Source of the DNA: Streptomyces sp. TN58
Lineage (GTDB): Bacteria > Actinomycetota > Actinomycetes > Streptomycetales > Streptomycetaceae
Direction of reading: 5' to 3'
NCBI RefSeq assembly: GCF_001941845.1
Contig: NZ_CP018870.1
Coordinates: 3,938,501 to 4,002,500 of the forward strand
DNA: 64,000 bases
The stretch's first letter is position 1. Every line of letters starts with the position of its first letter. Position numbers and translations under genes: made by a program. Positions 1 to 64,000 of the stretch are shown one piece after another. The notes beneath the pieces were generated by a model. The model worked only from the letters and a program-made list of their open reading frames with translations, did not search any database and was not told the DNA's origin.

Positions 1-320
1 CGGACCAGGGCGTCGTAGATCGAGCTGTCACCGTGCGGGTGGTAGGTGCCCATGACGTCGCCGACGACGCGGGCGCACTTGTAGAAGCCCTTCTCGGGCC
101 GGTAGCCGCCGTCGTACATCGCGTACAGCACGCGGCGGTGCACCGGCTTGAGGCCGTCGCGCACGTCCGGCAGGGCGCGCGAGACGATGACGGACATCGC
201 GTAGTCGAGGTAGGAGCGCTGCATCTCCGTTTCGAGCCCGACGGGCTCGATGCGCAGGACGGGCTGCTCCTCGACGGGGTTCTCTGCGTTCTGGGCGGGC
301 TGGGTGGTTTCGTCGGCCAT
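1..320 (-). CDS. gyrA: DNA gyrase subunit A, N-terminal part (runs off window)
   Basis: Only the first 106 or so codons are present, starting with ATG at 320 and leaving the window at base 1. GyrA is the breakage-reunion subunit of DNA gyrase, which introduces negative supercoils and removes those made ahead of replication forks. The visible protein begins [10 protein letters not shown], has a short acidic leader and then the conserved family start [20 protein letters not shown], followed by [19 protein letters not shown] and [14 protein letters not shown]. The catalytic tyrosine lies outside the window. It follows gyrB on the same strand after 43 bases, so the two are probably cotranscribed. 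Identity is very secure. Confidence 0.97.
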
Positions 321-363
321 TGCTGGTCAGAAGTCCTTTCAGGCGGCGGTCAGCGGAGCCGAC

Positions 364-2702
<2,339 letters not shown>

Positions 2703-3332
2703 TCACCCGTAGGTGTCGCCGGGTCCGGTGCTCCCGGGAGCCCGCCAGGGCCCGTACCCCTTGGGACGTCCGCCCGGGCCGTGCACCTTGATCAGGCGGA
2801 CCGTGCCCTGCCCCAGATCCGCGTTGAGCCGCGCCACCAGCTGCGGGGCCAGCAGCTTCAGCTGCGCCGCCCAGGCCGAGGAGTCGCACCTCACGACAAG
2901 CTCACGGTTCTCGTAGCGCTGCGGTTCACAGTGCGCGGCGATCTCCGGGCCGACGATCTCCGCCCAGCGCTCCATCACGCCCGCCACCGCCATCGGCATC
3001 TCCCAGCCGCGCTCGGTGCGCAGCCGGTCCAGCGCCGCCATCAGCGGCATCGGGTCCCGGCCGTCCGCACGGGCGCCCGATCGCAGCCCCGGCTGCCGCC
3101 GCTTGCCGCCGCCCGCGGCGTTGCCCCGGGCCCGTGCCTGCTCGCGCGCCGCCGCGAGGGCCTGGCGGGCCAGGTCCACACCGGAGGCCTCCGGGGCCCT
3201 GCGCGCCCGCTGCGGGTCGCCGCCCTGCCGGGCGCCGTCACCGGGACGGACGCCGTCACCGGGCCGGGCCCCGTCGCCGCGACCGGCGCCGTCGTCGCCG
3301 CCGCGCCGGAGATCCTTGCCGTGCTCGTTCAC
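2703..3332 (-). CDS. DciA-like protein (DUF721), probable DnaB helicase operator
   Basis: A 209-residue protein whose last 110 residues form a DUF721/DciA domain (core [20 protein letters not shown], then [20 protein letters not shown]). DciA proteins are the ancestral partners that help load or operate the DnaB helicase in bacteria lacking DnaC. The first 90 residues are an Arg/Gly/Asp-rich low-complexity leader with RPGD/RQGD repeats, probably disordered. The GTG start overlaps the recF stop codon (GTGA), so translation is coupled to recF. The recF-DUF721-gyrB order is typical of actinobacteria. The domain assignment is firm; the helicase role is inferred from the family. Confidence 0.85.
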
Positions 3333-4465
3333 AACCGGGTCACCTCACCGCCGGACACCCCGAACCGCGCGCCCACCAGCACTCCCGGGACGTCGTCGTC
3401 CACGGCCGCCGTCACCAGCACCTGCTCGCCGGGCGCCACCAGCTCCGCCAGCCGCTCCCGGCGCCGCGCGTCCAGTTCCGCGAACACGTCGTCCAGGATC
3501 AGCACCGGCTCGCTGCCCTCCGAGCGCAGCAGCTCGTAGGAGGCCAGCCGCAGCGCCAGCGCGTACGACCAGGACTCGCCGTGGCTGGCGTAGCCCTTGG
3601 CGGGCAGCTCCCCCAGCCTCAGCAACACGTCGTCGCGGTGCGGGCCGACCAGGGTCACGCCGCGCTCGATCTCCTGCTTGCGCACCTCGCCGAGAGCGGC
3701 CAGCAGCACCTCGTACAGGGCCTCGCGGGTGCGCGCCGCCCCGCTGTCGACGCTCTCGCCGGCCGAGCACCTGTACGCCAGGCCCAGCGGGCCGCCGCCC
3801 GGCGCGAGCTGCTCGTACGCCTTGTCCGCCAGCGGAAGCAGCGTCGCGAGCAGGTCGAGGCGCTGCGCCAGCAGCTCCGCGCCCGCGCGCGCGAGGTGCT
3901 GGTCCCACACGTCCAGGGTGGACAGGTCCATCGAGCGGCCGCCGTGTCGGCGGGCCATCGCCGCGGACTTCAGCAGGGTGTTGCGCTGCTTGAGCACCCG
4001 GTCGTAGTCCGAGCGGACCCCCGCCATCCGCGGCGAGCGCGCCGTGACCAGCTCGTCGAGGAACTTGCGCCGCTCGCCCGGGTCGCCCTTGACCAGGGCC
4101 AGGTCCTCCGGCGCGAAGAGCACCGTCCGTACGATCCCCAGCACGTCCCGCGGTCTGACCTGCGAGGACCGGTTGATGCGGGCCCGGTTGGCGCGGCCGG
4201 GGTTCAGCTCCAGCTCGACCAGCTGCCGGCGCTCGCCCTGGGTGACGGCGGCGCGGATCACGGCCCGCTCGGCGCCCATCCGCACGAGCGGGGCGTCCGA
4301 GGACACGCGGTGGCTGCCCAACGTCGCCAGGTAGCCGACCGCCTCGACGAGGTTGGTCTTGCCCTGGCCGTTGGGCCCCACGAAAGCGGTGACGCCCGGG
4401 TCGAGGGGTACCTCGGCCCGGGCGTACGAGCGGAAGTCGGCCAACGAGAGATGCGAGACATGCAT
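3329..4465 (-). CDS. recF: DNA replication and repair protein RecF
   Basis: A 378-residue SMC-like ATPase that helps load RecA at single-strand gaps and at stalled forks. The Walker A motif GPNGQGKT is at residues 30-37. The signature and Walker B region [17 protein letters not shown] is near residues 323-339, both at the usual places for RecF. The ATG at 4465 opens with the family start [14 protein letters not shown]. It is followed by dciA with a 4-base overlap and preceded by gnd after 56 bases, so gnd-recF-dciA look like one transcription unit. Confidence 0.96.
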
Positions 4466-4521
4466 ACGGCGCCGACCTCCCCCGGCTTTCCACTGCTCTG
4501 TGGTGCTGTGCTGCTGAACTG

Positions 4522-5397
4522 CTACTTCTTCTCGACCGCGTGGCCGCCGAACTGGTTGCGCAGCGCGGCGATCATCTTCATCTGCGGGGAGTCGTCCTGC
4601 CGCGAGGCGAACCGCGCGAACAGCGACGCCGTGATCGCGGGCAGCGGCACGGCGTTGTCGATCGCCGCCTCCACCGTCCAGCGGCCCTCGCCCGAGTCCT
4701 GCGCGAAGCCGCGCAGCTGCTCCAGGTGCTCGTCCTCGTCGAGGGCGTTCACAGCCAGGTCCAGCAGCCAGGAGCGGATGACGGTGCCCTCCTGCCAGGA
4801 GCGGAAGACCTCGCGGACGTCGGTGACCGAGTCCACCTTCTCCAGGAGCTCCCAGCCCTCGGCGTAGGCCTGCATCATGGCGTACTCGATGCCGTTGTGG
4901 ACCATCTTCGCGAAGTGGCCCGCGCCGACCTTGCCGGCGTGCACGGCGCCGAAGTCACCCTCGGGCTTGAGGGCGTCGAAGATCGGCTGGACGCGGGCGA
5001 CGTGGTCCTTGGCGCCGCCGTACATCAGCGCGTAGCCGTTCTCCAGACCCCACACGCCGCCGGAGACACCGCAGTCGACGAAGCCGATGCCCTTGGCCGC
5101 CAGCTCCTCGGCATGCTTCTCGTCGTCCGTCCAGCGGGAGTTGCCGCCGTCGACGACGATGTCGCCGATCGAGAGCAGCTCGGACAGCTCGTCGACGGTG
5201 GACTGGGTCGCCGCACCGGCGGGGACCATCACCCAGACGACGCGGGGGGCCTGCAGGCTGTCCACAAGTTCCCGGAGGCTGTGGACATCCGCGAGGTCCG
5301 GGTTGCGGTCGTATCCGATGACGGTGTGGCCTGCGCGGCGGATGCGCTCGCGCATGTTGCCGCCCATCTTGCCGAGACCGACGAGACCAAGCTCCAT
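4522..5397 (-). CDS. gnd: 6-phosphogluconate dehydrogenase, short decarboxylating form
   Basis: A 291-residue enzyme converting 6-phosphogluconate to ribulose 5-phosphate with CO2 release and NAD(P)H formation in the pentose phosphate pathway. The N-terminal Rossmann motif is [12 protein letters not shown]. The substrate-binding segment [21 protein letters not shown] is near residues 107-127, and the catalytic lysine region [22 protein letters not shown] follows. Length fits the short (about 300-residue) GndA/YqeC-type enzymes rather than the 470-residue enterobacterial type. Its place between dnaN and recF is a hallmark of Streptomyces origins. The 243-base gap before dnaN shows no other gene. 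Confidence 0.93.
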
Positions 5398-5640
5398 CAG
5401 GTGGTTCCTTAAGCGTTGTGGCCGTCTTTGCCGGGGCTGCCCCGGCGGCGTCCGCGCGGGACGGGCGGGGGCCGCCCACCGGATCCGAGCCTACGCCGGG
5501 CCGTGGCGGCGGGCCCCGCGGGCGCTCCATGGCGGCCGCTCGGACCTCCCCGGTTTTCCCGGGATCTTCCCCAGCCTGTGGACGACGCCGGGCCCGGCCG
5601 CAACAGCGTGCGCGACCGGGCCCGGCGCAGTCGAGGAGCG

Positions 5641-6771
5641 TCAGCCGGAGAGGCGCACCGGCATGATCAGGTACTTGTACGACTCGTCGGCCTCCGCGTC
5701 GAGCGCCGGGCGGCCGCTGAGGAGCGCGGGCTTGGTCGACGTGGTGAAGCTGAGCTGCGCCACCGGGGAGGCGATCGCGCTGAGGCCGTCCAGCAGGAAG
5801 GTCGGGTTGAAGGCGATGGAGATGTCGTCGCCGTCGAGCTGGGCGTCGACCCTTTCCACAGCCTGTGCGTCGTCGGAGGAGCCGGCTTCCAGGATGAGCA
5901 CGCCCTGCTCGAAGCTGAGGCGGACCGGGGTGTTGCGCTCGGCCACCAGGGCGACGCGCTTGACGGCCTCGACGAAGGGGGCGGTCTCGATCACCGCGAC
6001 GGAGTTGAACTCGGTCGGGAAGAGCGTGCGGTACTTGGGCAGGTCGCCTTCGAGAAGCCGGGTGGTGGTGCGGCGGCCGGCGCCCTCGAAACCGATCAGG
6101 CCTTCGCCCGCGCCGGAGCCGGAAAGCGCCAGGGTGACGGTGTCACCGCTGGTCAGCGAGTTGGCGATCTCCTGGAGCGTCTTGGCGGGCACCAGGGCCA
6201 CGGCCGACGCGTCCGGGTTCTCCGGCTTCCACAGGAACTCGCGGACCGCGAAGCGGTAGCGGTCGGTGGAGGCCAGCGTGACGCGGTCGCCCTCGATCTC
6301 GATGCGGACACCGGTCAGCACCGGCAGCGTGTCGTCGCGGCCCGCGGCCGTGGCGACCTGCTTGGCGGCGGCGGCGAAGACCTCGCCGGGAACGGTGCCG
6401 GTCGCGGTCGGCATCTGCGGCAGGGCCGGGTACTCCTCCACAGGCAGGGTGTGGAGTGTGAATCGCGAGGAGCCGCAGACCACGGTCGCCCGTACACCGT
6501 CTGTGGAAATCTCCACCGGGCGGTTGGGGAGGGCGCGGCAGATGTCGGCGAGCAGTCGGCCGGAGACCAGGACGGTGCCGTCCTCCTCCACGTCCGCCTC
6601 GACCGAGACACGGGCCGAGACCTCGTAGTCGAAGCCGGAGAGGCTCAGCGTGCCTTCCTCGGCCTTGAGCAGCAGGCCCGCGAGAACGGGCACCGGCGGC
6701 CGGGCCGGGAGGCTGCGGGCCGCCCAGGCCACCGCCTCCGCGAGTACGTCGCGCTCCACCCGGATCTTCAC
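5641..6771 (-). CDS. dnaN: DNA polymerase III sliding clamp (beta subunit)
   Basis: A 376-residue beta clamp, the ring that tethers DNA polymerase III to template. It begins MKIRVERDVLAEAVAWAARSLP and ends LLSGRPALDAEADESYKYLIMPVRLSG, where the C-terminal PVRLSG is the hallmark clamp terminus next to the partner-binding pocket. Three repeated clamp domains of about 120 residues fit the length. It is transcribed away from oriC on the same strand as dnaA, with oriC lying between the two genes, as in other actinobacteria. Confidence 0.97.
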   Translation of the reverse strand: MKIRVERDVLAEAVAWAARSLPARPPVPVLAGLLLKAEEGTLSLSGFDYEVSARVSVEADVEEDGTVLVSGRLLADICRALPNRPVEISTDGVRATVVCGSSRFTLHTLPVEEYPALPQMPTATGTVPGEVFAAAAKQVATAAGRDDTLPVLTGVRIEIEGDRVTLASTDRYRFAVREFLWKPENPDASAVALVPAKTLQEIANSLTSGDTVTLALSGSGAGEGLIGFEGAGRRTTTRLLEGDLPKYRTLFPTEFNSVAVIETAPFVEAVKRVALVAERNTPVRLSFEQGVLILEAGSSDDAQAVERVDAQLDGDDISIAFNPTFLLDGLSAIASPVAQLSFTTSTKPALLSGRPALDAEADESYKYLIMPVRLSG

Positions 6772-7613
6772 CGGAACCGCCTCCTGCTGTTGCTCGCTCG
6801 TCTGCCGGCCTTCGTCGTCGGCTCGTCGATGCCTCGACCGATGCCGGGGACCAGTCTGACGTACGGCGCCGACAGTCGGTGCGGCCGGCGGTCAAGTCGG
6901 GAGCGAGGAGCCGGGACGGGCGACCGGCGAGTTGTGCACAGGACCTGCTTGAAAACCGAAACCGGCCTAACTCTCCATGGGGGTAGTAGTAGGGCCTGTG
7001 GAAACGGTGGATAACCCCGTCGTCGCAGCTCAGAGTGCGTTTTTTATCCACCGGCCCTGTGGGTGGAGGCGGTGGACAACCCGGTGTCCCTGTGGAGAAC
7101 AAAAAGTTCTGCACAGGCTGTCCCCAGGTACCCCCGATTACTCCACAGGTGTGTCCCCAGCTTTCCCCCGGTACTCCACAACCCAAACGTCTACATCCGT
7201 GTGACGGCTTTCACTCCGGCCGGTGAGAGGGGGTGGCGGGTTGCCGAACAGTGGACAAGGGTGTGGAGAAGCCCGCAGAAGCTGTGCACAGCATGGGGGA
7301 ACCTGTGGGGTGGTGGTGGACAACCGCGTGGACAGGGCTGTGGACGGATGTTTCGTCCACAGCCTGTGGATAGCGGTTGCGCACAAATCCACAGGGTTCT
7401 GACCAGGTCTGATGGTTCCTCAACAAGCAGCCCTGTGGACAGATTGTGGGCGACGCGACCGGTCCCCAGGGTGTGGACGGAAGAAAGTCCCCGAATCTGT
7501 GGATAAGTTGCTCCGCAGGGGGCGTATTCGAACAGGTCAGGGGCGCGCGCACGAAGAAGGGCGCCCCCGGTGTGGACCGGAAGCGCCCTCTGAATCGCGT
7601 ACGAAGGGGCCAG
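6772..7613. other. oriC: Origin of replication oriC, dnaA-dnaN intergenic region
   Basis: The dnaA-dnaN intergenic region is packed with nonamers resembling the Streptomyces DnaA box TTGTCCACA. With the core TCCACA, forward sites are at 7139, 7172, 7353 and 7385. Reverse sites are at 6997, 7091, 7262, 7339, 7365, 7434, 7472 and 7498 (7498-7506 is an exact TTATCCACA). One-mismatch cores are at 7006, 7044, 7071, 7250, 7315 and 7327, and TGCACA variants at 6932, 7107 and 7282. That gives about 21 candidates over 575 bases in both orientations. A T-rich run at 7040-7047 is the most obvious easily melted patch. No protein gene is supported in this stretch. Confidence 0.95.
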
Positions 7614-9419
7614 TCAGCCGTTCTTGATGCGGTTGGTGAGCTCGGTGACCTGGTTGTAGATGGAGCGCCGCTCGGCCATCAGAGCGCGGATCTTGCGGTC
7701 CGCGTGCATGACCGTGGTGTGGTCGCGGCCGCCGAACTGCGCCCCGATCTTCGGCAGTGACAGGTCGGTGAGCTCCCGGCACAGGTACATGGCGATCTGC
7801 CGGGCGGTGACCAGGACCCGGCTGCGCGAGGAGCCGCACAGGTCGTCCACGGTCAGGCCGAAGTAGTCCGCTGTGGCCGCCATGATGTCGGTGGCCGTGA
7901 TCTCCGGCGCGCTGTCCTCGCCGCCGGGGATCAGGTTCTTGAGGACGTCCTCGGTCAGGCCCAGGTCGACCGGCTGGCGGTTGAGGCTCGCGAAGGCCGT
8001 GACCCGGATCAACGCGCCCTCCAGCTCGCGGATGTTGCGCGAGATGCGGGAGGCGATGAACTCCAGTACCTCCGGCGGGGCGTTGAGCTGCTCCTGGACC
8101 GCCTTCTTGCGCAGGATCGCGATGCGGGTCTCCAGCTCGGGGGGCTGGACGTCCGTGATCAGGCCCCACTCGAAGCGGTTGCGGAGCCGGTCCTCAAGGG
8201 TGACGAGCTGCTTGGGCGGCCGGTCGGAGGAGAGGACGATCTGCTTGTTGGCGTTGTGGAGCGTGTTGAAGGTGTGGAAGAACTCCTCCTGCGTCGACTC
8301 CTTGCTCGCGAGGAACTGGATGTCGTCGACGAGCAGGATGTCCATCTCGCGGTAGCGCTTGCGGAACGCGTCGCCCTTGCCGTCGCGGATCGAGTTGATG
8401 AACTCGTTGGTGAACTCCTCGGAGCTCACGTACCGCACACGTGTGCCGGGGTAGAGGCTCCGTGCGTAGTGCCCGATGGCGTGCAGCAGGTGCGTCTTGC
8501 CGAGGCCCGACTCCCCGTAGATGAAAAGGGGGTTGTAGGCCTTCGCCGGCGCTTCGGCCACGGCCACCGCTGCGGCGTGCGCGAAGCGGTTGGACGCGCC
8601 GATGACGAAGGTGTCGAAGAGGTACTTCGGGTTCAGCCGGGCGGTCGGCTCCAGCGGGCCCGAGGTGGAGCCGCCGGACGGGGCCGGGGGCGCCGCGGGG
8701 CGGCCGGGAGCAGTGCGGGGCGTCGGCTGCTCGTAGGACTGCTGCTCGTATTGATGGGATTGATGGGGCTGGTGCGACTGCTGCTGCTCGTACGGGGACT
8801 GCTCGTACTGCTGCTGGTCGAAGGAGCCCTGGTCGAAGGAGCCCTGGTCGTACTGCTGCTCGTAGCCCGAGGGCTCGGCCTGCTGGAGGTAGCCGGGCTG
8901 GGGCGAGGCATAGGGGTCGCGCTCGGGGAAGCCGCCCAGGCGCGGCTGCTGCCAGCCGTAGTCGTCCTGCTGGCCGCCGCGGGGCCATGCGCCGGGCTCG
9001 GGGCGCTGCTGCTGGTAGTCGGGATAGGCAGGGCGGGCCGTGGGGAGCTGGTCGTCCGAGGGGCCGCCGCCGCCCGGGCGCTGGCCGCCGTACGGCTCGT
9101 AGCCGCCGGCCTGCTGGACGGGCGGCGCCGGCGGGGCGGGCTCGCCTGCGGAGTCGTCCACGGTGATGGCGATCCGGATGGGGCGGCCGCACTCGCGGCT
9201 GAGCGCGTCGCTGATCAGCGGCGCGAGGCGGCCTTCGAGGACGCGCTTGCCCCACTCGTTGGGGACGGCCAGGAGGGCGGTGTCGGCGACGAGTGCCAGG
9301 GGCTGGCACCGCTCGACCCACTGCTTGTCCTTGGGCTCGATGCCCGGCTGTCCCTCCCCGAGGAGCTTTTCGAGCACCCTTGGCCACACTGCGGCAAGAT
9401 CGGCAGGTACGTCAGCCAC
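7614..9419 (-). CDS. dnaA: Chromosomal replication initiator protein DnaA
   Basis: A 601-residue initiator if it starts at the GTG at 9419 ([15 protein letters not shown]), which matches the conserved Streptomyces N-terminus; an upstream ATG at 9497 would add 26 atypical residues. Domain I covers about residues 1-85. Domain II (about 90-265) is unusually long and rich in Gln, Tyr, Pro and Gly. Domain III is the AAA+ ATPase with Walker [14 protein letters not shown] near 302 and Walker [12 protein letters not shown]. Domain IV has the DNA-binding signature [15 protein letters not shown] near the C-terminus. It binds the boxes in oriC and probably those in its own promoter (9531-9550). Confidence 0.96.
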
Positions 9420-9773
9420 AGAGCACGCTCTCTCACAGGGGTCCCACGAATGTGTGGTTCTTTGGGACGGTCGGGACAAAAATCCGGGGTCAGGCAACGG
9501 TAGTCAGGCCAGAGGCTGCGGTTCAAGTCGTTGTCCACAGCCTGTGCACAGCGGGGAGGCGGGCAGGCTCGGTTTGACCGGATGGCGTAGCCGCGCGTAC
9601 CGTAACGAGGTCGAGTTGTCGATGGCTGCTGCCGCCTGCCTACCGATGGGCGAAGGTCACTGATAGTGATCAATTAGCGGTGCCACTCGGGCGAACACGC
9701 GAGTTTCCTCGTGGGCGCACGGTGACAGCCAGGCGATGTCCCGCCACAACGATTCATTCTCTGGAGCCCCCGA
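9420..9773. promoter_or_regulatory. Divergent dnaA/rpmH promoter region with DnaA boxes
   Basis: This 354-base gap separates the divergent dnaA and rpmH genes. It holds an exact DnaA box TTGTCCACA at 9531-9539 and, two bases further on, a related CTGTGCACA (9542-9550), about 110-130 bases before the dnaA start. This placement fits autoregulation of dnaA, which is known in Streptomyces. An AT-rich patch near 9660-9680 probably belongs to the rpmH promoter. No gene is supported here. Confidence 0.75.
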
Positions 9774-9911
9774 GTGAGCAAGCGCACCTTCCAGCCGAAC
9801 AACCGCCGTCGTGCCAAGACCCACGGCTTCCGCCTGCGGATGCGTACCCGCGCCGGTCGCGCGATCCTCGCGAACCGCCGTTCCAAGGGCCGTTCCGCCC
9901 TTTCCGCGTAA
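9774..9911 (+). CDS. rpmH: 50S ribosomal protein L34
   Basis: A 45-residue, very basic protein starting at a GTG: (M)[19 protein letters not shown], then an Arg-rich helix and the ending [12 protein letters not shown]. This is diagnostic of L34, a small protein of the large ribosomal subunit. A CTGGAG stretch about 6 bases before the GTG may serve as ribosome binding site. It is the first gene of the rpmH-rnpA-yidD-yidC-khpB run transcribed rightward from the dnaA side, an order conserved across bacteria. Confidence 0.97.
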
Positions 9912-9932
9912 CAACGCGCAGGTCGTGACGTC

Positions 9933-10307
9933 GTGCTGTCTCCCGAGAATCGGCTGAGGCGGCGCGAGGACTTCGCGAGCGCGGTACGCCGAGGACGCAG
10001 GGCCGGTCGCCCACTCCTCGTCGTCCACCTACGTACAAGCGGTGCTACGGACCCGCACGAGTCGGGGGAGATCGATCCCTCGTCGCGTGCGGGTTTCGTC
10101 GTCAGCAAGGCCGTAGGCAACGCCGTCGTACGGAACCGGGTGAAGCGGCGTCTTCGCCATCTGGTCCGCGAGCGGCTCCCACAGCTGCCCGCCGGTAGCC
10201 TGGTGGTGGTACGAGCGTTGCCCGGAGCGGGTGATGCCGGCCCCGACGAACTGGCCCGGGACCTGGATGCCGCTCTGGTGCGGCTCCTGGGAGGCGTGGC
10301 TCGATGA
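9933..10307 (+). CDS. rnpA: Ribonuclease P protein component
   Basis: A 124-residue basic protein, the protein subunit of RNase P, which removes 5' leaders from tRNA precursors together with the RNA subunit (not in this window). It begins at a GTG: (M)[20 protein letters not shown]. It carries the family RNR motif in [21 protein letters not shown] at about residues 55-75. Length is normal for the family. It starts 21 bases after rpmH and its stop overlaps the yidD start by 4 bases (ATGA), showing translational coupling. Confidence 0.95.
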
Positions 10308-10585
10308 AGTACCCGCTGCTCGCTTTGATCAAGCTGTACCAGTGGACGATCAGTCCGCTGCTCGGGCCGGTGTGCCGCTATTACCCGTCGTGTTCGCACT
10401 ACGGGTACACGGCCATCGACCGGCATGGTGCGGTGAAGGGGACAGTGCTGACCGCCTGGCGGATCCTGCGGTGCAATCCGTGGTCCCCGGGTGGTGTGGA
10501 CCATGTCCCACCCCGTAAACGCCCGCGTTGGCACGAGCAGCTGCGCAGTGCGTTGCGTAGATCTCGCAATGCTCAAGGAGCCTGA
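10304..10585 (+). CDS. yidD: Membrane protein insertion efficiency factor YidD
   Basis: A 93-residue protein of the YidD (UPF0161/DUF37) family. Diagnostic motifs are [31 protein letters not shown] with conserved cysteines, then [17 protein letters not shown]. Family members help YidC-dependent insertion of proteins into the inner membrane. It lies between rnpA (4-base overlap) and yidC (3 bases downstream), which matches the function. The last 20 residues are basic and poorly conserved. Confidence 0.95.
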
Positions 10586-10588
10586 TTA

Positions 10589-11689
10589 GTGGACACGATT
10601 GCCAGTCTGTTCAGCTTTATCACTTACCCCGTCTCATGGATCATCGTCCAGTTCCACTCGCTGTACGGGGCGATCTTCGGTGAGTCCAGTGGATGGGCCT
10701 GGGGCCTGTCCATCGTGTCCCTGGTGATCTTGATCCGCATCTGCCTGATCCCGCTCTTCGTGAAGCAGATCAAGGCGACGCGCGGCATGCAGGCGCTCCA
10801 GCCGAAGATGAAGGCGATCCAGGAGCGCTACAAGAACGACAAGCAGCGTCAGTCCGAAGAGATGATGAAGCTGTACAAGGAGACGGGTACCAACCCGCTC
10901 TCCTCGTGCCTTCCCATCCTCGCGCAGTCCCCGTTCTTCTTCGCTCTGTACCACGTGCTGTCGAAGATCGCCGACGGCGAGCAGATCGGCGCGATGGACC
11001 AGCAGCTGGTCGACAGCGCCCGCGCCGCGAAGATCTTCGGTGCGCCGATCGCCGCGAAGTTCATGGACAGCCCGGAGAAGGTCGCGGCCCTCGGCGCCAC
11101 GCTGACGGACGTCCGGATCGTGACCGCGGTCATGATCATCCTGATGTCGCTGTCGCAGTTCTACACCCAGCGCCAGCTGATGCAGAAGAACGTCGACCTG
11201 TCGGTCAAGACGCCGTTCATGCAGCAGCAGAAGATGCTGATGTACATCTTCCCGGTGATCTTCGCGGTCATGGGTATCAACTTCCCCGTCGGTGTCCTCG
11301 TCTACTGGCTGACCACCAACGTCTGGACCATGGGTCAGCAGATGTACGTGATCAACCAGAACCCGACGCCGGGCAGCAAGGCCCAGGACCAGTACCTGAC
11401 GCGCCTGCTCAAGCACGCCACCTCGCACGGTGAGGTCAAGGGCCGGGGCAAGAAGAAGGTCGTCGCCGCCATCGTGGCCAAGGGTCCGGACCGCAACGAC
11501 ATCGAGCGGAAGTTCATCACGGCTCTGTCCAAGCAGGGTCTGGCCGCTCAGGCTGACGGCTCCGTGATCAAGAGTTCCGAGACCACCGCGGATGCGGACG
11601 CCGCAGGCAGCGGCCCGAAGCGGCAGCAGCCGAAGCGGCAGACGAAGTCGCAGCGCCAGACGCCCAGCAAGCCCTCTCCCAAGAAGTAA
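10589..11689 (+). CDS. yidC: Membrane protein insertase YidC
   Basis: A 366-residue YidC/Oxa1/Alb3-family insertase that integrates membrane proteins, alone or with SecYEG. It starts at a GTG three bases after yidD. The first hydrophobic segment [19 protein letters not shown] is at residues 3-21. The conserved hydrophilic-groove region ([21 protein letters not shown]), the cytoplasmic coiled hairpin with the [18 protein letters not shown] helix, and paired late segments ([14 protein letters not shown] and [19 protein letters not shown]) follow. It is the short Gram-positive type without the large periplasmic domain. The C-terminus is a basic, Gln/Lys-rich ribosome-binding-like tail. Confidence 0.95.
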
Positions 11690-11704
11690 GAAGGAGTCCC
11701 TCCC

Positions 11705-12217
11705 GTGACGGAAGGCACCACCACCGCCGCCGCTGAGAGTGGCGACACCCTGACCCGCCTTGAGCAGGAGGGTGAGATCGCGGCCGACTACCTCGAAGGC
11801 CTGCTGGACATCGCCGACCTGGACGGCGACATCGACATGGACGTCGAGGCCGACCGTGCCGCGGTGTCGATCGTCAGTGACTCCGCGAGCCGTGACCTGC
11901 AAAAGCTCGTGGGCCGCGATGGCGAGGTCCTGGAGGCCCTGCAGGAGCTGACCCGCCTGGCCGTCCACCGGGAGACCGGGGACCGCAGCCGGCTGATGCT
12001 CGACATCGCCGGTTTCCGGGCGAAGAAGCGCGAGGAGCTGGCGGCCCTCGGCGCGAAGGCGGCGGCGGACGTGAAGGCGTCGGGCGAGCCGCTGAAGCTG
12101 GCCCCCATGACCCCGTTCGAGCGGAAGGTCGTCCACGATGCCGTCGCGGCCGCCGGTCTGCGGAGCGAGTCCGAGGGCGAGGAGCCGCAGCGCTTCGTCG
12201 TTGTGCTCCCGGCCTGA
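11705..12217 (+). CDS. khpB: RNA-binding protein Jag/KhpB (KH and R3H domains)
   Basis: A 170-residue Jag/KhpB protein. A KH domain lies around residues 50-105 (KLVGRDGEVLEALQELTRLAV, with the RNA-binding GRDGE loop in place of GxxG). An R3H domain lies at 105-170, with LAPMTPFERKVVHDAV. The family binds RNA and in some Firmicutes affects cell division. It begins at GTG 11705 after an AGAAGGAG ribosome binding site and follows yidC by 15 bases, closing the rpmH-to-khpB operon. The N-terminal Jag domain is absent or very short. Confidence 0.9.
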   Translation: MTEGTTTAAAESGDTLTRLEQEGEIAADYLEGLLDIADLDGDIDMDVEADRAAVSIVSDSASRDLQKLVGRDGEVLEALQELTRLAVHRETGDRSRLMLDIAGFRAKKREELAALGAKAAADVKASGEPLKLAPMTPFERKVVHDAVAAAGLRSESEGEEPQRFVVVLPA

Positions 12218-12238
12218 TCGCCGGCGGCATGAGTGTTC

Positions 12239-12265
12239 GGCCCCGTCTGTGTCGCAGGCGGGGCC
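12239..12265 (+). terminator. GC-rich hairpin after khpB
   Basis: An 11-bp stem (one G-T pair) closing a 5-base loop lies 22 bases after the khpB stop and before rsmG. It lacks a long T tract, so it may only partly stop transcription into rsmG. Confidence 0.5.
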
Positions 12266-12346
12266 GATGTTTGTCAGCCTGGCATGTGAACGCGGCATCT
12301 TGAATACGTGGTCCTCGCGACCACGAAGTACGGAAGGACGGTCCCC

Positions 12347-13063
12347 GTGACGGAGGCAGCTGAGCTTCCCGAGGCGCCCGAAGAGGCGCGCGCGGTGTTC
12401 GGTGAGTTTTTCCCGGAAGCTGTGCGGTATGCGGAGCTGCTCGCGGACGCGGGAGTCAAGCGCGGCCTGATCGGCCCGCGTGAGGTGCCGCGGCTGTGGG
12501 AGCGGCACCTGCTGAACTGCGCGGTGCTGTCGGAGGTGGTGCCCCAGGGCGTCACTGTCTGCGACGTGGGCTCCGGTGCGGGTCTGCCCGGCATCCCGCT
12601 GGCACTGGTACGCCGGGATCTCAAGATCACTCTGCTCGAACCGCTGCTGCGTCGGACGACCTTCCTCCAGGAGGCCGTGGAGCTGCTGGGGCTCGACCAC
12701 GTCACGGTGATGCGCGGGCGGGCCGAGGAGGTCCTCGGCAAGCTCCAGCCGGTGCATGTGGTGACGGCGCGCGCGGTGGCTCCACTGGACCGGCTGGCCG
12801 GCTGGGGCGTTCCCCTGCTGCGCCCGTACGGGGAGATGCTGGCGCTCAAGGGCGACACGGCCGAGGAGGAGCTGGTGTCGGCCAAGACGGCGCTGACCAA
12901 GCTCGGTGTGGTGAAGACCTCGGTGCTCCAGGTGGGCAAGGGCCTGGTGGACCCGTTGTCGACGGTGGTTCGAGTCGAGGTCGGAGAAAGCCCCGGTGGA
13001 GTGAGGTTCGCGGCCAAGCGGGCTAAGGCCGCCAGGGTGAGCCGGTCGCGTCGGCGTCGTTGA
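12347..13063 (+). CDS. rsmG: 16S rRNA (guanine-527-N7)-methyltransferase RsmG (GidB)
   Basis: A 238-residue SAM-dependent methyltransferase that modifies G527 of 16S rRNA; loss of this enzyme causes low-level streptomycin resistance in Streptomyces. The start is GTG 12347 with GGAAGGA 8 bases upstream; an earlier in-frame start at 12308 has no such site. Motifs: LWERHLLNCAVLSEVVP, then the SAM-binding VCDVGSGAGLPGIPLAL near residue 70, then VVTARAVAPLDRLAGW. The last 25 residues are Arg/Lys-rich. It sits between khpB and parA as in most bacteria. Confidence 0.95.
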   Translation: MTEAAELPEAPEEARAVFGEFFPEAVRYAELLADAGVKRGLIGPREVPRLWERHLLNCAVLSEVVPQGVTVCDVGSGAGLPGIPLALVRRDLKITLLEPLLRRTTFLQEAVELLGLDHVTVMRGRAEEVLGKLQPVHVVTARAVAPLDRLAGWGVPLLRPYGEMLALKGDTAEEELVSAKTALTKLGVVKTSVLQVGKGLVDPLSTVVRVEVGESPGGVRFAAKRAKAARVSRSRRRR

Positions 13064-13167
13064 TTTTCTGGCTCTGGGGGCCCACACGGAGATTTCGTCT
13101 GTGTTGGGCCCTATAGGTATGCATTTCGGAGTGTCGTAGAGGCCTGAAGACTCCCTCCGGGCATCGT

Positions 13168-13181
13168 GTTTCACGTGAAAC
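13168..13181. other. parS: parS site, upstream of parA
   Basis: Exact 14-bp palindrome GTTTCACGTGAAAC, the Streptomyces ParB binding site, in the rsmG-parA gap. Its sequence also creates a spurious in-frame ATG (MFHVK) upstream of the real parA start. Confidence 0.93.
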
Positions 13182-13327
13182 GTCGCTCTCTGCTGCACGG
13201 AATCATCAGCCGCGGTCGTGCGGCTGCGTCCCCCCTCCAGCGCAAGGACGCAGGGGGGACGGAGTTGTCCACATCGGTGGATTCATCCACAGGAGTACGG
13301 GCCCCGCTGGTTCGCGACCCTGGTGGC

Positions 13328-14416
13328 ATGGCAGGCTCTGTTCATCGCGAGCCAGATGCCGAGGAGAGTGACACCGTGCGGTCCGACGCCAACCTCGCGG
13401 GGCCGATGGCCGACCCGGTCCCCGGTCCCCGCTCAGAACCCGTGGGTGAGGATGTTTCACGTGAAACATCGCCCCCACCCCTCGTAGACAACGAGACCCC
13501 CATCGGTCGATCCGCCCAGCTGGCGGCCGAGGCCATGGGGCGCTCCGGTGTGGCCATGCCGCGCCCGGAAGAGACCCGCGTCATCGTCGTCGCCAACCAG
13601 AAGGGCGGCGTGGGTAAGACCACGACGACCGTGAATCTGGCGGCTTCGCTGGCCCTGAACGGGGCCCGGGTGCTCGTGGTCGACCTCGACCCGCAGGGGA
13701 ACGCGTCCACCGCTCTGGGCATCGACCACCACGCCGACGTGCCGTCCATCTACCACGTGCTCGTGGACAGCCGGCCTCTCATGGAGGTCGTCCAGCCCGT
13801 CGTGGACGTCGAGGGGCTCTTCTGTGCTCCGGCCACGATCGACCTGGCAGGCGCGGAGATCGAGCTGGTGTCGCTCGTGGCGAGGGAGAGCCGGCTTCAG
13901 CGGGCGATCCAGGCGTACGACCAGCCTCTCGACTACATCCTGATCGACTGCCCGCCCTCCCTCGGACTGCTGACGGTGAACGCTCTCGTGGCGGGCGCCG
14001 AGGTGCTGATTCCGATCCAGTGCGAGTACTACGCGCTGGAGGGTCTGGGCCAGCTGCTGCGCAATGTCGATCTGGTGCGGGCCCACCTGAACCCGGCCCT
14101 GCACGTGTCGACCATCCTGCTGACGATGTACGACGGCAGGACGCGGCTGGCCTCGCAGGTGGCGGAGGAGGTGCGCAGCCACTTCGGCAAGGAGGTGCTG
14201 CGGACGAGCATCCCCCGGTCGGTGCGAATTTCCGAAGCGCCGAGCTATGGGCAGACGGTGCTCACGTATGACCCGGGTTCCAGCGGTTCCCTCTCCTACA
14301 TGGAGGCGGCGCGAGAGATCGCGTATCGGGGAGTCGGTATGCGATACGAGTCCCAGCACGCCCACCTGGGCGCGGGCATGAACAGCACGCAGAGTGTGGC
14401 GGAGGGGATCCAGTGA
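13328..14416 (+). CDS. parA: Chromosome partitioning ATPase ParA
   Basis: A 362-residue Walker-type ATPase that, with ParB, segregates oriC regions during sporulation septation and positions the origin at hyphal tips. The chosen ATG ([10 protein letters not shown]) resembles the known Streptomyces N-terminus as I recall it; a longer frame from 13166 begins inside a parS site and is unlikely. About 85 residues of acidic/Pro-rich leader contain VSRETS encoded by a parS site. Then come the deviant Walker [22 protein letters not shown] (motif A') and [18 protein letters not shown] (Walker B). The stop overlaps the parB start by 4 bases. Confidence 0.95.
13454..13467. other. parS: parS site inside parA
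   Basis: Exact GTTTCACGTGAAAC within the parA leader, in the frame that encodes VSRET. It is flanked by AT dinucleotides that lengthen the palindrome to 20 bp. Confidence 0.93.
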
Positions 14417-15522
14417 GCGAGCGACGTAGAGGGCTGGGACGGGGGCTCGCTGCTCTGATCCCGCAGGCTCCCCAGGAGAAGACGCTGCCGACGGGCGGTG
14501 CCGGTTCCACCTCGCCGACAGCGGTACCGGAGCTGCCGTCCGAGCGCGGGATCGCGGCGGCGAAGCTCGCTGCGCTGGCGCAGGCCGACGTTTCACGTGA
14601 AACATCGCTGGCGGTCGTCACGGTGGACGAGCCGGCTACGGGGCCTGGACCGGAGTCGTCGGGGCCCGAGGCGAACACGGTGGCGGGAGCGATGTTCGCG
14701 GAGCTTCCGATGGACACGATCACGCCGAACCCGCGGCAGCCGCGCGAGGTGTTCGACGAAGACGCGCTCGCCGAGCTGGTGACCTCCATTCAGGAGGTGG
14801 GTCTGCTCCAGCCGGTGGTCGTGCGGCAGTCGGCTCCCGGCCGCTATGAGCTGATCATGGGTGAGCGGCGCTGGCGCGCCTGCCGGGAAGCAGGACTGGA
14901 GGCCATTCCGGCGATCATCCGCGCGACGGATGACGAGAAGCTCCTGCTGGATGCGCTCCTGGAGAACCTGCACCGGGCTCAGCTCAACCCGCTGGAAGAG
15001 GCTGCGGCCTACGACCAACTGCTCCAGGACTTCAACTGCACGCACGACCAGCTGGCCGACCGGATCGGTCGTTCGCGGCCCCAGGTCTCGAACACCCTGC
15101 GACTGCTGAAGCTGTCGCCTCCGGTGCAGCGTCGGGTTGCCGCCGGTGTGCTCTCCGCGGGGCACGCCCGGGCACTGCTCTCGGTGGAGGACTCTGCGGA
15201 GCAGGACAAGCTGGCGCATCGCATCGTGGCCGAGGGCTTGTCCGTGCGCGCTGTCGAGGAGATCGTGACGCTGATGGCCTCGGAGCCGTCGAGCATGGTC
15301 AAGCCGAAGGGCCCGCGTGCCGGGGCCCGGGTCTCCCCGGCGCTCAGTGAGCTGGCGACGCGGCTGTCGGACCGCTTCGAGACCCGGGTGAAGGTGGATC
15401 TGGGCCAGAAGAAGGGCAAGATCACCGTCGAGTTCGCCTCGATGGAGGATCTGGAGCGAATTCTCGGGACGTTGGCGCCGGGTGAGGGCCGGGTGCTGGA
15501 TCAGGGCCTCGCCGGGGAGTGA
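14413..15522 (+). CDS. parB: Chromosome partitioning protein ParB
   Basis: A 369-residue ParB that binds parS, spreads as a CTP-dependent clamp and is moved by ParA. It starts at a GTG overlapping the parA stop (GTGA). The N-terminus [14 protein letters not shown] is the ParA-contact peptide. The nuclease-like CTPase fold carries [29 protein letters not shown] and [14 protein letters not shown]. The helix-turn-helix [23 protein letters not shown] follows, with a C-terminal dimerisation domain at the end. A parS site at 14590 lies in the disordered stretch between the N-terminal peptide and the CTPase domain. Confidence 0.96.
14590..14603. other. parS: parS site inside parB
   Basis: Exact GTTTCACGTGAAAC in the linker of parB, again translated as VSRET. 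Confidence 0.93.
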
Positions 15523-15537
15523 TCTCCGGGTTGGCCG

Positions 15538-15577
15538 AGGGGCGGACCCTGCCGGGGTGAACCGGTGGTCCGCCCCT
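15538..15577 (+). terminator. Terminator after parB
   Basis: An 11-bp perfect stem (15538-15548 with 15567-15577) and 18-base loop begin 16 bases after the parB stop. The right arm is followed by TCGTCTTG rather than a long T run. It probably ends the parAB transcript. Confidence 0.6.
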
Positions 15578-15623
15578 TCGTCTTGCTGTCGAAGAACGAT
15601 GGACCAGTGGATACCATGCCGTC

Positions 15624-16241
15624 ATGGGTCGTCGGCTGGTACCGCTCACGCTGGACAACCTCCAGGATCTGCCCCGACGTTGCCGGTCCTGCGTCTTCTG
15701 GGAACTGGACCCGGTCAGCGGTGAGGCCGCCGTGAAGACGGGCACCTCGGCGACGGAGAAGGAGGCATGGATCTCCGCTGTCCTGCTGGAGTGGGGATCC
15801 TGCGGCCGCGTGGTCTATGTGGACGAGGTTCCGGTGGGCTTCGTCTTGTACGCCCCGCCGGCTTACGTCCCACGGGCCACTGCCTTCCCGACGAGCCCGG
15901 TCTCACCGGACGCCGTCCAGCTCATCACCGCGTGGATCATGCCGGGGTACCAGGGCCAGGGGCTGGGCCGGGTCATGGTGCAGACGGTGGCCAAAGACCT
16001 CCTGCGCAGGGGGTTCCGGGCGATCGAGGCCTTCGGAGACGCACAGTGGGAGGGGCCGGCCTGCCTGCTGCCGGCGGACCACCTCCTGGCCGTGGGGTTC
16101 AAGACGGTACGTCCGCACCCGGCCCACCCCCGACTGCGACTGGAACTGCGGTCCACCCTGTCCTGGAAGGAAGACGTTGAGCTGGCCCTGGACCGACTGC
16201 TGGGCGCGGCTCGCAAGGAGCCGGCGTTGCGTCCGCTCTGA
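15624..16241 (+). CDS. GNAT-family N-acetyltransferase
   Basis: A 205-residue protein with a GNAT fold: VVYVDEVPVGFVLYAPP (beta strands 2-4), then the acetyl-CoA loop TAWIMPGYQGQGLGRVMVQTVAKDLLRRG near residues 103-130, matching the family Q/R-x-x-G-x-G/A pattern (YQGQGLG), and a C-terminal HLLAVGFKTVRPHPAHPRLRLEL strand. The early segment CRSCVFWELDP has two cysteines three residues apart. Substrate is unknown. This gene conservatively separates parB from trxA in Streptomyces. It converges with trxA on a shared hairpin. Confidence 0.85.
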   Translation: MGRRLVPLTLDNLQDLPRRCRSCVFWELDPVSGEAAVKTGTSATEKEAWISAVLLEWGSCGRVVYVDEVPVGFVLYAPPAYVPRATAFPTSPVSPDAVQLITAWIMPGYQGQGLGRVMVQTVAKDLLRRGFRAIEAFGDAQWEGPACLLPADHLLAVGFKTVRPHPAHPRLRLELRSTLSWKEDVELALDRLLGAARKEPALRPL

Positions 16242-16255
16242 GCACCGAAAACGAG

Positions 16256-16287
16256 AACGGGCCCGCCCCACGAGGGGCGGGCCCGTT
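16256..16287. terminator. Bidirectional terminator overlapping a parS site
   Basis: A perfect 14-bp stem with a 4-base loop (ACGA) sits between the convergent GNAT gene and trxA. Its last three bases are the first three of the parS at 16285-16298. It can serve both genes. Confidence 0.75.
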
Positions 16288-16298
16288 TCACGTGAAAC
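16285..16298. other. parS: parS site at trxA 3' end
   Basis: Exact GTTTCACGTGAAAC, sharing GTT with the preceding terminator hairpin and ending 11 bases from the trxA stop. Confidence 0.93.
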
Positions 16299-16309
16299 AT
16301 CGGCCGTCG

Positions 16310-16651
16310 TCAGGCGGTCTTGACCTCGACGAAGTCGGAGAGGTCGCGCAGGATGGCGGCCTTCGGCTTCGCCCCGACGATCGTCTTGGCGACCTCGCCG
16401 CCCTGGTAGACGTTGAGCGTGGGGATGGACATGACGCCGTACTTGGCGGCTGTGGCCGGGTTCTCGTCGATGTTGAGCTTGACGATTTCGATCTGGTCGC
16501 CGTACTCGGCGGCGATGGCCTCCAGCGACGGGGCGATCTGGCGGCACGGGCCGCACCAGGCGGCCCAGAAGTCCACCAGTACGGGCTTGTCGCTCCTGAG
16601 GACCTCGGCGTCGAAGTCTGCGTCGGTCACGTTCTTGAGGGTGCCGGCCAC
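16310..16651 (-). CDS. trxA: Thioredoxin
   Basis: A 113-residue thioredoxin that reduces protein disulfides using electrons from TrxB. The active site WCGPC is in VDFWAAWCGPCRQIAPSLEAIA near residues 25-46, and the cis-proline loop is GVMSIPTLNVYQGGEV. The start chosen is GTG 16651 (VAGTLKNVTD), because AAGGAGG stands 5 bases before it; an ATG seven codons upstream would overlap that site. It follows trxB by 58 bases on the same strand and is probably cotranscribed from the sigma-R-type promoter upstream of trxB. Confidence 0.95.
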   Translation of the reverse strand: MAGTLKNVTDADFDAEVLRSDKPVLVDFWAAWCGPCRQIAPSLEAIAAEYGDQIEIVKLNIDENPATAAKYGVMSIPTLNVYQGGEVAKTIVGAKPKAAILRDLSDFVEVKTA

Positions 16652-16709
16652 GGCGGCCTCCTTGTTCTTCATGCGGGGTGGGGTGTGGGGCGGTGCGGTA
16701 TCAGGCTGT

Positions 16710-17672
16710 TCAGACCGCTGCGTGAGCCGCCTTCTCGGCGTCCGCGAGGGCCGCGAGGAAGCGCTCGGCGTCGAGGGCGGCCGAGCAACCGGTGCCGGCG
16801 GCGGTGATGGCCTGACGGTAGGTGTGGTCCACGACGTCGCCGGCGCCGAACACTCCGGTGACGCTGGTCCGGGTGGAGGGGGCGTCGACCTTGAGGTAGC
16901 CCTCGTCGTCGAGGTCCAGCTGGTCCTTGAACAACTCGGTGCGCGGGTCGTGGCCTACGGCGATGAAGAGGCCGGTCACGGGCAGCTCGGAGGTCTCACC
17001 GGTCTTGGTGTTCCGCAGGGTGAGGCCGGAAAGCTTCTGCTCGCCGTGGATCTCGGCGACCTCGCTGTCCCAGGCGAACTTGATCTTGGGGTCGGCGAAG
17101 GCGCGGTCCTGCATCGCCTTCGAGGCGCGCAGGCTGTCACGGCGGTGGACGATCGTGACGGACTTGGCGAACCGGGAGAGGAAGGTGGCCTCCTCGATCG
17201 CGGTGTCGCCGCCGCCGACGACGGCGATGTCATGGTCCTTGAAGAAGAAGCCGTCGCAGGTGGCGCACCAGGAGACACCGCGGCCGGAGAGTGCGTCCTC
17301 GTTGGGCAGGCCGAGCTTGCGGTGCTGCGAGCCGGTGGTCACGATGACGGCCTTGGCACGGTGCACCGCGCCGGCGGTGTCGGTGACGGTCTTGATCTCA
17401 CCGGTGAGGTCCACGGAGACGATGTCGTCCGGGACCAGCTCGGCGCCGAAGCGCTCGGCCTGGGCACGCATGTTGTCCATGAGGTCCGGGCCCATGATGC
17501 CGTCCTGGAAGCCCGGGAAGTTCTCCACGTCGGTGGTGTTCATCAGGGCGCCACCGGCGGTGACGGCGCCTTCGAAGACCAGCGGCTTGAGCGAAGCGCG
17601 TGCGGTGTACAGGGCGGCGGTGTAACCGGCCGGCCCGGAGCCGATGATGATCACGTTTCGAACGTCGCTCAC
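16710..17672 (-). CDS. trxB: Thioredoxin-disulfide reductase
   Basis: A 320-residue flavoenzyme that passes electrons from NADPH to thioredoxin. Motifs: N-terminal FAD-binding [19 protein letters not shown], redox-active [13 protein letters not shown] (CATC), NADPH-binding [15 protein letters not shown], and C-terminal [34 protein letters not shown]. The start is GTG 17672, preceded by GAGGAAG at 7 bases; a longer open frame to 17861 is not supported. The promoter at 17742-17768 predicts induction by disulfide stress. Confidence 0.96.
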
Positions 17673-17741
17673 GGGTTTCTTCCTCGTCTCTGCGGACTGC
17701 GTGCTGCCTACCGGGGGCCGGTGCGGACTCTCACCCCACCC

Positions 17742-17768
17742 AACGGATCCTACGGCGCCCGCATTCCC
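17742..17768 (-). promoter_or_regulatory. Sigma-R-type promoter of trxBA
   Basis: On the minus strand the sequence GGGAAT, exactly 18 bases, then GTTG matches the sigma-R (SigR) consensus. It lies 70-95 bases before the trxB start. trxBA is a known sigma-R target in S. coelicolor, so the identification rests on both sequence and precedent. Confidence 0.85.
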
Positions 17769-17794
17769 CACCTGGCGCAGTGGACCTGAACGGG

Positions 17795-18721
17795 TCAGCT
17801 TCGCGGATAGCTGTCTTTCAGGAGGACCTTTCCGGGGGTGGCCGAGCCGGTGCTCTCGCACGTGGTGTCGACGAGGTAGGCATCCACGCGTGAGGCGTCC
17901 CCCGGGTCCGGCAGGACGAGGAGGAGGACGGCGGTGCCCTGGTAGCTGCCGCGTTCGGCGGCGAGCGGTGCGTCGGAGCGGCCGGTCGCGTCCTGGACAC
18001 AGGCGGGCACCTGCGGCGCCACCCTCTTGCCGCCGGGAGCCACACCGGGAGCGCCGGTGGCCTCCTCCATCCCGAAAGTGTTGTTCTGCTCGCCGGAGGG
18101 GGCGGTTTTTGCAGCCGTTCCGGGAGCGATGAGCCGCTGGACGCTGTCCGGGAGGCTCTGCGCGGTATAGGTGCCTCCGGCGGGTGCGCTGACGGGAGGA
18201 TGGGCGGCGGAGTCGGAAGCCGCGGTGTTGGGGTGGGGAGTGCCGGAGAAGTCGACGAAGAGGAAGAGGCCGAGTGCGCAGACGGCTGCGCCGGCCAGGC
18301 CGCCGAGGACGGCGATCCGGCGGCGTGCGCGGCGCCGCCCGGGACCGGTTGGGCCGCTCGGGTGGCCGGCCGGCGACGTTTCACGTGAAACGTCACGGCC
18401 CGTCGGACGGGGACGGGGAGCCGTTGAGGTCTGTTCCCGTGGTTGGGTCGCGTCGAGGAGGGCCTCGGCGGCGAGGGCCGCGTCGATCCGTCCGGCGATG
18501 TCACCGGGCATTCGGGCAGGCCCGGGGAGGGTGCCGAGGAGGCCGCGGATCTCCTGCAGGGAGGAGTGGACGTCGGCACACAGTTCGCAGCTGTCGAGGT
18601 GACGGCGGATCTCCGCGGTTCGGGACGGGGAGAGCAGCCCTTCGGTCAGGTCGGAGATCTCCGAGACGTCCGGGTGCCGGATCGTGCCGGTCGTGCCGGG
18701 CGTGCCAGTCGCAGGGCTCAC
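17795..18721 (-). CDS. Zinc-finger anti-sigma factor, partner of SigM
   Basis: A 308-residue membrane protein. The N-terminal zinc-finger anti-sigma motif HxxxCxxC is seen at His41, Cys45, Cys48 ([13 protein letters not shown]). A single transmembrane helix at about 135-158 ([20 protein letters not shown]) is followed by an extracytoplasmic domain of some 150 residues. The GTG start overlaps the sigM stop by 4 bases, strong evidence that it restrains SigM. Just before the membrane helix a parS site is read as VSRET. The signal sensed is unknown. Confidence 0.85.
18378..18391. other. parS: parS site inside the anti-sigma gene
   Basis: Exact GTTTCACGTGAAAC inside the coding sequence, in the linker before the membrane helix; flanking GAC/GTC lengthen the palindrome to 20 bp. 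Confidence 0.93.
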
Positions 18722-19416
18722 GGTCGTCCACCTCCGCCCTTCACAGCATCTGGGTCTGGTTGCCTGGGTCCTGCCGCTGGTGGGACGGGCGTGCCCGGCG
18801 TCCGGTTCCTTCCCCGCCCGGTGGCGGTGTTATCCCCGGCATTCGTGCGCAGATGAGTGAGGAGCGGCAGGAGTTTCGCCCGACCGCGGGCGCACCGGCT
18901 CTTCACCGTGCCAGTGGGCACGTCGAGGATGTCTGCGGCTTCGGCGACGGGGTATCCCTGCATGTCGACGAGGACCAGCGCGGCCCGCTGCTCGTCCGGG
19001 AGGGTCCTGAGAGCGGCCAGGAGCTGACGGTGGAGGTCCTGGCGCTCCGCGGGTGCGTCGGCGGACTCGTGGGGCTCCAGAAGGCGCTCCAGGCGCTCCG
19101 TGTCGTCCAGGGGTGTCGTTCTGCGCGAGGCGGCCTTGCGGGCACGGTCGAGGCAGGCGTTGACGGTGATCCGGTGCAGCCAGGTGGTGACGGCGGATTC
19201 CCCGCGGAAGGTGTGCGCGGCCCGGTACGCGGAGACCAGGGCGTCCTGCACGGCGTCCGCGGCCTCCTCCCGGTCCCCCAGCGTCCGCAGCGCCACGGCC
19301 CACAACCGGTCCCGATGCCGCCGCACGAGCTCCCCGAACGCATCGGGGTCACCGGCCACGTGCCGATCCAGGAGCTCCCGGTCGGTGTGCCCCTCCGTGG
19401 TTCCTTCTCGCATCAC
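18718..19416 (-). CDS. sigM: ECF RNA polymerase sigma factor SigM
   Basis: A 232-residue ECF sigma factor. Region 2 runs from RELLDRHVAGDPDAFGELVRRH to YRAAHTFRGESAVTTWLHRI (about residues 13-82). Region 4 holds LRTLPDEQRAALVLVDMQGY and the helix-turn-helix VAEAADILDVPTGTVKSRCARGRAKL. The C-terminal 45 residues are Pro/Gly/Arg-rich. The position between trxB and the murJ cluster matches sigM of S. coelicolor (also of mycobacteria). It is followed by its anti-sigma gene with overlapping codons. The 104-base upstream gap should hold its promoter; I could not define it. Confidence 0.9.
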   Translation of the reverse strand: MMREGTTEGHTDRELLDRHVAGDPDAFGELVRRHRDRLWAVALRTLGDREEAADAVQDALVSAYRAAHTFRGESAVTTWLHRITVNACLDRARKAASRRTTPLDDTERLERLLEPHESADAPAERQDLHRQLLAALRTLPDEQRAALVLVDMQGYPVAEAADILDVPTGTVKSRCARGRAKLLPLLTHLRTNAGDNTATGRGRNRTPGTPVPPAAGPRQPDPDAVKGGGGRP

Positions 19417-19520
19417 ACCCTGCTTCCTCCCCGGACGGAGACTAGGTGCGTCAGCCGGGCGCGTAAAGAATCACGCGGCCCGGCCGCATACCGCGCCGCG
19501 TGCAGCCGAGGCGCATGTGC

Positions 19521-21242
19521 TCATGACGCGGGGCCGAGCACCTTGATCTCACTGATCCCGCCGCGATATCCCCCACCGGAAGCGGGCAGCTCCGTGACAT
19601 GGATCAGCACATAGCGCGTGCGGATCGGCTTCTCCAGCGCTGGCTGGAGCTTCTTGTCAGTCCGCTCCAGCTTGGTGATCCGCTGGGCGAAGGCGGCGAC
19701 GGAGTTTGGGCTCGTGGCCTCCGGGGCTGCGGCGAGCACCTCTACCGTCTGCCCCCCCACGTACATGTCGACGTCGAGCCCCGACACGTCCCTGACTTCG
19801 CCCAGGTCGACGATGATTCCGCTGCCGTCGTTCTCCTGCTCCAGGCGTCCGAAGTTGGCGTAGTTGTAGTACTCGGGGGTGATCCAGGCGGATTCCTGAT
19901 CACCGTCGATGGTCTTCGGGGCCAATGCCGGCTTCACCGAACCCCCGAGAACGGAGGCGTCTCGAATCTTCAGGGCCTCCGCAGGCACGGTCTCCTTCGG
20001 GTTGTCGTCCGTGCCCGGCTTGGTGGTGTTGGTGGTGCCGCTGTTGCCCTTCTGGGTGCCGCGTTCCAGGAGGGTGTCGGCCAGCTGCCAGCTGCCCAGG
20101 CCGAGGGCGGCGATGAGCAGGGCGGCGACACCCCACTTGAGCGCGCGGCCGGTACGGCTCTGCAGGGGCGGCGGCGGGGGCGCGACGGGCATGCTCTGGA
20201 CGGTGGTCACACCGGGAGGCGTGGTGCGGCCGTAGCTGCCCTGCTGGTAGGTGGTGTGCTGGTACTCCGGCGGAGCCGTGAACGCGGGCTCCGGCGGCCG
20301 GATGCGGGGCATCGCCGCCACCGCCTTGGACAGTTCCTCCGGGGTGGTGCAGGCCGGCTCCTGGCGGGAGGCGGTGGCCCCGTCGTTGGCGAGCGCGCGC
20401 ATGGCGAGCTCGCCCAGGCCCCGGTGGACGCCTGCGCGGACCTGGTCGGGGGCGATCAGGCCGACCCCCTTGGGCAGGCCGGCGAGGCCGTACGCGTCGC
20501 TCTCGTACGGCCAGCGCTGCGTCAGGGCGGCGTACAGCAGGGCGCCGATGGCTTCGGTGTCGGCACGCTGCGGGGTCTCGCTGGTGATGCCGCGCAGCGC
20601 CGCGTTGACGGCCAGGCCGCGAATGCGCCACTGGCCCGTGGATGTACGCAGTATCGCGCTCGGCGTAAGCCGCAGGTGGGCCAGGCCCTCGCGGTGCGCG
20701 GCGGCCATCGCCTGGGAGACCTGGCTGACGAGCTGGTAGGCCTCATGGGCCTCCAGCGGGCCCGCGGCGAGCAGAGCGGTGAGCTCGGTGGCATCGGGCA
20801 GCCACTCGTGGACGACGTAGACGAGGTCGTTCTCCTCCACGGCGTCGAGCACCTGGACGAACCGCGGGTCGCCGAGGAGGGCGGACGAGCGGGCGGCGGC
20901 CAGGACGGAGCGAGCCCGCGAGTGGTCGGCGGGCATCAGGTGCACACCCACGGCGCGGCGCAGCTTCTCGTCCATCGCGCGCCAACTGCTGAATCCGTCC
21001 ACACGGGTGACGCACTCTTCCAGCCGGTAGCGTCTGGCGAGCTTGTGGCCGCTGTGGAGTTCGGGTGCGGCCGTGGAGGCCGGGTTCGTGCGTTCGCCGT
21101 CCTTTTCGGGCATGGGTCCGTCCGCGGCTCGTCCGTTCTGGGTGTCCACCCCGTCGGACGTGGCCTGTGCCGCCTGAGCGGCAGACGGCTCGTCGCCGTC
21201 GTTGTCAGCCACGTCGACGGCAGCCGTGCTACGTTCCGCCAC
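19521..21242 (-). CDS. Membrane pseudokinase with C-terminal discoidin-like domain (MurJ-associated)
   Basis: About 573 residues from GTG 21242 (VAERSTAAVDVADN); in-frame starts at 21296 and 21311 are alternatives. Residues 75-330 have a Ser/Thr kinase-like fold, but catalytic residues are gone: AVGVHLMP replaces the VAIK lysine, HLRLTPSAIL replaces HRDLKPxN, and RGL stands for DFG. A Pro-rich linker precedes one membrane helix (WGVAALLIAALGLGSWQLA). The outer C-terminal domain of about 150 residues (SVLGGSVKPALAPKTIDGDQ to GGYRGGISEIKVL) resembles discoidin/F5-8C sugar-binding folds. In mycobacteria comparable parts are fused to MurJ; here they form a separate gene next to murJ. Confidence 0.85.
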   Translation of the reverse strand: MAERSTAAVDVADNDGDEPSAAQAAQATSDGVDTQNGRAADGPMPEKDGERTNPASTAAPELHSGHKLARRYRLEECVTRVDGFSSWRAMDEKLRRAVGVHLMPADHSRARSVLAAARSSALLGDPRFVQVLDAVEENDLVYVVHEWLPDATELTALLAAGPLEAHEAYQLVSQVSQAMAAAHREGLAHLRLTPSAILRTSTGQWRIRGLAVNAALRGITSETPQRADTEAIGALLYAALTQRWPYESDAYGLAGLPKGVGLIAPDQVRAGVHRGLGELAMRALANDGATASRQEPACTTPEELSKAVAAMPRIRPPEPAFTAPPEYQHTTYQQGSYGRTTPPGVTTVQSMPVAPPPPPLQSRTGRALKWGVAALLIAALGLGSWQLADTLLERGTQKGNSGTTNTTKPGTDDNPKETVPAEALKIRDASVLGGSVKPALAPKTIDGDQESAWITPEYYNYANFGRLEQENDGSGIIVDLGEVRDVSGLDVDMYVGGQTVEVLAAAPEATSPNSVAAFAQRITKLERTDKKLQPALEKPIRTRYVLIHVTELPASGGGYRGGISEIKVLGPAS

Positions 21243-21359
21243 CGTCGTTCCCGCCTCCCCATCCGTTGCGCGCTGTAGGCCAGTCTGCGAAGCCATGCCA
21301 ATTGTGCCCACAGTCCGACGCTATGCACGACACACGAAAGGGGGCGACGGTTGTGCGCA

Positions 21360-23534
21360 TCAGCGCCCCAAACGTCCTCGGACCATCCCGACCATCGCGT
21401 TGAGCTCTTCGATCCGCATCCGCTTGGCGGCGATGAGGAACACCGCTGCCAGGGCGACGGCGCCCGCGACCAGGGCGGTGGCGGAACCGAGAACTCCGCT
21501 GCCCAGCCACTGGGTGACTCCGAACGCGACCGCTCCGGCCACCGCGGCGGCCGGGACGCAGGCGCCGGTGAGGCGGGCGTAGGTACGCATCACGTGGGCG
21601 CCGTCGAGGTCGCCGCCGAGCCGGGTCCGCAGGCGGCGCCAGGCCACACCGACACCCACCGCGTAGCCGAGACCGTACGAGGCCGCCATGCCGACGACCG
21701 CCCAGCGGGCGGGAAGTACGAAGAAGGAGATCGCCGAGCCCGCGGCGTTGACGGCGGCGACGATGACGGTGTTGTAGAAGGGCGTACGGGTGTCCTCGTA
21801 GGCGTAGAAGCCGCGCAGGACGACGTACTGGACGGAGTAGGGGATCAGTCCGAGGCCGAAGGCCATCAGGACGTAGCCGATGTTCTGGGCGCCGGCGCCG
21901 GAGCCCGCGTAGAGCAGGGTGGCCATCGGGACGCCGAGCGCGAGGAAGGCGAAGGCGCAGGGCACGATCGCGACGGCCGACGTGCGTAGTCCGTAGGAGA
22001 TGTCGTCGCGGACCGCGGCGGCGTCCCCGTCGTGGGCGGAGCGGGAGATGCGGGGCAGGACGGCGGTCATGACGGAGACGGTGATGATCGCCTGCGGCAT
22101 CTGCCACAGCAGCAGCGCGTAGTTGTAGGCGGTGATGCCGGTACCGGGGTGGCCCTGCTTCTCCGCGACCGAACCGGCCCACGTGGCGAGCTGGGTGACG
22201 ATGACGAGGCCGACCTGGTTGGCGAAGACGAAGAAGAACGTCCACTTGGCCAGGCGGGCGGCCTTGCCCAGGCCGTGGCCCTTCCAGTCGAAGCGCAGGC
22301 GCGGCCTGAACCCGGCGTCGCGCAGGTACGGGAGCATCGCGAGTGCCTGGACGGTCAGGCCGAGCAGGGTGCCCAGACCCAGCAGGCGGACGCCTTCGGA
22401 GGTGACCGTGGTGGCGTTGACCCCGGAGGTGGTGAAGCCGCCGAAGGCCCAGATGAAGGCGCCGAAGGTGGCGATGACCACGATGTTGTTGAGGACCGGG
22501 GTCCACATCATGGCGCCGAAGCGGCCCCGGGCGTTCAGAATCTGACCGAGCACCACATGCACGCCCATGAAGAACATGGTGGGCAGGCAGTAGCGCGCGA
22601 ACGCGACGGCCACGTCCATCTGCTGAGGGTCGGAAGCGATCTTCGGCGACATCATCGTGATGAACACCGGTGCGGCCAGGACACAGATGGTGGTGATGCC
22701 GGCCAGCAGGACCACGACGAGGGTCAGCAGCCGGTTGGCGTACGCCTCTCCCCCGTCGTCGTCGTTCTTCATCGCGCGGACCAGCTGCGGGATGAAGACG
22801 GCGTTGAGGGCGCCACCGCCGACCAGCACGTAGATCATCGTGGGGAGCGTGTTGGCGATCTGGTACGTGTCGTTGAAGGTGCCGACGCCGATCGCCGCGG
22901 CGATGACCAGGGTTCTCAGGAAGCCGGTGATGCGGGAGACGATCGTGCCGGCGGCCATGAGCGCACTGGACTTGAGCAGGCTCGCCGCGCGTCCGGCCGG
23001 CTTGGCCGGTGCCGGGGCGGCGACGGGAGCGTCCTCGGCGGGCGGGCGGGGAGCCGCCTCCTGGTCCCGGTAGAGGTGCGCGAAGGCGTCCGGCTCGGGC
23101 TGTTCCTCCGCGGCCCGGGTCACGAGCGAGTCCACACCCACGAACTCGGTGGTGCTGGCGCGGTCGCCGTACGGCAGGTGCCGGGAGGGGCCGTCCGGTT
23201 CGGGCGGCGGGGTCTGGGCCCAGACGCGCGGGTCGGGGGAGTACACGGGTGCGGTGGGCGCCGCGTACAGCGGACCGGGCTCCTGGAAGGTGCCGGGGGG
23301 CGGCGGCGGGTGCGCGGCACGGTCGTAGAGGACCTCGCCGACGGGGTCCTGGGCGGACAGGTCCTGGGACCGGTACGGGTCGTACTCGTAGGCGTCCTGG
23401 ACATACGGGTCGTGGTCCGGCGCGGGCGCAGGCGCGGGGACCTGCCCGGGCACCGGGGTGCCCGGGGCAGTGCCCTGGGAGGGCGCAGGCCCGCCAGTGC
23501 CCTGCGCGCGGTCACCGTCGTACGGCGCGTTCAT
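21360..23534 (-). CDS. murJ: Lipid II flippase MurJ (MviN)
   Basis: A 724-residue multidrug/oligosaccharidyl-lipid/polysaccharide (MOP) flippase that moves lipid II across the membrane for peptidoglycan synthesis. The first 185 residues are a cytoplasmic Pro/Asp/Tyr-rich leader. The membrane domain of about 14 helices starts at SLLKSSALMAAGTIVSRITGFLRTLVIAAAIG and includes ANTLPTMIYVLVGGGALNAVFIPQLVRA, typical of MurJ. It starts 46 bases after the DUF6049 gene and is followed by the pseudokinase gene after 117 bases, matching Streptomyces and mycobacterial neighbourhoods. Confidence 0.93.
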   Translation of the reverse strand: MNAPYDGDRAQGTGGPAPSQGTAPGTPVPGQVPAPAPAPDHDPYVQDAYEYDPYRSQDLSAQDPVGEVLYDRAAHPPPPPGTFQEPGPLYAAPTAPVYSPDPRVWAQTPPPEPDGPSRHLPYGDRASTTEFVGVDSLVTRAAEEQPEPDAFAHLYRDQEAAPRPPAEDAPVAAPAPAKPAGRAASLLKSSALMAAGTIVSRITGFLRTLVIAAAIGVGTFNDTYQIANTLPTMIYVLVGGGALNAVFIPQLVRAMKNDDDGGEAYANRLLTLVVVLLAGITTICVLAAPVFITMMSPKIASDPQQMDVAVAFARYCLPTMFFMGVHVVLGQILNARGRFGAMMWTPVLNNIVVIATFGAFIWAFGGFTTSGVNATTVTSEGVRLLGLGTLLGLTVQALAMLPYLRDAGFRPRLRFDWKGHGLGKAARLAKWTFFFVFANQVGLVIVTQLATWAGSVAEKQGHPGTGITAYNYALLLWQMPQAIITVSVMTAVLPRISRSAHDGDAAAVRDDISYGLRTSAVAIVPCAFAFLALGVPMATLLYAGSGAGAQNIGYVLMAFGLGLIPYSVQYVVLRGFYAYEDTRTPFYNTVIVAAVNAAGSAISFFVLPARWAVVGMAASYGLGYAVGVGVAWRRLRTRLGGDLDGAHVMRTYARLTGACVPAAAVAGAVAFGVTQWLGSGVLGSATALVAGAVALAAVFLIAAKRMRIEELNAMVGMVRGRLGR

Positions 23535-23580
23535 CGAAACCCCACCTCATCGTCCCCAGGCCGACCGGCCACGGCATCGC

Positions 23581-25845
23581 TCAACGGTCCACTGTCTCAC
23601 TCGTGCCGGACCCCTCGGTGCTTTGCGGTTCGGTGTCCGGGGACTCGTCACTCGGCTGCGTGCTCTCCTCGGCGGCGGCACGCGCCGCGACACGCTTGCG
23701 GCTGGCGTACATCTTGATGCCTGCCAGGACCAGGAGGAGCACACCGCCGGCGATCACGAGCATCACGGTGGGAGTGATCTCGGTGGCCTCGACCGTGAAC
23801 CGTCGTTCCTTGCCGTAGGGGACGCCGTCCTTGGTGAAGAGCTGCGCGGTGACCTCGACGGGCCCGCTCGCGGTGGCGTTGGCGGGGAACTTCACCGTCT
23901 GGGTGTGGTCGCCCTGGACGGTGACCTGCTGCTCCGCCTGGCCGCTGCCGTTGAACATCAGGCGGGACGGGTTGGCTGACTTCACCCGCAGGACCAGGTC
24001 GTGGACGTCCTGCACGAGGCTGTTCTGGACGCTGACCGGGATGGTGGCGCTGTGTCCGGAGAGGGTGGCGTCGGACTTGGGGATGACCTTGACCTTCTCG
24101 GTGAGACCGAGCAGGTATTCCTGCACCTGGTCCCGGTAGAGGCCGGCTTCGTCGGCACGGCCCCGCCAGGAGGTCGACATCTCCCGGTTGATCGTGTTGC
24201 CGAAGGGGATCTCCACGCGGTCGGGCGCGGCGAGGATCACCTTGAAATGGTCCAGCGTGTTCTGCGTGGTGCGGATCTTTTCGAAGGCCGACACCGGCAG
24301 CTCCTGCTTGCGCAGGTCGTCCGGATACTGGCCGGCGCCCGGCACCTGGGTGGTGGCACCCGGGTCGGGCTTGGCGGCGGCCGCTGCTTCCAGGTCCGCG
24401 GGCTGCGTCCAGCGGCCCCCCTGGAGGCCGCGTATGGCGGCTGCCATCGTCTGCGCCTGGCTGACCGTGGGCATCCTCTGCGGAGCCACGACGAAGCTGC
24501 GCGGCTCGTCGGTCTTCTGCAGGTTCAGGGCGAGACTGTGGGCCAGGAAGCGCTGCACGGCGAGCGTGGAGCTTCCGGCGCTCAGCATGTCGCCCTCGAA
24601 CGCGGTGGACAGCTCGGCGTCCGCCACGACGGCGGTGGTACCGGCTCCGATGGGCCGGGCGGCCGACGGCGTGTAGCCGAGGGCACCGCTCTCCACGAGG
24701 CTGTCGCTGCGGGTCAGGACGTTGTGGGCGCCGGCAGAGGTGGCCACGTTCACGATCGAGGGATCGATGGCGCCGTTCACGGGCCAGGAGAAATCGGTGG
24801 ACGCGGGGACGTGCAGGACGGTCTCGACGGCCTGCTTCGCCTTGTCGGTGGCCGGGCGCAGCTGGCCCAGGGTGCCCGAGACGTCCTTGCCGTGGTGGGC
24901 CAGGGAGGCCAGGTCGGGGTCGGCGAAGGGCAGGGCGACGACCTTCTTGCCCTGGACGGCCGCCTCCAGGGAGCTCAGCCACTGCTCGGCGGCGGCCTTG
25001 TTCTTGCCCTGGACGGTCTTCCCGTTGGCGCCGCGGACCCGGTACCCCTTGGTCATCGCGTCGACCGTGTACAGCAGGTCGGGATCGATGACCCAGGTGA
25101 TCGGCAGGTCCTTGCCGAGGGCGACCATCTGCTGCAGGCGGCCGCCCGGCTTGATCTCCTCGTAGAGGGAGTCGTCGAGGAAGACCGGTGTCTGGAGCTC
25201 GTCGGAGCCCGTCTCCGCCGTGACCCGGGTGGTGGAGATCAGGGGCCAGGCGTAGGTCAGCTGGGAGCGCTTGGCGGCGGCCTCAGGCTGCCAGGGCAGG
25301 AAGGTCCGCTTGATCCCCAGCACCTGCTCCGACGGCCTGCTGTCGGTGACCCCGGACAGCGAGACACCGAGCTGGTAGACGCCGTCCTTGTCGAGTTCGA
25401 GCTTGTTGACCGGGACGGTGAGGGTGAAGTCCTGGGTGACCTTCGAGGGCAGGGAGGCGATCTTCACCGCGTACGCCGAGTCGATCTCGCCGGGATCGGT
25501 GCCGGCCCGGAAGCCGTGGCGGTCGGCGGTCTCGTCGATGGAGGACCGGTCCGTGAGCGCGGGGCCGACCCGCAGGCCGACATGCGCGTCGGTGATCGTC
25601 TCGGAGCCGGTGTTCACTACGGTGCCCTGGATGGTGAGGGTGTCACCCTTCACCGGGGCGCTGGGCGCCATCGAGACCAGCTGGACGTCGACCGAGGAGG
25701 CGGGGGCCGCCTCGGCCGGCGGGGCGGGGGCATAGACGAGGGCGGCCAGCACGGGAGTCCCGGCGAGCAGGACGATCGCGCGCCGCAGCCACCGGCGCCG
25801 GACAGGGGCGGGGGACGCCCCTTGGATGTCTGCCGCCTCGGCCAC
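23581..25845 (-). CDS. Secreted/membrane-anchored DUF6049 protein
   Basis: A 754-residue protein with an N-terminal signal or anchor segment (RRAIVLLAGTPVLAALVYAPAPPAEA, residues 19-44). A large extracytoplasmic part opens with a CARDB-like beta domain (VSMAPSAPVKGDTLTIQGTVVNTGSETI). It ends with one membrane helix near residues 700-722 (VMLVIAGGVLLLVLAGIKMY) and a charged tail. This topology and position match the conserved actinobacterial family upstream of MurJ (Rv3909 type). No catalytic motif is recognised. An envelope role alongside MurJ is inferred from the conserved neighbourhood only. Confidence 0.8.
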   Translation of the reverse strand: MAEAADIQGASPAPVRRRWLRRAIVLLAGTPVLAALVYAPAPPAEAAPASSVDVQLVSMAPSAPVKGDTLTIQGTVVNTGSETITDAHVGLRVGPALTDRSSIDETADRHGFRAGTDPGEIDSAYAVKIASLPSKVTQDFTLTVPVNKLELDKDGVYQLGVSLSGVTDSRPSEQVLGIKRTFLPWQPEAAAKRSQLTYAWPLISTTRVTAETGSDELQTPVFLDDSLYEEIKPGGRLQQMVALGKDLPITWVIDPDLLYTVDAMTKGYRVRGANGKTVQGKNKAAAEQWLSSLEAAVQGKKVVALPFADPDLASLAHHGKDVSGTLGQLRPATDKAKQAVETVLHVPASTDFSWPVNGAIDPSIVNVATSAGAHNVLTRSDSLVESGALGYTPSAARPIGAGTTAVVADAELSTAFEGDMLSAGSSTLAVQRFLAHSLALNLQKTDEPRSFVVAPQRMPTVSQAQTMAAAIRGLQGGRWTQPADLEAAAAAKPDPGATTQVPGAGQYPDDLRKQELPVSAFEKIRTTQNTLDHFKVILAAPDRVEIPFGNTINREMSTSWRGRADEAGLYRDQVQEYLLGLTEKVKVIPKSDATLSGHSATIPVSVQNSLVQDVHDLVLRVKSANPSRLMFNGSGQAEQQVTVQGDHTQTVKFPANATASGPVEVTAQLFTKDGVPYGKERRFTVEATEITPTVMLVIAGGVLLLVLAGIKMYASRKRVAARAAAEESTQPSDESPDTEPQSTEGSGTSETVDR

Positions 25846-26031
25846 GCGCTAGCCCGTTCCTAGAAGTGTCAGTGGTCGTCTTTCGTGCGTCCACGAATGG
25901 TAACGAGGTGCGCTGTGTGCGAGTGCCGCACCTTGCTCCACATGATCGGCTCAGCCTTGCGGCGGCCGCGTACCGGGGCTGCCGATAAACGAGGCGGTCC
26001 CTGGTAGGCCGGGCACGTACCCTTTTCTGTT

Positions 26032-27498
26032 GTGCCGAACGCCAACGAAGACAACCCCAGTGCCCTGAGTCAGGTGCAGCGCCGCGCGGTCAGTGAACTG
26101 CTGCAGGTCGCTCCTGTCGCCGACGAGCTCGGCCGCCGGTTCCAGGAGGCGGGCTTCCGCCTCGCCCTGGTCGGTGGATCCGTCCGCGATGCGCTGCTCG
26201 GGCGTCTCGGCAACGATCTCGACTTCACCACCGATGCCCGCCCCGAGGACGTCCTGAAGATCGTCCGTCCGTGGGCCGACTCGGTCTGGGACGTGGGGAT
26301 TGCCTTCGGTACCGTCGGCGCCCAGAAGAGCGCACGCGTCGGAGACGCTGTGCGGAACTTCCAGATCGAGGTGACGACCTACCGCTCCGAGGCGTATGAC
26401 CGCACCTCGCGCAAGCCGGAGGTCTCCTACGGCGACTCGATCGACGAGGACCTCGTGCGCCGCGACTTCACGGTCAACGCCATGGCCCTGGCCCTGCCGG
26501 AGCAGGAGTTCATCGACCCGCACGGTGGCCTGGAGGACCTGGCCGCCGGCCTGCTGCGCACTCCGGGGACCCCCGAGGACTCCTTCTCGGACGATCCCCT
26601 GCGCATGCTGCGGGCAGCGCGGTTCGCGGCGCAGCTGGACTTCGAGGTCGCCCCGGAGGTCGTGGCGGCGATGAAGGCGATGTCCGAGCGGATCGAGATC
26701 GTTTCTGCGGAGCGGATCCAGGCTGAGCTGAACAAGCTGATCCTGTCGGCCAACCCGCGCCGGGGTCTGGGGCTGCTGGTGGACACCGGGCTGGCCGACC
26801 GGGTGCTGCCCGAGCTGCCCGCGCTGCGGCTGGAGAGTGACGAGCACCACCGGCACAAGGACGTCTACGACCACTCGCTGATCGTGCTGGAGCAGGCGAT
26901 CGCGCTGGAGGAGGCCGGCCCGGACCTCGTGCTCCGGCTGGCCGCCCTACTGCACGACATCGGCAAGCCCCGCACCCGCCGTTTCGAGAGCGACGGCCGG
27001 GTCTCCTTCCACCATCACGAAGTGGTGGGCGCGAAGATGACCAAGAAGCGGCTGACCGCGCTGAAGTACTCCAACGACATGGTCAAGGACGTGTCCCGGC
27101 TGGTCGAGCTGCACCTGCGCTTCCACGGCTACGGCGACGGGGAATGGACCGACTCCGCGGTGCGGCGCTACGTCCGTGACGCCGGGCCGCTGCTGGACCG
27201 CCTGCACAAGCTGACCCGGTCCGACTGCACCACCCGCAACAAGCGCAAGGCCAACGCGCTGTCCCGTACCTACGACGGGCTGGAGCAGCGCATCGCACAG
27301 CTCCAGGAGCAGGAGGAGCTGGACGCGATCCGGCCCGACCTGGACGGCAACGAGATCATGAGCGTCCTGGACGTCGGCCCGGGGCCGGTGATCGGCAAGG
27401 CTTATGCCTTCCTGCTGGAGCTGCGGCTGGAGAACGGCCCGATGGGACACGACGCGGCTGTGGCCGCCCTCAAGGAGTGGTGGGCGGCCCAGACCTGA
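26032..27498 (+). CDS. cca: CCA tRNA nucleotidyltransferase
   Basis: A 488-residue enzyme that adds or repairs the CCA end of tRNAs. The nucleotidyltransferase motif is [28 protein letters not shown] near residues 44-70, with [11 protein letters not shown] and [18 protein letters not shown] downstream. The C-terminal half has an HD phosphohydrolase-type domain ([27 protein letters not shown]). It starts at a GTG and is transcribed divergently from the DUF6049 gene across a 186-base gap. Its 3' end runs into a large palindrome carrying parS. Confidence 0.94.
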
Positions 27499-27506
27499 GT
27501 CGGGAG

Positions 27507-27546
27507 CGCTGGTGCCGATGTTTCACGTGAAACATCGGCACCAGCG
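27507..27546. repeat. Perfect 40-bp palindrome centred on parS, between cca and MFS gene
   Basis: A 20-bp arm perfectly inverted with no spacer, centred on the parS at 27520-27533, beginning 9 bases after the cca stop. As RNA it could fold into a long stem, so it may also end the cca transcript. Confidence 0.9.
27520..27533. other. parS: parS site in the 40-bp palindrome
   Basis: Exact GTTTCACGTGAAAC at the symmetry centre of the 27507-27546 palindrome. Confidence 0.93.
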
Positions 27547-27563
27547 GACCGGGGATGGCCGAT

Positions 27564-27577
27564 GTTTCACGTGAAAC
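27564..27577. other. parS: parS site overlapping the MFS gene 3' end
   Basis: Exact GTTTCACGTGAAAC at the centre of a 26-bp palindrome (27558-27583), 44 bases from its neighbour. On the minus strand its CGTGAAAC half supplies the last codons (Cys-Phe-Thr) and TGA stop of the MFS gene. Confidence 0.93.
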
Positions 27578-28850
27578 ATCGGCTGCGCCGACCGAGCATC
27601 ACCGCGGTCAGGGCGTAGAGGACGGACACACAGACGAGCAGGACCACGGACCGCCCGTCGGCGGGGAGTATGAGGGCGGCCACGGCTGCCGCCCCGACGA
27701 AGGCGATGTTGAACAGCACGTCATAGACCGAGAACACCCGGCCGCGGTAGTCGTCGTCCACCCGGAACTGCACTTCGGTATCGGTCGAGATCTTGGCGCC
27801 CTGGGTGGCGAGGCCGAGGACGAACGCGGCGACCAGCATCGGTCCCGGGGCGAAGAACAGACCCAGAGCCGGAACCAGGACGGCGGAGCCTGCGGCGCAG
27901 GCGGTGATCCAGCCGAGGGTGCCCAGCCGCCCCACCACCCATGGGGTCACGACGGCGGCCGCGAAGAAGCCCGCCCCTGAGGCGCCGACCGCGATGCCCA
28001 GGAGGGCGAGTCCTTCGGCCTCGCTGTCCGACCAGGCGTAGCGGCAGAGCATCAGCAGCATGACGAAGAGGGCGCCGTAGCAGAACCTCATCATGGTCAT
28101 CGCCGTGAGCGCCCGGGCCGCCCTGGGCCGGCCGGCGAGGTGGCGGAGGCCTTCGGCCATGCCCCGCACGGTGAGGGCGATGCCCTCGGCCGGCGAGGGA
28201 TGGACATGCCCCGGGCGGTGGTCGGGGCCGAGCAGTCCGATGGCGAGGCGCAGGGAGACCAGGGCGGCGCAGAGGTAGAGACAGGCTCCGAGCAGCACGA
28301 CGAGGGCGTTGGAGCCGGAGGCGAGCAGTCGCACGAGGAAGGCCAGCCCGCCGCCGGCCACGGCGGCGAGGGTTCCCGCGGTGGGGGAGAGAGCGTTCGC
28401 GGTGACCAGCTGCCCGGCTCCGACGACGCGGGGCAGTGACGCGGCCAGGCCTGCCAGTACGAAGCGGTTGACGGCGGTCACGGACAGCGCCGAGGCATAG
28501 AACAGCCAGTCGGGTACGTGCGCGACGATCAGCACGGCGGTGATGCAGGCCAGGAAGGCCCGCAGCAGGTTGCCGTAGAGGAAGACCTGACGGCGGCGCC
28601 AGCGGTCGAGCAGCACCCCGGCGAAGGGGCCGATCACCGAATAGGGGAGCAGCAGAACCGCCATGGCCGAGGCGATGGCCGCCGGCGAGGTCTGCTTCTC
28701 GGGGGAGAAGACGACATAGGTGGCGAGCGCGACCTGGTACACGCCGTCCGCCGCCTGGGAGAGCAGCCGTACGGCGAGCAGGTTGCGGAAGTCCCTCAGG
28801 CGCAGGAGTACGCGCAGATCACGTACGACAGGCATGAGGGAAAGGGTCAC
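27567..28850 (-). CDS. MFS transporter, probable exporter
   Basis: A 427-residue major facilitator with about 12 hydrophobic segments. The loop 2-3 motif GVLLDRWRRRQVFLYGNLLRA (near residues 78-98) matches the MFS motif A pattern of DHA/MefA-like exporters. The start is GTG 28850 or ATG 28835 (MPVVRDLRVLLRL); neither has a clear ribosome binding site, and the terminator hairpin of the upstream gene ends only 4 bases before the GTG. The last residues and stop lie in a parS site. Substrate is unknown. Confidence 0.85.
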   Translation of the reverse strand: MTLSLMPVVRDLRVLLRLRDFRNLLAVRLLSQAADGVYQVALATYVVFSPEKQTSPAAIASAMAVLLLPYSVIGPFAGVLLDRWRRRQVFLYGNLLRAFLACITAVLIVAHVPDWLFYASALSVTAVNRFVLAGLAASLPRVVGAGQLVTANALSPTAGTLAAVAGGGLAFLVRLLASGSNALVVLLGACLYLCAALVSLRLAIGLLGPDHRPGHVHPSPAEGIALTVRGMAEGLRHLAGRPRAARALTAMTMMRFCYGALFVMLLMLCRYAWSDSEAEGLALLGIAVGASGAGFFAAAVVTPWVVGRLGTLGWITACAAGSAVLVPALGLFFAPGPMLVAAFVLGLATQGAKISTDTEVQFRVDDDYRGRVFSVYDVLFNIAFVGAAAVAALILPADGRSVVLLVCVSVLYALTAVMLGRRSRCFT

Positions 28851-28853
28851 ATA

Positions 28854-28894
28854 CGCGGAGGGTCCCCGGGCGCATTGCCCGGGGACCCTCCGCG
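28854..28894 (-). terminator. Terminator after ino1
   Basis: An 18-bp perfect GC-rich stem with a 5-base loop, 46 bases downstream of the inositol phosphate synthase stop and immediately before the MFS start. Confidence 0.75.
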
Positions 28895-28940
28895 GAAGAA
28901 CAGCCGAAGTCCGGTCGTGGACCGGACCGGCCGGCTTCGA

Positions 28941-30023
28941 CTAGCGCTCGACCTCGCCCTTGATGAACTTCTCGACGTTGGCCAGGGCCTCGTCGTCGAA
29001 GTACTGGACCGGCGGGGACTTCATGAAGTAGCTGGAGGCCGACAGGATCGGGCCGCCGATACCGCGGTCCTTGGCGATCTTCGCGGCGCGCAGGGCGTCG
29101 ATGATGACACCGGCGGAGTTCGGGGAGTCCCACACCTCAAGCTTGTACTCAAGGTTGAGCGGGACGTCGCCGAAGGCACGGCCTTCGAGGCGGACGTAGG
29201 CCCACTTGCGGTCGTCGAGCCACGCGACGTAGTCGGACGGGCCGATGTGGACGTTCTTGTCGCCGAGCTCGCGGTCGGGGATCTGCGAGGTGACGGCCTG
29301 CGTCTTGGAGATCTTCTTCGACTCAAGGCGGTCGCGCTCAAGCATGTTCTTGAAGTCCATGTTGCCGCCGACGTTGAGCTGCATGGTGCGCTCAAGACGG
29401 ACACCGCGGTCCTCGAACAGCTTCGCCATCACGCGGTGCGTGATGGTGGCGCCGACCTGCGACTTGATGTCGTCGCCGACGATCGGGACACCGGCCTCGG
29501 TGAACTTGTCGGCCCACTCCTTGGTGCCGGCGATGAAGACCGGGAGGGCGTTGACGAAGGCGACCTTGGCGTCGATGGCGCACTGCGCGTAGAACTTCGC
29601 CGCGTCCTCGGAGCCGACGGGCAGGTAGCAGATCAGGACGTCGACCTGGCGGTCCCTGAGGACCTGGACCACGTCGACCGGAGCCTCGGCGGACTCCTCG
29701 ATCGTCTGGCGGTAGTACTTGCCCAGGCCGTCCAGGGTGTGACCGCGCTGGACGGTGACACCGGTGTTCGGGACGTCGCAGATCTTGATGGTGTTGTTCT
29801 CGCTGGCGCCGATGGCGTCCGAAAGGTCGAGGCCGACCTTCTTCGCGTCGACGTCGAACGCGGCGACGAACTCGATGTCACGCACGTGGTAGTCGCCGAA
29901 CTGGACGTGCATCAGCCCGGGGACCTTGGACGCCGGGTCGGCGTCCTTGTAGTACTCGACGCCCTGCACCAGCGAGGCGGCGCAGTTGCCCACGCCGACG
30001 ATGGCTACGCGAACCGAACCCAT
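28941..30023 (-). CDS. ino1: Inositol-3-phosphate synthase
   Basis: A 360-residue actinobacterial-type myo-inositol-1-phosphate synthase converting glucose 6-phosphate to inositol 3-phosphate, the precursor of phosphatidylinositol lipids and mycothiol. The start is ATG 30023 ([21 protein letters not shown]), a Rossmann NAD motif, with GGGAGC nearby upstream. Conserved family segments include [36 protein letters not shown] and [14 protein letters not shown] longer frame to 30131 overlaps padR sequence and is rejected. padR lies 49 bases upstream on the same strand. Confidence 0.95.
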
Positions 30024-30072
30024 TCCGGTTGCTCCCTGTTTGTTCTCGGACGAGGCCTGCAAGATGCAGGCC

Positions 30073-30675
30073 TCATTTTTCGGTTTCGTCGGACGGACCT
30101 GATCGTCTCCGATCCCGTCCCGCCCGCTCACTCTCGATGAGCTCGTTCAGCCAGCGCACTTCGCGCTCCACGGATTCCATGCCGTGCCGCTGCAGCTCAA
30201 GCGTGTAGTCGTCGAGGCGCTCCCGCGTTCGGGCGAGGGAGGCGCGCATCTTCTCCAGGCGCTCCTCCAGCCGGCTGCGGCGGCCCTCCAGTACCCGCAT
30301 CCGCACGTCTCGTTCGGTCTGGCCGAAGAAGGCGAAGCGGGCGGCGAAGGACTCGTCCTCCCAGGTCTCGGGGCCCGTGTGGGAGAGGAGCTCCTCGAAG
30401 TGCTCCTTACCCGCGGCCGTCAACCGGTAGACGATCTTGGCTCGGCGCCCTGCGAGTGAAGCGGCGAGAGCGTCTTCCGGGGCGTTGCCCGGTTCTTCGA
30501 TCAACCAGCCGTTGGCGACGAGTGTCTTGAGGCAGGGGTAGAGCGTCCCGTAGCTGAAGGCTCTGAACACTCCCAGCGAGGTGTTGAGCCGCTTGCGCAG
30601 CTCATAGCCGTGCATGGGGGATTCGCGGAGCAGGCCGAGGACGGCGAATTCGAGGATGCCGGAGCGTCTGCTCAT
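30073..30675 (-). CDS. PadR-family transcriptional regulator
   Basis: A 200-residue PadR regulator. The winged helix occupies residues 1-85: [60 protein letters not shown]. The C-terminal half is a long helical, coiled-coil-like dimer arm ([32 protein letters not shown]). A GGAGGAGAGG site precedes the ATG. A perfect 21-bp palindrome 42 bases upstream is the probable operator, suggesting autorepression. The gene precedes ino1 by 49 bases, so PadR may control inositol synthesis as well. Confidence 0.92.
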
Positions 30676-30716
30676 CCGCCTGCCTCTCCTCCACCCCTGA
30701 GTCTTTATGCCGAGCT

Positions 30717-30737
30717 GATGTATCGACTCGATACATC
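30717..30737. promoter_or_regulatory. Probable PadR operator, perfect palindrome
   Basis: GATGTATCGA, a central C, and TCGATACATC form a perfect 21-bp inverted repeat between the divergent padR and PBP genes. The ATGTAT...ATACAT form is typical of PadR operators. It lies 42 bases from the padR start and 214 from the PBP start. Confidence 0.8.
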
Positions 30738-30950
30738 CAGACGATAGAACGGGCCGCCTTCATCGACAAGGGGAGACATGGTGACCGGCATCACATCACC
30801 GATTCGCACCAGCCAGGTTGCCTGATTTGGGGTGAACTTCGGCACTGGGCGGGTTTTGACCGTGCGTAGTCTGTGCGCCATGACACCGGGGGGAACCGGA
30901 ATTCATCTGCCGCTTCCAGGCCACTCGCCTGCCCGAGGAGTAGTCGTTCG

Positions 30951-33542
30951 ATGAGCGAGCACCGCCGCAAACCGCCGCAGCCCCAGGGCGGGGGGCGGGC
31001 ATCGGCCCGCCGCGCCGCCCAGCAGCGCCCCGGCAGGGGTGCCCCGGCCGGACGTGACGTCCCCACGGCGTCACACAGCGGCCCGTACGCACAGCAGCCC
31101 CACGGCAGCCGCGCCGACGCCCGCCGGGCGGCGCAGAGAGGGTCCTCGGGCCGAGGCAGAGGCGCCACGGGGAGCGCGCGCGGCGCCGGCCAGGACAAGC
31201 GGTTCATCAACTACCCGCGGTCCGACAGGGACGGCTGGAAGCGCTTCGTGCCTTCCTGGAAGCTCGTCTCCGGCACCGCCCTCGGCTTCTTCGCGGTCAT
31301 CATCGCCGGTGCCGGCATCGGTATCGCCATGGTCAGCACCCCTGACCCGAACAAGGCCGCCAAGGCACAGAACAACGTCTTCTACTGGGCCGACGGCACC
31401 CAGATGGTGGCGACGGGCGGTTCGATGAACCGGCAGATCGTCCCCATCTCCAGCATCCCCCGGTCGATGAGGGACGCCGTCATCGCGGCGGAGAACGAGT
31501 CCTTCGAGACGGACAAGGGCGTGGACCCGATGGGTATCGCCCGAGCCGTCTGGAACATGGGCACGGGCGGCTCCACCCAGGGCGGCTCCACCATCACGCA
31601 GCAGTACGTGAAGAACACCTACCTGGACTCCGACCAGACGCTCAAGCGAAAGGTCACCGAGCTCTTCATCGCGATAAGGCTCGGTGTCTCCGAGGAGAAG
31701 GACACCGTCCTCGCCGGCTACCTGAACACCGCCTACTACGGACGGGACGCCTACGGCATCCAGGCCGCGGCCCGCGCCTACTTCGGCAAGGACAGCCAGG
31801 ACCTGAACCCCTCCGAATGCGCGTTCCTGGCCGCCGTGCTGAAGGGCCCCAACCTCTACAACCCGGACGGCGGCATCGGCGCCGCCGCCACCCCCGAGCT
31901 CAACGGGGACCGCGCCAGGAAGCGCTGGGCCTGGGTACTGGACCGCGAGGTCGAGGTGGGCCGCATGGAGGCGGCGGAGCGGGCGAAGTACAAGGACTTC
32001 CCCCCGCTCGTCGAGTCGGAGCAGGCCCGCGGTATGACCGGCCAGATCGGCTACCTGGTCGACACGGCCAAGGCGTACGTGATGAAGACCAAGGGCATCA
32101 CCGCCGAGCAGATGGCCCTGGGCGGCTACCGGATCAAGACCACCTTCGAGAAGCCCAAGGTGGAGGCCATGACCAAGGCGGTCGAGGACATCCGCGCCGG
32201 CCTGATCGACGAGAAGAAGCGTCCCGACACCGACACCTTCGTACAGTTCGGCGCCGCCTCCGTGGACGTCAAGACCGGTGCGCTCGTCGCCCTGTACGGC
32301 GGCCCCGGCTGGGACAAGAAGTACTTCAGCAACAACGCCAACACCAGCGGCGTCCCGGTCGGATCGACCTGGAAGCCGTACGTGCTGGCCGCGGCCATGG
32401 AGTACGGCACCCAGAACTCGAACGGCAAGGGCATCTCGGTCGACAGCAAGTACCAGGCCAACGACCTCACCGTGATCAACAACCGTGAGGGCAAGCCGCT
32501 GCGCGACGCCTCGGGCAACCCGTTCCGGCAGAAGAACGAAAGCCCCACCCCCTTCGGGTACGTGACCCTCAACGAGGCGATGGAGAAGTCCATCAACGTC
32601 CCCTTCGCCCAGCTGGTCTTCGACGTCGGCCACGAGAAGGTCAGGAACGTGGCGAAGGCCACGGGCATCCTGGAGGAGTCGATCAACCCGAACGCCGACG
32701 CCTCCTTCGCCCTGGGCACCTCGACCCCCAGCGCCATCCGCATGGCCGACTCGTACGCGACCTTCGCCGCTTCCGGAACGCACCACGAGCCCTACTCCGT
32801 GATCGCGGTCGAGAAGAACGGCGAGAAGCTGTCCGGCTTCGAGGCCCCCAAGGCCCAGCGGGCCATGGACAACGCGGTCGCCGACAACGTCACCGAGGTG
32901 CTGCAGAACGTCGTCGAGAACGGCACCGGCAAGAAGGCCAAGAAGCTGGGCCGTCCCGCAGCGGGCAAGACCGGTACCACCGACGAGAACAAGTCGGCGT
33001 GGTTCGTCGGCTACACCCCGGAGCTGTCCACCTCCGTGGTCCTCTTCCGCACCGACCCCAACTCGGCGGAGAAGGAGCTGATCTCCATGAAGGGCGTGGG
33101 TGACATCCCCTCCCTCCACGGTGGCGACATCCCGGCCGAGATCTGGACCGAGTACATGGGTGAGGCCCTCAAGGGCAAGCCGGTCACCGAGTTCCCCGAG
33201 GCCGAGGACATCGGCGTCAAGGCCGACTCCGCCGGCGCCCCCTCTCCCACCCCCGTGGCACCCGTGACGCCGTCGACGTCCCCGTCGTCGCTTCCGCCGA
33301 CCACGCCCCCGCCGTCTCCGTCGCCTTCCAAGGGCGGCGGCCGTCCGTGCAAGCCGTGGGAGCTGTACTGCGACCCGGACACCACGCGCGGGACCACCGA
33401 CGGAGGCACGAACAGCGGCAGCACCTCCGGGATCATCGGCGGGCCCAGCGGATCGCCGTCCCCGTCGCCCAGCGGCAGACCCGGCCGCCCGGGCGGCCTG
33501 ACGGGATCGACCACCAGCGGCACCGACACCACGCAGGACTGA
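30951..33542 (+). CDS. Class A penicillin-binding protein
   Basis: An 863-residue bifunctional peptidoglycan synthase. The start is ATG 30951 (MSEHRRKPPQPQGG) behind GAGGAG; a 95-residue Arg/Gly/Ala-rich cytoplasmic leader precedes one membrane helix (residues 105-128, LVSGTALGFFAVIIAGAGIG). The GT51 glycosyltransferase has AVIAAENESFETDKGVDPMG and GGSTITQQYVKNTYL. The transpeptidase has SxxK in PVGSTWKPYVLAAAMEYG and KTG in AAGKTGTTDENKSAWFVGYTP. The C-terminal 120 residues are Pro/Ser/Thr- and Gly-rich, probably wall-spanning. A PadR operator lies upstream. Confidence 0.94.
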   Translation: MSEHRRKPPQPQGGGRASARRAAQQRPGRGAPAGRDVPTASHSGPYAQQPHGSRADARRAAQRGSSGRGRGATGSARGAGQDKRFINYPRSDRDGWKRFVPSWKLVSGTALGFFAVIIAGAGIGIAMVSTPDPNKAAKAQNNVFYWADGTQMVATGGSMNRQIVPISSIPRSMRDAVIAAENESFETDKGVDPMGIARAVWNMGTGGSTQGGSTITQQYVKNTYLDSDQTLKRKVTELFIAIRLGVSEEKDTVLAGYLNTAYYGRDAYGIQAAARAYFGKDSQDLNPSECAFLAAVLKGPNLYNPDGGIGAAATPELNGDRARKRWAWVLDREVEVGRMEAAERAKYKDFPPLVESEQARGMTGQIGYLVDTAKAYVMKTKGITAEQMALGGYRIKTTFEKPKVEAMTKAVEDIRAGLIDEKKRPDTDTFVQFGAASVDVKTGALVALYGGPGWDKKYFSNNANTSGVPVGSTWKPYVLAAAMEYGTQNSNGKGISVDSKYQANDLTVINNREGKPLRDASGNPFRQKNESPTPFGYVTLNEAMEKSINVPFAQLVFDVGHEKVRNVAKATGILEESINPNADASFALGTSTPSAIRMADSYATFAASGTHHEPYSVIAVEKNGEKLSGFEAPKAQRAMDNAVADNVTEVLQNVVENGTGKKAKKLGRPAAGKTGTTDENKSAWFVGYTPELSTSVVLFRTDPNSAEKELISMKGVGDIPSLHGGDIPAEIWTEYMGEALKGKPVTEFPEAEDIGVKADSAGAPSPTPVAPVTPSTSPSSLPPTTPPPSPSPSKGGGRPCKPWELYCDPDTTRGTTDGGTNSGSTSGIIGGPSGSPSPSPSGRPGRPGGLTGSTTSGTDTTQD

Positions 33543-33564
33543 TCCCCGCAGCCCCGCCGGCCCG

Positions 33565-33599
33565 GGAAGGCCGTCGCACGCACCGTGCGGCGGCCTTCC
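33565..33599 (+). terminator. Terminator after the PBP gene
   Basis: A 15-bp stem (one G-T pair) with a 5-base loop, starting 22 bases after the PBP stop and ending 25 bases before the next start. Confidence 0.65.
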
Positions 33600-33624
33600 T
33601 CCATGCCAGGCCCCGTACGGCAGG

Positions 33625-35094
33625 ATGACCCCCATGACGAAGGTGCACGAGGACCGCCCCGTACTGCCCACACAGCAGGACGAGGTCGCCGCAGCCGGCA
33701 GTGAGCTCATCGGCGGCCCGCTCGGCCGCTACGCCAGGCTCGGCGGGCACTGGCTGGGACCGGTGCGCGTCGTGGCCCTCATCGCCATCGGCATGTTCGC
33801 CATCGGCATGGTGCAGAAGATCCCCTGCTACGACTGGGCGTGGTTCCGCGGGGCGACCTCGCAGTACACCCACGCCTGCTACTCCGACATCCCGCACCTG
33901 TACGCGGTCCGCGGCTTCGCCGACAACCTGACGCCCTACTTCGACCGGCTGCCCGGCGACATGGAGTACCTGGAGTACCCGGTGCTCACCGGGCTCTTCA
34001 TGGAGATCGCCTCCTGGCTGACCCCCGGCAGCGGCTCCATGCAGCACCGCGAGCAGATGTACTGGATGGTCAACGCGGGCATGCTGATGGCGTGCGCCGC
34101 GGTCATCGCCGTGTGCGTCGCCCGCACCCACCGCCGCCGCCCCTGGGACGCCCTCCTCTTCGCCCTCGCGCCCGCCTTCGCCCTGACGGCCACGATCAAC
34201 TGGGACCTGCTGGCCATCGCCCTGACCGCCGCCGGGATGCTCATGTGGTCCCGCGGGCGCACGGTCCTCTTCGGCGTCCTCATCGGCCTGGCCACCGCCG
34301 CCAAGCTGTACCCCGTCCTGCTGCTCGGGGTCCTGTTCGTGCTCTGCTGGCGGGCCGGGAAGTGGCGTGCCTTCGGCGGCGCGGTCCTGGGCGCGGCCGG
34401 TGCCTGGCTGGCGGCGAACCTGCCCGTCATGCTCTACGCCTGGGACGGCTGGACGAAGTTCTACACCTTCAGCCAGGAGCGGCCCATCGACTTCGGCTCC
34501 GTCTGGCTGCTGATCTCCCAGCGCTCGGGCAACCACCTGCACGACGCCAACACCTACGCGACCGGGCTGACGCTCCTGCTCTGCGGGGCCATCGGACTGC
34601 TCACCCTGACCGCGCCCCGCCGCCCCCGCTTCGCCCAGTTGGCCTTCCTGGTCGTCGCGGCCTTCATCCTGTGCAACAAGGTCTACTCACCGCAGTACGT
34701 GCTGTGGCTCATCCCGCTCGCCGCACTGGCCCGGCCGCGCTGGCGCGACTTCCTGATCTGGCAGGCCGGCGAGGTCGCCTACTACCTCGGAATCTGGTTC
34801 TACCTCGCGTACATCAACAGCGGGGACAAGCACCAGGGCCTGCCCGTGGAGGGCTACCAGCTGGCGATCGCCGCCCACCTGCTGACCACCCTCTACCTGT
34901 GCGCCGTCATCGTCCGCGACATCCTCCTCCCGGAGCGCGACGTCGTCCGCCGGGACGGCTCGGACGACCCCTCCGGCGGCGTCCTGGACGGGGCCGAGGA
35001 CGTGTTCGTGCTGTCCGACGCGGCGAGGGCGCCGCGGTACGCGACGCCCTTGGAGGGACAGCGGGTCGACTGGGGCGCCGGCCCCGGTCACTGA
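33625..35094 (+). CDS. Polyprenol-phosphate-mannose-type membrane glycosyltransferase (GT87/DUF2029-like)
   Basis: A 489-residue membrane protein with roughly ten hydrophobic segments, beginning with VRVVALIAIGMFAIGMVQKI (about residues 48-67). An outward loop has CYDWAWFRG and HACYSDIPHLYAVRGF, and the membrane part includes INWDLLAIALTAAGMLMW and ATAAKLYPVLLLGVLFVL. This layout fits GT-C mannosyltransferases of the GT87/DUF2029 group that use polyprenol-phosphate sugars outside the cell. It may contribute to glycolipids or to surface-protein mannosylation. Substrate is inferred from family only. ATG 33634 is an alternative start. Confidence 0.75.
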   Translation: MTPMTKVHEDRPVLPTQQDEVAAAGSELIGGPLGRYARLGGHWLGPVRVVALIAIGMFAIGMVQKIPCYDWAWFRGATSQYTHACYSDIPHLYAVRGFADNLTPYFDRLPGDMEYLEYPVLTGLFMEIASWLTPGSGSMQHREQMYWMVNAGMLMACAAVIAVCVARTHRRRPWDALLFALAPAFALTATINWDLLAIALTAAGMLMWSRGRTVLFGVLIGLATAAKLYPVLLLGVLFVLCWRAGKWRAFGGAVLGAAGAWLAANLPVMLYAWDGWTKFYTFSQERPIDFGSVWLLISQRSGNHLHDANTYATGLTLLLCGAIGLLTLTAPRRPRFAQLAFLVVAAFILCNKVYSPQYVLWLIPLAALARPRWRDFLIWQAGEVAYYLGIWFYLAYINSGDKHQGLPVEGYQLAIAAHLLTTLYLCAVIVRDILLPERDVVRRDGSDDPSGGVLDGAEDVFVLSDAARAPRYATPLEGQRVDWGAGPGH

Positions 35095-35104
35095 CCGGGG
35101 CGGC

Positions 35105-36136
35105 TCAGGCGTCGAGCACGCGGTCGAACTGCGTGGTGGTGTGGCGCAGGTGCGCCACCAGCTCGTCGCCGACCTTCGGCTCGGCCGCGTCGGCGGGCAC
35201 GAACAGGATCGACACCTGCATGTGCGGCGGCTCGGCGAACCAGCGCTGCTTGCCCGCCCACACGAACGGCGACAGGTTCCTGTTGACCGTGGCCAGACCC
35301 GCCCGGGCGACGCCCTTGGCGCGCGGCATCACACCGTGCAGCGCCTTCGGGGCCTCCAGGCCCACACCGTGCGAGGTACCGCCGGCGACCACGACCAGCC
35401 AGCCGTCGGAAGCGGCCTTCTGCTGGCGGTACCCGAAGCGGTCCCCCTTGGCCACGCGCGTGACGTCGAGCACCGAGCCGCGGTACTGGGTCGCCTCGTG
35501 GTCGCCCAGCCACAGCCGGGTGCCGATCCGCGCCCGGAAGCGGGTCTGCGGGAACTGCTGCTGGAGCCGCGCCAGCTCCTCGGCCCGCAGGTGGCTGACG
35601 AACATCGTGTGCAGCGGCAGCCGGGCCGCGCGCAGCCTGTCCATCCAGCCGATGACCTCCTCCACGGCGTCCGAGCCGTCGGGGCGGTCCAGCGGCAGGT
35701 GCAGGGCGAAGCCCTCCAGCCGTACGTCCTCGATCGCGCCGTGCAGCTGGCCCAGGTCCTGCTCGGAGATCCCGTGGCGGCGCATCGAGCTCATGCACTC
35801 GATGACCACACGGGCACCGACCAGGCTGCGGACCCCCTCCAGCGAGGACACCGAGCGGATGACCCGGTCCGGCAGCGGCACCGGCTCCTCGCCCCGGCGG
35901 AACGGGGTGAGGACCAGCAGGTCGCCGCCGAACAGGTCCTTGATGCTCGCGGCCTCGTACGTCGTGCCGACGGCCAGTACGTCGGCGCCCATCCGGGTCG
36001 CCTCCTCGCACAGCCGCTCGTGGCCGAAGCCGTAGCCGTTGCCCTTGCAGACCGGGATCATCCCGGGGAACTGGTCCTGGACCTGCTTCTGGTGCGCACG
36101 CCAGCGCGCGGTGTCGACGTAGAGCGTGAGCGCCAT
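35105..36136 (-). CDS. Alanine racemase-like PLP protein, downstream of FemX
   Basis: A 343-residue protein resembling the alanine racemase N-terminal barrel: VCKGNGYGFGHE carries the PLP-lysine candidate Lys31, comparable to KANAYGHG. The start is ATG 36136 (MALTLYVDTARW) with GGAGAGG 12 bases upstream. It has the beginning VDTARWRAHQ, and later MFVSHLRAEELARLQQQFP and RIGTRLWLGD. The classical C-terminal catalytic tyrosine motif is not obvious. It follows femX by 71 bases on the same strand, so a role in peptidoglycan amino acid supply is plausible but unproven. Confidence 0.75.
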   Translation of the reverse strand: MALTLYVDTARWRAHQKQVQDQFPGMIPVCKGNGYGFGHERLCEEATRMGADVLAVGTTYEAASIKDLFGGDLLVLTPFRRGEEPVPLPDRVIRSVSSLEGVRSLVGARVVIECMSSMRRHGISEQDLGQLHGAIEDVRLEGFALHLPLDRPDGSDAVEEVIGWMDRLRAARLPLHTMFVSHLRAEELARLQQQFPQTRFRARIGTRLWLGDHEATQYRGSVLDVTRVAKGDRFGYRQQKAASDGWLVVVAGGTSHGVGLEAPKALHGVMPRAKGVARAGLATVNRNLSPFVWAGKQRWFAEPPHMQVSILFVPADAAEPKVGDELVAHLRHTTTQFDRVLDA

Positions 36137-36207
36137 GCCCGTCCGGGACCTCTCCTGGGAAGCTGCGCGGTGCAGCGGGACTGTGTGGGGAAAGCGGGTG
36201 GAATCGG

Positions 36208-37326
36208 TCAGCGCCGCGACATGTAGATGTCGAGCGCCTTGTGCAGCACCTTGTTCAGCGGGAAGTCCCACTCGCCGACGTACTCCACGGCTTCGCCGCC
36301 CGTACCGACCTTGAACTGGATCAAACCGAACAGGTGGTCGTTCTCGTCCAGCGTGTCAGAAATTCCGCGCAGGTCGTAGACGCTCGCACCGAGCGCGTAC
36401 GCGTCGCGCAGCATCCGCCACTGCATCGCGTTCGACGGCCGGACCTCGCGCTTGTGGTTGGCGGAGGCGCCGTAGGAGTACCAGACGTGCTGGCCGACGG
36501 TGAGCATCGTGGCGGCGGCCAGCGGCTCTCCCTCGTGCGTGGCGATGTACAGGCGCATCCGGTTGGGGTCCTCGGAGTTGAGGGCCGTCCACTGGCGCTG
36601 GAAGTAGCTGAGCGGGCGAGGGCGGAACTTGTCGCGCTCGGCCGTGATCTCGTAGAGGTGCTGCCAGGTCGGCAGGTCGTCGTAGCCGCCCTGGACGACC
36701 TCGACACCGGCCTTCTCCGCCTTCTTGATGTTGCGGCGCCACAGCTGGTTGAAGCCCTTGAGGACATCGTCCAGCGAGCGGTTGGCCAGCGGCACCTGGA
36801 AGACGTAGCGGGGCTGGACGTCGCCGAAGCCGGCGCCGCCGTCCTCGGCCTGCTGCCAGCCCATGCGGCGCAGCTTGTCGGACACCTCGAAGGCGCGCGG
36901 CTCGATCACCGAGGCCTCCACGTCGCGCAGCCGCTTGACGTTGGGGTCCTGGATGCCGGCCTTGATGGCGGCCGAGTTCCAGCGGCGGATGACGACGGGC
37001 GGGCCCATCTTCACGGTGAAGGCGCCCTGCTGCTTGAGGTGGGCCAGCATGGGCTGGAGCCACTCCTCCAGGTTCGGGGCGTACCAGTTGATGACCGGCC
37101 CCTCGGGGAGGTACGCGAGGTAGCGCTTCACCTTGGGCAGCTGCCGGTACAACACGAGCGCCGCTCCGACGAGTTCCTCGGATTCGTTGAACCAACCGAG
37201 GTTTTCGGAACGCCACTCGTTCTTGACGTCGGCCCACGCCGGGACCTGGCAGTGGCTCGCCGAGGGCAGGCTCTGGAGGTAACCCAGATGCTGCTCTCGG
37301 CTGATGGTCCTCAGGGACAGGCTCAT
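36208..37326 (-). CDS. femX: FemX/FemABX-family peptidoglycan aminoacyltransferase
   Basis: A 372-residue member of the FemABX family, which transfers an amino acid from aminoacyl-tRNA to the stem-peptide side chain of lipid II. Two GNAT-like halves are seen: QVPAWADVKNEWRSENLGW with YLPEGPVINWY in the first, and FNQLWRRNIKKAEKAGVEV, VWYSYGASANHKREVRPSNAMQWRML and FKVGTGGEAVEYVGEWDFPLN in the second. In Streptomyces the first cross-bridge residue is glycine and femX is reported essential; the orthologue assignment is by neighbourhood and motif. Confidence 0.9.
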   Translation of the reverse strand: MSLSLRTISREQHLGYLQSLPSASHCQVPAWADVKNEWRSENLGWFNESEELVGAALVLYRQLPKVKRYLAYLPEGPVINWYAPNLEEWLQPMLAHLKQQGAFTVKMGPPVVIRRWNSAAIKAGIQDPNVKRLRDVEASVIEPRAFEVSDKLRRMGWQQAEDGGAGFGDVQPRYVFQVPLANRSLDDVLKGFNQLWRRNIKKAEKAGVEVVQGGYDDLPTWQHLYEITAERDKFRPRPLSYFQRQWTALNSEDPNRMRLYIATHEGEPLAAATMLTVGQHVWYSYGASANHKREVRPSNAMQWRMLRDAYALGASVYDLRGISDTLDENDHLFGLIQFKVGTGGEAVEYVGEWDFPLNKVLHKALDIYMSRR

Positions 37327-37467
37327 GCGGGGCGTCTCCTCGGCGGCTTCGCTGGCTATGGCGCGAAGCCTACTGCGACAGGGGCGCCACCCTTCTGGGG
37401 GACGGGCCGTGCGCCCGGGCCGGAGTGCGGCCGGCGCCCTGCCGAGGAGGTGTCCCGGGCAGCCCGG

Positions 37468-37770
37468 TCAGCTTCCGAAGAGGCCGCCGTGGAACATGCC
37501 GAGGTAGAAGCCGATGGCAGACGCGCCAAGGCCGATGATCAGCGCGAAGCGCTCGCGTGTCGTGACGGAGACGAACTGTCCGTAGGCGCCGGTCAGGATT
37601 CCGATCAGCCCCGCCCACGAGCTGATCAGGTGCAGGTTGTGGAAGAAGGCCGTGACGAACGCCACGACGCCGAGCGTCAGGGTGACCGCCATCAGGGCGT
37701 CCTGCAGCGGATGGGGCTTTCCGTCGGTGGAGAGCAGGGAGATCTGAGGGGGCCGCATTGCCTGTGCCAT
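37468..37770 (-). CDS. Small conserved actinobacterial membrane protein
   Basis: A 100-residue protein from ATG 37770 (MAQAMRPPQISLL) with GGAGGTG 7 bases upstream. It has three hydrophobic segments: LMAVTLTLGVVAFVTAFFHN, ISSWAGLIGILTGAYGQFV and FALIIGLGASAIGFYLGMF. I recognise no functional motif. It lies divergent to rpsF and downstream-facing toward femX (141-base gap). A longer frame from 37956 runs into the rpsF leader and is rejected. Confidence 0.75.
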   Translation of the reverse strand: MAQAMRPPQISLLSTDGKPHPLQDALMAVTLTLGVVAFVTAFFHNLHLISSWAGLIGILTGAYGQFVSVTTRERFALIIGLGASAIGFYLGMFHGGLFGS

Positions 37771-37885
37771 CGGAAGGCACCTCCTGGCTGAAGCTGGCGG
37801 TGCTGCGGCTGCCTCCGGCAGGGGGCCGGGGGCATAGCACCGAGCACACCCGATGGATACAGATTGTGGCCCTCCTCTGCCGGAT

Positions 37886-37915
37886 TTCAACCGGAAGGAC
37901 GCGAGCAGGTAGTCT
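37886..37915 (+). promoter_or_regulatory. Possible rpsF operon promoter
   Basis: TTCAAC (37886-37891), 18 bases, and TAGTCT (37910-37915) resemble a housekeeping promoter about 105 bases before rpsF. The -35 match is weak. Confidence 0.35.
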
Positions 37916-38019
37916 GTACAGCTGCGCGGTGTCTGCTCTGCGGACGCCGTGCTCACGCATCACGACCCTCCTGCCACGGAACGACCGTGGCCGCTGAGTC
38001 CAAAGGAGGTGGGTTCCAC

Positions 38020-38310
38020 ATGCGTCACTACGAAGTGATGGTCATCCTCGACCCCGATCTTGAGGAGCGCGCTGTCTCCCCGCTGATCGAGAACTTCCTC
38101 TCCGTCGTCCGTGAGGGCAACGGAAAGGTCGAGAAGGTCGACACCTGGGGCCGTCGTCGTCTCGCTTACGAGATCAAGAAGAAGCCCGAGGGCATCTACT
38201 CGGTCATCGACCTTCAGGCCGAGCCTGCGGTCGTCAAGGAGCTTGACCGACAGATGAACCTGAACGAGTCGGTTCTCCGGACCAAGGTCCTTCGCCCCGA
38301 GACCCACTGA
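38020..38310 (+). CDS. rpsF: 30S ribosomal protein S6
   Basis: A 96-residue S6: [20 protein letters not shown], then [33 protein letters not shown] and the end [12 protein letters not shown]. The ATG follows AAAGGAGGT (38002-38010), a near-perfect ribosome binding site. First gene of the rpsF-ssb-rpsR-rplI cluster, which is widely conserved and couples ribosomal and replication functions. Confidence 0.97.
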
Positions 38311-38383
38311 ACTCCGGTTCAGCGGTAATCGGGATCGAGTAGCCACAGCAGCCCAGCAGCAATCCCCGCCGAGAGGTTCATCC

Positions 38384-38971
38384 ATGGCAGGCGAGACCGT
38401 CATCACGGTCGTCGGCAATCTCGTCGACGACCCCGAGCTGCGCTTCACCCCCTCGGGTGCGGCGGTCGCGAAGTTCCGTGTCGCGTCCACCCCCCGCACC
38501 TTCGACCGCCAGACCAACGAGTGGAAGGACGGCGAGAGCCTGTTCCTGACCTGCTCGGTGTGGCGGCAGGCGGCGGAGAACGTCGCCGAGTCCCTCCAGC
38601 GAGGCATGCGCGTCATCGTGCAGGGCCGGCTGAGGCAGCGGTCCTACGAGGACCGTGAGGGTGTCAAGCGCACGGTCTACGAGCTGGACGTCGAGGAAGT
38701 CGGCCCCAGCCTGAAGAACGCCACGGCCAAGGTCACCAAGACCACCGGTCGCGGTGGCCAGGGCGGATACGGCGGCGGTCAGCAGCAGGGCGGCGGCGGT
38801 GGCTGGGGCGGAGCCCCCAGCGGCGGCCAGCAGGGCGGCGGAGCTCCCTCCGACGACCCGTGGGCGTCCAGTGCGCCGGCCGGCGGCCAGCAGCAGGGCG
38901 GCGGCGGGGGCGGTTGGGGCGGAAGCTCCGGCGGCTCCGGCGGTGGCTACTCGGACGAGCCGCCCTTCTAG
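38384..38971 (+). CDS. ssb: Single-stranded DNA-binding protein
   Basis: A 195-residue SSB that coats single-stranded DNA during replication. The OB fold covers about residues 1-110 ([64 protein letters not shown]). The linker is Gly/Gln-rich with repeats of GGGGGWGG type, and the acidic tip YSDEPPF is the conserved partner-binding end. It lies 73 bases after rpsF and is cotranscribed with the ribosomal genes. Confidence 0.96.
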
Positions 38972-39013
38972 GGCAGCTCCATCCAAACTTCTTGATCACA
39001 CAGGAGAGACACA

Positions 39014-39250
39014 ATGGCGAAGCCGCCTGTGCGCAAGCCTAAGAAGAAGGTCTGCGCGTTCTGCAAGGACAAGACCGCGTACGTGGACTACAAGGACACG
39101 AACATGCTGCGGAAGTTCATTTCCGACCGCGGCAAGATCCGTGCCCGCCGCGTTACCGGCAACTGCACGCAGCACCAGCGTGACGTCGCCACGGCCGTGA
39201 AGAACAGCCGTGAGATGGCGCTGCTGCCCTACACGTCCACCGCGCGATAA
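39014..39250 (+). CDS. rpsR: 30S ribosomal protein S18
   Basis: A 78-residue S18, starting [27 protein letters not shown], ending LPYTSTAR. The Cys-x-x-Cys (VCAFC) is present; whether it binds zinc is not established from sequence since only two cysteines of a typical four-ligand site are in this stretch (a third is in GNCTQHQRD, next to a histidine). AGGAGAGA precedes the ATG. Confidence 0.96.
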
Positions 39251-39268
39251 GGAAAGGGTGACCGACTA

Positions 39269-39715
39269 ATGAAGATCATCCTGACCCACGAGGTCTCTGG
39301 CCTCGGTACCGCCGGCGATGTCGTCGACGTCAAGGACGGTTACGCTCGCAACTACCTGGTCCCGCGTGGTTTCGCGATCCGCTGGACCAAGGGTGGCGAG
39401 AAGGACGTGGCGCAGATCCGCCGCGCCCGTAAGATCCACGAGATCGCGACCATCGAGCAGGCCAACGAGGTCAAGGCCAAGCTCGAAGGTGTCAAGGTCC
39501 GTCTGGCCACCCGCGCGGGTGACGCCGGTCGTCTCTTCGGCTCCGTGACCCCGGCCGACATCGCCACGGCGATCGAGGCTTCCGGTGGCCCGAAGGTCGA
39601 CAAGCGCCGCGTGGAGCTGGGCTCCCCGATCAAGACCCTCGGTTCGTACCAGGTCTCCGTGCGTCTGCACAGCGACGTGGCCGCGAACGTGGGCATCGAG
39701 GTCGTCGCCGCCTAA
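39269..39715 (+). CDS. rplI: 50S ribosomal protein L9
   Basis: A 148-residue L9. The N-terminal RNA-binding domain is [36 protein letters not shown]; a long connecting helix leads to a C-terminal domain ending [22 protein letters not shown]. It starts 18 bases after rpsR behind AAGGAAAGG and is followed by a strong terminator, closing the operon. Confidence 0.97.
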
Positions 39716-39724
39716 GGGCTGCGC

Positions 39725-39760
39725 ACGAAGGGCCGCACCCCTCGGGGTGCGGCCCTTCGT
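39725..39760 (+). terminator. Terminator of the rpsF-rplI operon
   Basis: A perfect 16-bp stem with loop CTCG, starting 9 bases after the rplI stop. It also faces the convergent MATE gene. Confidence 0.85.
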
Positions 39761-39790
39761 CGTTCCTGTCCCGGTCACTCGGCAGGCGAT

Positions 39791-39804
39791 GTTTCACGTG
39801 AAAC
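39791..39804. other. parS: parS site between rplI and MATE gene (first of two)
   Basis: Exact GTTTCACGTGAAAC in the convergent rplI/MATE gap, 30 bases downstream of the terminator. Confidence 0.93.
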
Positions 39805-39822
39805 GCACGCCGCCGGGGCGAT

Positions 39823-39836
39823 GTTTCACGTGAAAC
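39823..39836. other. parS: parS site between rplI and MATE gene (second of two)
   Basis: Exact GTTTCACGTGAAAC starting 32 bases after the start of its neighbour and ending two bases before the MATE stop codon. Confidence 0.93.
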
Positions 39837-39838
39837 AC

Positions 39839-41176
39839 CTACCGGGTGGCCCCACCGATCGCCCATCGGCCGGAGCGGGCACGCAGCTGGAGGGTGACCA
39901 TCCGGACCAGCATCATCAAGGTCATGGCCCACCAGAGCATCGTGAGCCCGCCGCCCAGGGCCGGGACGAGCAGTGCGGCCGGGGCGAAGGCGGCAAGCGT
40001 CACGAGCATGGCCCCGGCCAGGTAGCGGCCGTCGCCTGCCCCCATCAGGACTCCGTCCAGCACGAAGACGATGCCGGACACGGGCTGGGAGAGGGCCACC
40101 ACCAACAGGGCGGGCAACAGGGCGTCCTCGACGGCCGGATCGCTGGTGAACAGCGGGATGAAGACCGGGCGGGCCAGCACCACCAGCAGGCCGAGCACGA
40201 TGCCCGTCGCGATCCCCCACTGCACCATCCGGCGGCAGACGGCCTTGGCGCCGTCCGTGTCGCCCGAGCCCAGGTAGCGGCCGATGATCGCCTGGCCGGC
40301 GATCGCGATGGCGTCCAGCGCGAAGGCGAGCAGGCTCCACAGGGACAGCAGGATCTGATGGGCCGCGATGTCGGCGTCGCCCAGCCGGGCCGCCACCGCC
40401 GTCGCGATCATGAGGATGGCACGCAGGGACAGCGTACGGACCAGCAGTGGCGTCCCCGCATGGGCGCAGGCGCGGATCCCGGCGGCATCGGGACGCAGGG
40501 AGGCACCGTGCCGACGGGCCCCCCGCACCACCACGAACAGGTAGGCGGCCGCCATGGCGCACTGGGCGAGGACCGTGCCCCAGGCGGAGCCTGCGATGCC
40601 GAGGCCGGCACCGTAGACGAGCGCGACGTTCAGACCCGCGTTGAGGGTGAAGCCTCCGATCGCGACGTACAGCGGCGTACGGGTGTCCTGAAGGCCGCGG
40701 ATCACCCCGGTGGCCGCCAGCACCACGAGCATCGCGGGGATGCCGAGGGCGGAGATGCGCAGATAGGTGATCGCGTGGGGAGCGACGCTGTCGGAGGCGC
40801 CGAAAAGGGAGACCAGGGACGGGGCTGCGGGCAGCACCACGGCGATGACGGCCACGCCGAGCAGCAGTCCCAGCCAGATGCCGTCCAGGCCCTGCCGGAT
40901 GGCCGCTGGAAGGTCGCCCGCGCCGACCCGGCGGGAGACAGCCGCGGTGGTGGCGTAGGCGAGGAAGACGAAGACGCTCACTGCGGTGGTGAGGAAGGCG
41001 GCGGCGATGCCGAGGCCGGCCAGCTGGGGGGTGCCGAGGTGTCCCACGATGGCGCTGTCGGCCATCACGAAGAGGGGCTCCGCGACGAGGGCGCCGAAGG
41101 CGGGGACCGCGAGAGCGAAGATCTCTCGATCGTGCCGTCTCGGCCCCGCCGTGGGTGCTGCGAGGGCCTGTGTCAT
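39839..41176 (-). CDS. MATE-family efflux transporter (DinF type)
   Basis: A 445-residue polytopic membrane protein with about 12 helices in two MATE repeats: EIFALAVPAFGALVAEPLFVMADSAIVGHLG opens the first, with VFVFLAYATTAAVSRRVGAGD, and LLSLWSLLAFALDAIAIAGQAIIGRYLGSGD in the second. The sequence resembles the DinF/NorM group that exports toxic compounds by Na+ or H+ antiport. It ends against a parS pair and is preceded on its strand by a 434-base gap shared with dnaB. Substrate unknown. Confidence 0.88.
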   Translation of the reverse strand: MTQALAAPTAGPRRHDREIFALAVPAFGALVAEPLFVMADSAIVGHLGTPQLAGLGIAAAFLTTAVSVFVFLAYATTAAVSRRVGAGDLPAAIRQGLDGIWLGLLLGVAVIAVVLPAAPSLVSLFGASDSVAPHAITYLRISALGIPAMLVVLAATGVIRGLQDTRTPLYVAIGGFTLNAGLNVALVYGAGLGIAGSAWGTVLAQCAMAAAYLFVVVRGARRHGASLRPDAAGIRACAHAGTPLLVRTLSLRAILMIATAVAARLGDADIAAHQILLSLWSLLAFALDAIAIAGQAIIGRYLGSGDTDGAKAVCRRMVQWGIATGIVLGLLVVLARPVFIPLFTSDPAVEDALLPALLVVALSQPVSGIVFVLDGVLMGAGDGRYLAGAMLVTLAAFAPAALLVPALGGGLTMLWWAMTLMMLVRMVTLQLRARSGRWAIGGATR

Positions 41177-41610
41177 GCGACCAATCTAATCTTCCACAGG
41201 TAATAGATGCAACAGCATATGGATCCTTACGTGTGCGCTGACTTGCGGGTTCTCCCCGCCTCGTTGGAGGCGTTCTCGACAGCGCGCCGAACAATTTTCG
41301 CGACGGCCGCCGGTGGAAGGAGAAATGCCAGCTCAGACGGGGTGTAGGGGTGCCTCGGGTGATTTTGTCCACAGCTTCGTCCCCCGGTCCGTGCACAGCT
41401 TCCGGGGAGTTACCCACAGCATTGGCCCCGTCATCCACATCTCATCCACAGACCCTGTGGATAACAAGATTGGCTGACGCCGCTCCCGGCCCTACCGTGG
41501 GGCGTTGCCCGACTCGCCGACAGCGGTTTCGGGCGCCCCGAAAGTCAGAGCCGTGTCGTAGAAAGAGTCGCACGGCGAGGTCCGCGTTGCGGACGGGAGG
41601 AGGCGGCCCG
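41177..41610. promoter_or_regulatory. dnaB upstream region with DnaA-box cluster
   Basis: This 434-base gap separates the divergent MATE gene and dnaB. Bases 41365-41464 hold five DnaA-box-like nonamers: an exact TTGTCCACA at 41365, TTACCCACA at 41410, TCATCCACA at 41431 and 41442, and a reverse exact TTATCCACA at 41456-41464. CCGTGCACA at 41389 is a weaker sixth. The dnaB promoter must lie in or just after this cluster. An AT-rich patch at 41185-41225 probably serves the MATE promoter. No gene is supported. Confidence 0.85.
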
Positions 41611-43092
<1,482 letters not shown>

Positions 43093-43101
43093 CATCCGAT
43101 C

Positions 43102-44487
43102 ATGGATGAGCTTGCCGAGGACCGTGAACTGCTCCCCACCACCCGTCGTGCGCTGAGGCACCGGATCGCCGTCGCGCAGAGCACGGGCCGAGCACCGTCG
43201 GTCGTGGCGGCCGTACTCCGCGGCGGAGAGGTGGTCTGGGAGGGCTCCCGGACCTCCGTGGAGGGGCACGGCCCGGACGGCGACGTCCAGTACCGGATCG
43301 GATCGATCAGCAAGACCTTCACCGCCGTCCTCGTCATGCGGCTGCGGGACGAAGGGCTTCTGAAGCTCGAAGACCCGCTGGACAAGCACCTCCCGGGGAC
43401 CGCGGCCGGCCGGGTGACCATCGCGCAACTGCTGTCCCACACCGGCGGGCTGGCGGCGGAGACCCCCGGCGAGTGGTGGGAGCGGACCCCCGGCACGCTG
43501 CGGCCCGAGCTCGCCGACGTGCTGGGCGAGGACCCGTTCAAGCTCACCCCGGGCAGCAGGCACCACTACTCCAACCCCGGTTACACCCTGCTGGGTTCGC
43601 TGGCGGAGGCACTGCGCGGCCGGCCATGGGAAGAGGTCCTGCGAGCCGAGGTGCTGGAACCGCTCGGCTTGGACCGTACGAGCGGACGTCCGCAGGCCCC
43701 GCACGCGGGCGGCTGGGCGGTCCATCCGTGGGCCGACGTGATGATGCCCGAACCGCTCGAAGACCTGGGCCTGATGGCCGCGGCCGGGCAGCTGTGGTCC
43801 ACGACCCGGGATCTCGCACGGTTCGCCGACTTCCTGCTGCGCGGCGACGACCGCGTCCTGAGCGCGGAGTCCGTACGGGAGATGCGGCGGCCGGCAGCGC
43901 CGCCCGAGCCCGGTTTCGCCGATCTCGGCTACGGGCTGGGGATGCAGCTGATGGCCCACGGTGCGCGCCGGCTGGTGGGCCACAGCGGATCGCTGCCCGG
44001 CTTCGTCGCGGGGATGTGGCTGAGCGAGGCGGACGACGTGGCGGCGGTGGTGCTGGCCAACTGCACTTCGGGGCCGGCTCCCACGGCCGTGGCAGCCGAC
44101 CTCGTCGGGATCGTGGCGGACGCGGAGCCCCCCTTCCCACCGCCGTGGCGGCCGTTCAAGGAGGCCGAACAGGTGCCTCTTGACGTGTGCGGCCCCTGGT
44201 ACTGGGGGACTTCGGCCCAGGTGGTGCGGCTGGTCGCGGACGGCTCTCTGGAGCTGGCGCCGGTCGGCGGAGCGGGGCGTACGGCCCGGTTCCGGGCGGA
44301 GCCGGACGGCAGCTGGACCGGGTTGTCCGGGTACTACACGGGGGAGACCCTGCGGGCGGTGCGCCGCGAGGACGGTTCGGTGAGCCACCTCGATCTGGCG
44401 TCCTTCGTGTTCACCAGGGAGCCGTACGACGCCGGAGCCCCGGTGCCCGGCGGGGTCGACCCGCAGGGCTGGCGCGGCATCGGCTGA
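43102..44487 (+). CDS. Serine beta-lactamase/DD-peptidase-family hydrolase
   Basis: A 461-residue class C beta-lactamase-like protein without an obvious signal peptide. SxxK is seen in YRIGSISKTFTAVLVMRL (near residue 69). The Tyr-x-Asn motif is HYSNPGYTLLGSLAEALRG and the KTG equivalent is HSG in LVGHSGSLPGFVAGMW. A C-terminal extension of about 100 residues (FKEAEQVPLDVCGPWYWGT onward) resembles the lipocalin-like domain common in this family. It starts 10 bases after dnaB and is probably cotranscribed. Likely an esterase or D-aminopeptidase; substrate unknown. Confidence 0.85.
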   Translation: MDELAEDRELLPTTRRALRHRIAVAQSTGRAPSVVAAVLRGGEVVWEGSRTSVEGHGPDGDVQYRIGSISKTFTAVLVMRLRDEGLLKLEDPLDKHLPGTAAGRVTIAQLLSHTGGLAAETPGEWWERTPGTLRPELADVLGEDPFKLTPGSRHHYSNPGYTLLGSLAEALRGRPWEEVLRAEVLEPLGLDRTSGRPQAPHAGGWAVHPWADVMMPEPLEDLGLMAAAGQLWSTTRDLARFADFLLRGDDRVLSAESVREMRRPAAPPEPGFADLGYGLGMQLMAHGARRLVGHSGSLPGFVAGMWLSEADDVAAVVLANCTSGPAPTAVAADLVGIVADAEPPFPPPWRPFKEAEQVPLDVCGPWYWGTSAQVVRLVADGSLELAPVGGAGRTARFRAEPDGSWTGLSGYYTGETLRAVRREDGSVSHLDLASFVFTREPYDAGAPVPGGVDPQGWRGIG

Positions 44488-44624
44488 CGGCCCGCTCCTG
44501 CCTCATCCGACGAGCTCACGCTCCATCGGGGTCCGGAAGCGCGGGGTGACGCGAGCGTCGCCCGCCCAGGCGGGCAGACGGGTGGCCGCGGCGCCGAGGT
44601 CCGGCTCGGCCTGCGGTGGGCAGG

Positions 44625-45086
44625 TCAGAGCTGGAGCTTGAATCCGACGTGCGACGCCGTGAACCCGAGGCGTTCGTAGAAGCGGTGGGCGTCGGTCCGG
44701 GTCACGTCCGACGTCAACTGGACGAGTGCGCACTCCTCGGCACGGGACTTCTCGATCGCCCACTCGATGAAGCGGGTGCCCAGCCCGCCGCCGCGCTCGT
44801 CCGCATGGACGCGGACGCCCTCGATGATGGAGCGGGTGGAGCCCTTGCGGGAGAGGCCGGGAACGATCGTCAACTGGAGGGTGCCCACGACCCGGTCGGC
44901 CCGCACAGCGACGACCAGGTGCTGGTTCGGGTCACGGGTGAGACGCTCCAGTGCCGTGCGGTACGGGGCGAGGTCTTCCGGGGACTCGCGGGTGGCACCG
45001 AGCGGGTCGTCGGCCAGCATGGCGACGATGGCGGGCAGATCCGCCTCGGTGGCGGGCCGGATCACCAGTTCGGGTGAGTCGGTCAT
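44625..45086 (-). CDS. GNAT-family N-acetyltransferase
   Basis: A 153-residue single-domain GNAT: LVIRPATEADLPAIVAMLADD, the core HLVVAVRADRVVGTLQLTIVPGLSRKG, acetyl-CoA loop VRVHADERGGGLGTRFIEWAIEKSRAEE, and terminal DAHRFYERLGFTASHVGFKLQL. It starts 13 bases after the next GNAT gene on the same strand. Substrate unknown. The 137-base gap to the convergent hydrolase gene shows no gene. Confidence 0.88.
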   Translation of the reverse strand: MTDSPELVIRPATEADLPAIVAMLADDPLGATRESPEDLAPYRTALERLTRDPNQHLVVAVRADRVVGTLQLTIVPGLSRKGSTRSIIEGVRVHADERGGGLGTRFIEWAIEKSRAEECALVQLTSDVTRTDAHRFYERLGFTASHVGFKLQL

Positions 45087-45099
45087 GACGGGGCTCCTT

Positions 45100-46011
45100 T
45101 CAGCCGGCGGCCACGGTCAGCGGCGCCCAGCGGCGGGTCCAGTCACCGGGGAGGTCGGGGATGTCCCGGACCATCACAGCGTTGAAGGCCACGCACTCCA
45201 GGCCCCGTTCCTTGAGCCACGCCAACAGTTCCTCGTGGCGTACATCGACGTCCGTGCGCAGGACACGGTCCGTGCCTCGGGCGAGGGCAGTGATCAGGGA
45301 CTTGGCCGTTCCGGTATCGCGGGCGACGAGCGGGCCGATGACGTGCGTGTGCATGTTGGGCCAGGCTGCGGCGTACCCCGTAAGAGTGCCGTCTCCGTCG
45401 CGGTCCTCGCAGACGAGCAGCTGGTCGGCGAAGGCCGGCAGCCGCGTGATCATGTGGGTGCGGTCGGCTCCGAAGACCTCGGCGTCGAGGCGCAGGATAC
45501 GGGGGAGGTCATCGGCGACCGCGGGCCGTACCCGAGTGGGGTCCTGGGCGTCGGAGGCGCCGTCCTCGTGGAAGGCACCCACCAGCATCTCGGCGCGGCC
45601 CGTGGTCTCGAACCCGAGCTCCTCGTAGAGCGGGCGCCCGTACGGAGTGGCGTGCAGGGTGAGCGGGACGCCCTTGAGTACGTCGTTGCAGACATGGGTC
45701 ATCAAGGAGCGCCCCATGCCCTGCCGGGCGTAGCGGTCCGCCACGAGAACCATGCCGATGGCGGCGAGTGCGGGGCCGTTCGAAGTGCTGCCGTATGGGG
45801 TGACGACGCAGGCGGCGGCGAGGCCCTGGCCGTCCGGGGCGTCCACGCCGAAGCCGTTTCCCGCGGCGAGCAGCAGCCCCCACTTGTGCTCCTCGCGGAG
45901 CCAGCCACGATCTTCGGACAGGTCGGCGCAGCGGTGGAGATCGTCCACGGTCAGCGCCCGGATCGGGAGATCGGTGATGTGTGGTGGTGTCACCGCCCCA
46001 GACTGGATCAT
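45100..46011 (-). CDS. Double GNAT-domain acetyltransferase
   Basis: A 303-residue protein with two GNAT folds. The first has LADRYARQGMGRSLMTHVCND at about residues 90-110 and GRPLYEELGFETTGRAEML; the second begins TRVRPAVADDLPRILRLDAEV and has YAAAWPNMHTHVIGPLVARD. The second is more divergent. The start is uncertain: ATG 46011 or GTG 45993. It precedes the single-domain GNAT and is divergent from the HAD gene across three parS sites. Substrate unknown. Confidence 0.83.
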   Translation of the reverse strand: MIQSGAVTPPHITDLPIRALTVDDLHRCADLSEDRGWLREEHKWGLLLAAGNGFGVDAPDGQGLAAACVVTPYGSTSNGPALAAIGMVLVADRYARQGMGRSLMTHVCNDVLKGVPLTLHATPYGRPLYEELGFETTGRAEMLVGAFHEDGASDAQDPTRVRPAVADDLPRILRLDAEVFGADRTHMITRLPAFADQLLVCEDRDGDGTLTGYAAAWPNMHTHVIGPLVARDTGTAKSLITALARGTDRVLRTDVDVRHEELLAWLKERGLECVAFNAVMVRDIPDLPGDWTRRWAPLTVAAG

Positions 46012-46043
46012 GGACCGGGAGTCGTCCAGGGAATTTGGCTTGA

Positions 46044-46057
46044 TGTTTCACGTGAAA
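46044..46057. other. parS: parS site, first of a triplet
   Basis: Exact GTTTCACGTGAAAC in the 112-base gap between divergent GNAT and HAD genes. Confidence 0.93.
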
Positions 46058-46068
46058 CACCCGGCCAC

Positions 46069-46082
46069 GTTTCACGTGAAAC
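46069..46082. other. parS: parS site, second of a triplet
   Basis: Exact GTTTCACGTGAAAC, centre 25 bases from the first of the triplet. Confidence 0.93.
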
Positions 46083-46087
46083 GCGGT

Positions 46088-46101
46088 GTTTCACGTGAAA
46101 C
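46088..46101. other. parS: parS site, third of a triplet
   Basis: Exact GTTTCACGTGAAAC, centre 19 bases from the second; ends 22 bases before the HAD start codon. Confidence 0.93.
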
Positions 46102-46123
46102 CAAGCCACTAGCCTCAGGGGCT

Positions 46124-46774
46124 ATGACGCGCCTGCACCTCTTCGATCTCGACGGAACGCTGATGTACGGCTCGGCGGCTCCGGTGGAGATCTCACGCCA
46201 GCTCGGGGTGAGTGCCGAAATCGCCAAGCTGGAGCGGTCCTTTGCCGCGCGGGAGATCGGCCCACACCAGTTCTCGGTGGCGGCACATGCCCTGTGGGCC
46301 GGACTGACGCCGGACCATGTCAGGGCCGCGTTCGACGGCGCTCCCTGGCTCGCGGGCATCCGGGACGTCTGGCAGGAGATCAGGCAGCGGGGGGAGTACT
46401 GCGCGGTGGTCTCCCTGTCGCCGTCGTTCTTCGTGGAACTGCTGCTGGAGTGGGGTGCCCATGCGGCCCATGGGTCGGTCTTCCCGGAAGTGCCCTTCAC
46501 CCGTCCCGTGGAAGCGGCCGGAATCCTGACCCCCGAGGCCAAGGTGACGGTGGCAGACCGGCTGTGCGAGCAGTTCGGGGTGACCCGGGCCGACTGTGTG
46601 GCGTACGGGGATTCGTCGACCGACATCCACCTCTTCGACGCGGTATCCGTGTCGGTGGCGGTTAATGCGCGACCGCATCTGGCCGCGCGGGCGAGCCATG
46701 TCTACGAGGGGCGGGATCTGCGGGAGGTATACCAGCTCGTGGCGATGGCGCGCCCGGGAGTTGACGCATCTTAG
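46124..46774 (+). CDS. HAD-family hydrolase (phosphoserine phosphatase-like)
   Basis: A 216-residue haloacid dehalogenase-type phosphatase. Motif I is HLFDLDGTLMYG at residues 4-15, motif II is CAVVSLSPSFF, and motif III/IV is VAYGDSSTDIHLFDAV. The cap is a helical subfamily IB arrangement (QLGVSAEIAKLERSFAAREIG). The open frame extends upstream through parS sites, but the conserved motif at residue 4-9 fixes the ATG at 46124. Substrate unknown; the fold suggests small phosphomonoesters. Confidence 0.87.
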   Translation: MTRLHLFDLDGTLMYGSAAPVEISRQLGVSAEIAKLERSFAAREIGPHQFSVAAHALWAGLTPDHVRAAFDGAPWLAGIRDVWQEIRQRGEYCAVVSLSPSFFVELLLEWGAHAAHGSVFPEVPFTRPVEAAGILTPEAKVTVADRLCEQFGVTRADCVAYGDSSTDIHLFDAVSVSVAVNARPHLAARASHVYEGRDLREVYQLVAMARPGVDAS

Positions 46775-46916
46775 GAGGAAAGTGGGTTCGAAACGCGGAT
46801 TTTCCTCGTTTCCCCGCAGGCCTCTGGGAGGGCTGGCACGCTGTGAAACCCGGAACCACGGATCGACCGACCGTGGCGTGTGCACCCCGACCGAGATGCT
46901 CGAAGCGAGGCACCGC

Positions 46917-48104
46917 ATGGACGCTCCGCCCACCAGATCGGCCAGACGCGAAGCGGCCCGGATACCCTCCGAGGGCGGCCTGGCCGAGCCCTCACCGGAT
47001 GCCGTACTCATCCGCCGGACCCTCGCGGAGATCGCCCCGGTCGCCGACAAGATGACCGCGTACTTCTACGCCCTGGTCTTCACCGGCCACCCGGAAGTGC
47101 GGGACATGTTCCCGGTGGCCATGGACACGCAGCGCGACCGCCTCCTGAAGGCCCTGCTGACCGCCGCCGAGCACATCGACAATCCTGCGGTACTCACCCC
47201 CTACCTCTGCCGCCTGGGCACCGGGCACCGCAAGTACGGCACCATGGCCGGCCACTACCCCGTGATCGGCGAGGCCCTCGTCGGGGCGCTGGCCCGGTTC
47301 GCGACGCAGACCTGGGGGCCGCAGGCCGAGGCCGCCTGGGTACGGGCGTACACCGCGATCTCCCAGATCATGATCGACGCGGCGGCCGAGGACGAGGTGA
47401 AGGCCCCCGCCTGGTGGCACGCGGAGGTGGTCTCCCACGACCTGCGCACCCCGGACATCGCGGTGCTGACCGTCCGACCCGACCAGCCCTACGCCTTCCT
47501 GGCCGGCCAGTACGCCAGCCTGGAGACCCCGTGGTGGCCGCGGGTCTGGCGGCACTACTCCTTCGCTTCGGCCCCCCGGGGCGACGGCCTGCTCTCCTTC
47601 CACGTCAAGGCCGTCCCCGCCGGCTGGGTCTCCAACGCCCTGGTGCGCCATGCCCGTCCCGGGGACGTGCTGCGCCTGGGACCGCCGACCGGTTCGATGG
47701 TGGTGGACCACACCACGGACAACGGGATGCTCTGTCTGGCAGGCGGCACCGGCATCGCCCCGATCAAGGCGCTGATCGAGGACGTGGCCGGACACGGGGA
47801 GCGGCGGCCGGTGGAGGTGTTCTTCGGCGCGCGCAGCGACAACGACCTCTACGACAAGGACACGCTGCTGGGTCTTCAGCGCTCGCATCCGTGGCTGTCG
47901 GTGCGCCCGGTGGTCGGCGACGGGCTGGCGGGGCAGCTGCCGCACGCCGTGGGTGAGCACGGTCCGTGGAGCTCGTACGACGCCTTCATCTCGGGACCGC
48001 CCGCGATGATCCGCAGCGGGGTGGACGAGCTCCTGCGGATCGGCATTCCCGGCGAGCGCATCAGGCACGACGCGGTCGAGGAGCTCGTGGGCATCGAGGG
48101 GTGA
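46917..48104 (+). CDS. Flavohaemoglobin-like globin/FAD-NAD reductase
   Basis: About 395 residues from ATG 46917 (MDAPPTRSARREA), ATG 46896 being an alternative. Residues 35-160 are a globin: YFYALVFTGHPEVRDMFPVAM, and GHRKYGTMAGHYPVIG with the likely proximal histidine. Residues 170-395 are a ferredoxin-reductase module: VWRHYSFASAPRGD (FAD), CLAGGTGIAPIKALIEDV (NAD) and DAFISGPPAMIRSGV. This is the flavohaemoglobin architecture, which detoxifies NO using oxygen and NAD(P)H. The N-terminal 30 residues are extra. Regulation is not evident from sequence. Confidence 0.87.
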   Translation: MDAPPTRSARREAARIPSEGGLAEPSPDAVLIRRTLAEIAPVADKMTAYFYALVFTGHPEVRDMFPVAMDTQRDRLLKALLTAAEHIDNPAVLTPYLCRLGTGHRKYGTMAGHYPVIGEALVGALARFATQTWGPQAEAAWVRAYTAISQIMIDAAAEDEVKAPAWWHAEVVSHDLRTPDIAVLTVRPDQPYAFLAGQYASLETPWWPRVWRHYSFASAPRGDGLLSFHVKAVPAGWVSNALVRHARPGDVLRLGPPTGSMVVDHTTDNGMLCLAGGTGIAPIKALIEDVAGHGERRPVEVFFGARSDNDLYDKDTLLGLQRSHPWLSVRPVVGDGLAGQLPHAVGEHGPWSSYDAFISGPPAMIRSGVDELLRIGIPGERIRHDAVEELVGIEG

Positions 48105-48161
48105 GATCCGGCGGGCACGGCCGGTCCGGGACCGGCGCCAGCCCACCGGCCCCGAGCGGCT

Positions 48162-48641
48162 TCAGCCCAGGTCGGGCGCGTGCATGGCGCGCACACCCTC
48201 GATGTTGCCGTCCAGGTAGTGGCGTAGGGACAGCGGGACGAGATGGACCGCAGCGATGCCCACCCTGCTGAAGGGCACACGGACGATCTCGTACTCGCCC
48301 GCGGGCTCGTCGACCTCGGGGCCGTGCCGGATGCTCGGGTCCATCGATTCGAGGCGGCAGACGAAGAAGTGCTGCACCTTCACGCCGGTCACCCCGCCGT
48401 CGGCGATGTGCTCGACGGTGTCGACGAAGCAGGGCACGACATCGGTGATCTTCGCGCCGAGCTCTTCGTGGACCTCTCGGTGCAGGGCGTCGACGACGGT
48501 CGCGTCGGAGGGCTCCACTCCCCCGCCGGGGGTGACCCAGTACGGGTCGACACCGGGCTTGGTGCGTTTGATGAGGATCAGGTCGTCACCGTCGAGCAGG
48601 ATCGCGCGGGCGGTGCGTTTGACCACGGGACGTTCGGTCAT
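48162..48641 (-). CDS. NUDIX hydrolase
   Basis: About 159 residues from ATG 48641 (MTERPVVKRTARAILLDGDD); an upstream ATG at 48683 adds 14 residues. The Nudix box is PGGGVEPSDATVVDALHREV followed by HEELG. The second half (REVHEELG) is canonical, while the first conserved Glu is replaced or shifted, giving a slightly degenerate box. Family members hydrolyse nucleoside diphosphate derivatives. It is convergent with the flavohaemoglobin gene. Substrate unknown. Confidence 0.83.
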   Translation of the reverse strand: MTERPVVKRTARAILLDGDDLILIKRTKPGVDPYWVTPGGGVEPSDATVVDALHREVHEELGAKITDVVPCFVDTVEHIADGGVTGVKVQHFFVCRLESMDPSIRHGPEVDEPAGEYEIVRVPFSRVGIAAVHLVPLSLRHYLDGNIEGVRAMHAPDLG

Positions 48642-48701
48642 GGGAGAAGAGTGGCCCACCATTCCGCTTCTGAAACGCGCCATGGGCCGGAAACAGGGGG
48701 C

Positions 48702-49607
48702 TCACCAGTGCGCGGCGGCGTCCAGCAGGCGCTCGCGCGCCCGCGCGAGGTGGGTGAGGGCGGGGCTGCCGGCCCGCAGGACCAGGAACCAGGTGCGCAG
48801 CGGTGGCACGGGAGGCTCGGCCACTGCGGTGATCCGGCCGCTGTCGAGGGCTTCCTGGCACAGGTACCGGGGCAGCACCGCGAGTCCCGCCCCGGCGAGG
48901 ACGCATTCCAGTACGGCACGCAGATCGGGTACGACCACGGTGGCGGACAGGGACCGGGTGGCAGGCAGGACGTCGAAGACGGCGCTCCAGTACCGGGTGA
49001 CGAGCGGCAGGGTCTCGTGGACCTCGACGAGCGGAATGCCCTCCAGCGCCCCGGGTCCGTCGTCCCGCAGCCGGTCCGTGTCGACGAGGGCGGCCCAGTA
49101 GGGCGCCGCCACCAGGACGTGTTCCTCGTCGCAGAGCGCCGTGGCGGTGAAGGGGCCGCCGCGCGGATGGGCGGTGGTGACGACGAGGTCGTGGTGGCCG
49201 GCGGCGAGCCCGTCGAGAACGGTTCCGGAGTCGCTTTGCAGGGTGGCGCGCAGGGTGTGGCCCTGGCCTACGAGCGGCGCCAGGGCGGGGAGCACGCGCA
49301 GGGACAGGAACTCGGGCGGCCCGGCGACGTGGAGGGACCGCAGCCCGCCGGTGTCCTCCCGCTCGGCCTCGGTGATCCGGACCAGGGCGTCGAGGTGCGG
49401 GGCGGCCTTGTGGGCGAGCTCGTCACCGACGGCGGTGGGCGTGACACCGCGGGCCCGCCGGTGGAAGAGCGGCCGCCCCAACTGCCGCTCCAGTGTGCGG
49501 ATCTGCGAGGTCACGGCGGGCTGGGACAGTCCGAGGAGGGCTGCGGCGCGTGTGAACGAGCCCGCCCGGTGGACGGTGACGAAGGTGCGCAGCAGGGCCA
49601 GATCCAT
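48702..49607 (-). CDS. LysR-family transcriptional regulator
   Basis: A 301-residue LysR regulator starting ATG 49607 with GAGAGGTG upstream. The helix-turn-helix is DLALLRTFVTVHRAGSFTRAAALLGLSQPAVTSQIRTLERQLGRPLF, cited here as residues 2-48. The ligand-binding domain follows, from LRSLHVAGPPEFLSLRVLPAL to AGAGLAVLPRYLCQEAL. Its own upstream gap holds an AT-rich palindrome-like patch (TATAAATATGCAGATA near 49636). It lies downstream of the gamma-lyase gene on the same strand after a hairpin. Confidence 0.9.
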   Translation of the reverse strand: MDLALLRTFVTVHRAGSFTRAAALLGLSQPAVTSQIRTLERQLGRPLFHRRARGVTPTAVGDELAHKAAPHLDALVRITEAEREDTGGLRSLHVAGPPEFLSLRVLPALAPLVGQGHTLRATLQSDSGTVLDGLAAGHHDLVVTTAHPRGGPFTATALCDEEHVLVAAPYWAALVDTDRLRDDGPGALEGIPLVEVHETLPLVTRYWSAVFDVLPATRSLSATVVVPDLRAVLECVLAGAGLAVLPRYLCQEALDSGRITAVAEPPVPPLRTWFLVLRAGSPALTHLARARERLLDAAAHW

Positions 49608-49734
49608 CGCGACACCTCTCGGTGGGGGTCTACAACTATAAATATGCAGATAGGCCCCTGTCGCTACCGTGATTGGACTCTGACGCAGAGTCAATTAGCC
49701 TTGTCGCGTGGTTCTTCGCGCGCGGAACCCAGGG

Positions 49735-49769
49735 GCGGTCCGAGCCACTAGGGGGGAGGCTCGGACCGC
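49735..49769 (-). terminator. Terminator after the gamma-lyase gene
   Basis: A 12-bp perfect stem with an 11-base loop, 24 bases downstream of the gamma-lyase stop and 128 bases before the LysR start. Confidence 0.65.
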
Positions 49770-49792
49770 TCTTTCCACGGCTTCCGCGGAGT

Positions 49793-50962
49793 TCAGCGCT
49801 CCTGACCGGCCGGGTCCAGGGCCCCGTCGAGGGCGCGCAGGACGTCCGCGACCAGGTCGTGGGTGTCCTCGGCCCCGGCGGAGAAGCGGATGAAGCCCTC
49901 GGCCACGGCATCGCCACCCCACCGTCCGCGCCGCTCGGCGGTGGAGCGCACGCCGCCGAAACTCGTGGCGTCCTCGACCAGGTGCAGGGCTGCCATGAAT
50001 CGTTCCGCGTGCGCCCGGTCGGGCAGCGTGAAGGAGACCACCGAGCCGAAGCCCCGCATCTGGCGGGCGGCCGTCTTGTGGGAGGGGTCCGTGGCGAGCC
50101 CCGGGTAGCGCACGCCGCTCACTTCGCGGCGTCCGCCCAGTGCCTCCGCGACGGCCAGGGCGTTGGTCCACTGGCGCTGTGCGCGCAGCTGGATCGTGGC
50201 CAGCGAACGGTGGGCGAGCCAGGCCTCCATGGGGCCGGGGATCGCTCCGACGATCTTGCGCCATCCCCGGACGCGGGCCGCCAGTTCCGGGTCGCGGCAC
50301 ACGACGTACCCGAGCAGCAGGTCGCCGTGGCCGGTGAGGCCCTTGGTACCGCTGGCCACGGAGAAGTCCGCCCCGAGCTCCAGGGGCCGCTGCCCCAGCG
50401 GAGTGGCGAGGGTGTTGTCCACGGCGACCAGGGTCCCGCCGGCGTGGGCGGCCTCCGCGAGGCGTCGTACGTCGCACACGTCGAGCCCGGGGTTGGACGG
50501 CGTTTCGATCCACAGCACCCGGGCGCCGTCGAGGACCTCGATCTGGGCGTCCGAGCCGGTGGGGGCGGTGCGCACGTGGATCCCGTACGCCTCCAGCTGC
50601 TGCCGCAGCAGGGGCAGCGCCTGGTATCCGTCGTCGGGCAGGACGACGGTGTCGCCCGTGCGCGTCTGGGAGAGGAGAACGGCGGAGACCGCCGCCATCC
50701 CGGAGGCGAAGACGATGGTGTGAACGTCCTGGCCGGGGGCTTCCAGCTCTCCGATGGCCCGTTCCAGCAGGGTCCAGGTCGGGTTGGTGTCGCGGCCGTA
50801 GGCGTACGGGCCCTCGACGTCTCCGGGGAGGTGGAAGTGGGCGGCGAAGACCGGTCCCGGCAGGGGCGGTTCGTTCTTGACGGCCTCGGGCAGGCCGGCG
50901 CGTACGGCGCGGGTGCCGTCACCGATCGCCTCGACGGCTCCCTCGGGGTGGTGCTCGTTCAC
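49793..50962 (-). CDS. Cystathionine gamma-lyase-type PLP enzyme
   Basis: A 389-residue Cys/Met-metabolism PLP enzyme. The start is GTG 50962 (VNEHHPEGAVEAIGDGTRAV) with AAGGAG nearby; a longer frame to 51049 is unsupported. The family motifs are IVFASGMAAVSAVLLS, VDNTLATPLGQRPLELGADFSVASGTKGLTGHGDLLLG (PLP-lysine in GTKGLTGH), and C-terminal FGGVRSTAERRGRW with FIRFSAGAEDTHDLVADVL. Together with a nearby LysR gene it may act in sulphur amino acid metabolism. Which lyase or synthase is uncertain. Confidence 0.87.
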   Translation of the reverse strand: MNEHHPEGAVEAIGDGTRAVRAGLPEAVKNEPPLPGPVFAAHFHLPGDVEGPYAYGRDTNPTWTLLERAIGELEAPGQDVHTIVFASGMAAVSAVLLSQTRTGDTVVLPDDGYQALPLLRQQLEAYGIHVRTAPTGSDAQIEVLDGARVLWIETPSNPGLDVCDVRRLAEAAHAGGTLVAVDNTLATPLGQRPLELGADFSVASGTKGLTGHGDLLLGYVVCRDPELAARVRGWRKIVGAIPGPMEAWLAHRSLATIQLRAQRQWTNALAVAEALGGRREVSGVRYPGLATDPSHKTAARQMRGFGSVVSFTLPDRAHAERFMAALHLVEDATSFGGVRSTAERRGRWGGDAVAEGFIRFSAGAEDTHDLVADVLRALDGALDPAGQER

Positions 50963-51125
50963 GCGGTGTGCTCCTTCAGGGACTGGCGGGAGGACGGGCG
51001 TCGGGCGTCCGGCAGGCCGGGGCCGGCCGCCTCGGTGGGTTCCAGGCATTGCCGGTAGCCGCCGATCGGCGCGTAAAAGGGGCCGGGTACGTCGTGTTGT
51101 CCGGCCCGGTACGTGCGCGGCCCGC

Positions 51126-51506
51126 TCAGTCCTTGTCGGGCAGGACCATGTTCACGGCCCAGGAGACGACGGAGATGATCAGGCCGCCCAGGAGCGCGGT
51201 CCAGAATCCGTCGACGTGGAAACTGAGGTCGAGCTGCGTGGCCAGCCATGAGGTCAGCAGCAGCATCAGGGCGTTCACGACCAGCGTGAACAGTCCCAGG
51301 GTGAGCACGAAGAGGGGCAGCGAGAGCAGCTTCACGAGCGGCTTGACGATCAGGTTGACCAGGCCGAAGACCAGGGCGACGAGGATCAGTGTGAGTGTCC
51401 GCCGGCCGAGGCTGCTGCCGTCGTCGAGGGTGATGCCGGCGAGCAGCCACACGGCGACGGCCAGGGCCGCGGCGTTGGCGAGCGTCTTGACTACGAAATT
51501 CGTCAT
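51126..51506 (-). CDS. Phage-holin-family small membrane protein (DUF/holin 4_2-like)
   Basis: A 126-residue protein from ATG 51506 (MTNFVVKTLANAAALAV) with four hydrophobic segments, including LTLILVALVFGLVNLIVKPLVKLLSLP and FTLVVNALMLLLTSWLATQL and a final GGLIISVVSWAVNMVL. The layout matches the mycobacterial phage holin superfamily IV-type (COG1950) that many actinobacteria carry on the chromosome. No lysis gene is nearby, so it is not evidence of prophage. It is divergent from the cupin gene across 89 bases. Confidence 0.8.
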   Translation of the reverse strand: MTNFVVKTLANAAALAVAVWLLAGITLDDGSSLGRRTLTLILVALVFGLVNLIVKPLVKLLSLPLFVLTLGLFTLVVNALMLLLTSWLATQLDLSFHVDGFWTALLGGLIISVVSWAVNMVLPDKD

Positions 51507-51595
51507 GTGTCTGATCGTGGCAGAGAAGATCCCGGTGGGACATCCGCAGACCAGCGGATGCGAGGGAACGATCGAGTACAAGGGGCACAACCACG

Positions 51596-51913
51596 ATGAA
51601 AGCCTTCCGGCTTGACGAGCTCGAAGCGGAAAGGGCCGCCAATGACGGCGCCTATCTGCAGTTCCTGCGTGAGCGGAACATGTCGGTCGGGCTCTACGCG
51701 CTCGACGCCGGCCAGACTGATCCGCAGCGGCCGCACGGGCAGGACGAGGTGTACTTCGTCGTCAGCGGCCGGGCCTCGATCACTGTCGGGGACGAGACCA
51801 CCACCGTGGCGCGGGGCAGCGTCGTCTACGTCCCGGCAGGCGTCCCGCACAAGTTCCACCACATCACCGAGGACCTGAAGGTGATGGTGGTCTTCTCCCC
51901 GCCGGAGAGCTGA
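51596..51913 (+). CDS. Cupin-domain protein
   Basis: A 105-residue single-domain cupin. Motif 1 is RPHGQDEVYFVVSGRASITVGDE (His, Glu ligands) and motif 2 is GSVVYVPAGVPHKFHHI with the further histidine. Small cupins of this kind bind a metal and act as isomerases, dioxygenases or sensors; the role here is unknown. It starts after a modest purine-rich site and is 163 bases upstream of the DUF5326-like gene. Confidence 0.83.
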   Translation: MKAFRLDELEAERAANDGAYLQFLRERNMSVGLYALDAGQTDPQRPHGQDEVYFVVSGRASITVGDETTTVARGSVVYVPAGVPHKFHHITEDLKVMVVFSPPES

Positions 51914-52076
51914 CTGACGGTTCCGCGGACCAGGGTCGGGGCCCCGATCCGCCGAACACCCCCTAAGGGGCGGATCAGGGGACTCCGGGGGCTCCGGCGA
52001 CCCGATCGGAGCCTGCGGACTCCTAGCATCGAGGGCAGGAAGTCACACACGGGAAGACCGGGAAGAGGTCGAGGAC

Positions 52077-52304
52077 ATGAACGGCATCCGAGAGATATTC
52101 GCAGGCATGCCCTGGTGGGTTAAGTGGGTCGCCGTCCCGCTGCTGGCCCTGTTCGTCTTCGGCGGTGTCATCACCAGCATCCTGGGCGCGCTGATCTCGT
52201 TCGCCTTCAAGCTGCTGCTCTTCGTCGGCCTCGTCGCCGGTCTGATCTTCGTAGTGAAGAAGGTCGGCGGCGGAACGTCGAAGTCCTCCTCCGGCGAGTG
52301 GTAG
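52077..52304 (+). CDS. Small membrane protein, DUF5326-like
   Basis: A 75-residue protein beginning MNGIREIFAGMPWWVKWVAVPL, with two hydrophobic segments (WVAVPLLALFVFGGVITSIL and ISFAFKLLLFVGLVAGLIFVV) and a polar SKSSSGEW end. It matches my memory of a Streptomyces-restricted family (DUF5326); no function is known. GAGGTCGAGGAC precedes the ATG. The 264-base gap after it, before ssgR, contains no gene. Confidence 0.75.
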   Translation: MNGIREIFAGMPWWVKWVAVPLLALFVFGGVITSILGALISFAFKLLLFVGLVAGLIFVVKKVGGGTSKSSSGEW

Positions 52305-52568
52305 GACGGCCGACAGGTGACAGGCGGGACCGGCTTCGGCATTAACCCAGCTGAGGGAACGAGGCGCCCTGAACGGCTCACGGCCACGGAAACGGTGGAT
52401 AGAGTCGCGATCTGTGCCGATCCCTGGGCACCGAAAGCCGATATCACCTCCTGACCTGAGGTGATGCCGACGACCCGCCGAGCGCGACCCCCAGGACCGG
52501 CACGCGCGGGGGTGGACCCCGCCGAGCGGGTCACCCCGAAGGCCCGCTGCCACGCCTGGGGGTGAGCT
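52305..52568. promoter_or_regulatory. ssgR upstream region
   Basis: No gene is seen in these 264 bases. An inverted repeat ATCACCTC-N7-GAGGTGAT (52443-52465), about 105 bases before ssgR, could be a regulator or SsgR site. That is speculative. Confidence 0.4.
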
Positions 52569-53339
52569 GTGTCTCCGGTCCACAATGCCGGTGTGCCGAC
52601 ACTGATCGGTTCGGTGCAGAGGGCGCTGAGGCTGTTGGAAGCCGCGGGATCCCATAGCGGGGGAGCCCCGGCGAAGCAGCTGGCGCGTGAGGCCGGGCTC
52701 CCGCTTCCCACCGCCTACCACCTGCTGCGCACCCTGACGCACGAGGGCTATCTCCGCAGAGAGTGCGGAGTCTTCGTACTCGGCGACGCGGCCGGCAGGC
52801 TGGCCGGCGGGGGACTCCAGCAGAAACGTCGCAGCATGATCCTCGACTCGCTCGCGCACTTCCGTGACGTCGTCGGCGCACCCGTCTACTTCGCGGTCTA
52901 CCGCGAGGGTGAAATCGAGGTCGTGGGGGTCTCGGACACCCCGGGCAGTCCGGCCTGCGAGGAGTGGGCCGACTTCCGCGAGACGGGGTACGCGCACGCC
53001 ATCGGGCAGTGCCTGCTCGGCCAGCTCGACGAGGACGCGCGCAAGGACTATTACGACCGCCATCCGGTGGAGGCCATCACCCCTTATACCGTGCGCGATC
53101 TGCGCTCCCTGGAGAACCGGATCGGGGCCCTCGGGCGAATGCAGCCTGTAATCGAGCGGCAGGAATATGCCCTCGGCACGGTCTGCGCCGCCATCCCCAT
53201 CACGGCCGGGGATGCGGCCGCGACTATGGCCATTTCCTTGCCCCTGCATCAGGAAGATCGATTGCTGTATGTAGTCGATCGACTACGGAGTGAAGTAGGC
53301 GCGCTGTTGAGTACCCTCTCGTTCTCTATCAGTATCTGA
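52569..53339 (+). CDS. ssgR: IclR-family activator SsgR
   Basis: A 256-residue IclR-type regulator: winged-helix LIGSVQRALRLLEAAGSHSGG with AKQLAREAGLPLPTAYHLLRTLTHEGYLRR (residues 12-60), then the effector domain containing PVYFAVYREGEIEVVGVSDTPGSP and ALGTVCAAIPIT. Start GTG 52569 has GGGGTGAG just upstream; GTG 52593 is an alternative. It is immediately followed by ssgA, as in S. coelicolor where SsgR activates ssgA and so sporulation. Assignment is by family and neighbourhood. Confidence 0.9.
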   Translation: MSPVHNAGVPTLIGSVQRALRLLEAAGSHSGGAPAKQLAREAGLPLPTAYHLLRTLTHEGYLRRECGVFVLGDAAGRLAGGGLQQKRRSMILDSLAHFRDVVGAPVYFAVYREGEIEVVGVSDTPGSPACEEWADFRETGYAHAIGQCLLGQLDEDARKDYYDRHPVEAITPYTVRDLRSLENRIGALGRMQPVIERQEYALGTVCAAIPITAGDAAATMAISLPLHQEDRLLYVVDRLRSEVGALLSTLSFSISI

Positions 53340-53436
53340 AAACTCACTCCTTGTGATCTGCTAGCGCTTCCACCACTCTTGTCAAGAGGGCCCTGGGGGA
53401 TCATTCCTGGCCACTTCCACTACAGCGGGGTAGTCA

Positions 53437-53886
53437 ATGCGCGAGTCGGTACAGGCAGAGGTCATGATGAGCTTCCTCGTTTCCGAGGAGCTCTCGTTCC
53501 GGATCCCGGTGGAACTCCGGTACGACACCCGTGATCCCTACGCAGTCCGCCTGACTTTCCACCTTCCCGGAGACGCGCCCGTGACCTGGGCGTTCGGCCG
53601 GGAGCTCCTCCTCGACGGCATCAACAAGCCATGCGGTGACGGCGACGTGCACATCGCCCCCACCAGCCCCGAGGAGTTGTCCGACGTCCACATCCGCCTC
53701 CAGGTCGGCGGCGACCGGGCCCTGTTCCGCGCCAGCGCGGCGCCGCTCGTCGCGTTCCTCGACCGCACGGACCGGCTCGTTCCGCTCGGACAGGAACGCA
53801 ACACCGGCGACTTCGAGGAGCACCTCGACGAGGCGCTCGGCAGAATCCTGGCCGAGTCGCAGCAGAACGAGCAGAACGCCGGCTGA
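53437..53886 (+). CDS. ssgA: Sporulation protein SsgA
   Basis: About 149 residues from ATG 53437, or 139-140 from ATG 53467/53464 (MSFLVSEELSFRIPVELRY), where GCAGAGG lies just before. I favour the longer start because its codons are G/C-ending and I recall a similar beginning in other SsgA proteins. The SsgA-like core is DPYAVRLTFHLPGDAPVTWAFGRELLLDG and later AAPLVAFLDRTDRLVPLGQE. SsgA-like proteins are unique to morphologically complex actinomycetes; SsgA sets sites of germination, branching and septation. The 97-base gap after ssgR should hold its promoter. Confidence 0.93.
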   Translation: MRESVQAEVMMSFLVSEELSFRIPVELRYDTRDPYAVRLTFHLPGDAPVTWAFGRELLLDGINKPCGDGDVHIAPTSPEELSDVHIRLQVGGDRALFRASAAPLVAFLDRTDRLVPLGQERNTGDFEEHLDEALGRILAESQQNEQNAG

Positions 53887-53911
53887 CGCACCGCCCAGCC
53901 TGAACCGTCGT

Positions 53912-55306
53912 TCAGCGCTTGCGCCGACGGCCCCGGCCGCGGACCGGTCCAGAGGCCGGGGCCGCGGCCGCCGCCGGAGCGGCGCCCGGGGATTCCGGCC
54001 GGTCGGCCGAGACCACCAGTGCGGCTAGTGCCGTCGTCACGGGCACCGAGGCCACCAGCCCGATCGAGCCCACGAGGGTCCGTACGATCTCCACCGCGAC
54101 CAGCTCGCTGTTCGCCACCGATCCCATGCTGCTGTTGGCGATCGAGAACAGCAGGAGCAGGGGGAGCGCGGCGCCCGCGTAGGCCAGCACCAGGGTGTTG
54201 ACCACCGACGCGATGTGGTCGCGGCCGATCCGGATGGCGGCCCGGTACAGGGACCGGGGCCCCATCGACGGGTCGGCCTGATGGAGTTCCCAGACTGCCG
54301 AGGTCTGGGTGACCGTCACATCGTCGAGCACACCCAGCGATCCGATGATCACCCCGGCCAGCAGCAGGCCGCTCATGTCGATGTCCGGGTAGAGCCCGTG
54401 GATCAGACCGGTGTTGTCGTCGGTGTTGCCGCTGAGGAAGGCCCAGTCGATGAACACCGACCCCAACAGCCCGATGAGCAGCAGCGACACGAGTGTGCCG
54501 AGGACCGCAACCGACGTACGGGCGGTCAGGCCGTGGCACATGTAGAGCGCGATCAGCATGATCGCGCTCGCCCCCACCACCGCGACCACCAGCGGGTTCG
54601 ACCCCTGGAGGATGGCGGGGAGGATGAAGAGCGTCAGCACGCCGAAGCTGACGACCAGGGCGATCAGCGCGAACAGCCCGCGCATCCGCCCGACGAGTAC
54701 GACCGACAGCGCGAAGATGCCCGCCAGCACCGCGAGCGGGAGCTTGCGGTTCACGTCGATCACCGAGTACTGGAGGTCGCGGGGCGCGTCCGGTGCGTAG
54801 GCCACCACCACCTCCTGACCGTCCGCCAACTGCCGTGGTGCGCCAGGCTGGACGATCTCCACGAAGGTGCGTCCCCGGTCCGGGCCGCTCCCGATCTCGA
54901 CCGTGGCCTTCTTGCACTCACCGGTCTGCGCGCCCCGGGCCCCGCCACCCGGCGCGGTCGGGGTCCCGCCCGCCGCCGGTACCTGTGCGGCGTTCACGGA
55001 TTTGCAGTCGACGTGTTCCAGCGAGACGACTCTGGCCTGCTGCGTCTGCCGGTCGAAGCCCACCCCGGTCCGCTCGTGGGCGGGGGTGCCGCCGGGCCAG
55101 AGCACCACCAGGCCGACGAAGACCGCTGCGGCGAAGGGGATCAGTACGGCCGCGATGACCTTGCGCAGATGCTTCGAGACGGGGGCGGCGGGGCCGTGGC
55201 CGTGACTGTGTGAATGCCCGGAGGAATGTCCGTGGCCGTCGTGGGTGTGACCGGTGTGGACACCGGGGTCCGTGGGCTCGATGGGGGGCTGCGGCGAAGA
55301 CGTCAC
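53912..55306 (-). CDS. YibE/F-family membrane protein
   Basis: About 464 residues from GTG 55306 (VTSSPQPPIEPTDPG) or 475 from GTG 55339; neither has a convincing ribosome binding site. The N-terminus is His/Gly-rich (HTGHTHDGHGHSSGHSHSHGHG), possibly metal-binding. A hydrophobic segment near residue 60 leads to an extracytoplasmic domain of about 120 residues, then about eight helices of the YibE/F type (LPLAVLAGIFALSVVLVGRMRGLFALIALVV, GVLDDVTVTQTSAVWELH). The C-terminus is Ala/Pro-rich and basic. Function unknown. Confidence 0.83.
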   Translation of the reverse strand: MTSSPQPPIEPTDPGVHTGHTHDGHGHSSGHSHSHGHGPAAPVSKHLRKVIAAVLIPFAAAVFVGLVVLWPGGTPAHERTGVGFDRQTQQARVVSLEHVDCKSVNAAQVPAAGGTPTAPGGGARGAQTGECKKATVEIGSGPDRGRTFVEIVQPGAPRQLADGQEVVVAYAPDAPRDLQYSVIDVNRKLPLAVLAGIFALSVVLVGRMRGLFALIALVVSFGVLTLFILPAILQGSNPLVVAVVGASAIMLIALYMCHGLTARTSVAVLGTLVSLLLIGLLGSVFIDWAFLSGNTDDNTGLIHGLYPDIDMSGLLLAGVIIGSLGVLDDVTVTQTSAVWELHQADPSMGPRSLYRAAIRIGRDHIASVVNTLVLAYAGAALPLLLLFSIANSSMGSVANSELVAVEIVRTLVGSIGLVASVPVTTALAALVVSADRPESPGAAPAAAAAPASGPVRGRGRRRKR

Positions 55307-55388
55307 CAGCAGATCATCGCAAGAGATGAGGGGGCCCACTGTTCAGCACGCCATGGATGACGCTAGCGTGGGGGCTACTTTGCACAAC

Positions 55389-57305
<1,917 letters not shown>

Positions 57306-57337
57306 GTCAGCCGGCAGGGCGACACGGACCCGGCTGA

Positions 57338-57386
57338 CGGGCGGACCCGCGACCCATGGGGGGAGTCGCGGGCCCGCCCGTTTTTT
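57338..57386 (+). terminator. Rho-independent terminator after thiC
   Basis: A 16-position stem with one mismatch and an 11-base loop is followed by six T residues, a textbook terminator and uncommon in this GC-rich genome. A separate 9-bp hairpin (57306-57314 with 57330-57338) directly precedes it. Confidence 0.9.
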
Positions 57387-57577
57387 CGTGCCGTCGGACA
57401 GATGGGTCGGGCACGCGGTCGTCATGCGGCCGACATGCGCCATTGGAGTCGCCGCGATAGTCCGATAAGTGGACTTGCCTGCGGGGTATCCCGCCGCGGA
57501 CGGCATCGGTTCCCACGCTACCGATGTGGCCGACGAGGCCCACCACGATCGTTCGACCGGTTTCGAGAAGGAGTGGT

Positions 57578-58690
57578 ATGCGTCCTGAGAACAGGTCCAG
57601 GCCGGCCCTGGGCCCGCTGCCGAGGAGCAGCCGGCGCAAGGCGGGCACGCTCGCATCGCTGGCACTGGTGATGGTGGGGGTGGCCAGCCCCGCCGTCGCC
57701 GTGGCGCAGAGTACCCAGGCGGCCGAGCGGGTCAGCGCGGCGACCCCCGCGGGCGGGGACCACTGCAGGCCGGACGGCCATCATCACCGCCCGGACCACC
57801 GCCCGGACCACCGTCCGGACCAGGGACCGGACCAGGGACCGGACCAGGGACCGGACTTCAACCCGGACGAGGGTCCCTGGGCGGCGGGCCTGATGGCCGG
57901 CCCCAACGGCGACGACAGGTGTGAGGAGGGGAGGCCCGGACCGGCAGGGCCGACGGGCGCCACAGGCGCCACCGGGGCGACGGGTGCGGACGGCGCCGAC
58001 GGCGCGGACGGTGCTACGGGTGCCACCGGTGCGGATGGTGCGCCCGGCGCCACGGGCGCCACAGGCGCGACGGGTGCGGATGGTGCGCCTGGTGCCACGG
58101 GCGCTACGGGTGCCACCGGTGCGGATGGTGCGCCCGGCGCCACGGGTGCCACGGGCGCGACCGGCGCCACGGGCGCGGACGGTGCCACCGGTGCCACGGG
58201 CAGCACCGGCACCTCCGGGCTGAACGGCGCTGACGGTGCCACCGGGGCGACCGGTGCCACGGGTGCGGACGGCGCCGTCGGCGCCACGGGAGCCACTGGC
58301 GCCACCGGCCCCTGCAGCGACATCGACAGCATCGCGCCGTCGGGCACCGAGTCGTTCAGCGCCGCCCTCACGAACGGCATCGCCTACGCCGGCCGAGCGA
58401 CCACGACCGGAGGCGTGCCGGTCTGGCAGAACATCACGGACGCGGACAACCCGGGCTTCCCGTTCGGCAGAGCCTGCGGCATCTCCATCATCGACCAGGG
58501 CAACAATGCCTTCATTCAGGTCCTGACCACGGACAACAGGGTCTACCAGACCCACGGCGACACCAACATGAACAACTTCATCTGGGACGAGGGCTGGATC
58601 GAACTGAGCCCCGGCCCGACCGGAGTCCTGCGCGGCAAGTCCTTCAAGGGAGACATGATGCTCGGAGCTCCCCCGAACCGCCTCCGCTAG
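57578..58690 (+). CDS. Secreted collagen-like protein (long form)
   Basis: A 370-residue protein beginning [10 protein letters not shown] behind GAAGGAG. A signal peptide covers about residues 20-44 ([22 protein letters not shown]). A Pro-Asp tetrapeptide repeat follows, then 42 uninterrupted Gly-X-Y triplets at residues 118-243. Of these 23 are GAT and nine GAD. A C-terminal globular domain begins GPCSDID and contains [19 protein letters not shown]. Bacterial collagen-like proteins form triple helices. The downstream paralogue at 60123 shares the signal, triplets and terminal domain. The long repeat region makes length vary among strains likely. Function unknown. Confidence 0.9.
57788..57877 (+). 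repeat. Tetrapeptide tandem repeat (PD[H/Q][R/G]) in collagen-like gene
   Basis: About seven four-residue units such as RPDH and GPDQ, encoded by a 12-bp tandem repeat in which three copies (about 57820-57855) are nearly identical. Residues 71-100 of the collagen-like protein; likely to expand or contract. Confidence 0.85.
57929..58306 (+). repeat. Gly-X-Y triplet repeats
   Basis: Forty-two in-frame Gly-X-Y codon triplets. A 15-residue unit of the [15 protein letters not shown] kind occurs about three times, with synonymous codon changes between copies. Confidence 0.92.
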
Positions 58691-58703
58691 GAGAGCCAGC
58701 GCG

Positions 58704-58749
58704 GAGGGGCCGGACGCATCCCGGATCTGGCGGATGCGTCCGGCCCCTC
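58704..58749. terminator. Bidirectional terminator between collagen-like gene and GT2 gene
   Basis: A perfect 18-bp stem with a 10-base loop lies between the convergent collagen-like gene and the glycosyltransferase gene, 13 bases after the collagen-like stop. Confidence 0.8.
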
Positions 58750-58774
58750 GGTCATACGCCGACAGCGCGTCCCC

Positions 58775-59887
58775 TCAGGCCACCACCTGGTACTCCGGCC
58801 CCAGCTTGGACAGCGCGAACGCGCGGTTCTCACCCACCCGTTCGCGCTGGCTCTCCGGAAGCCCGCCCTCCCGCAGGAGGCGGTCGCAGCACTCCAGCGA
58901 CTCCTCGTACGCGCCGACCCAGTAGGCGGCGACCGCGAGCTCGTCGAGCGCGCGCCACTCGTACCAGTCGAACTCCACGAACAGGATGTCCTCGGGGCGC
59001 GGGATCCGCGCCGCCTGGCGGGCGAACAGGTACGCCAGCTGGAAGCGGCCGTCGAGGCGGCACAGGCGCGCCAGATCACCGAGCGCCTCCGCCCGCCCGG
59101 GGCGGCTCTCGTGGGCGCGGAGGTAGCGGTCCGTCACCTCGGCCGGCGGCCGCCGGAGCCGCGCCGCGAGCCGGGCCGCGTAGAGCTGGGCGCAGTAGGC
59201 CTCCTCGGCGAAGCCGCCCATGGACGCCCGCCGGTCGTAGGCGGCCAGGGACTTCTCCGGCTCGCCCGCGTCGCGCCAGCTCTGGGCGAGATAAAAGGCG
59301 TAGCGCGCGTTCTCGGGTTCCTTGAGCAGGCCCTTTTCGAGGATCTCGGCATCGCGGAGGTACTTGTCCCGGTCGCTGCCTTCGCCCTGGCGGGCTCCTC
59401 CGCCGACGATGCGGATATGGAAGCCTTCGAGTACTCCGCGGGTGAACGGCTCGTCGCAGTCGAGGTACTCGTGCAGCACGCCGACGTATTTCCAGGGCAA
59501 TCGGGTGGAGACGAGGGCCGGCCGCCAGTGGATGACGGGACGGTGGTGCACCGCGACGCCGTACGAATCGAAGGTGAGCTCCGGCATACGGAATCCGGAA
59601 TCGATTTCGATCACGTCGTCGGCGTCGACGAACAGCAGGTAGTCCGCGCTGGAGCGGGCCAGGTCGATCGCCTCGGTGCGGCTTCCGTCGAATCCCTTCC
59701 AGGGGCGTTCGTGCAGGACACCGGGGAGATCACCGAGGAATTCCCGGATGATCTCCTGGGTGCCGTCCGTCGACCCGGTGTCCACGATCACCCAGGTGTC
59801 GATCAAAGGGCGTACGGATTCGAGACAGCGCCTGATCACCGCGGCCTCGTTCTTCACGATCATGTTCAGGCAGATTTTTGCTTTCAC
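58775..59887 (-). CDS. GT2-family glycosyltransferase with TPR-like C-terminus
   Basis: A 370-residue protein from GTG 59887 (VKAKICLNMIVKNEAAVI); an upstream ATG at 59980 is less likely. The GT2 catalytic domain has WVIVDTGSTDGTQEIIREF and the metal-binding DADD in YLLFVDADDVIEID. The C-terminal half has helical repeats with tetratricopeptide character (NARYAFYLAQSWRDAGEPEK, YWVGAYEESLECCDRLL). No membrane helix. It lies between two collagen-like genes, converging on the first. Glycosylation of their Thr-rich triplets is a plausible but untested role. Confidence 0.85.
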   Translation of the reverse strand: MKAKICLNMIVKNEAAVIRRCLESVRPLIDTWVIVDTGSTDGTQEIIREFLGDLPGVLHERPWKGFDGSRTEAIDLARSSADYLLFVDADDVIEIDSGFRMPELTFDSYGVAVHHRPVIHWRPALVSTRLPWKYVGVLHEYLDCDEPFTRGVLEGFHIRIVGGGARQGEGSDRDKYLRDAEILEKGLLKEPENARYAFYLAQSWRDAGEPEKSLAAYDRRASMGGFAEEAYCAQLYAARLAARLRRPPAEVTDRYLRAHESRPGRAEALGDLARLCRLDGRFQLAYLFARQAARIPRPEDILFVEFDWYEWRALDELAVAAYWVGAYEESLECCDRLLREGGLPESQRERVGENRAFALSKLGPEYQVVA

Positions 59888-60122
59888 GGATCCCGTCCAC
59901 GGTGGGGGTGAAGACGATCGTGAGGCGACCGTAGGGATCCGGCCAAAGGGGTGCAAGGAAGCCACGAGGAGAGCCGCCATTGGGGCCCTGTCGCTGGTCC
60001 GATGAGATGACTGACGCGCGGGGCGACCGGTGCTTCCAATCCGATTTACCCACTATGGGCAAGGCGGCCCGTCCGGGCCGATCGCACATGGTTCCAATCG
60101 GTTTCGAGAAGGAGCGGCGTAT

Positions 60123-60890
60123 ATGAGCCCCGTGAACAGGACCAGGTCACCCCTTGGGCCGGTGGCCCGGCGGAGTGCTTTGGTGAAGGGAGGCACGCTG
60201 GCGTCACTCGCCCTGGTGGTGGCGGGCATCGCCAGCCCGGCGTTCGCCACCGCGCAGAGCATCGAGGCGCCCGAGACGGTCCGGGTGGCCGGTCCGGCCG
60301 GCGGCGGAGACTGCAAGGCGAAGCAGGACTCGAACTACGACCCGAGAACCGCCGGCACCCAGGCGGGTGCCCGCGGCGGCGACGACGACTGCGAGGGCCT
60401 GCGGGGGCCGACGGGTCCCACGGGGCCGCGCGGCCCGCGGGGCGAGCCGGGCGAGGACGGGGCCGACGGCGCCACAGGGGCGACGGGCGCCACGGGTCCG
60501 TGCACCGCCCTCGCCGCCTACAAGCCCAACGCGGCCACGGAGGTCAAGGCGGTCCTGGTGAACGGGCAGGCCTGGGTCGGCATCCGAAGCCTCACCCCGG
60601 CACCGCCGGATGACTTCGAGTGGAACAACCTGAGCAACAACACCGCCTTCCCCGCCGGGGCGTGCGGCATCTCGGTCAGTGACCAGGCCGGCCTCGTCAA
60701 CGTCGAGACGGTGGCTCCCGACGGGCGCGTCTGGGAGACCACCTGCACGACGGATCCGGGGAACAACCCTCCGTCCCTCACGTGCGCCGCCCCGTGGGCC
60801 CCGGTGAACGTGCTGGTGGACAGCCCGCCGCTGCGTACCCGGGCCGACGAGGCCATGGCCCACAACCACCTGCCGAAGGCGCTGAAGTAG
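60123..60890 (+). CDS. Secreted collagen-like protein (short form)
   Basis: A 255-residue paralogue starting ATG 60123 behind AAGGAG. The signal peptide is [23 protein letters not shown], ending near residue 44. There are only 11 Gly-X-Y triplets (residues 92-124: GLR, GPT, GPT, GPR, GPR, GEP, GED, GAD, then three GAT), followed by GPC as in the long form. The globular C-terminal domain has ACGISVSDQAGLVNVETVAP. A 16-base segment of the 5' untranslated region (60099-60114) is identical to that upstream of the long form (57558-57573), so the two arose by duplication. Function unknown. Confidence 0.88.
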   Translation: MSPVNRTRSPLGPVARRSALVKGGTLASLALVVAGIASPAFATAQSIEAPETVRVAGPAGGGDCKAKQDSNYDPRTAGTQAGARGGDDDCEGLRGPTGPTGPRGPRGEPGEDGADGATGATGATGPCTALAAYKPNAATEVKAVLVNGQAWVGIRSLTPAPPDDFEWNNLSNNTAFPAGACGISVSDQAGLVNVETVAPDGRVWETTCTTDPGNNPPSLTCAAPWAPVNVLVDSPPLRTRADEAMAHNHLPKALK

Positions 60891-60911
60891 TCCCGGGGCC
60901 GGCGGGAGCGT

Positions 60912-61721
60912 CTACTCCGGCCGGTGGTCCGGGCCGCCGAAGTCCGGGCTGGTGAAGTCCGGAGGCGTGTAGCCGGGAGGGGAGCCCTGTGACGGGGCTC
61001 CCGGACTGGTGAAGTCGGGCCGGGTGTACCCCAGACTGGGGATGCGCCCGGCCCCTGGCGTGCGGGGGGTCGGGAAACCCGGGCCCGCGCTCGGATCGGC
61101 CAGCGCGTCCCGCAGGAACGGGATGATGCCGCGCTCCAGCAGGGCGTGCCGCCAGGCCTCGCGGGCCCGCGCCACCTCGTCGGGTATCGCCTCGGTCTCG
61201 TCCGCCGCCACCTCGGTCGCGCTGTTGCGGACGGCGGTGACCAGCAGGCCGATCACGGCGAAGAGCAGGGCGGCCGCGGTGAGCGCGCCGAAGAGCCAAC
61301 CGGTCGTCAGCATCGTCTGCGCGAAGGCCGGTTCCGGTTCGATCATCTTCAGGATGTAGCCGACGAGCAGGAAGATCAGCATGGCGGTGCCCGCCAGGAC
61401 GGGTGCGAGGACGGCGACCACGGCGCTGACGCCCGCGCCGCCGCCGCTCCGGTCCTCGCCCTCGTCCTCGATCGCGGCGGGTGCGCCGAGCAGCTGGTCG
61501 CGCCGCTCCCCGCGGACCTTCACATAGTGGCCGTACTCGGCAGCGGCGGCCGCCGCCAGCAGGGCGCTGGCGCCCTGGGCCATCGTGCGCAGCTGTTCGG
61601 CGTTCAGCCGCTCGCCGAGAGAGGCGAGTTCGGGCCGCTGGTCCGCGGCGCGCAGTGCCTCGTCGATGAGCCGGTCGAACTCCGGTCGGTCTTCGGTCAG
61701 CAGGTGCGGAGCGCTGGTCAT
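60912..61721 (-). CDS. Two-helix membrane protein with C-terminal FTSPxF repeats
   Basis: About 269 residues from ATG 61721 (MTSAPHLLTEDRPEFDRLID), with GGGGG six bases before; ATG 61727 is close. An N-terminal helical domain of some 90 residues precedes two membrane helices (AVVAVLAPVLAGTAMLIFLLVGYIL and WLFGALTAAALLFAVIGLLVTAV). The cytoplasmic tail ends with repeated GYTxPDFTSP units. I do not recognise the family. It starts 155 bases from the phosphatase gene and ends 21 bases from the collagen-like gene. Confidence 0.75.
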   Translation of the reverse strand: MTSAPHLLTEDRPEFDRLIDEALRAADQRPELASLGERLNAEQLRTMAQGASALLAAAAAAEYGHYVKVRGERRDQLLGAPAAIEDEGEDRSGGGAGVSAVVAVLAPVLAGTAMLIFLLVGYILKMIEPEPAFAQTMLTTGWLFGALTAAALLFAVIGLLVTAVRNSATEVAADETEAIPDEVARAREAWRHALLERGIIPFLRDALADPSAGPGFPTPRTPGAGRIPSLGYTRPDFTSPGAPSQGSPPGYTPPDFTSPDFGGPDHRPE

Positions 61722-61876
61722 GTGCATCCCCCGATGCTCCGTAGAAGCCGGTTTGCCGCGCGTAGACCCGGGTGCCGGCTGAAACGGAGGAGAGCCTGCT
61801 ACGGATAGGGCGATGGTAGAGCGCCCACGCCACACCGTGACAGGGGCTTTCCGGAAATACCCCTCTGCGTGAGCTC

Positions 61877-63271
61877 TCAGTCGCTCAGCGGAAGTCGTAC
61901 GACGAGCAGCTTGCCCGCCATCGTCACTCCGCCGTCCATCGCGATGGCGAGCCCGTCCGCGTAGACGTGCGGGCCGTCCACGGCCTCCGGGCCGCGCGCG
62001 TCGTCGCCGTCCTCCGTGCCCACCTCGCCCAGCAGGTACGGGATCGGGCTGTGGCCGTGCACGACGCGGCTGCCGCCGTAGGTGTCGAGGAGTTCACGGA
62101 CGGCCTGCGGGCCGGTCTCCTCGTCGCGGAAGGCGAACCGCTTGGTGAACTTCCGGAAGAGATCCCACGTGATGTCCACGTCGCCACGATTGAGGAGCTC
62201 GTGGATGGTGTCGTTGACGTCCTCGATGGAGTCGCCGTAGTCGAGGTAGGCGGTGGTGTCGGAGTGCAGCAGCAGGTGGCCCTCCTCCAGCACGGCCGCG
62301 TCCAGCCGCGACATCCACTGCAGGTGTACGTCCTGCAGGCGCTCCATGTCGGTGCGCTGGCCGCCGTTGAGCAGCCAGGCCGCCTGGAAGGTGGCGGTGC
62401 CGGCGCCGGAGACGACGGGGGTGTCGCCGAACCGCTTGGCGCCGATGAGCAACAGCTCGTGATTGCCCATCAGGGCCTTGCAGTAGCCGCCGGCGGCGGC
62501 CGCCTCGGCGGACAGCCGCATGACGAGGTCGATGACGCCGATGCCGTCGGGGCCGCGGTCGGTGAAGTCGCCGAGGAACCAGAGCCGGGCGTTGCCCGCG
62601 GACCAGCGGCACTCCGAGTCGATCAGGCCCTGGGCCTGCAGCTCGGTGACGAGCTCGTCGAGGTAGCCGTGGACGTCGCCGACGACGTAGAGCGGGCCGG
62701 GTCCGGCGGTGTCCTGCGGGACGTACTGGACCTGGACGGTGTCGCCGGGGCCGCCGCCGAGCGAGCCGGGGCTGATGACGGGGAGGTCCCGGTAGGTCGG
62801 GGTGTAGCCGTCGGGCACGTCCTCCTCGGGACCCTGGCTCGTCGCCCGCACCGGCTCGGCCTCGGCGCGCGTGTCGGCGTCGGCGTGTCCCTGCGGCTGC
62901 GGGTGGCCCTGGGGGCCCGCGTGCGGGTGCTCCTCGCGGCGCGGGTCGTGGCGGGCGCCGTGGCGCGGATCCTGACGCGGGTCGTGGTGCGGGACCGGCG
63001 GCGCGGGAGGCGCGGTACGAGCGGGCGGCGCGGGAGGCTGCGGCGTGTCCTCGGGCTGCCGCGGCACGGCGGCCTGTGCGGCGTCCTCGTAGTACGCGGG
63101 GTATTCGCCGTACACGGGGGCCTCGTCCGGCATACCGGTGGATACGGCGTACCGCGCGGCGGGTTCGGTGACTGGCACCCGGAAGTCCCGCAGCGTTTCC
63201 GTCCGCATCGCGGGTCCCTGACCGGCCCCCTGAGTCATCGACCCCTCCACCACCGTCGCGCTGCCGTACAC
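61877..63271 (-). CDS. PPP-family metallophosphoesterase/protein phosphatase
   Basis: A 464-residue protein: the first 195 residues are a Pro/His/Asp-rich low-complexity leader, and the last 270 are a calcineurin-type phosphatase. Metal-binding motifs in order are LYVVGDVHGYLDEL (GDVHG), LWFLGDFTDRGPDGIGV (GDFTDRG) and LMGNHELLLIG (GNHE), with a late VVHGHSPIPY histidine block. These place it with PPP phosphatases rather than PPM. Start GTG 63271 has AGGAGGG 7 bases upstream; ATG 63238 with GGAGGGG is an alternative. Likely a protein or small-molecule phosphatase. Confidence 0.87.
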   Translation of the reverse strand: MYGSATVVEGSMTQGAGQGPAMRTETLRDFRVPVTEPAARYAVSTGMPDEAPVYGEYPAYYEDAAQAAVPRQPEDTPQPPAPPARTAPPAPPVPHHDPRQDPRHGARHDPRREEHPHAGPQGHPQPQGHADADTRAEAEPVRATSQGPEEDVPDGYTPTYRDLPVISPGSLGGGPGDTVQVQYVPQDTAGPGPLYVVGDVHGYLDELVTELQAQGLIDSECRWSAGNARLWFLGDFTDRGPDGIGVIDLVMRLSAEAAAAGGYCKALMGNHELLLIGAKRFGDTPVVSGAGTATFQAAWLLNGGQRTDMERLQDVHLQWMSRLDAAVLEEGHLLLHSDTTAYLDYGDSIEDVNDTIHELLNRGDVDITWDLFRKFTKRFAFRDEETGPQAVRELLDTYGGSRVVHGHSPIPYLLGEVGTEDGDDARGPEAVDGPHVYADGLAIAMDGGVTMAGKLLVVRLPLSD

Positions 63272-63468
63272 CTGCGGACCCTCCTGACCTCCGGGGAGGA
63301 GGGTCCGTGATGTCGTGCGCCCATCATAGGAATGCGGCTCGCGCTGTGTGACGCACCAGGGGTGGTGAATCCTTTGCGGAGCGTATCGTTCCTACCATTT
63401 TTGCCCGATATCGGCGCTGCTGAAATCTTGGACCGTCCGATGATCAGGCCGACCGGGCGGTCTGGCGG

Positions 63469-64000
63469 TCAGTCCTGGGCCGGAGATCGAGGCGGGCTGA
63501 CGGTCGTACGGGGCTGCCTGCGCTGCGACGAGGTACGGATGATCAGCTCGGTCGGGACGACCTGTTCGACGGGGCGTCCCGTGTCCACGCCCTCGATCGC
63601 GTCGATGAGCAACTGCACGACGGCGGTGCCGATGCGGCGCGGTTTGAGGGACAGGGTGGTGATGGGCGGCTCGGTGTTGGCGTACACGGTGGACTCGCTG
63701 CAGCAGACGAGCAGCAGGTCCTCGGGGACGCGCAGGCCGTAGCGGCGGGCGGCGGCGAGCAGGTCGGTGCCGTTGGGGTCGAAGAGCCCGTAGACGGCGT
63801 CGGGGCGGTCGGGGCGGGCGAGGAGCCGGTCGGCGGCCACGGCGCCCGCGCACGGGTCGTGGGCGGGGTAGGACTCGTAGACGGGGTCCTGGCCGACGCG
63901 CTCGCACCAGTTGAGGTACGCGGTGGTGGACAGGCGGGTGTAGGTGTCGGTGGTGGTGCCGGTCAGCAGCCCGATCCGGCGGGCGCCGGCGGCGGCGAGG
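63469..64000 (-). CDS. LacI-family transcriptional regulator, C-terminal part
   Basis: The reading frame enters from beyond 64000 and ends at 63469; only the last 176 residues are present. They form the second half of a periplasmic-binding-like effector domain: GARRIGLLTGTTTDTYTRLS, then AVYGLFDPNGTDLLAAARRYGLRVPEDLLLV and NTEPPITTLSLKPRRIGTAVVQLLIDAIEG, which are characteristic of LacI/PurR effector domains. The DNA-binding helix-turn-helix lies outside the window. A 197-base gap separates it from the phosphatase gene. Confidence 0.88.
   Translation of the reverse strand, partial: LAAAGARRIGLLTGTTTDTYTRLSTTAYLNWCERVGQDPVYESYPAHDPCAGAVAADRLLARPDRPDAVYGLFDPNGTDLLAAARRYGLRVPEDLLLVCCSESTVYANTEPPITTLSLKPRRIGTAVVQLLIDAIEGVDTGRPVEQVVPTELIIRTSSQRRQPRTTVSPPRSPAQD

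Follow-up and report, generated by a model that had tools for sequence, protein, structure and literature searches.

A GT2-TPR glycosyltransferase linked to secreted Gly-X-Thr collagen-like proteins in Streptomyces: a probable collagen-glycosylation module

We analysed a 64-kb window of the Streptomyces sp. TN58 genome, in which positions 57578–60890 hold two paralogous genes for secreted collagen-like proteins (CLPs) on either side of a glycosyltransferase gene. CLP-A (57578–58690, + strand, 370 aa) was delineated by its open reading frame, a PF01391 match and a triplet scan, and CLP-B (60123–60890, + strand, 255 aa) by open reading frame, Pfam and triplet scan. The GT2-TPR transferase between them (58775–59887, − strand) has 370 aa when read from a GTG start, and an in-frame ATG at 59980 is possible. 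This layout had been proposed in a preliminary description of the locus, together with related C-terminal domains (CTDs) of the two CLPs, and is borne out by the open reading frames checked at these coordinates, by Pfam and by the CTD alignment. Scanned in six frames, the 64 kb contain no run of at least seven G-X-Y triplets besides those of CLP-A and CLP-B. Across the 7.6-Mb genome, PF01391 matches at E ≤ 1e-3 occur at six places, two of them in the CLP-A/CLP-B locus; the curated cut-off is passed at three places, CLP-A included, with CLP-B just below. The transferase is present as a single full-length copy.

By eye, both CLPs begin with a signal peptide, which is followed by a linker containing Cys, then by the collagen region and finally by the CTD. 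The signal peptides of CLP-A (57578–57706, + strand; LGPLPR...ASLALV...AVAVA) and CLP-B (60123–60254, + strand) were judged by eye from n-region and hydrophobic core and compared among linked CLPs; their cleavage sites are putative. Collagen-like region A (57929–58315, + strand; triplet scan, PF01391) comprises 43 uninterrupted triplets, 23 of which are GAT, and region B (60396–60503, + strand; triplet scan) comprises 12, including three GAT. Both finish in GPC, a triplet left out of the earlier counts of 42 and 11, so that the runs stand and their lengths are corrected. A GPC-type cysteine is frequent at the collagen end among CTD-CLPs. In the signal region of 47 linked CLPs, an LGPL-like motif is commoner than RR; the twin arginine expected of Tat export is not constant. 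Because RR precedes the hydrophobic core in 25 of the 47 and the LGPL-like motif is commoner, the linked CLPs are more likely exported by Sec than by Tat. No wall anchor is visible in the CLPs, whose C-termini end without one, and the surface or spore-associated filament suggested earlier is putative. We rejected the LPXTG-anchored adhesins SclA/SclB (NF038330/NF038329), against which CLP-A scores 54.3 of 400 and 61 of 325 bits, below the curated cut-offs, and has no LPXTG anchor.

The CTDs of CLP-A (58316–58687, + strand; alignment, predicted structure) and CLP-B (60504–60887, + strand; alignment) are 34% identical over 83 aa (E 6e-11). In an alignment of 43 CTDs from the window and its relatives, W, G, P and C positions are common and one cysteine is invariant in all rows. 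A Pfam scan of these 43 CTDs returned no convincing family (scattered matches, E 0.045 or worse), and profile searches returned no convincing sequence match in the PDB; judged by sequence, the CTDs form a separate family. The CTD of CLP-A is modelled as all-beta and propeller-blade-like. The predicted structure resembles one chain of the trimeric six-bladed propeller lectins, and its predicted strand order and superposition on RSL would fit two four-stranded blades per chain. The six-bladed architecture of RSL, with two such blades per chain, follows the accessible text of PMC10306066. Foldseek gives E 0.02 against RSL/BambL, with other propellers scoring as well or better, and Pfam and profile searches found no RSL sequence match, a result in which a short divergent domain could be missed. 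Because the model resembles one chain of a trimeric propeller lectin, a putative collagen trimer of the CLPs could close a six-bladed CTD ring. Some CTD proteins carry a stalk of Lys/Arg/Asp-rich triplets or no stalk.

The transferase is predicted to combine, within one protein, a GT-A catalytic domain (residues 1–165; 59393–59887, − strand; predicted structure, alignment) and TPR repeats in a helical half (residues 166–370; 58778–59392, − strand; predicted structure), with an approximate boundary. Pfam finds Glycos_transf_2 and two weaker GT families, and D88-A89-D90 and H139-E140 of the GT-A domain are invariant in 27 sequences. A signal peptide was not seen, which suggests a cytosolic enzyme. 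A Streptomyces virginiae entry contains a transferase 93% identical to it, in line with the Streptomyces origin assumed earlier. The best structural match is SunS/ThuS at 16–18% identity, and the wall teichoic acid enzymes TarS, TarP and RmlT are among the lower-ranking fold matches; the GT2 domain matches GmaR at E 2e-13 over 92 residues. Assignment to the SunS peptide S-glycosyltransferase family (NCBIfam TIGR04195) was rejected at 37.4 bits versus a cut-off of 350.

Among 295 Streptomyces genomes, the transferase occurs in 68 (77 places counting fragments, E ≤ 1e-20) when six candidates are scored per genome, and the CTD occurs in 69 (101 places) when 15 first-look candidates are. Across the order, 245 sampled genomes represent eight genera, of which only Streptomyces showed the CTD. 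Both occur together in 53 genomes, the transferase alone in 15, the CTD alone in 16 and neither in 211 (Fisher p 2e-30, uncorrected for kinship). The predicted linkage of transferase and collagen-like genes is conserved: a CTD gene lies within 5 kb of the transferase in 49 of the 68 transferase genomes, and in 51 of 61 such close pairs the two genes diverge, with the CTD gene 5′ of the transferase gene. We fetched 60 regions, mostly of 17 kb, that represent part of the 77 transferase places. A collagen run of at least eight triplets is present in 50 of them (one, L055, looks artefactual) and absent from ten, and at least one CTD gene is present in 39. Clustering of the open frames in mid-region yielded a transferase cluster of 56 loci and a CLP cluster of 46; the next clusters contain at most 15 loci, several being overlapping frames of known genes, and the other neighbours vary from locus to locus. 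Five transferase loci without a CTD (L071, L082, L086, L088, L091) have collagens with a Thr fraction at Y of 0.46–0.82 and a different C-terminal end. The neighbourhood of CLPs and transferase is not due to chance. Its conserved unit is one transferase with one, sometimes two, CLPs, mostly divergent. The three-gene order CLP–transferase–CLP did not hold up as that unit, and we met it in no more than a few close relatives: among 80 GTDB loci, collagen runs flank the transferase on both sides in L141 (the contig of L033), L143 and L144.

An expectation-maximisation search upstream of 42 linked CLP genes recovered a common element of 18.2 bits versus 7.7–8.7 bits in 12 shuffled sets. Its gap-free 45-nt form, CCAT[T/C]GG, 11 nt, TAGTCCGATNNGNTGATA, scores above 9 in 37 of the 42 genes. 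The CLP-A copy (57432–57476, + strand; CCATTGG, 11 nt, TAGTCCGATAAG...) starts 146 nt before the start codon, and the CLP-B copy (59969–60013, + strand) lies in the intergenic region common to the divergent transferase gene. A genome scan with a model from 31 sites recovered both window sites (E 6e-5 and 0.003, both training rows) and, among 150 of 1762 first-look candidates scored, no other site below E 0.68. Another 38 loci were scanned, of which 20 have a transferase and 18 belong to the 40 with an unlinked CTD; ten matches reached E ≤ 1, and eight of the ten are in unlinked-CTD loci (L102, L103, L105, L106, L107, L114, L120, L134), all from transferase-bearing genomes except L120. The element, a candidate promoter or operator, points to a putative shared regulation of the CLPs.

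We compared the Y position of the triplets in linked and unlinked CTD proteins and in other collagens. The linked set comprises 47 CTD proteins from transferase loci and the window, 46 of them with at least six triplets; over 1547 triplets, their pooled Thr fraction at Y reaches 0.70. Ser is rare, falling outside the eight commonest Y residues. CTDs counted as unlinked when no transferase shared their contig or the nearest one was over 8 kb away; they were fetched from 40 of 44 such places and gave 39 proteins, 13 with fewer than six triplets or none. The remaining 26 pool at 0.32 with a median of 0.10, L124 alone accounting for 213 triplets. All unlinked collagens above 0.50 (L102, L104, L106, L124, L134) come from transferase-bearing genomes; because 13 of the 22 unlinked collagens from such genomes have values of at most 0.13, the tie is to particular CLPs, not to the genome. 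Transferase-less genomes (16 loci, 15 of 16 genomes) contributed four collagens with values of 0.12, 0.50 (L110), 0 and 0.10. As background we took 59 other collagen loci among the matches listed in 30 hand-picked genomes, 15 with and 15 without transferase; 37 passed a frame and signal filter, a small sample with perhaps some frame artefacts. Pooled Thr at Y is 0.20 in genomes with transferase (27 of 35 loci) versus 0.04 in those without (10 of 24 loci), and the linked set differs from these by Mann–Whitney values of 2e-8 and 9e-7, respectively. In Gram-positive collagens overall, 48.3% of Y positions are Thr according to the accessible text of the review PMC8968730, far above the background sample here. 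As far as sequences can tell, Thr enrichment at Y goes with the transferase, and the Thr of GAT, or of Gly-X-Thr in general, is a probable acceptor, as had been suggested.

Several observations count against a Thr-glycosylation reading: the ten of 60 loci without a collagen run, the transferase-only and CTD-only genomes, the pooled value of the unlinked collagens, which is not zero, the low values of 13 of the 22 unlinked collagens from transferase-bearing genomes, L110 in a transferase-less genome, and the 48.3% of the review. Three linked CTD-CLPs are Thr-poor (L060, L075, L085; 0.16–0.24), and collagens near the transferase in L048, L049 and L056–L058 have values of 0–0.10. The enzyme SgtA of Clostridioides difficile also accepts Ser in vitro according to the accessible text of PMC7157674, a residue seldom found at Y in the linked CLPs.

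A GTDB scan with the transferase returned 151 relatives. Among the best 80 of these 151, many on short contigs, 52 have a collagen run of at least eight triplets nearby: 19 of 26 loci in Streptomyces and 33 of 54 elsewhere. Among these 33 are Comamonadaceae, Burkholderiaceae and Moraxellaceae, one of five Holophagaceae, one member of the Kofleriaceae (Myxococcota) and two Bacteroidota MAGs; the 33 loci contain 36 collagen ORFs with a pooled Thr fraction at Y of 0.59. A Pfam scan of eight such collagens found a phage Collar domain in two and only Collagen above the cut-off in six. Because 13 such genomes hold just 1–7 PF01391 matches each at E ≤ 1e-7, chance adjacency is unlikely outside Streptomyces as well. 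The pairing in unrelated bacteria suggests a widespread bacterial way to make sugar-modified collagen.

We consider it likely that the locus encodes a dedicated collagen-glycosylation module, in which a cytosolic O-glycosyltransferase would act on the Thr of Gly-X-Thr ahead of export, in the manner of SgtA with BclA3. The evidence observed is the gene linkage, the recurrent pairing with two transferase clades, the Thr enrichment, the predicted folds and the shared upstream element; from it we infer which residue accepts which sugar, in what compartment and in what order the steps occur, and that the helix is stabilised and the chains form a trimer. GT2 enzymes are versatile, and the lower fold matches to TarS, TarP and RmlT would also fit a transferase that acts elsewhere, on a wall polymer or exopolysaccharide, with the CLPs merely co-regulated neighbours; Thr enrichment at Y tracks the transferase, however, and the pairing recurs over phyla with different C-terminal parts, which makes this reading improbable. 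Even less probable is a SunS-like S-glycosyltransferase acting on a conserved Cys that flanks the collagen region or lies in the CTD, instead of on Thr. The best structural match, the NCBIfam match far under its cut-off, the GPC-type cysteine and the invariant CTD cysteine favour it, whereas in the 54 non-Streptomyces loci no CTD was detected, yet their collagens are Thr-rich, and SgtA, which shares the architecture of the transferase, is described as an O-glycosyltransferase in the accessible text of PMC7157674.

Twelve of the 60 loci share the site of the window, with thiC (94–99% identical) on one side and a conserved membrane-protein gene on the other. The transferase belongs to clade 1 in six of them (71–93% identical to that of the window) and to clade 2 in the other six (42–47%); all 12 adjoin CTD-CLPs, and one (L033) has, like the window, a further CLP towards thiC. 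A transferase tree of 114 rows (quick method, midpoint root) contains two Streptomyces groups of 28 and 34 rows. The group of the window lies next to Holophagaceae inside a mixed, mainly proteobacterial part, the other sits on a long branch, and both may have a single origin. Different enzymes at the same site with the same partner family are the strongest genetic sign of an enzyme–partner relation. Passive co-inheritance in a genomic island, with no enzyme–substrate relation, would suit the patchy occurrence of transferase and CTD, in 68 and 69 of the 295 genomes, which suggests gain and loss, and an association test uncorrected for phylogeny, but is highly improbable given that the other neighbours differ among loci and that two transferase clades occupy one conserved site beside the same CLP family.

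In the collagen-glycosylation module as proposed, the GT2-TPR protein would stay cytosolic, its TPR half presumably binding the unfolded CLP precursor while the GT-A half moves a sugar from a nucleotide sugar, by analogy with SgtA UDP-GlcNAc, to Thr at Y of Gly-X-Thr. The CLP would then be exported via its N-terminal signal, trimerise and fold into a triple helix, in which glycosylated Thr would take the helix-stabilising place of hydroxyproline. The CTD, most likely two beta-propeller blades per chain, would nucleate the trimer and serve as functional head. A wider reading is possible but doubtful: a bacterial collectin, in which an O-glycosylated Gly-X-Thr triple helix of three CLP chains bears a six-bladed propeller lectin formed by the CTDs, within a cross-phylum GT2-TPR/Gly-X-Thr module with exchangeable heads. 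If so, the product would be a secreted sugar-coated stalk with a sugar-binding head that possibly binds glycans made by the partner enzyme or those of neighbouring cells; the heads would include propeller, phage-collar and others, and the module would be a bacterial counterpart of hydroxyproline-stabilised collagen.

The locus family offers a genetically tractable, non-pathogenic one-enzyme/one-substrate system for how Gly-Ala-Thr collagens stay folded, with natural controls in the CTD proteins whose stalk is rich in Lys/Arg/Asp triplets or absent. If the Thr-glycosylation prediction is true, Thr-rich bacterial collagens in several phyla are glycoproteins, with relevance to surface biology and to making stable recombinant collagens.

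Among known systems, GmaR shares GT2 domain sequence similarity with the transferase but differs in its flagellin substrate and antirepressor role, and the glycocin S-glycosyltransferases SunS/ThuS differ in modifying a bacteriocin cysteine and in their 16–18% identity. RSL/BambL lectins have no sequence match to the CTD and a Foldseek E of only 0.02, and sugar binding by the CTD is putative. The Bacillus BclA exosporium filament resembles the CLPs as a collagen-like protein with a C-terminal globular domain but differs in its TNF-like head and its rhamnose/anthrose oligosaccharide; to our knowledge, Streptomyces lacks an exosporium of the Bacillus kind. BclA is glycosylated (accessible text of PMC8968730), CLP glycosylation is predicted, and SgtA/BclA3 of C. 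difficile is a closer analogue than the BclA model proposed earlier. The same accessible text holds that most bacterial collagens are thought to lack hydroxyproline, and the word Streptomyces is absent from the main text of that review. In vent-worm cuticle collagen, an animal collagen, glycosylated Thr, as proposed here, is said to occupy helix-stabilising positions (work cited in the accessible text of PMC11766948). We found no description of a Streptomyces collagen–transferase module in the open-access literature, most subscription papers being outside this scope, nor there of the CTD, the shared upstream element or the spread over phyla. In the accessible text of PMC7157674, SgtA is a 358-aa protein of GT-A and C-terminal TPR whose gene adjoins a collagen-like gene with GPT repeats, and it transfers beta-O-GlcNAc onto Thr in vitro. 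Compared by this published description, both systems place a GT-A-TPR transferase of similar size beside a Thr-rich collagen-like gene; BclA3 belongs to the spore exosporium and has four transmembrane helices predicted at its C-terminus (PMC7157674, accessible text), whereas the CLPs carry a signal peptide each and end in a propeller-like CTD. The proposal of an undescribed system is right in part: the working principle is published for SgtA/BclA3 (PMC7157674, accessible text), and what is new, as far as the open-access literature shows, is the head domain, the secretory signal, the upstream element common to the CLPs and a far broader distribution.

The genes for the two secreted collagen-like proteins (CLPs) of the window, CLP-A and CLP-B, and most relatives examined share a gap-free upstream element of 45 nt, located at 57432-57476 and 59969-60013, respectively. 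In alignment A4, inspected by eye, a GGAAGC...GCTTCC-type inverted repeat follows the upstream element and precedes the ribosome-binding site in several CLP 5′ leaders (loci L036, L065, L070, L081 and others); it may form a leader hairpin. Most CLPs encoded near a transferase gene contain an LGPL-like motif within the n-region of the signal peptide (57578-57706 in CLP-A, 60123-60254 in CLP-B, and in relatives), and this motif may serve in targeting. CLP-B is adjoined by a conserved membrane protein lacking a Pfam match (60912-61730), which is present in 12 of 60 loci; it is part of the chromosomal site and lies outside the module of transferase and CLP genes.

At L054 (5001-11632), a single genome carries several transferase copies in a tandem array, and one copy is divided between reading frames. 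At L041 and L048, transferases of the window's clade (clade 1) are adjoined by divergent genes for small TPR-like proteins (7068-7688 in L041; 6129-7049 and 8160-8972 in L048), recognized by eye, as was a hydrophobic segment at their N-terminal end. A transferase relative also accompanies a Thr-rich collagen on L167. This contig comes from a MAG and bears the title Bordetella parapertussis, which may be a mislabel, because the L167 row of the transferase tree falls among environmental betaproteobacterial MAGs.

Long (GTT)n collagen-like ORFs were observed at L239 and L253, in transferase-bearing genomes with the transferase gene far away, and are possible further substrates of the enzyme. Proteins that carry the CLP C-terminal domain and are encoded far from the transferase (L101-L140) often either have charged collagen of the GPKGDR type or lack collagen altogether, as though the stalk could be stabilised in two ways.
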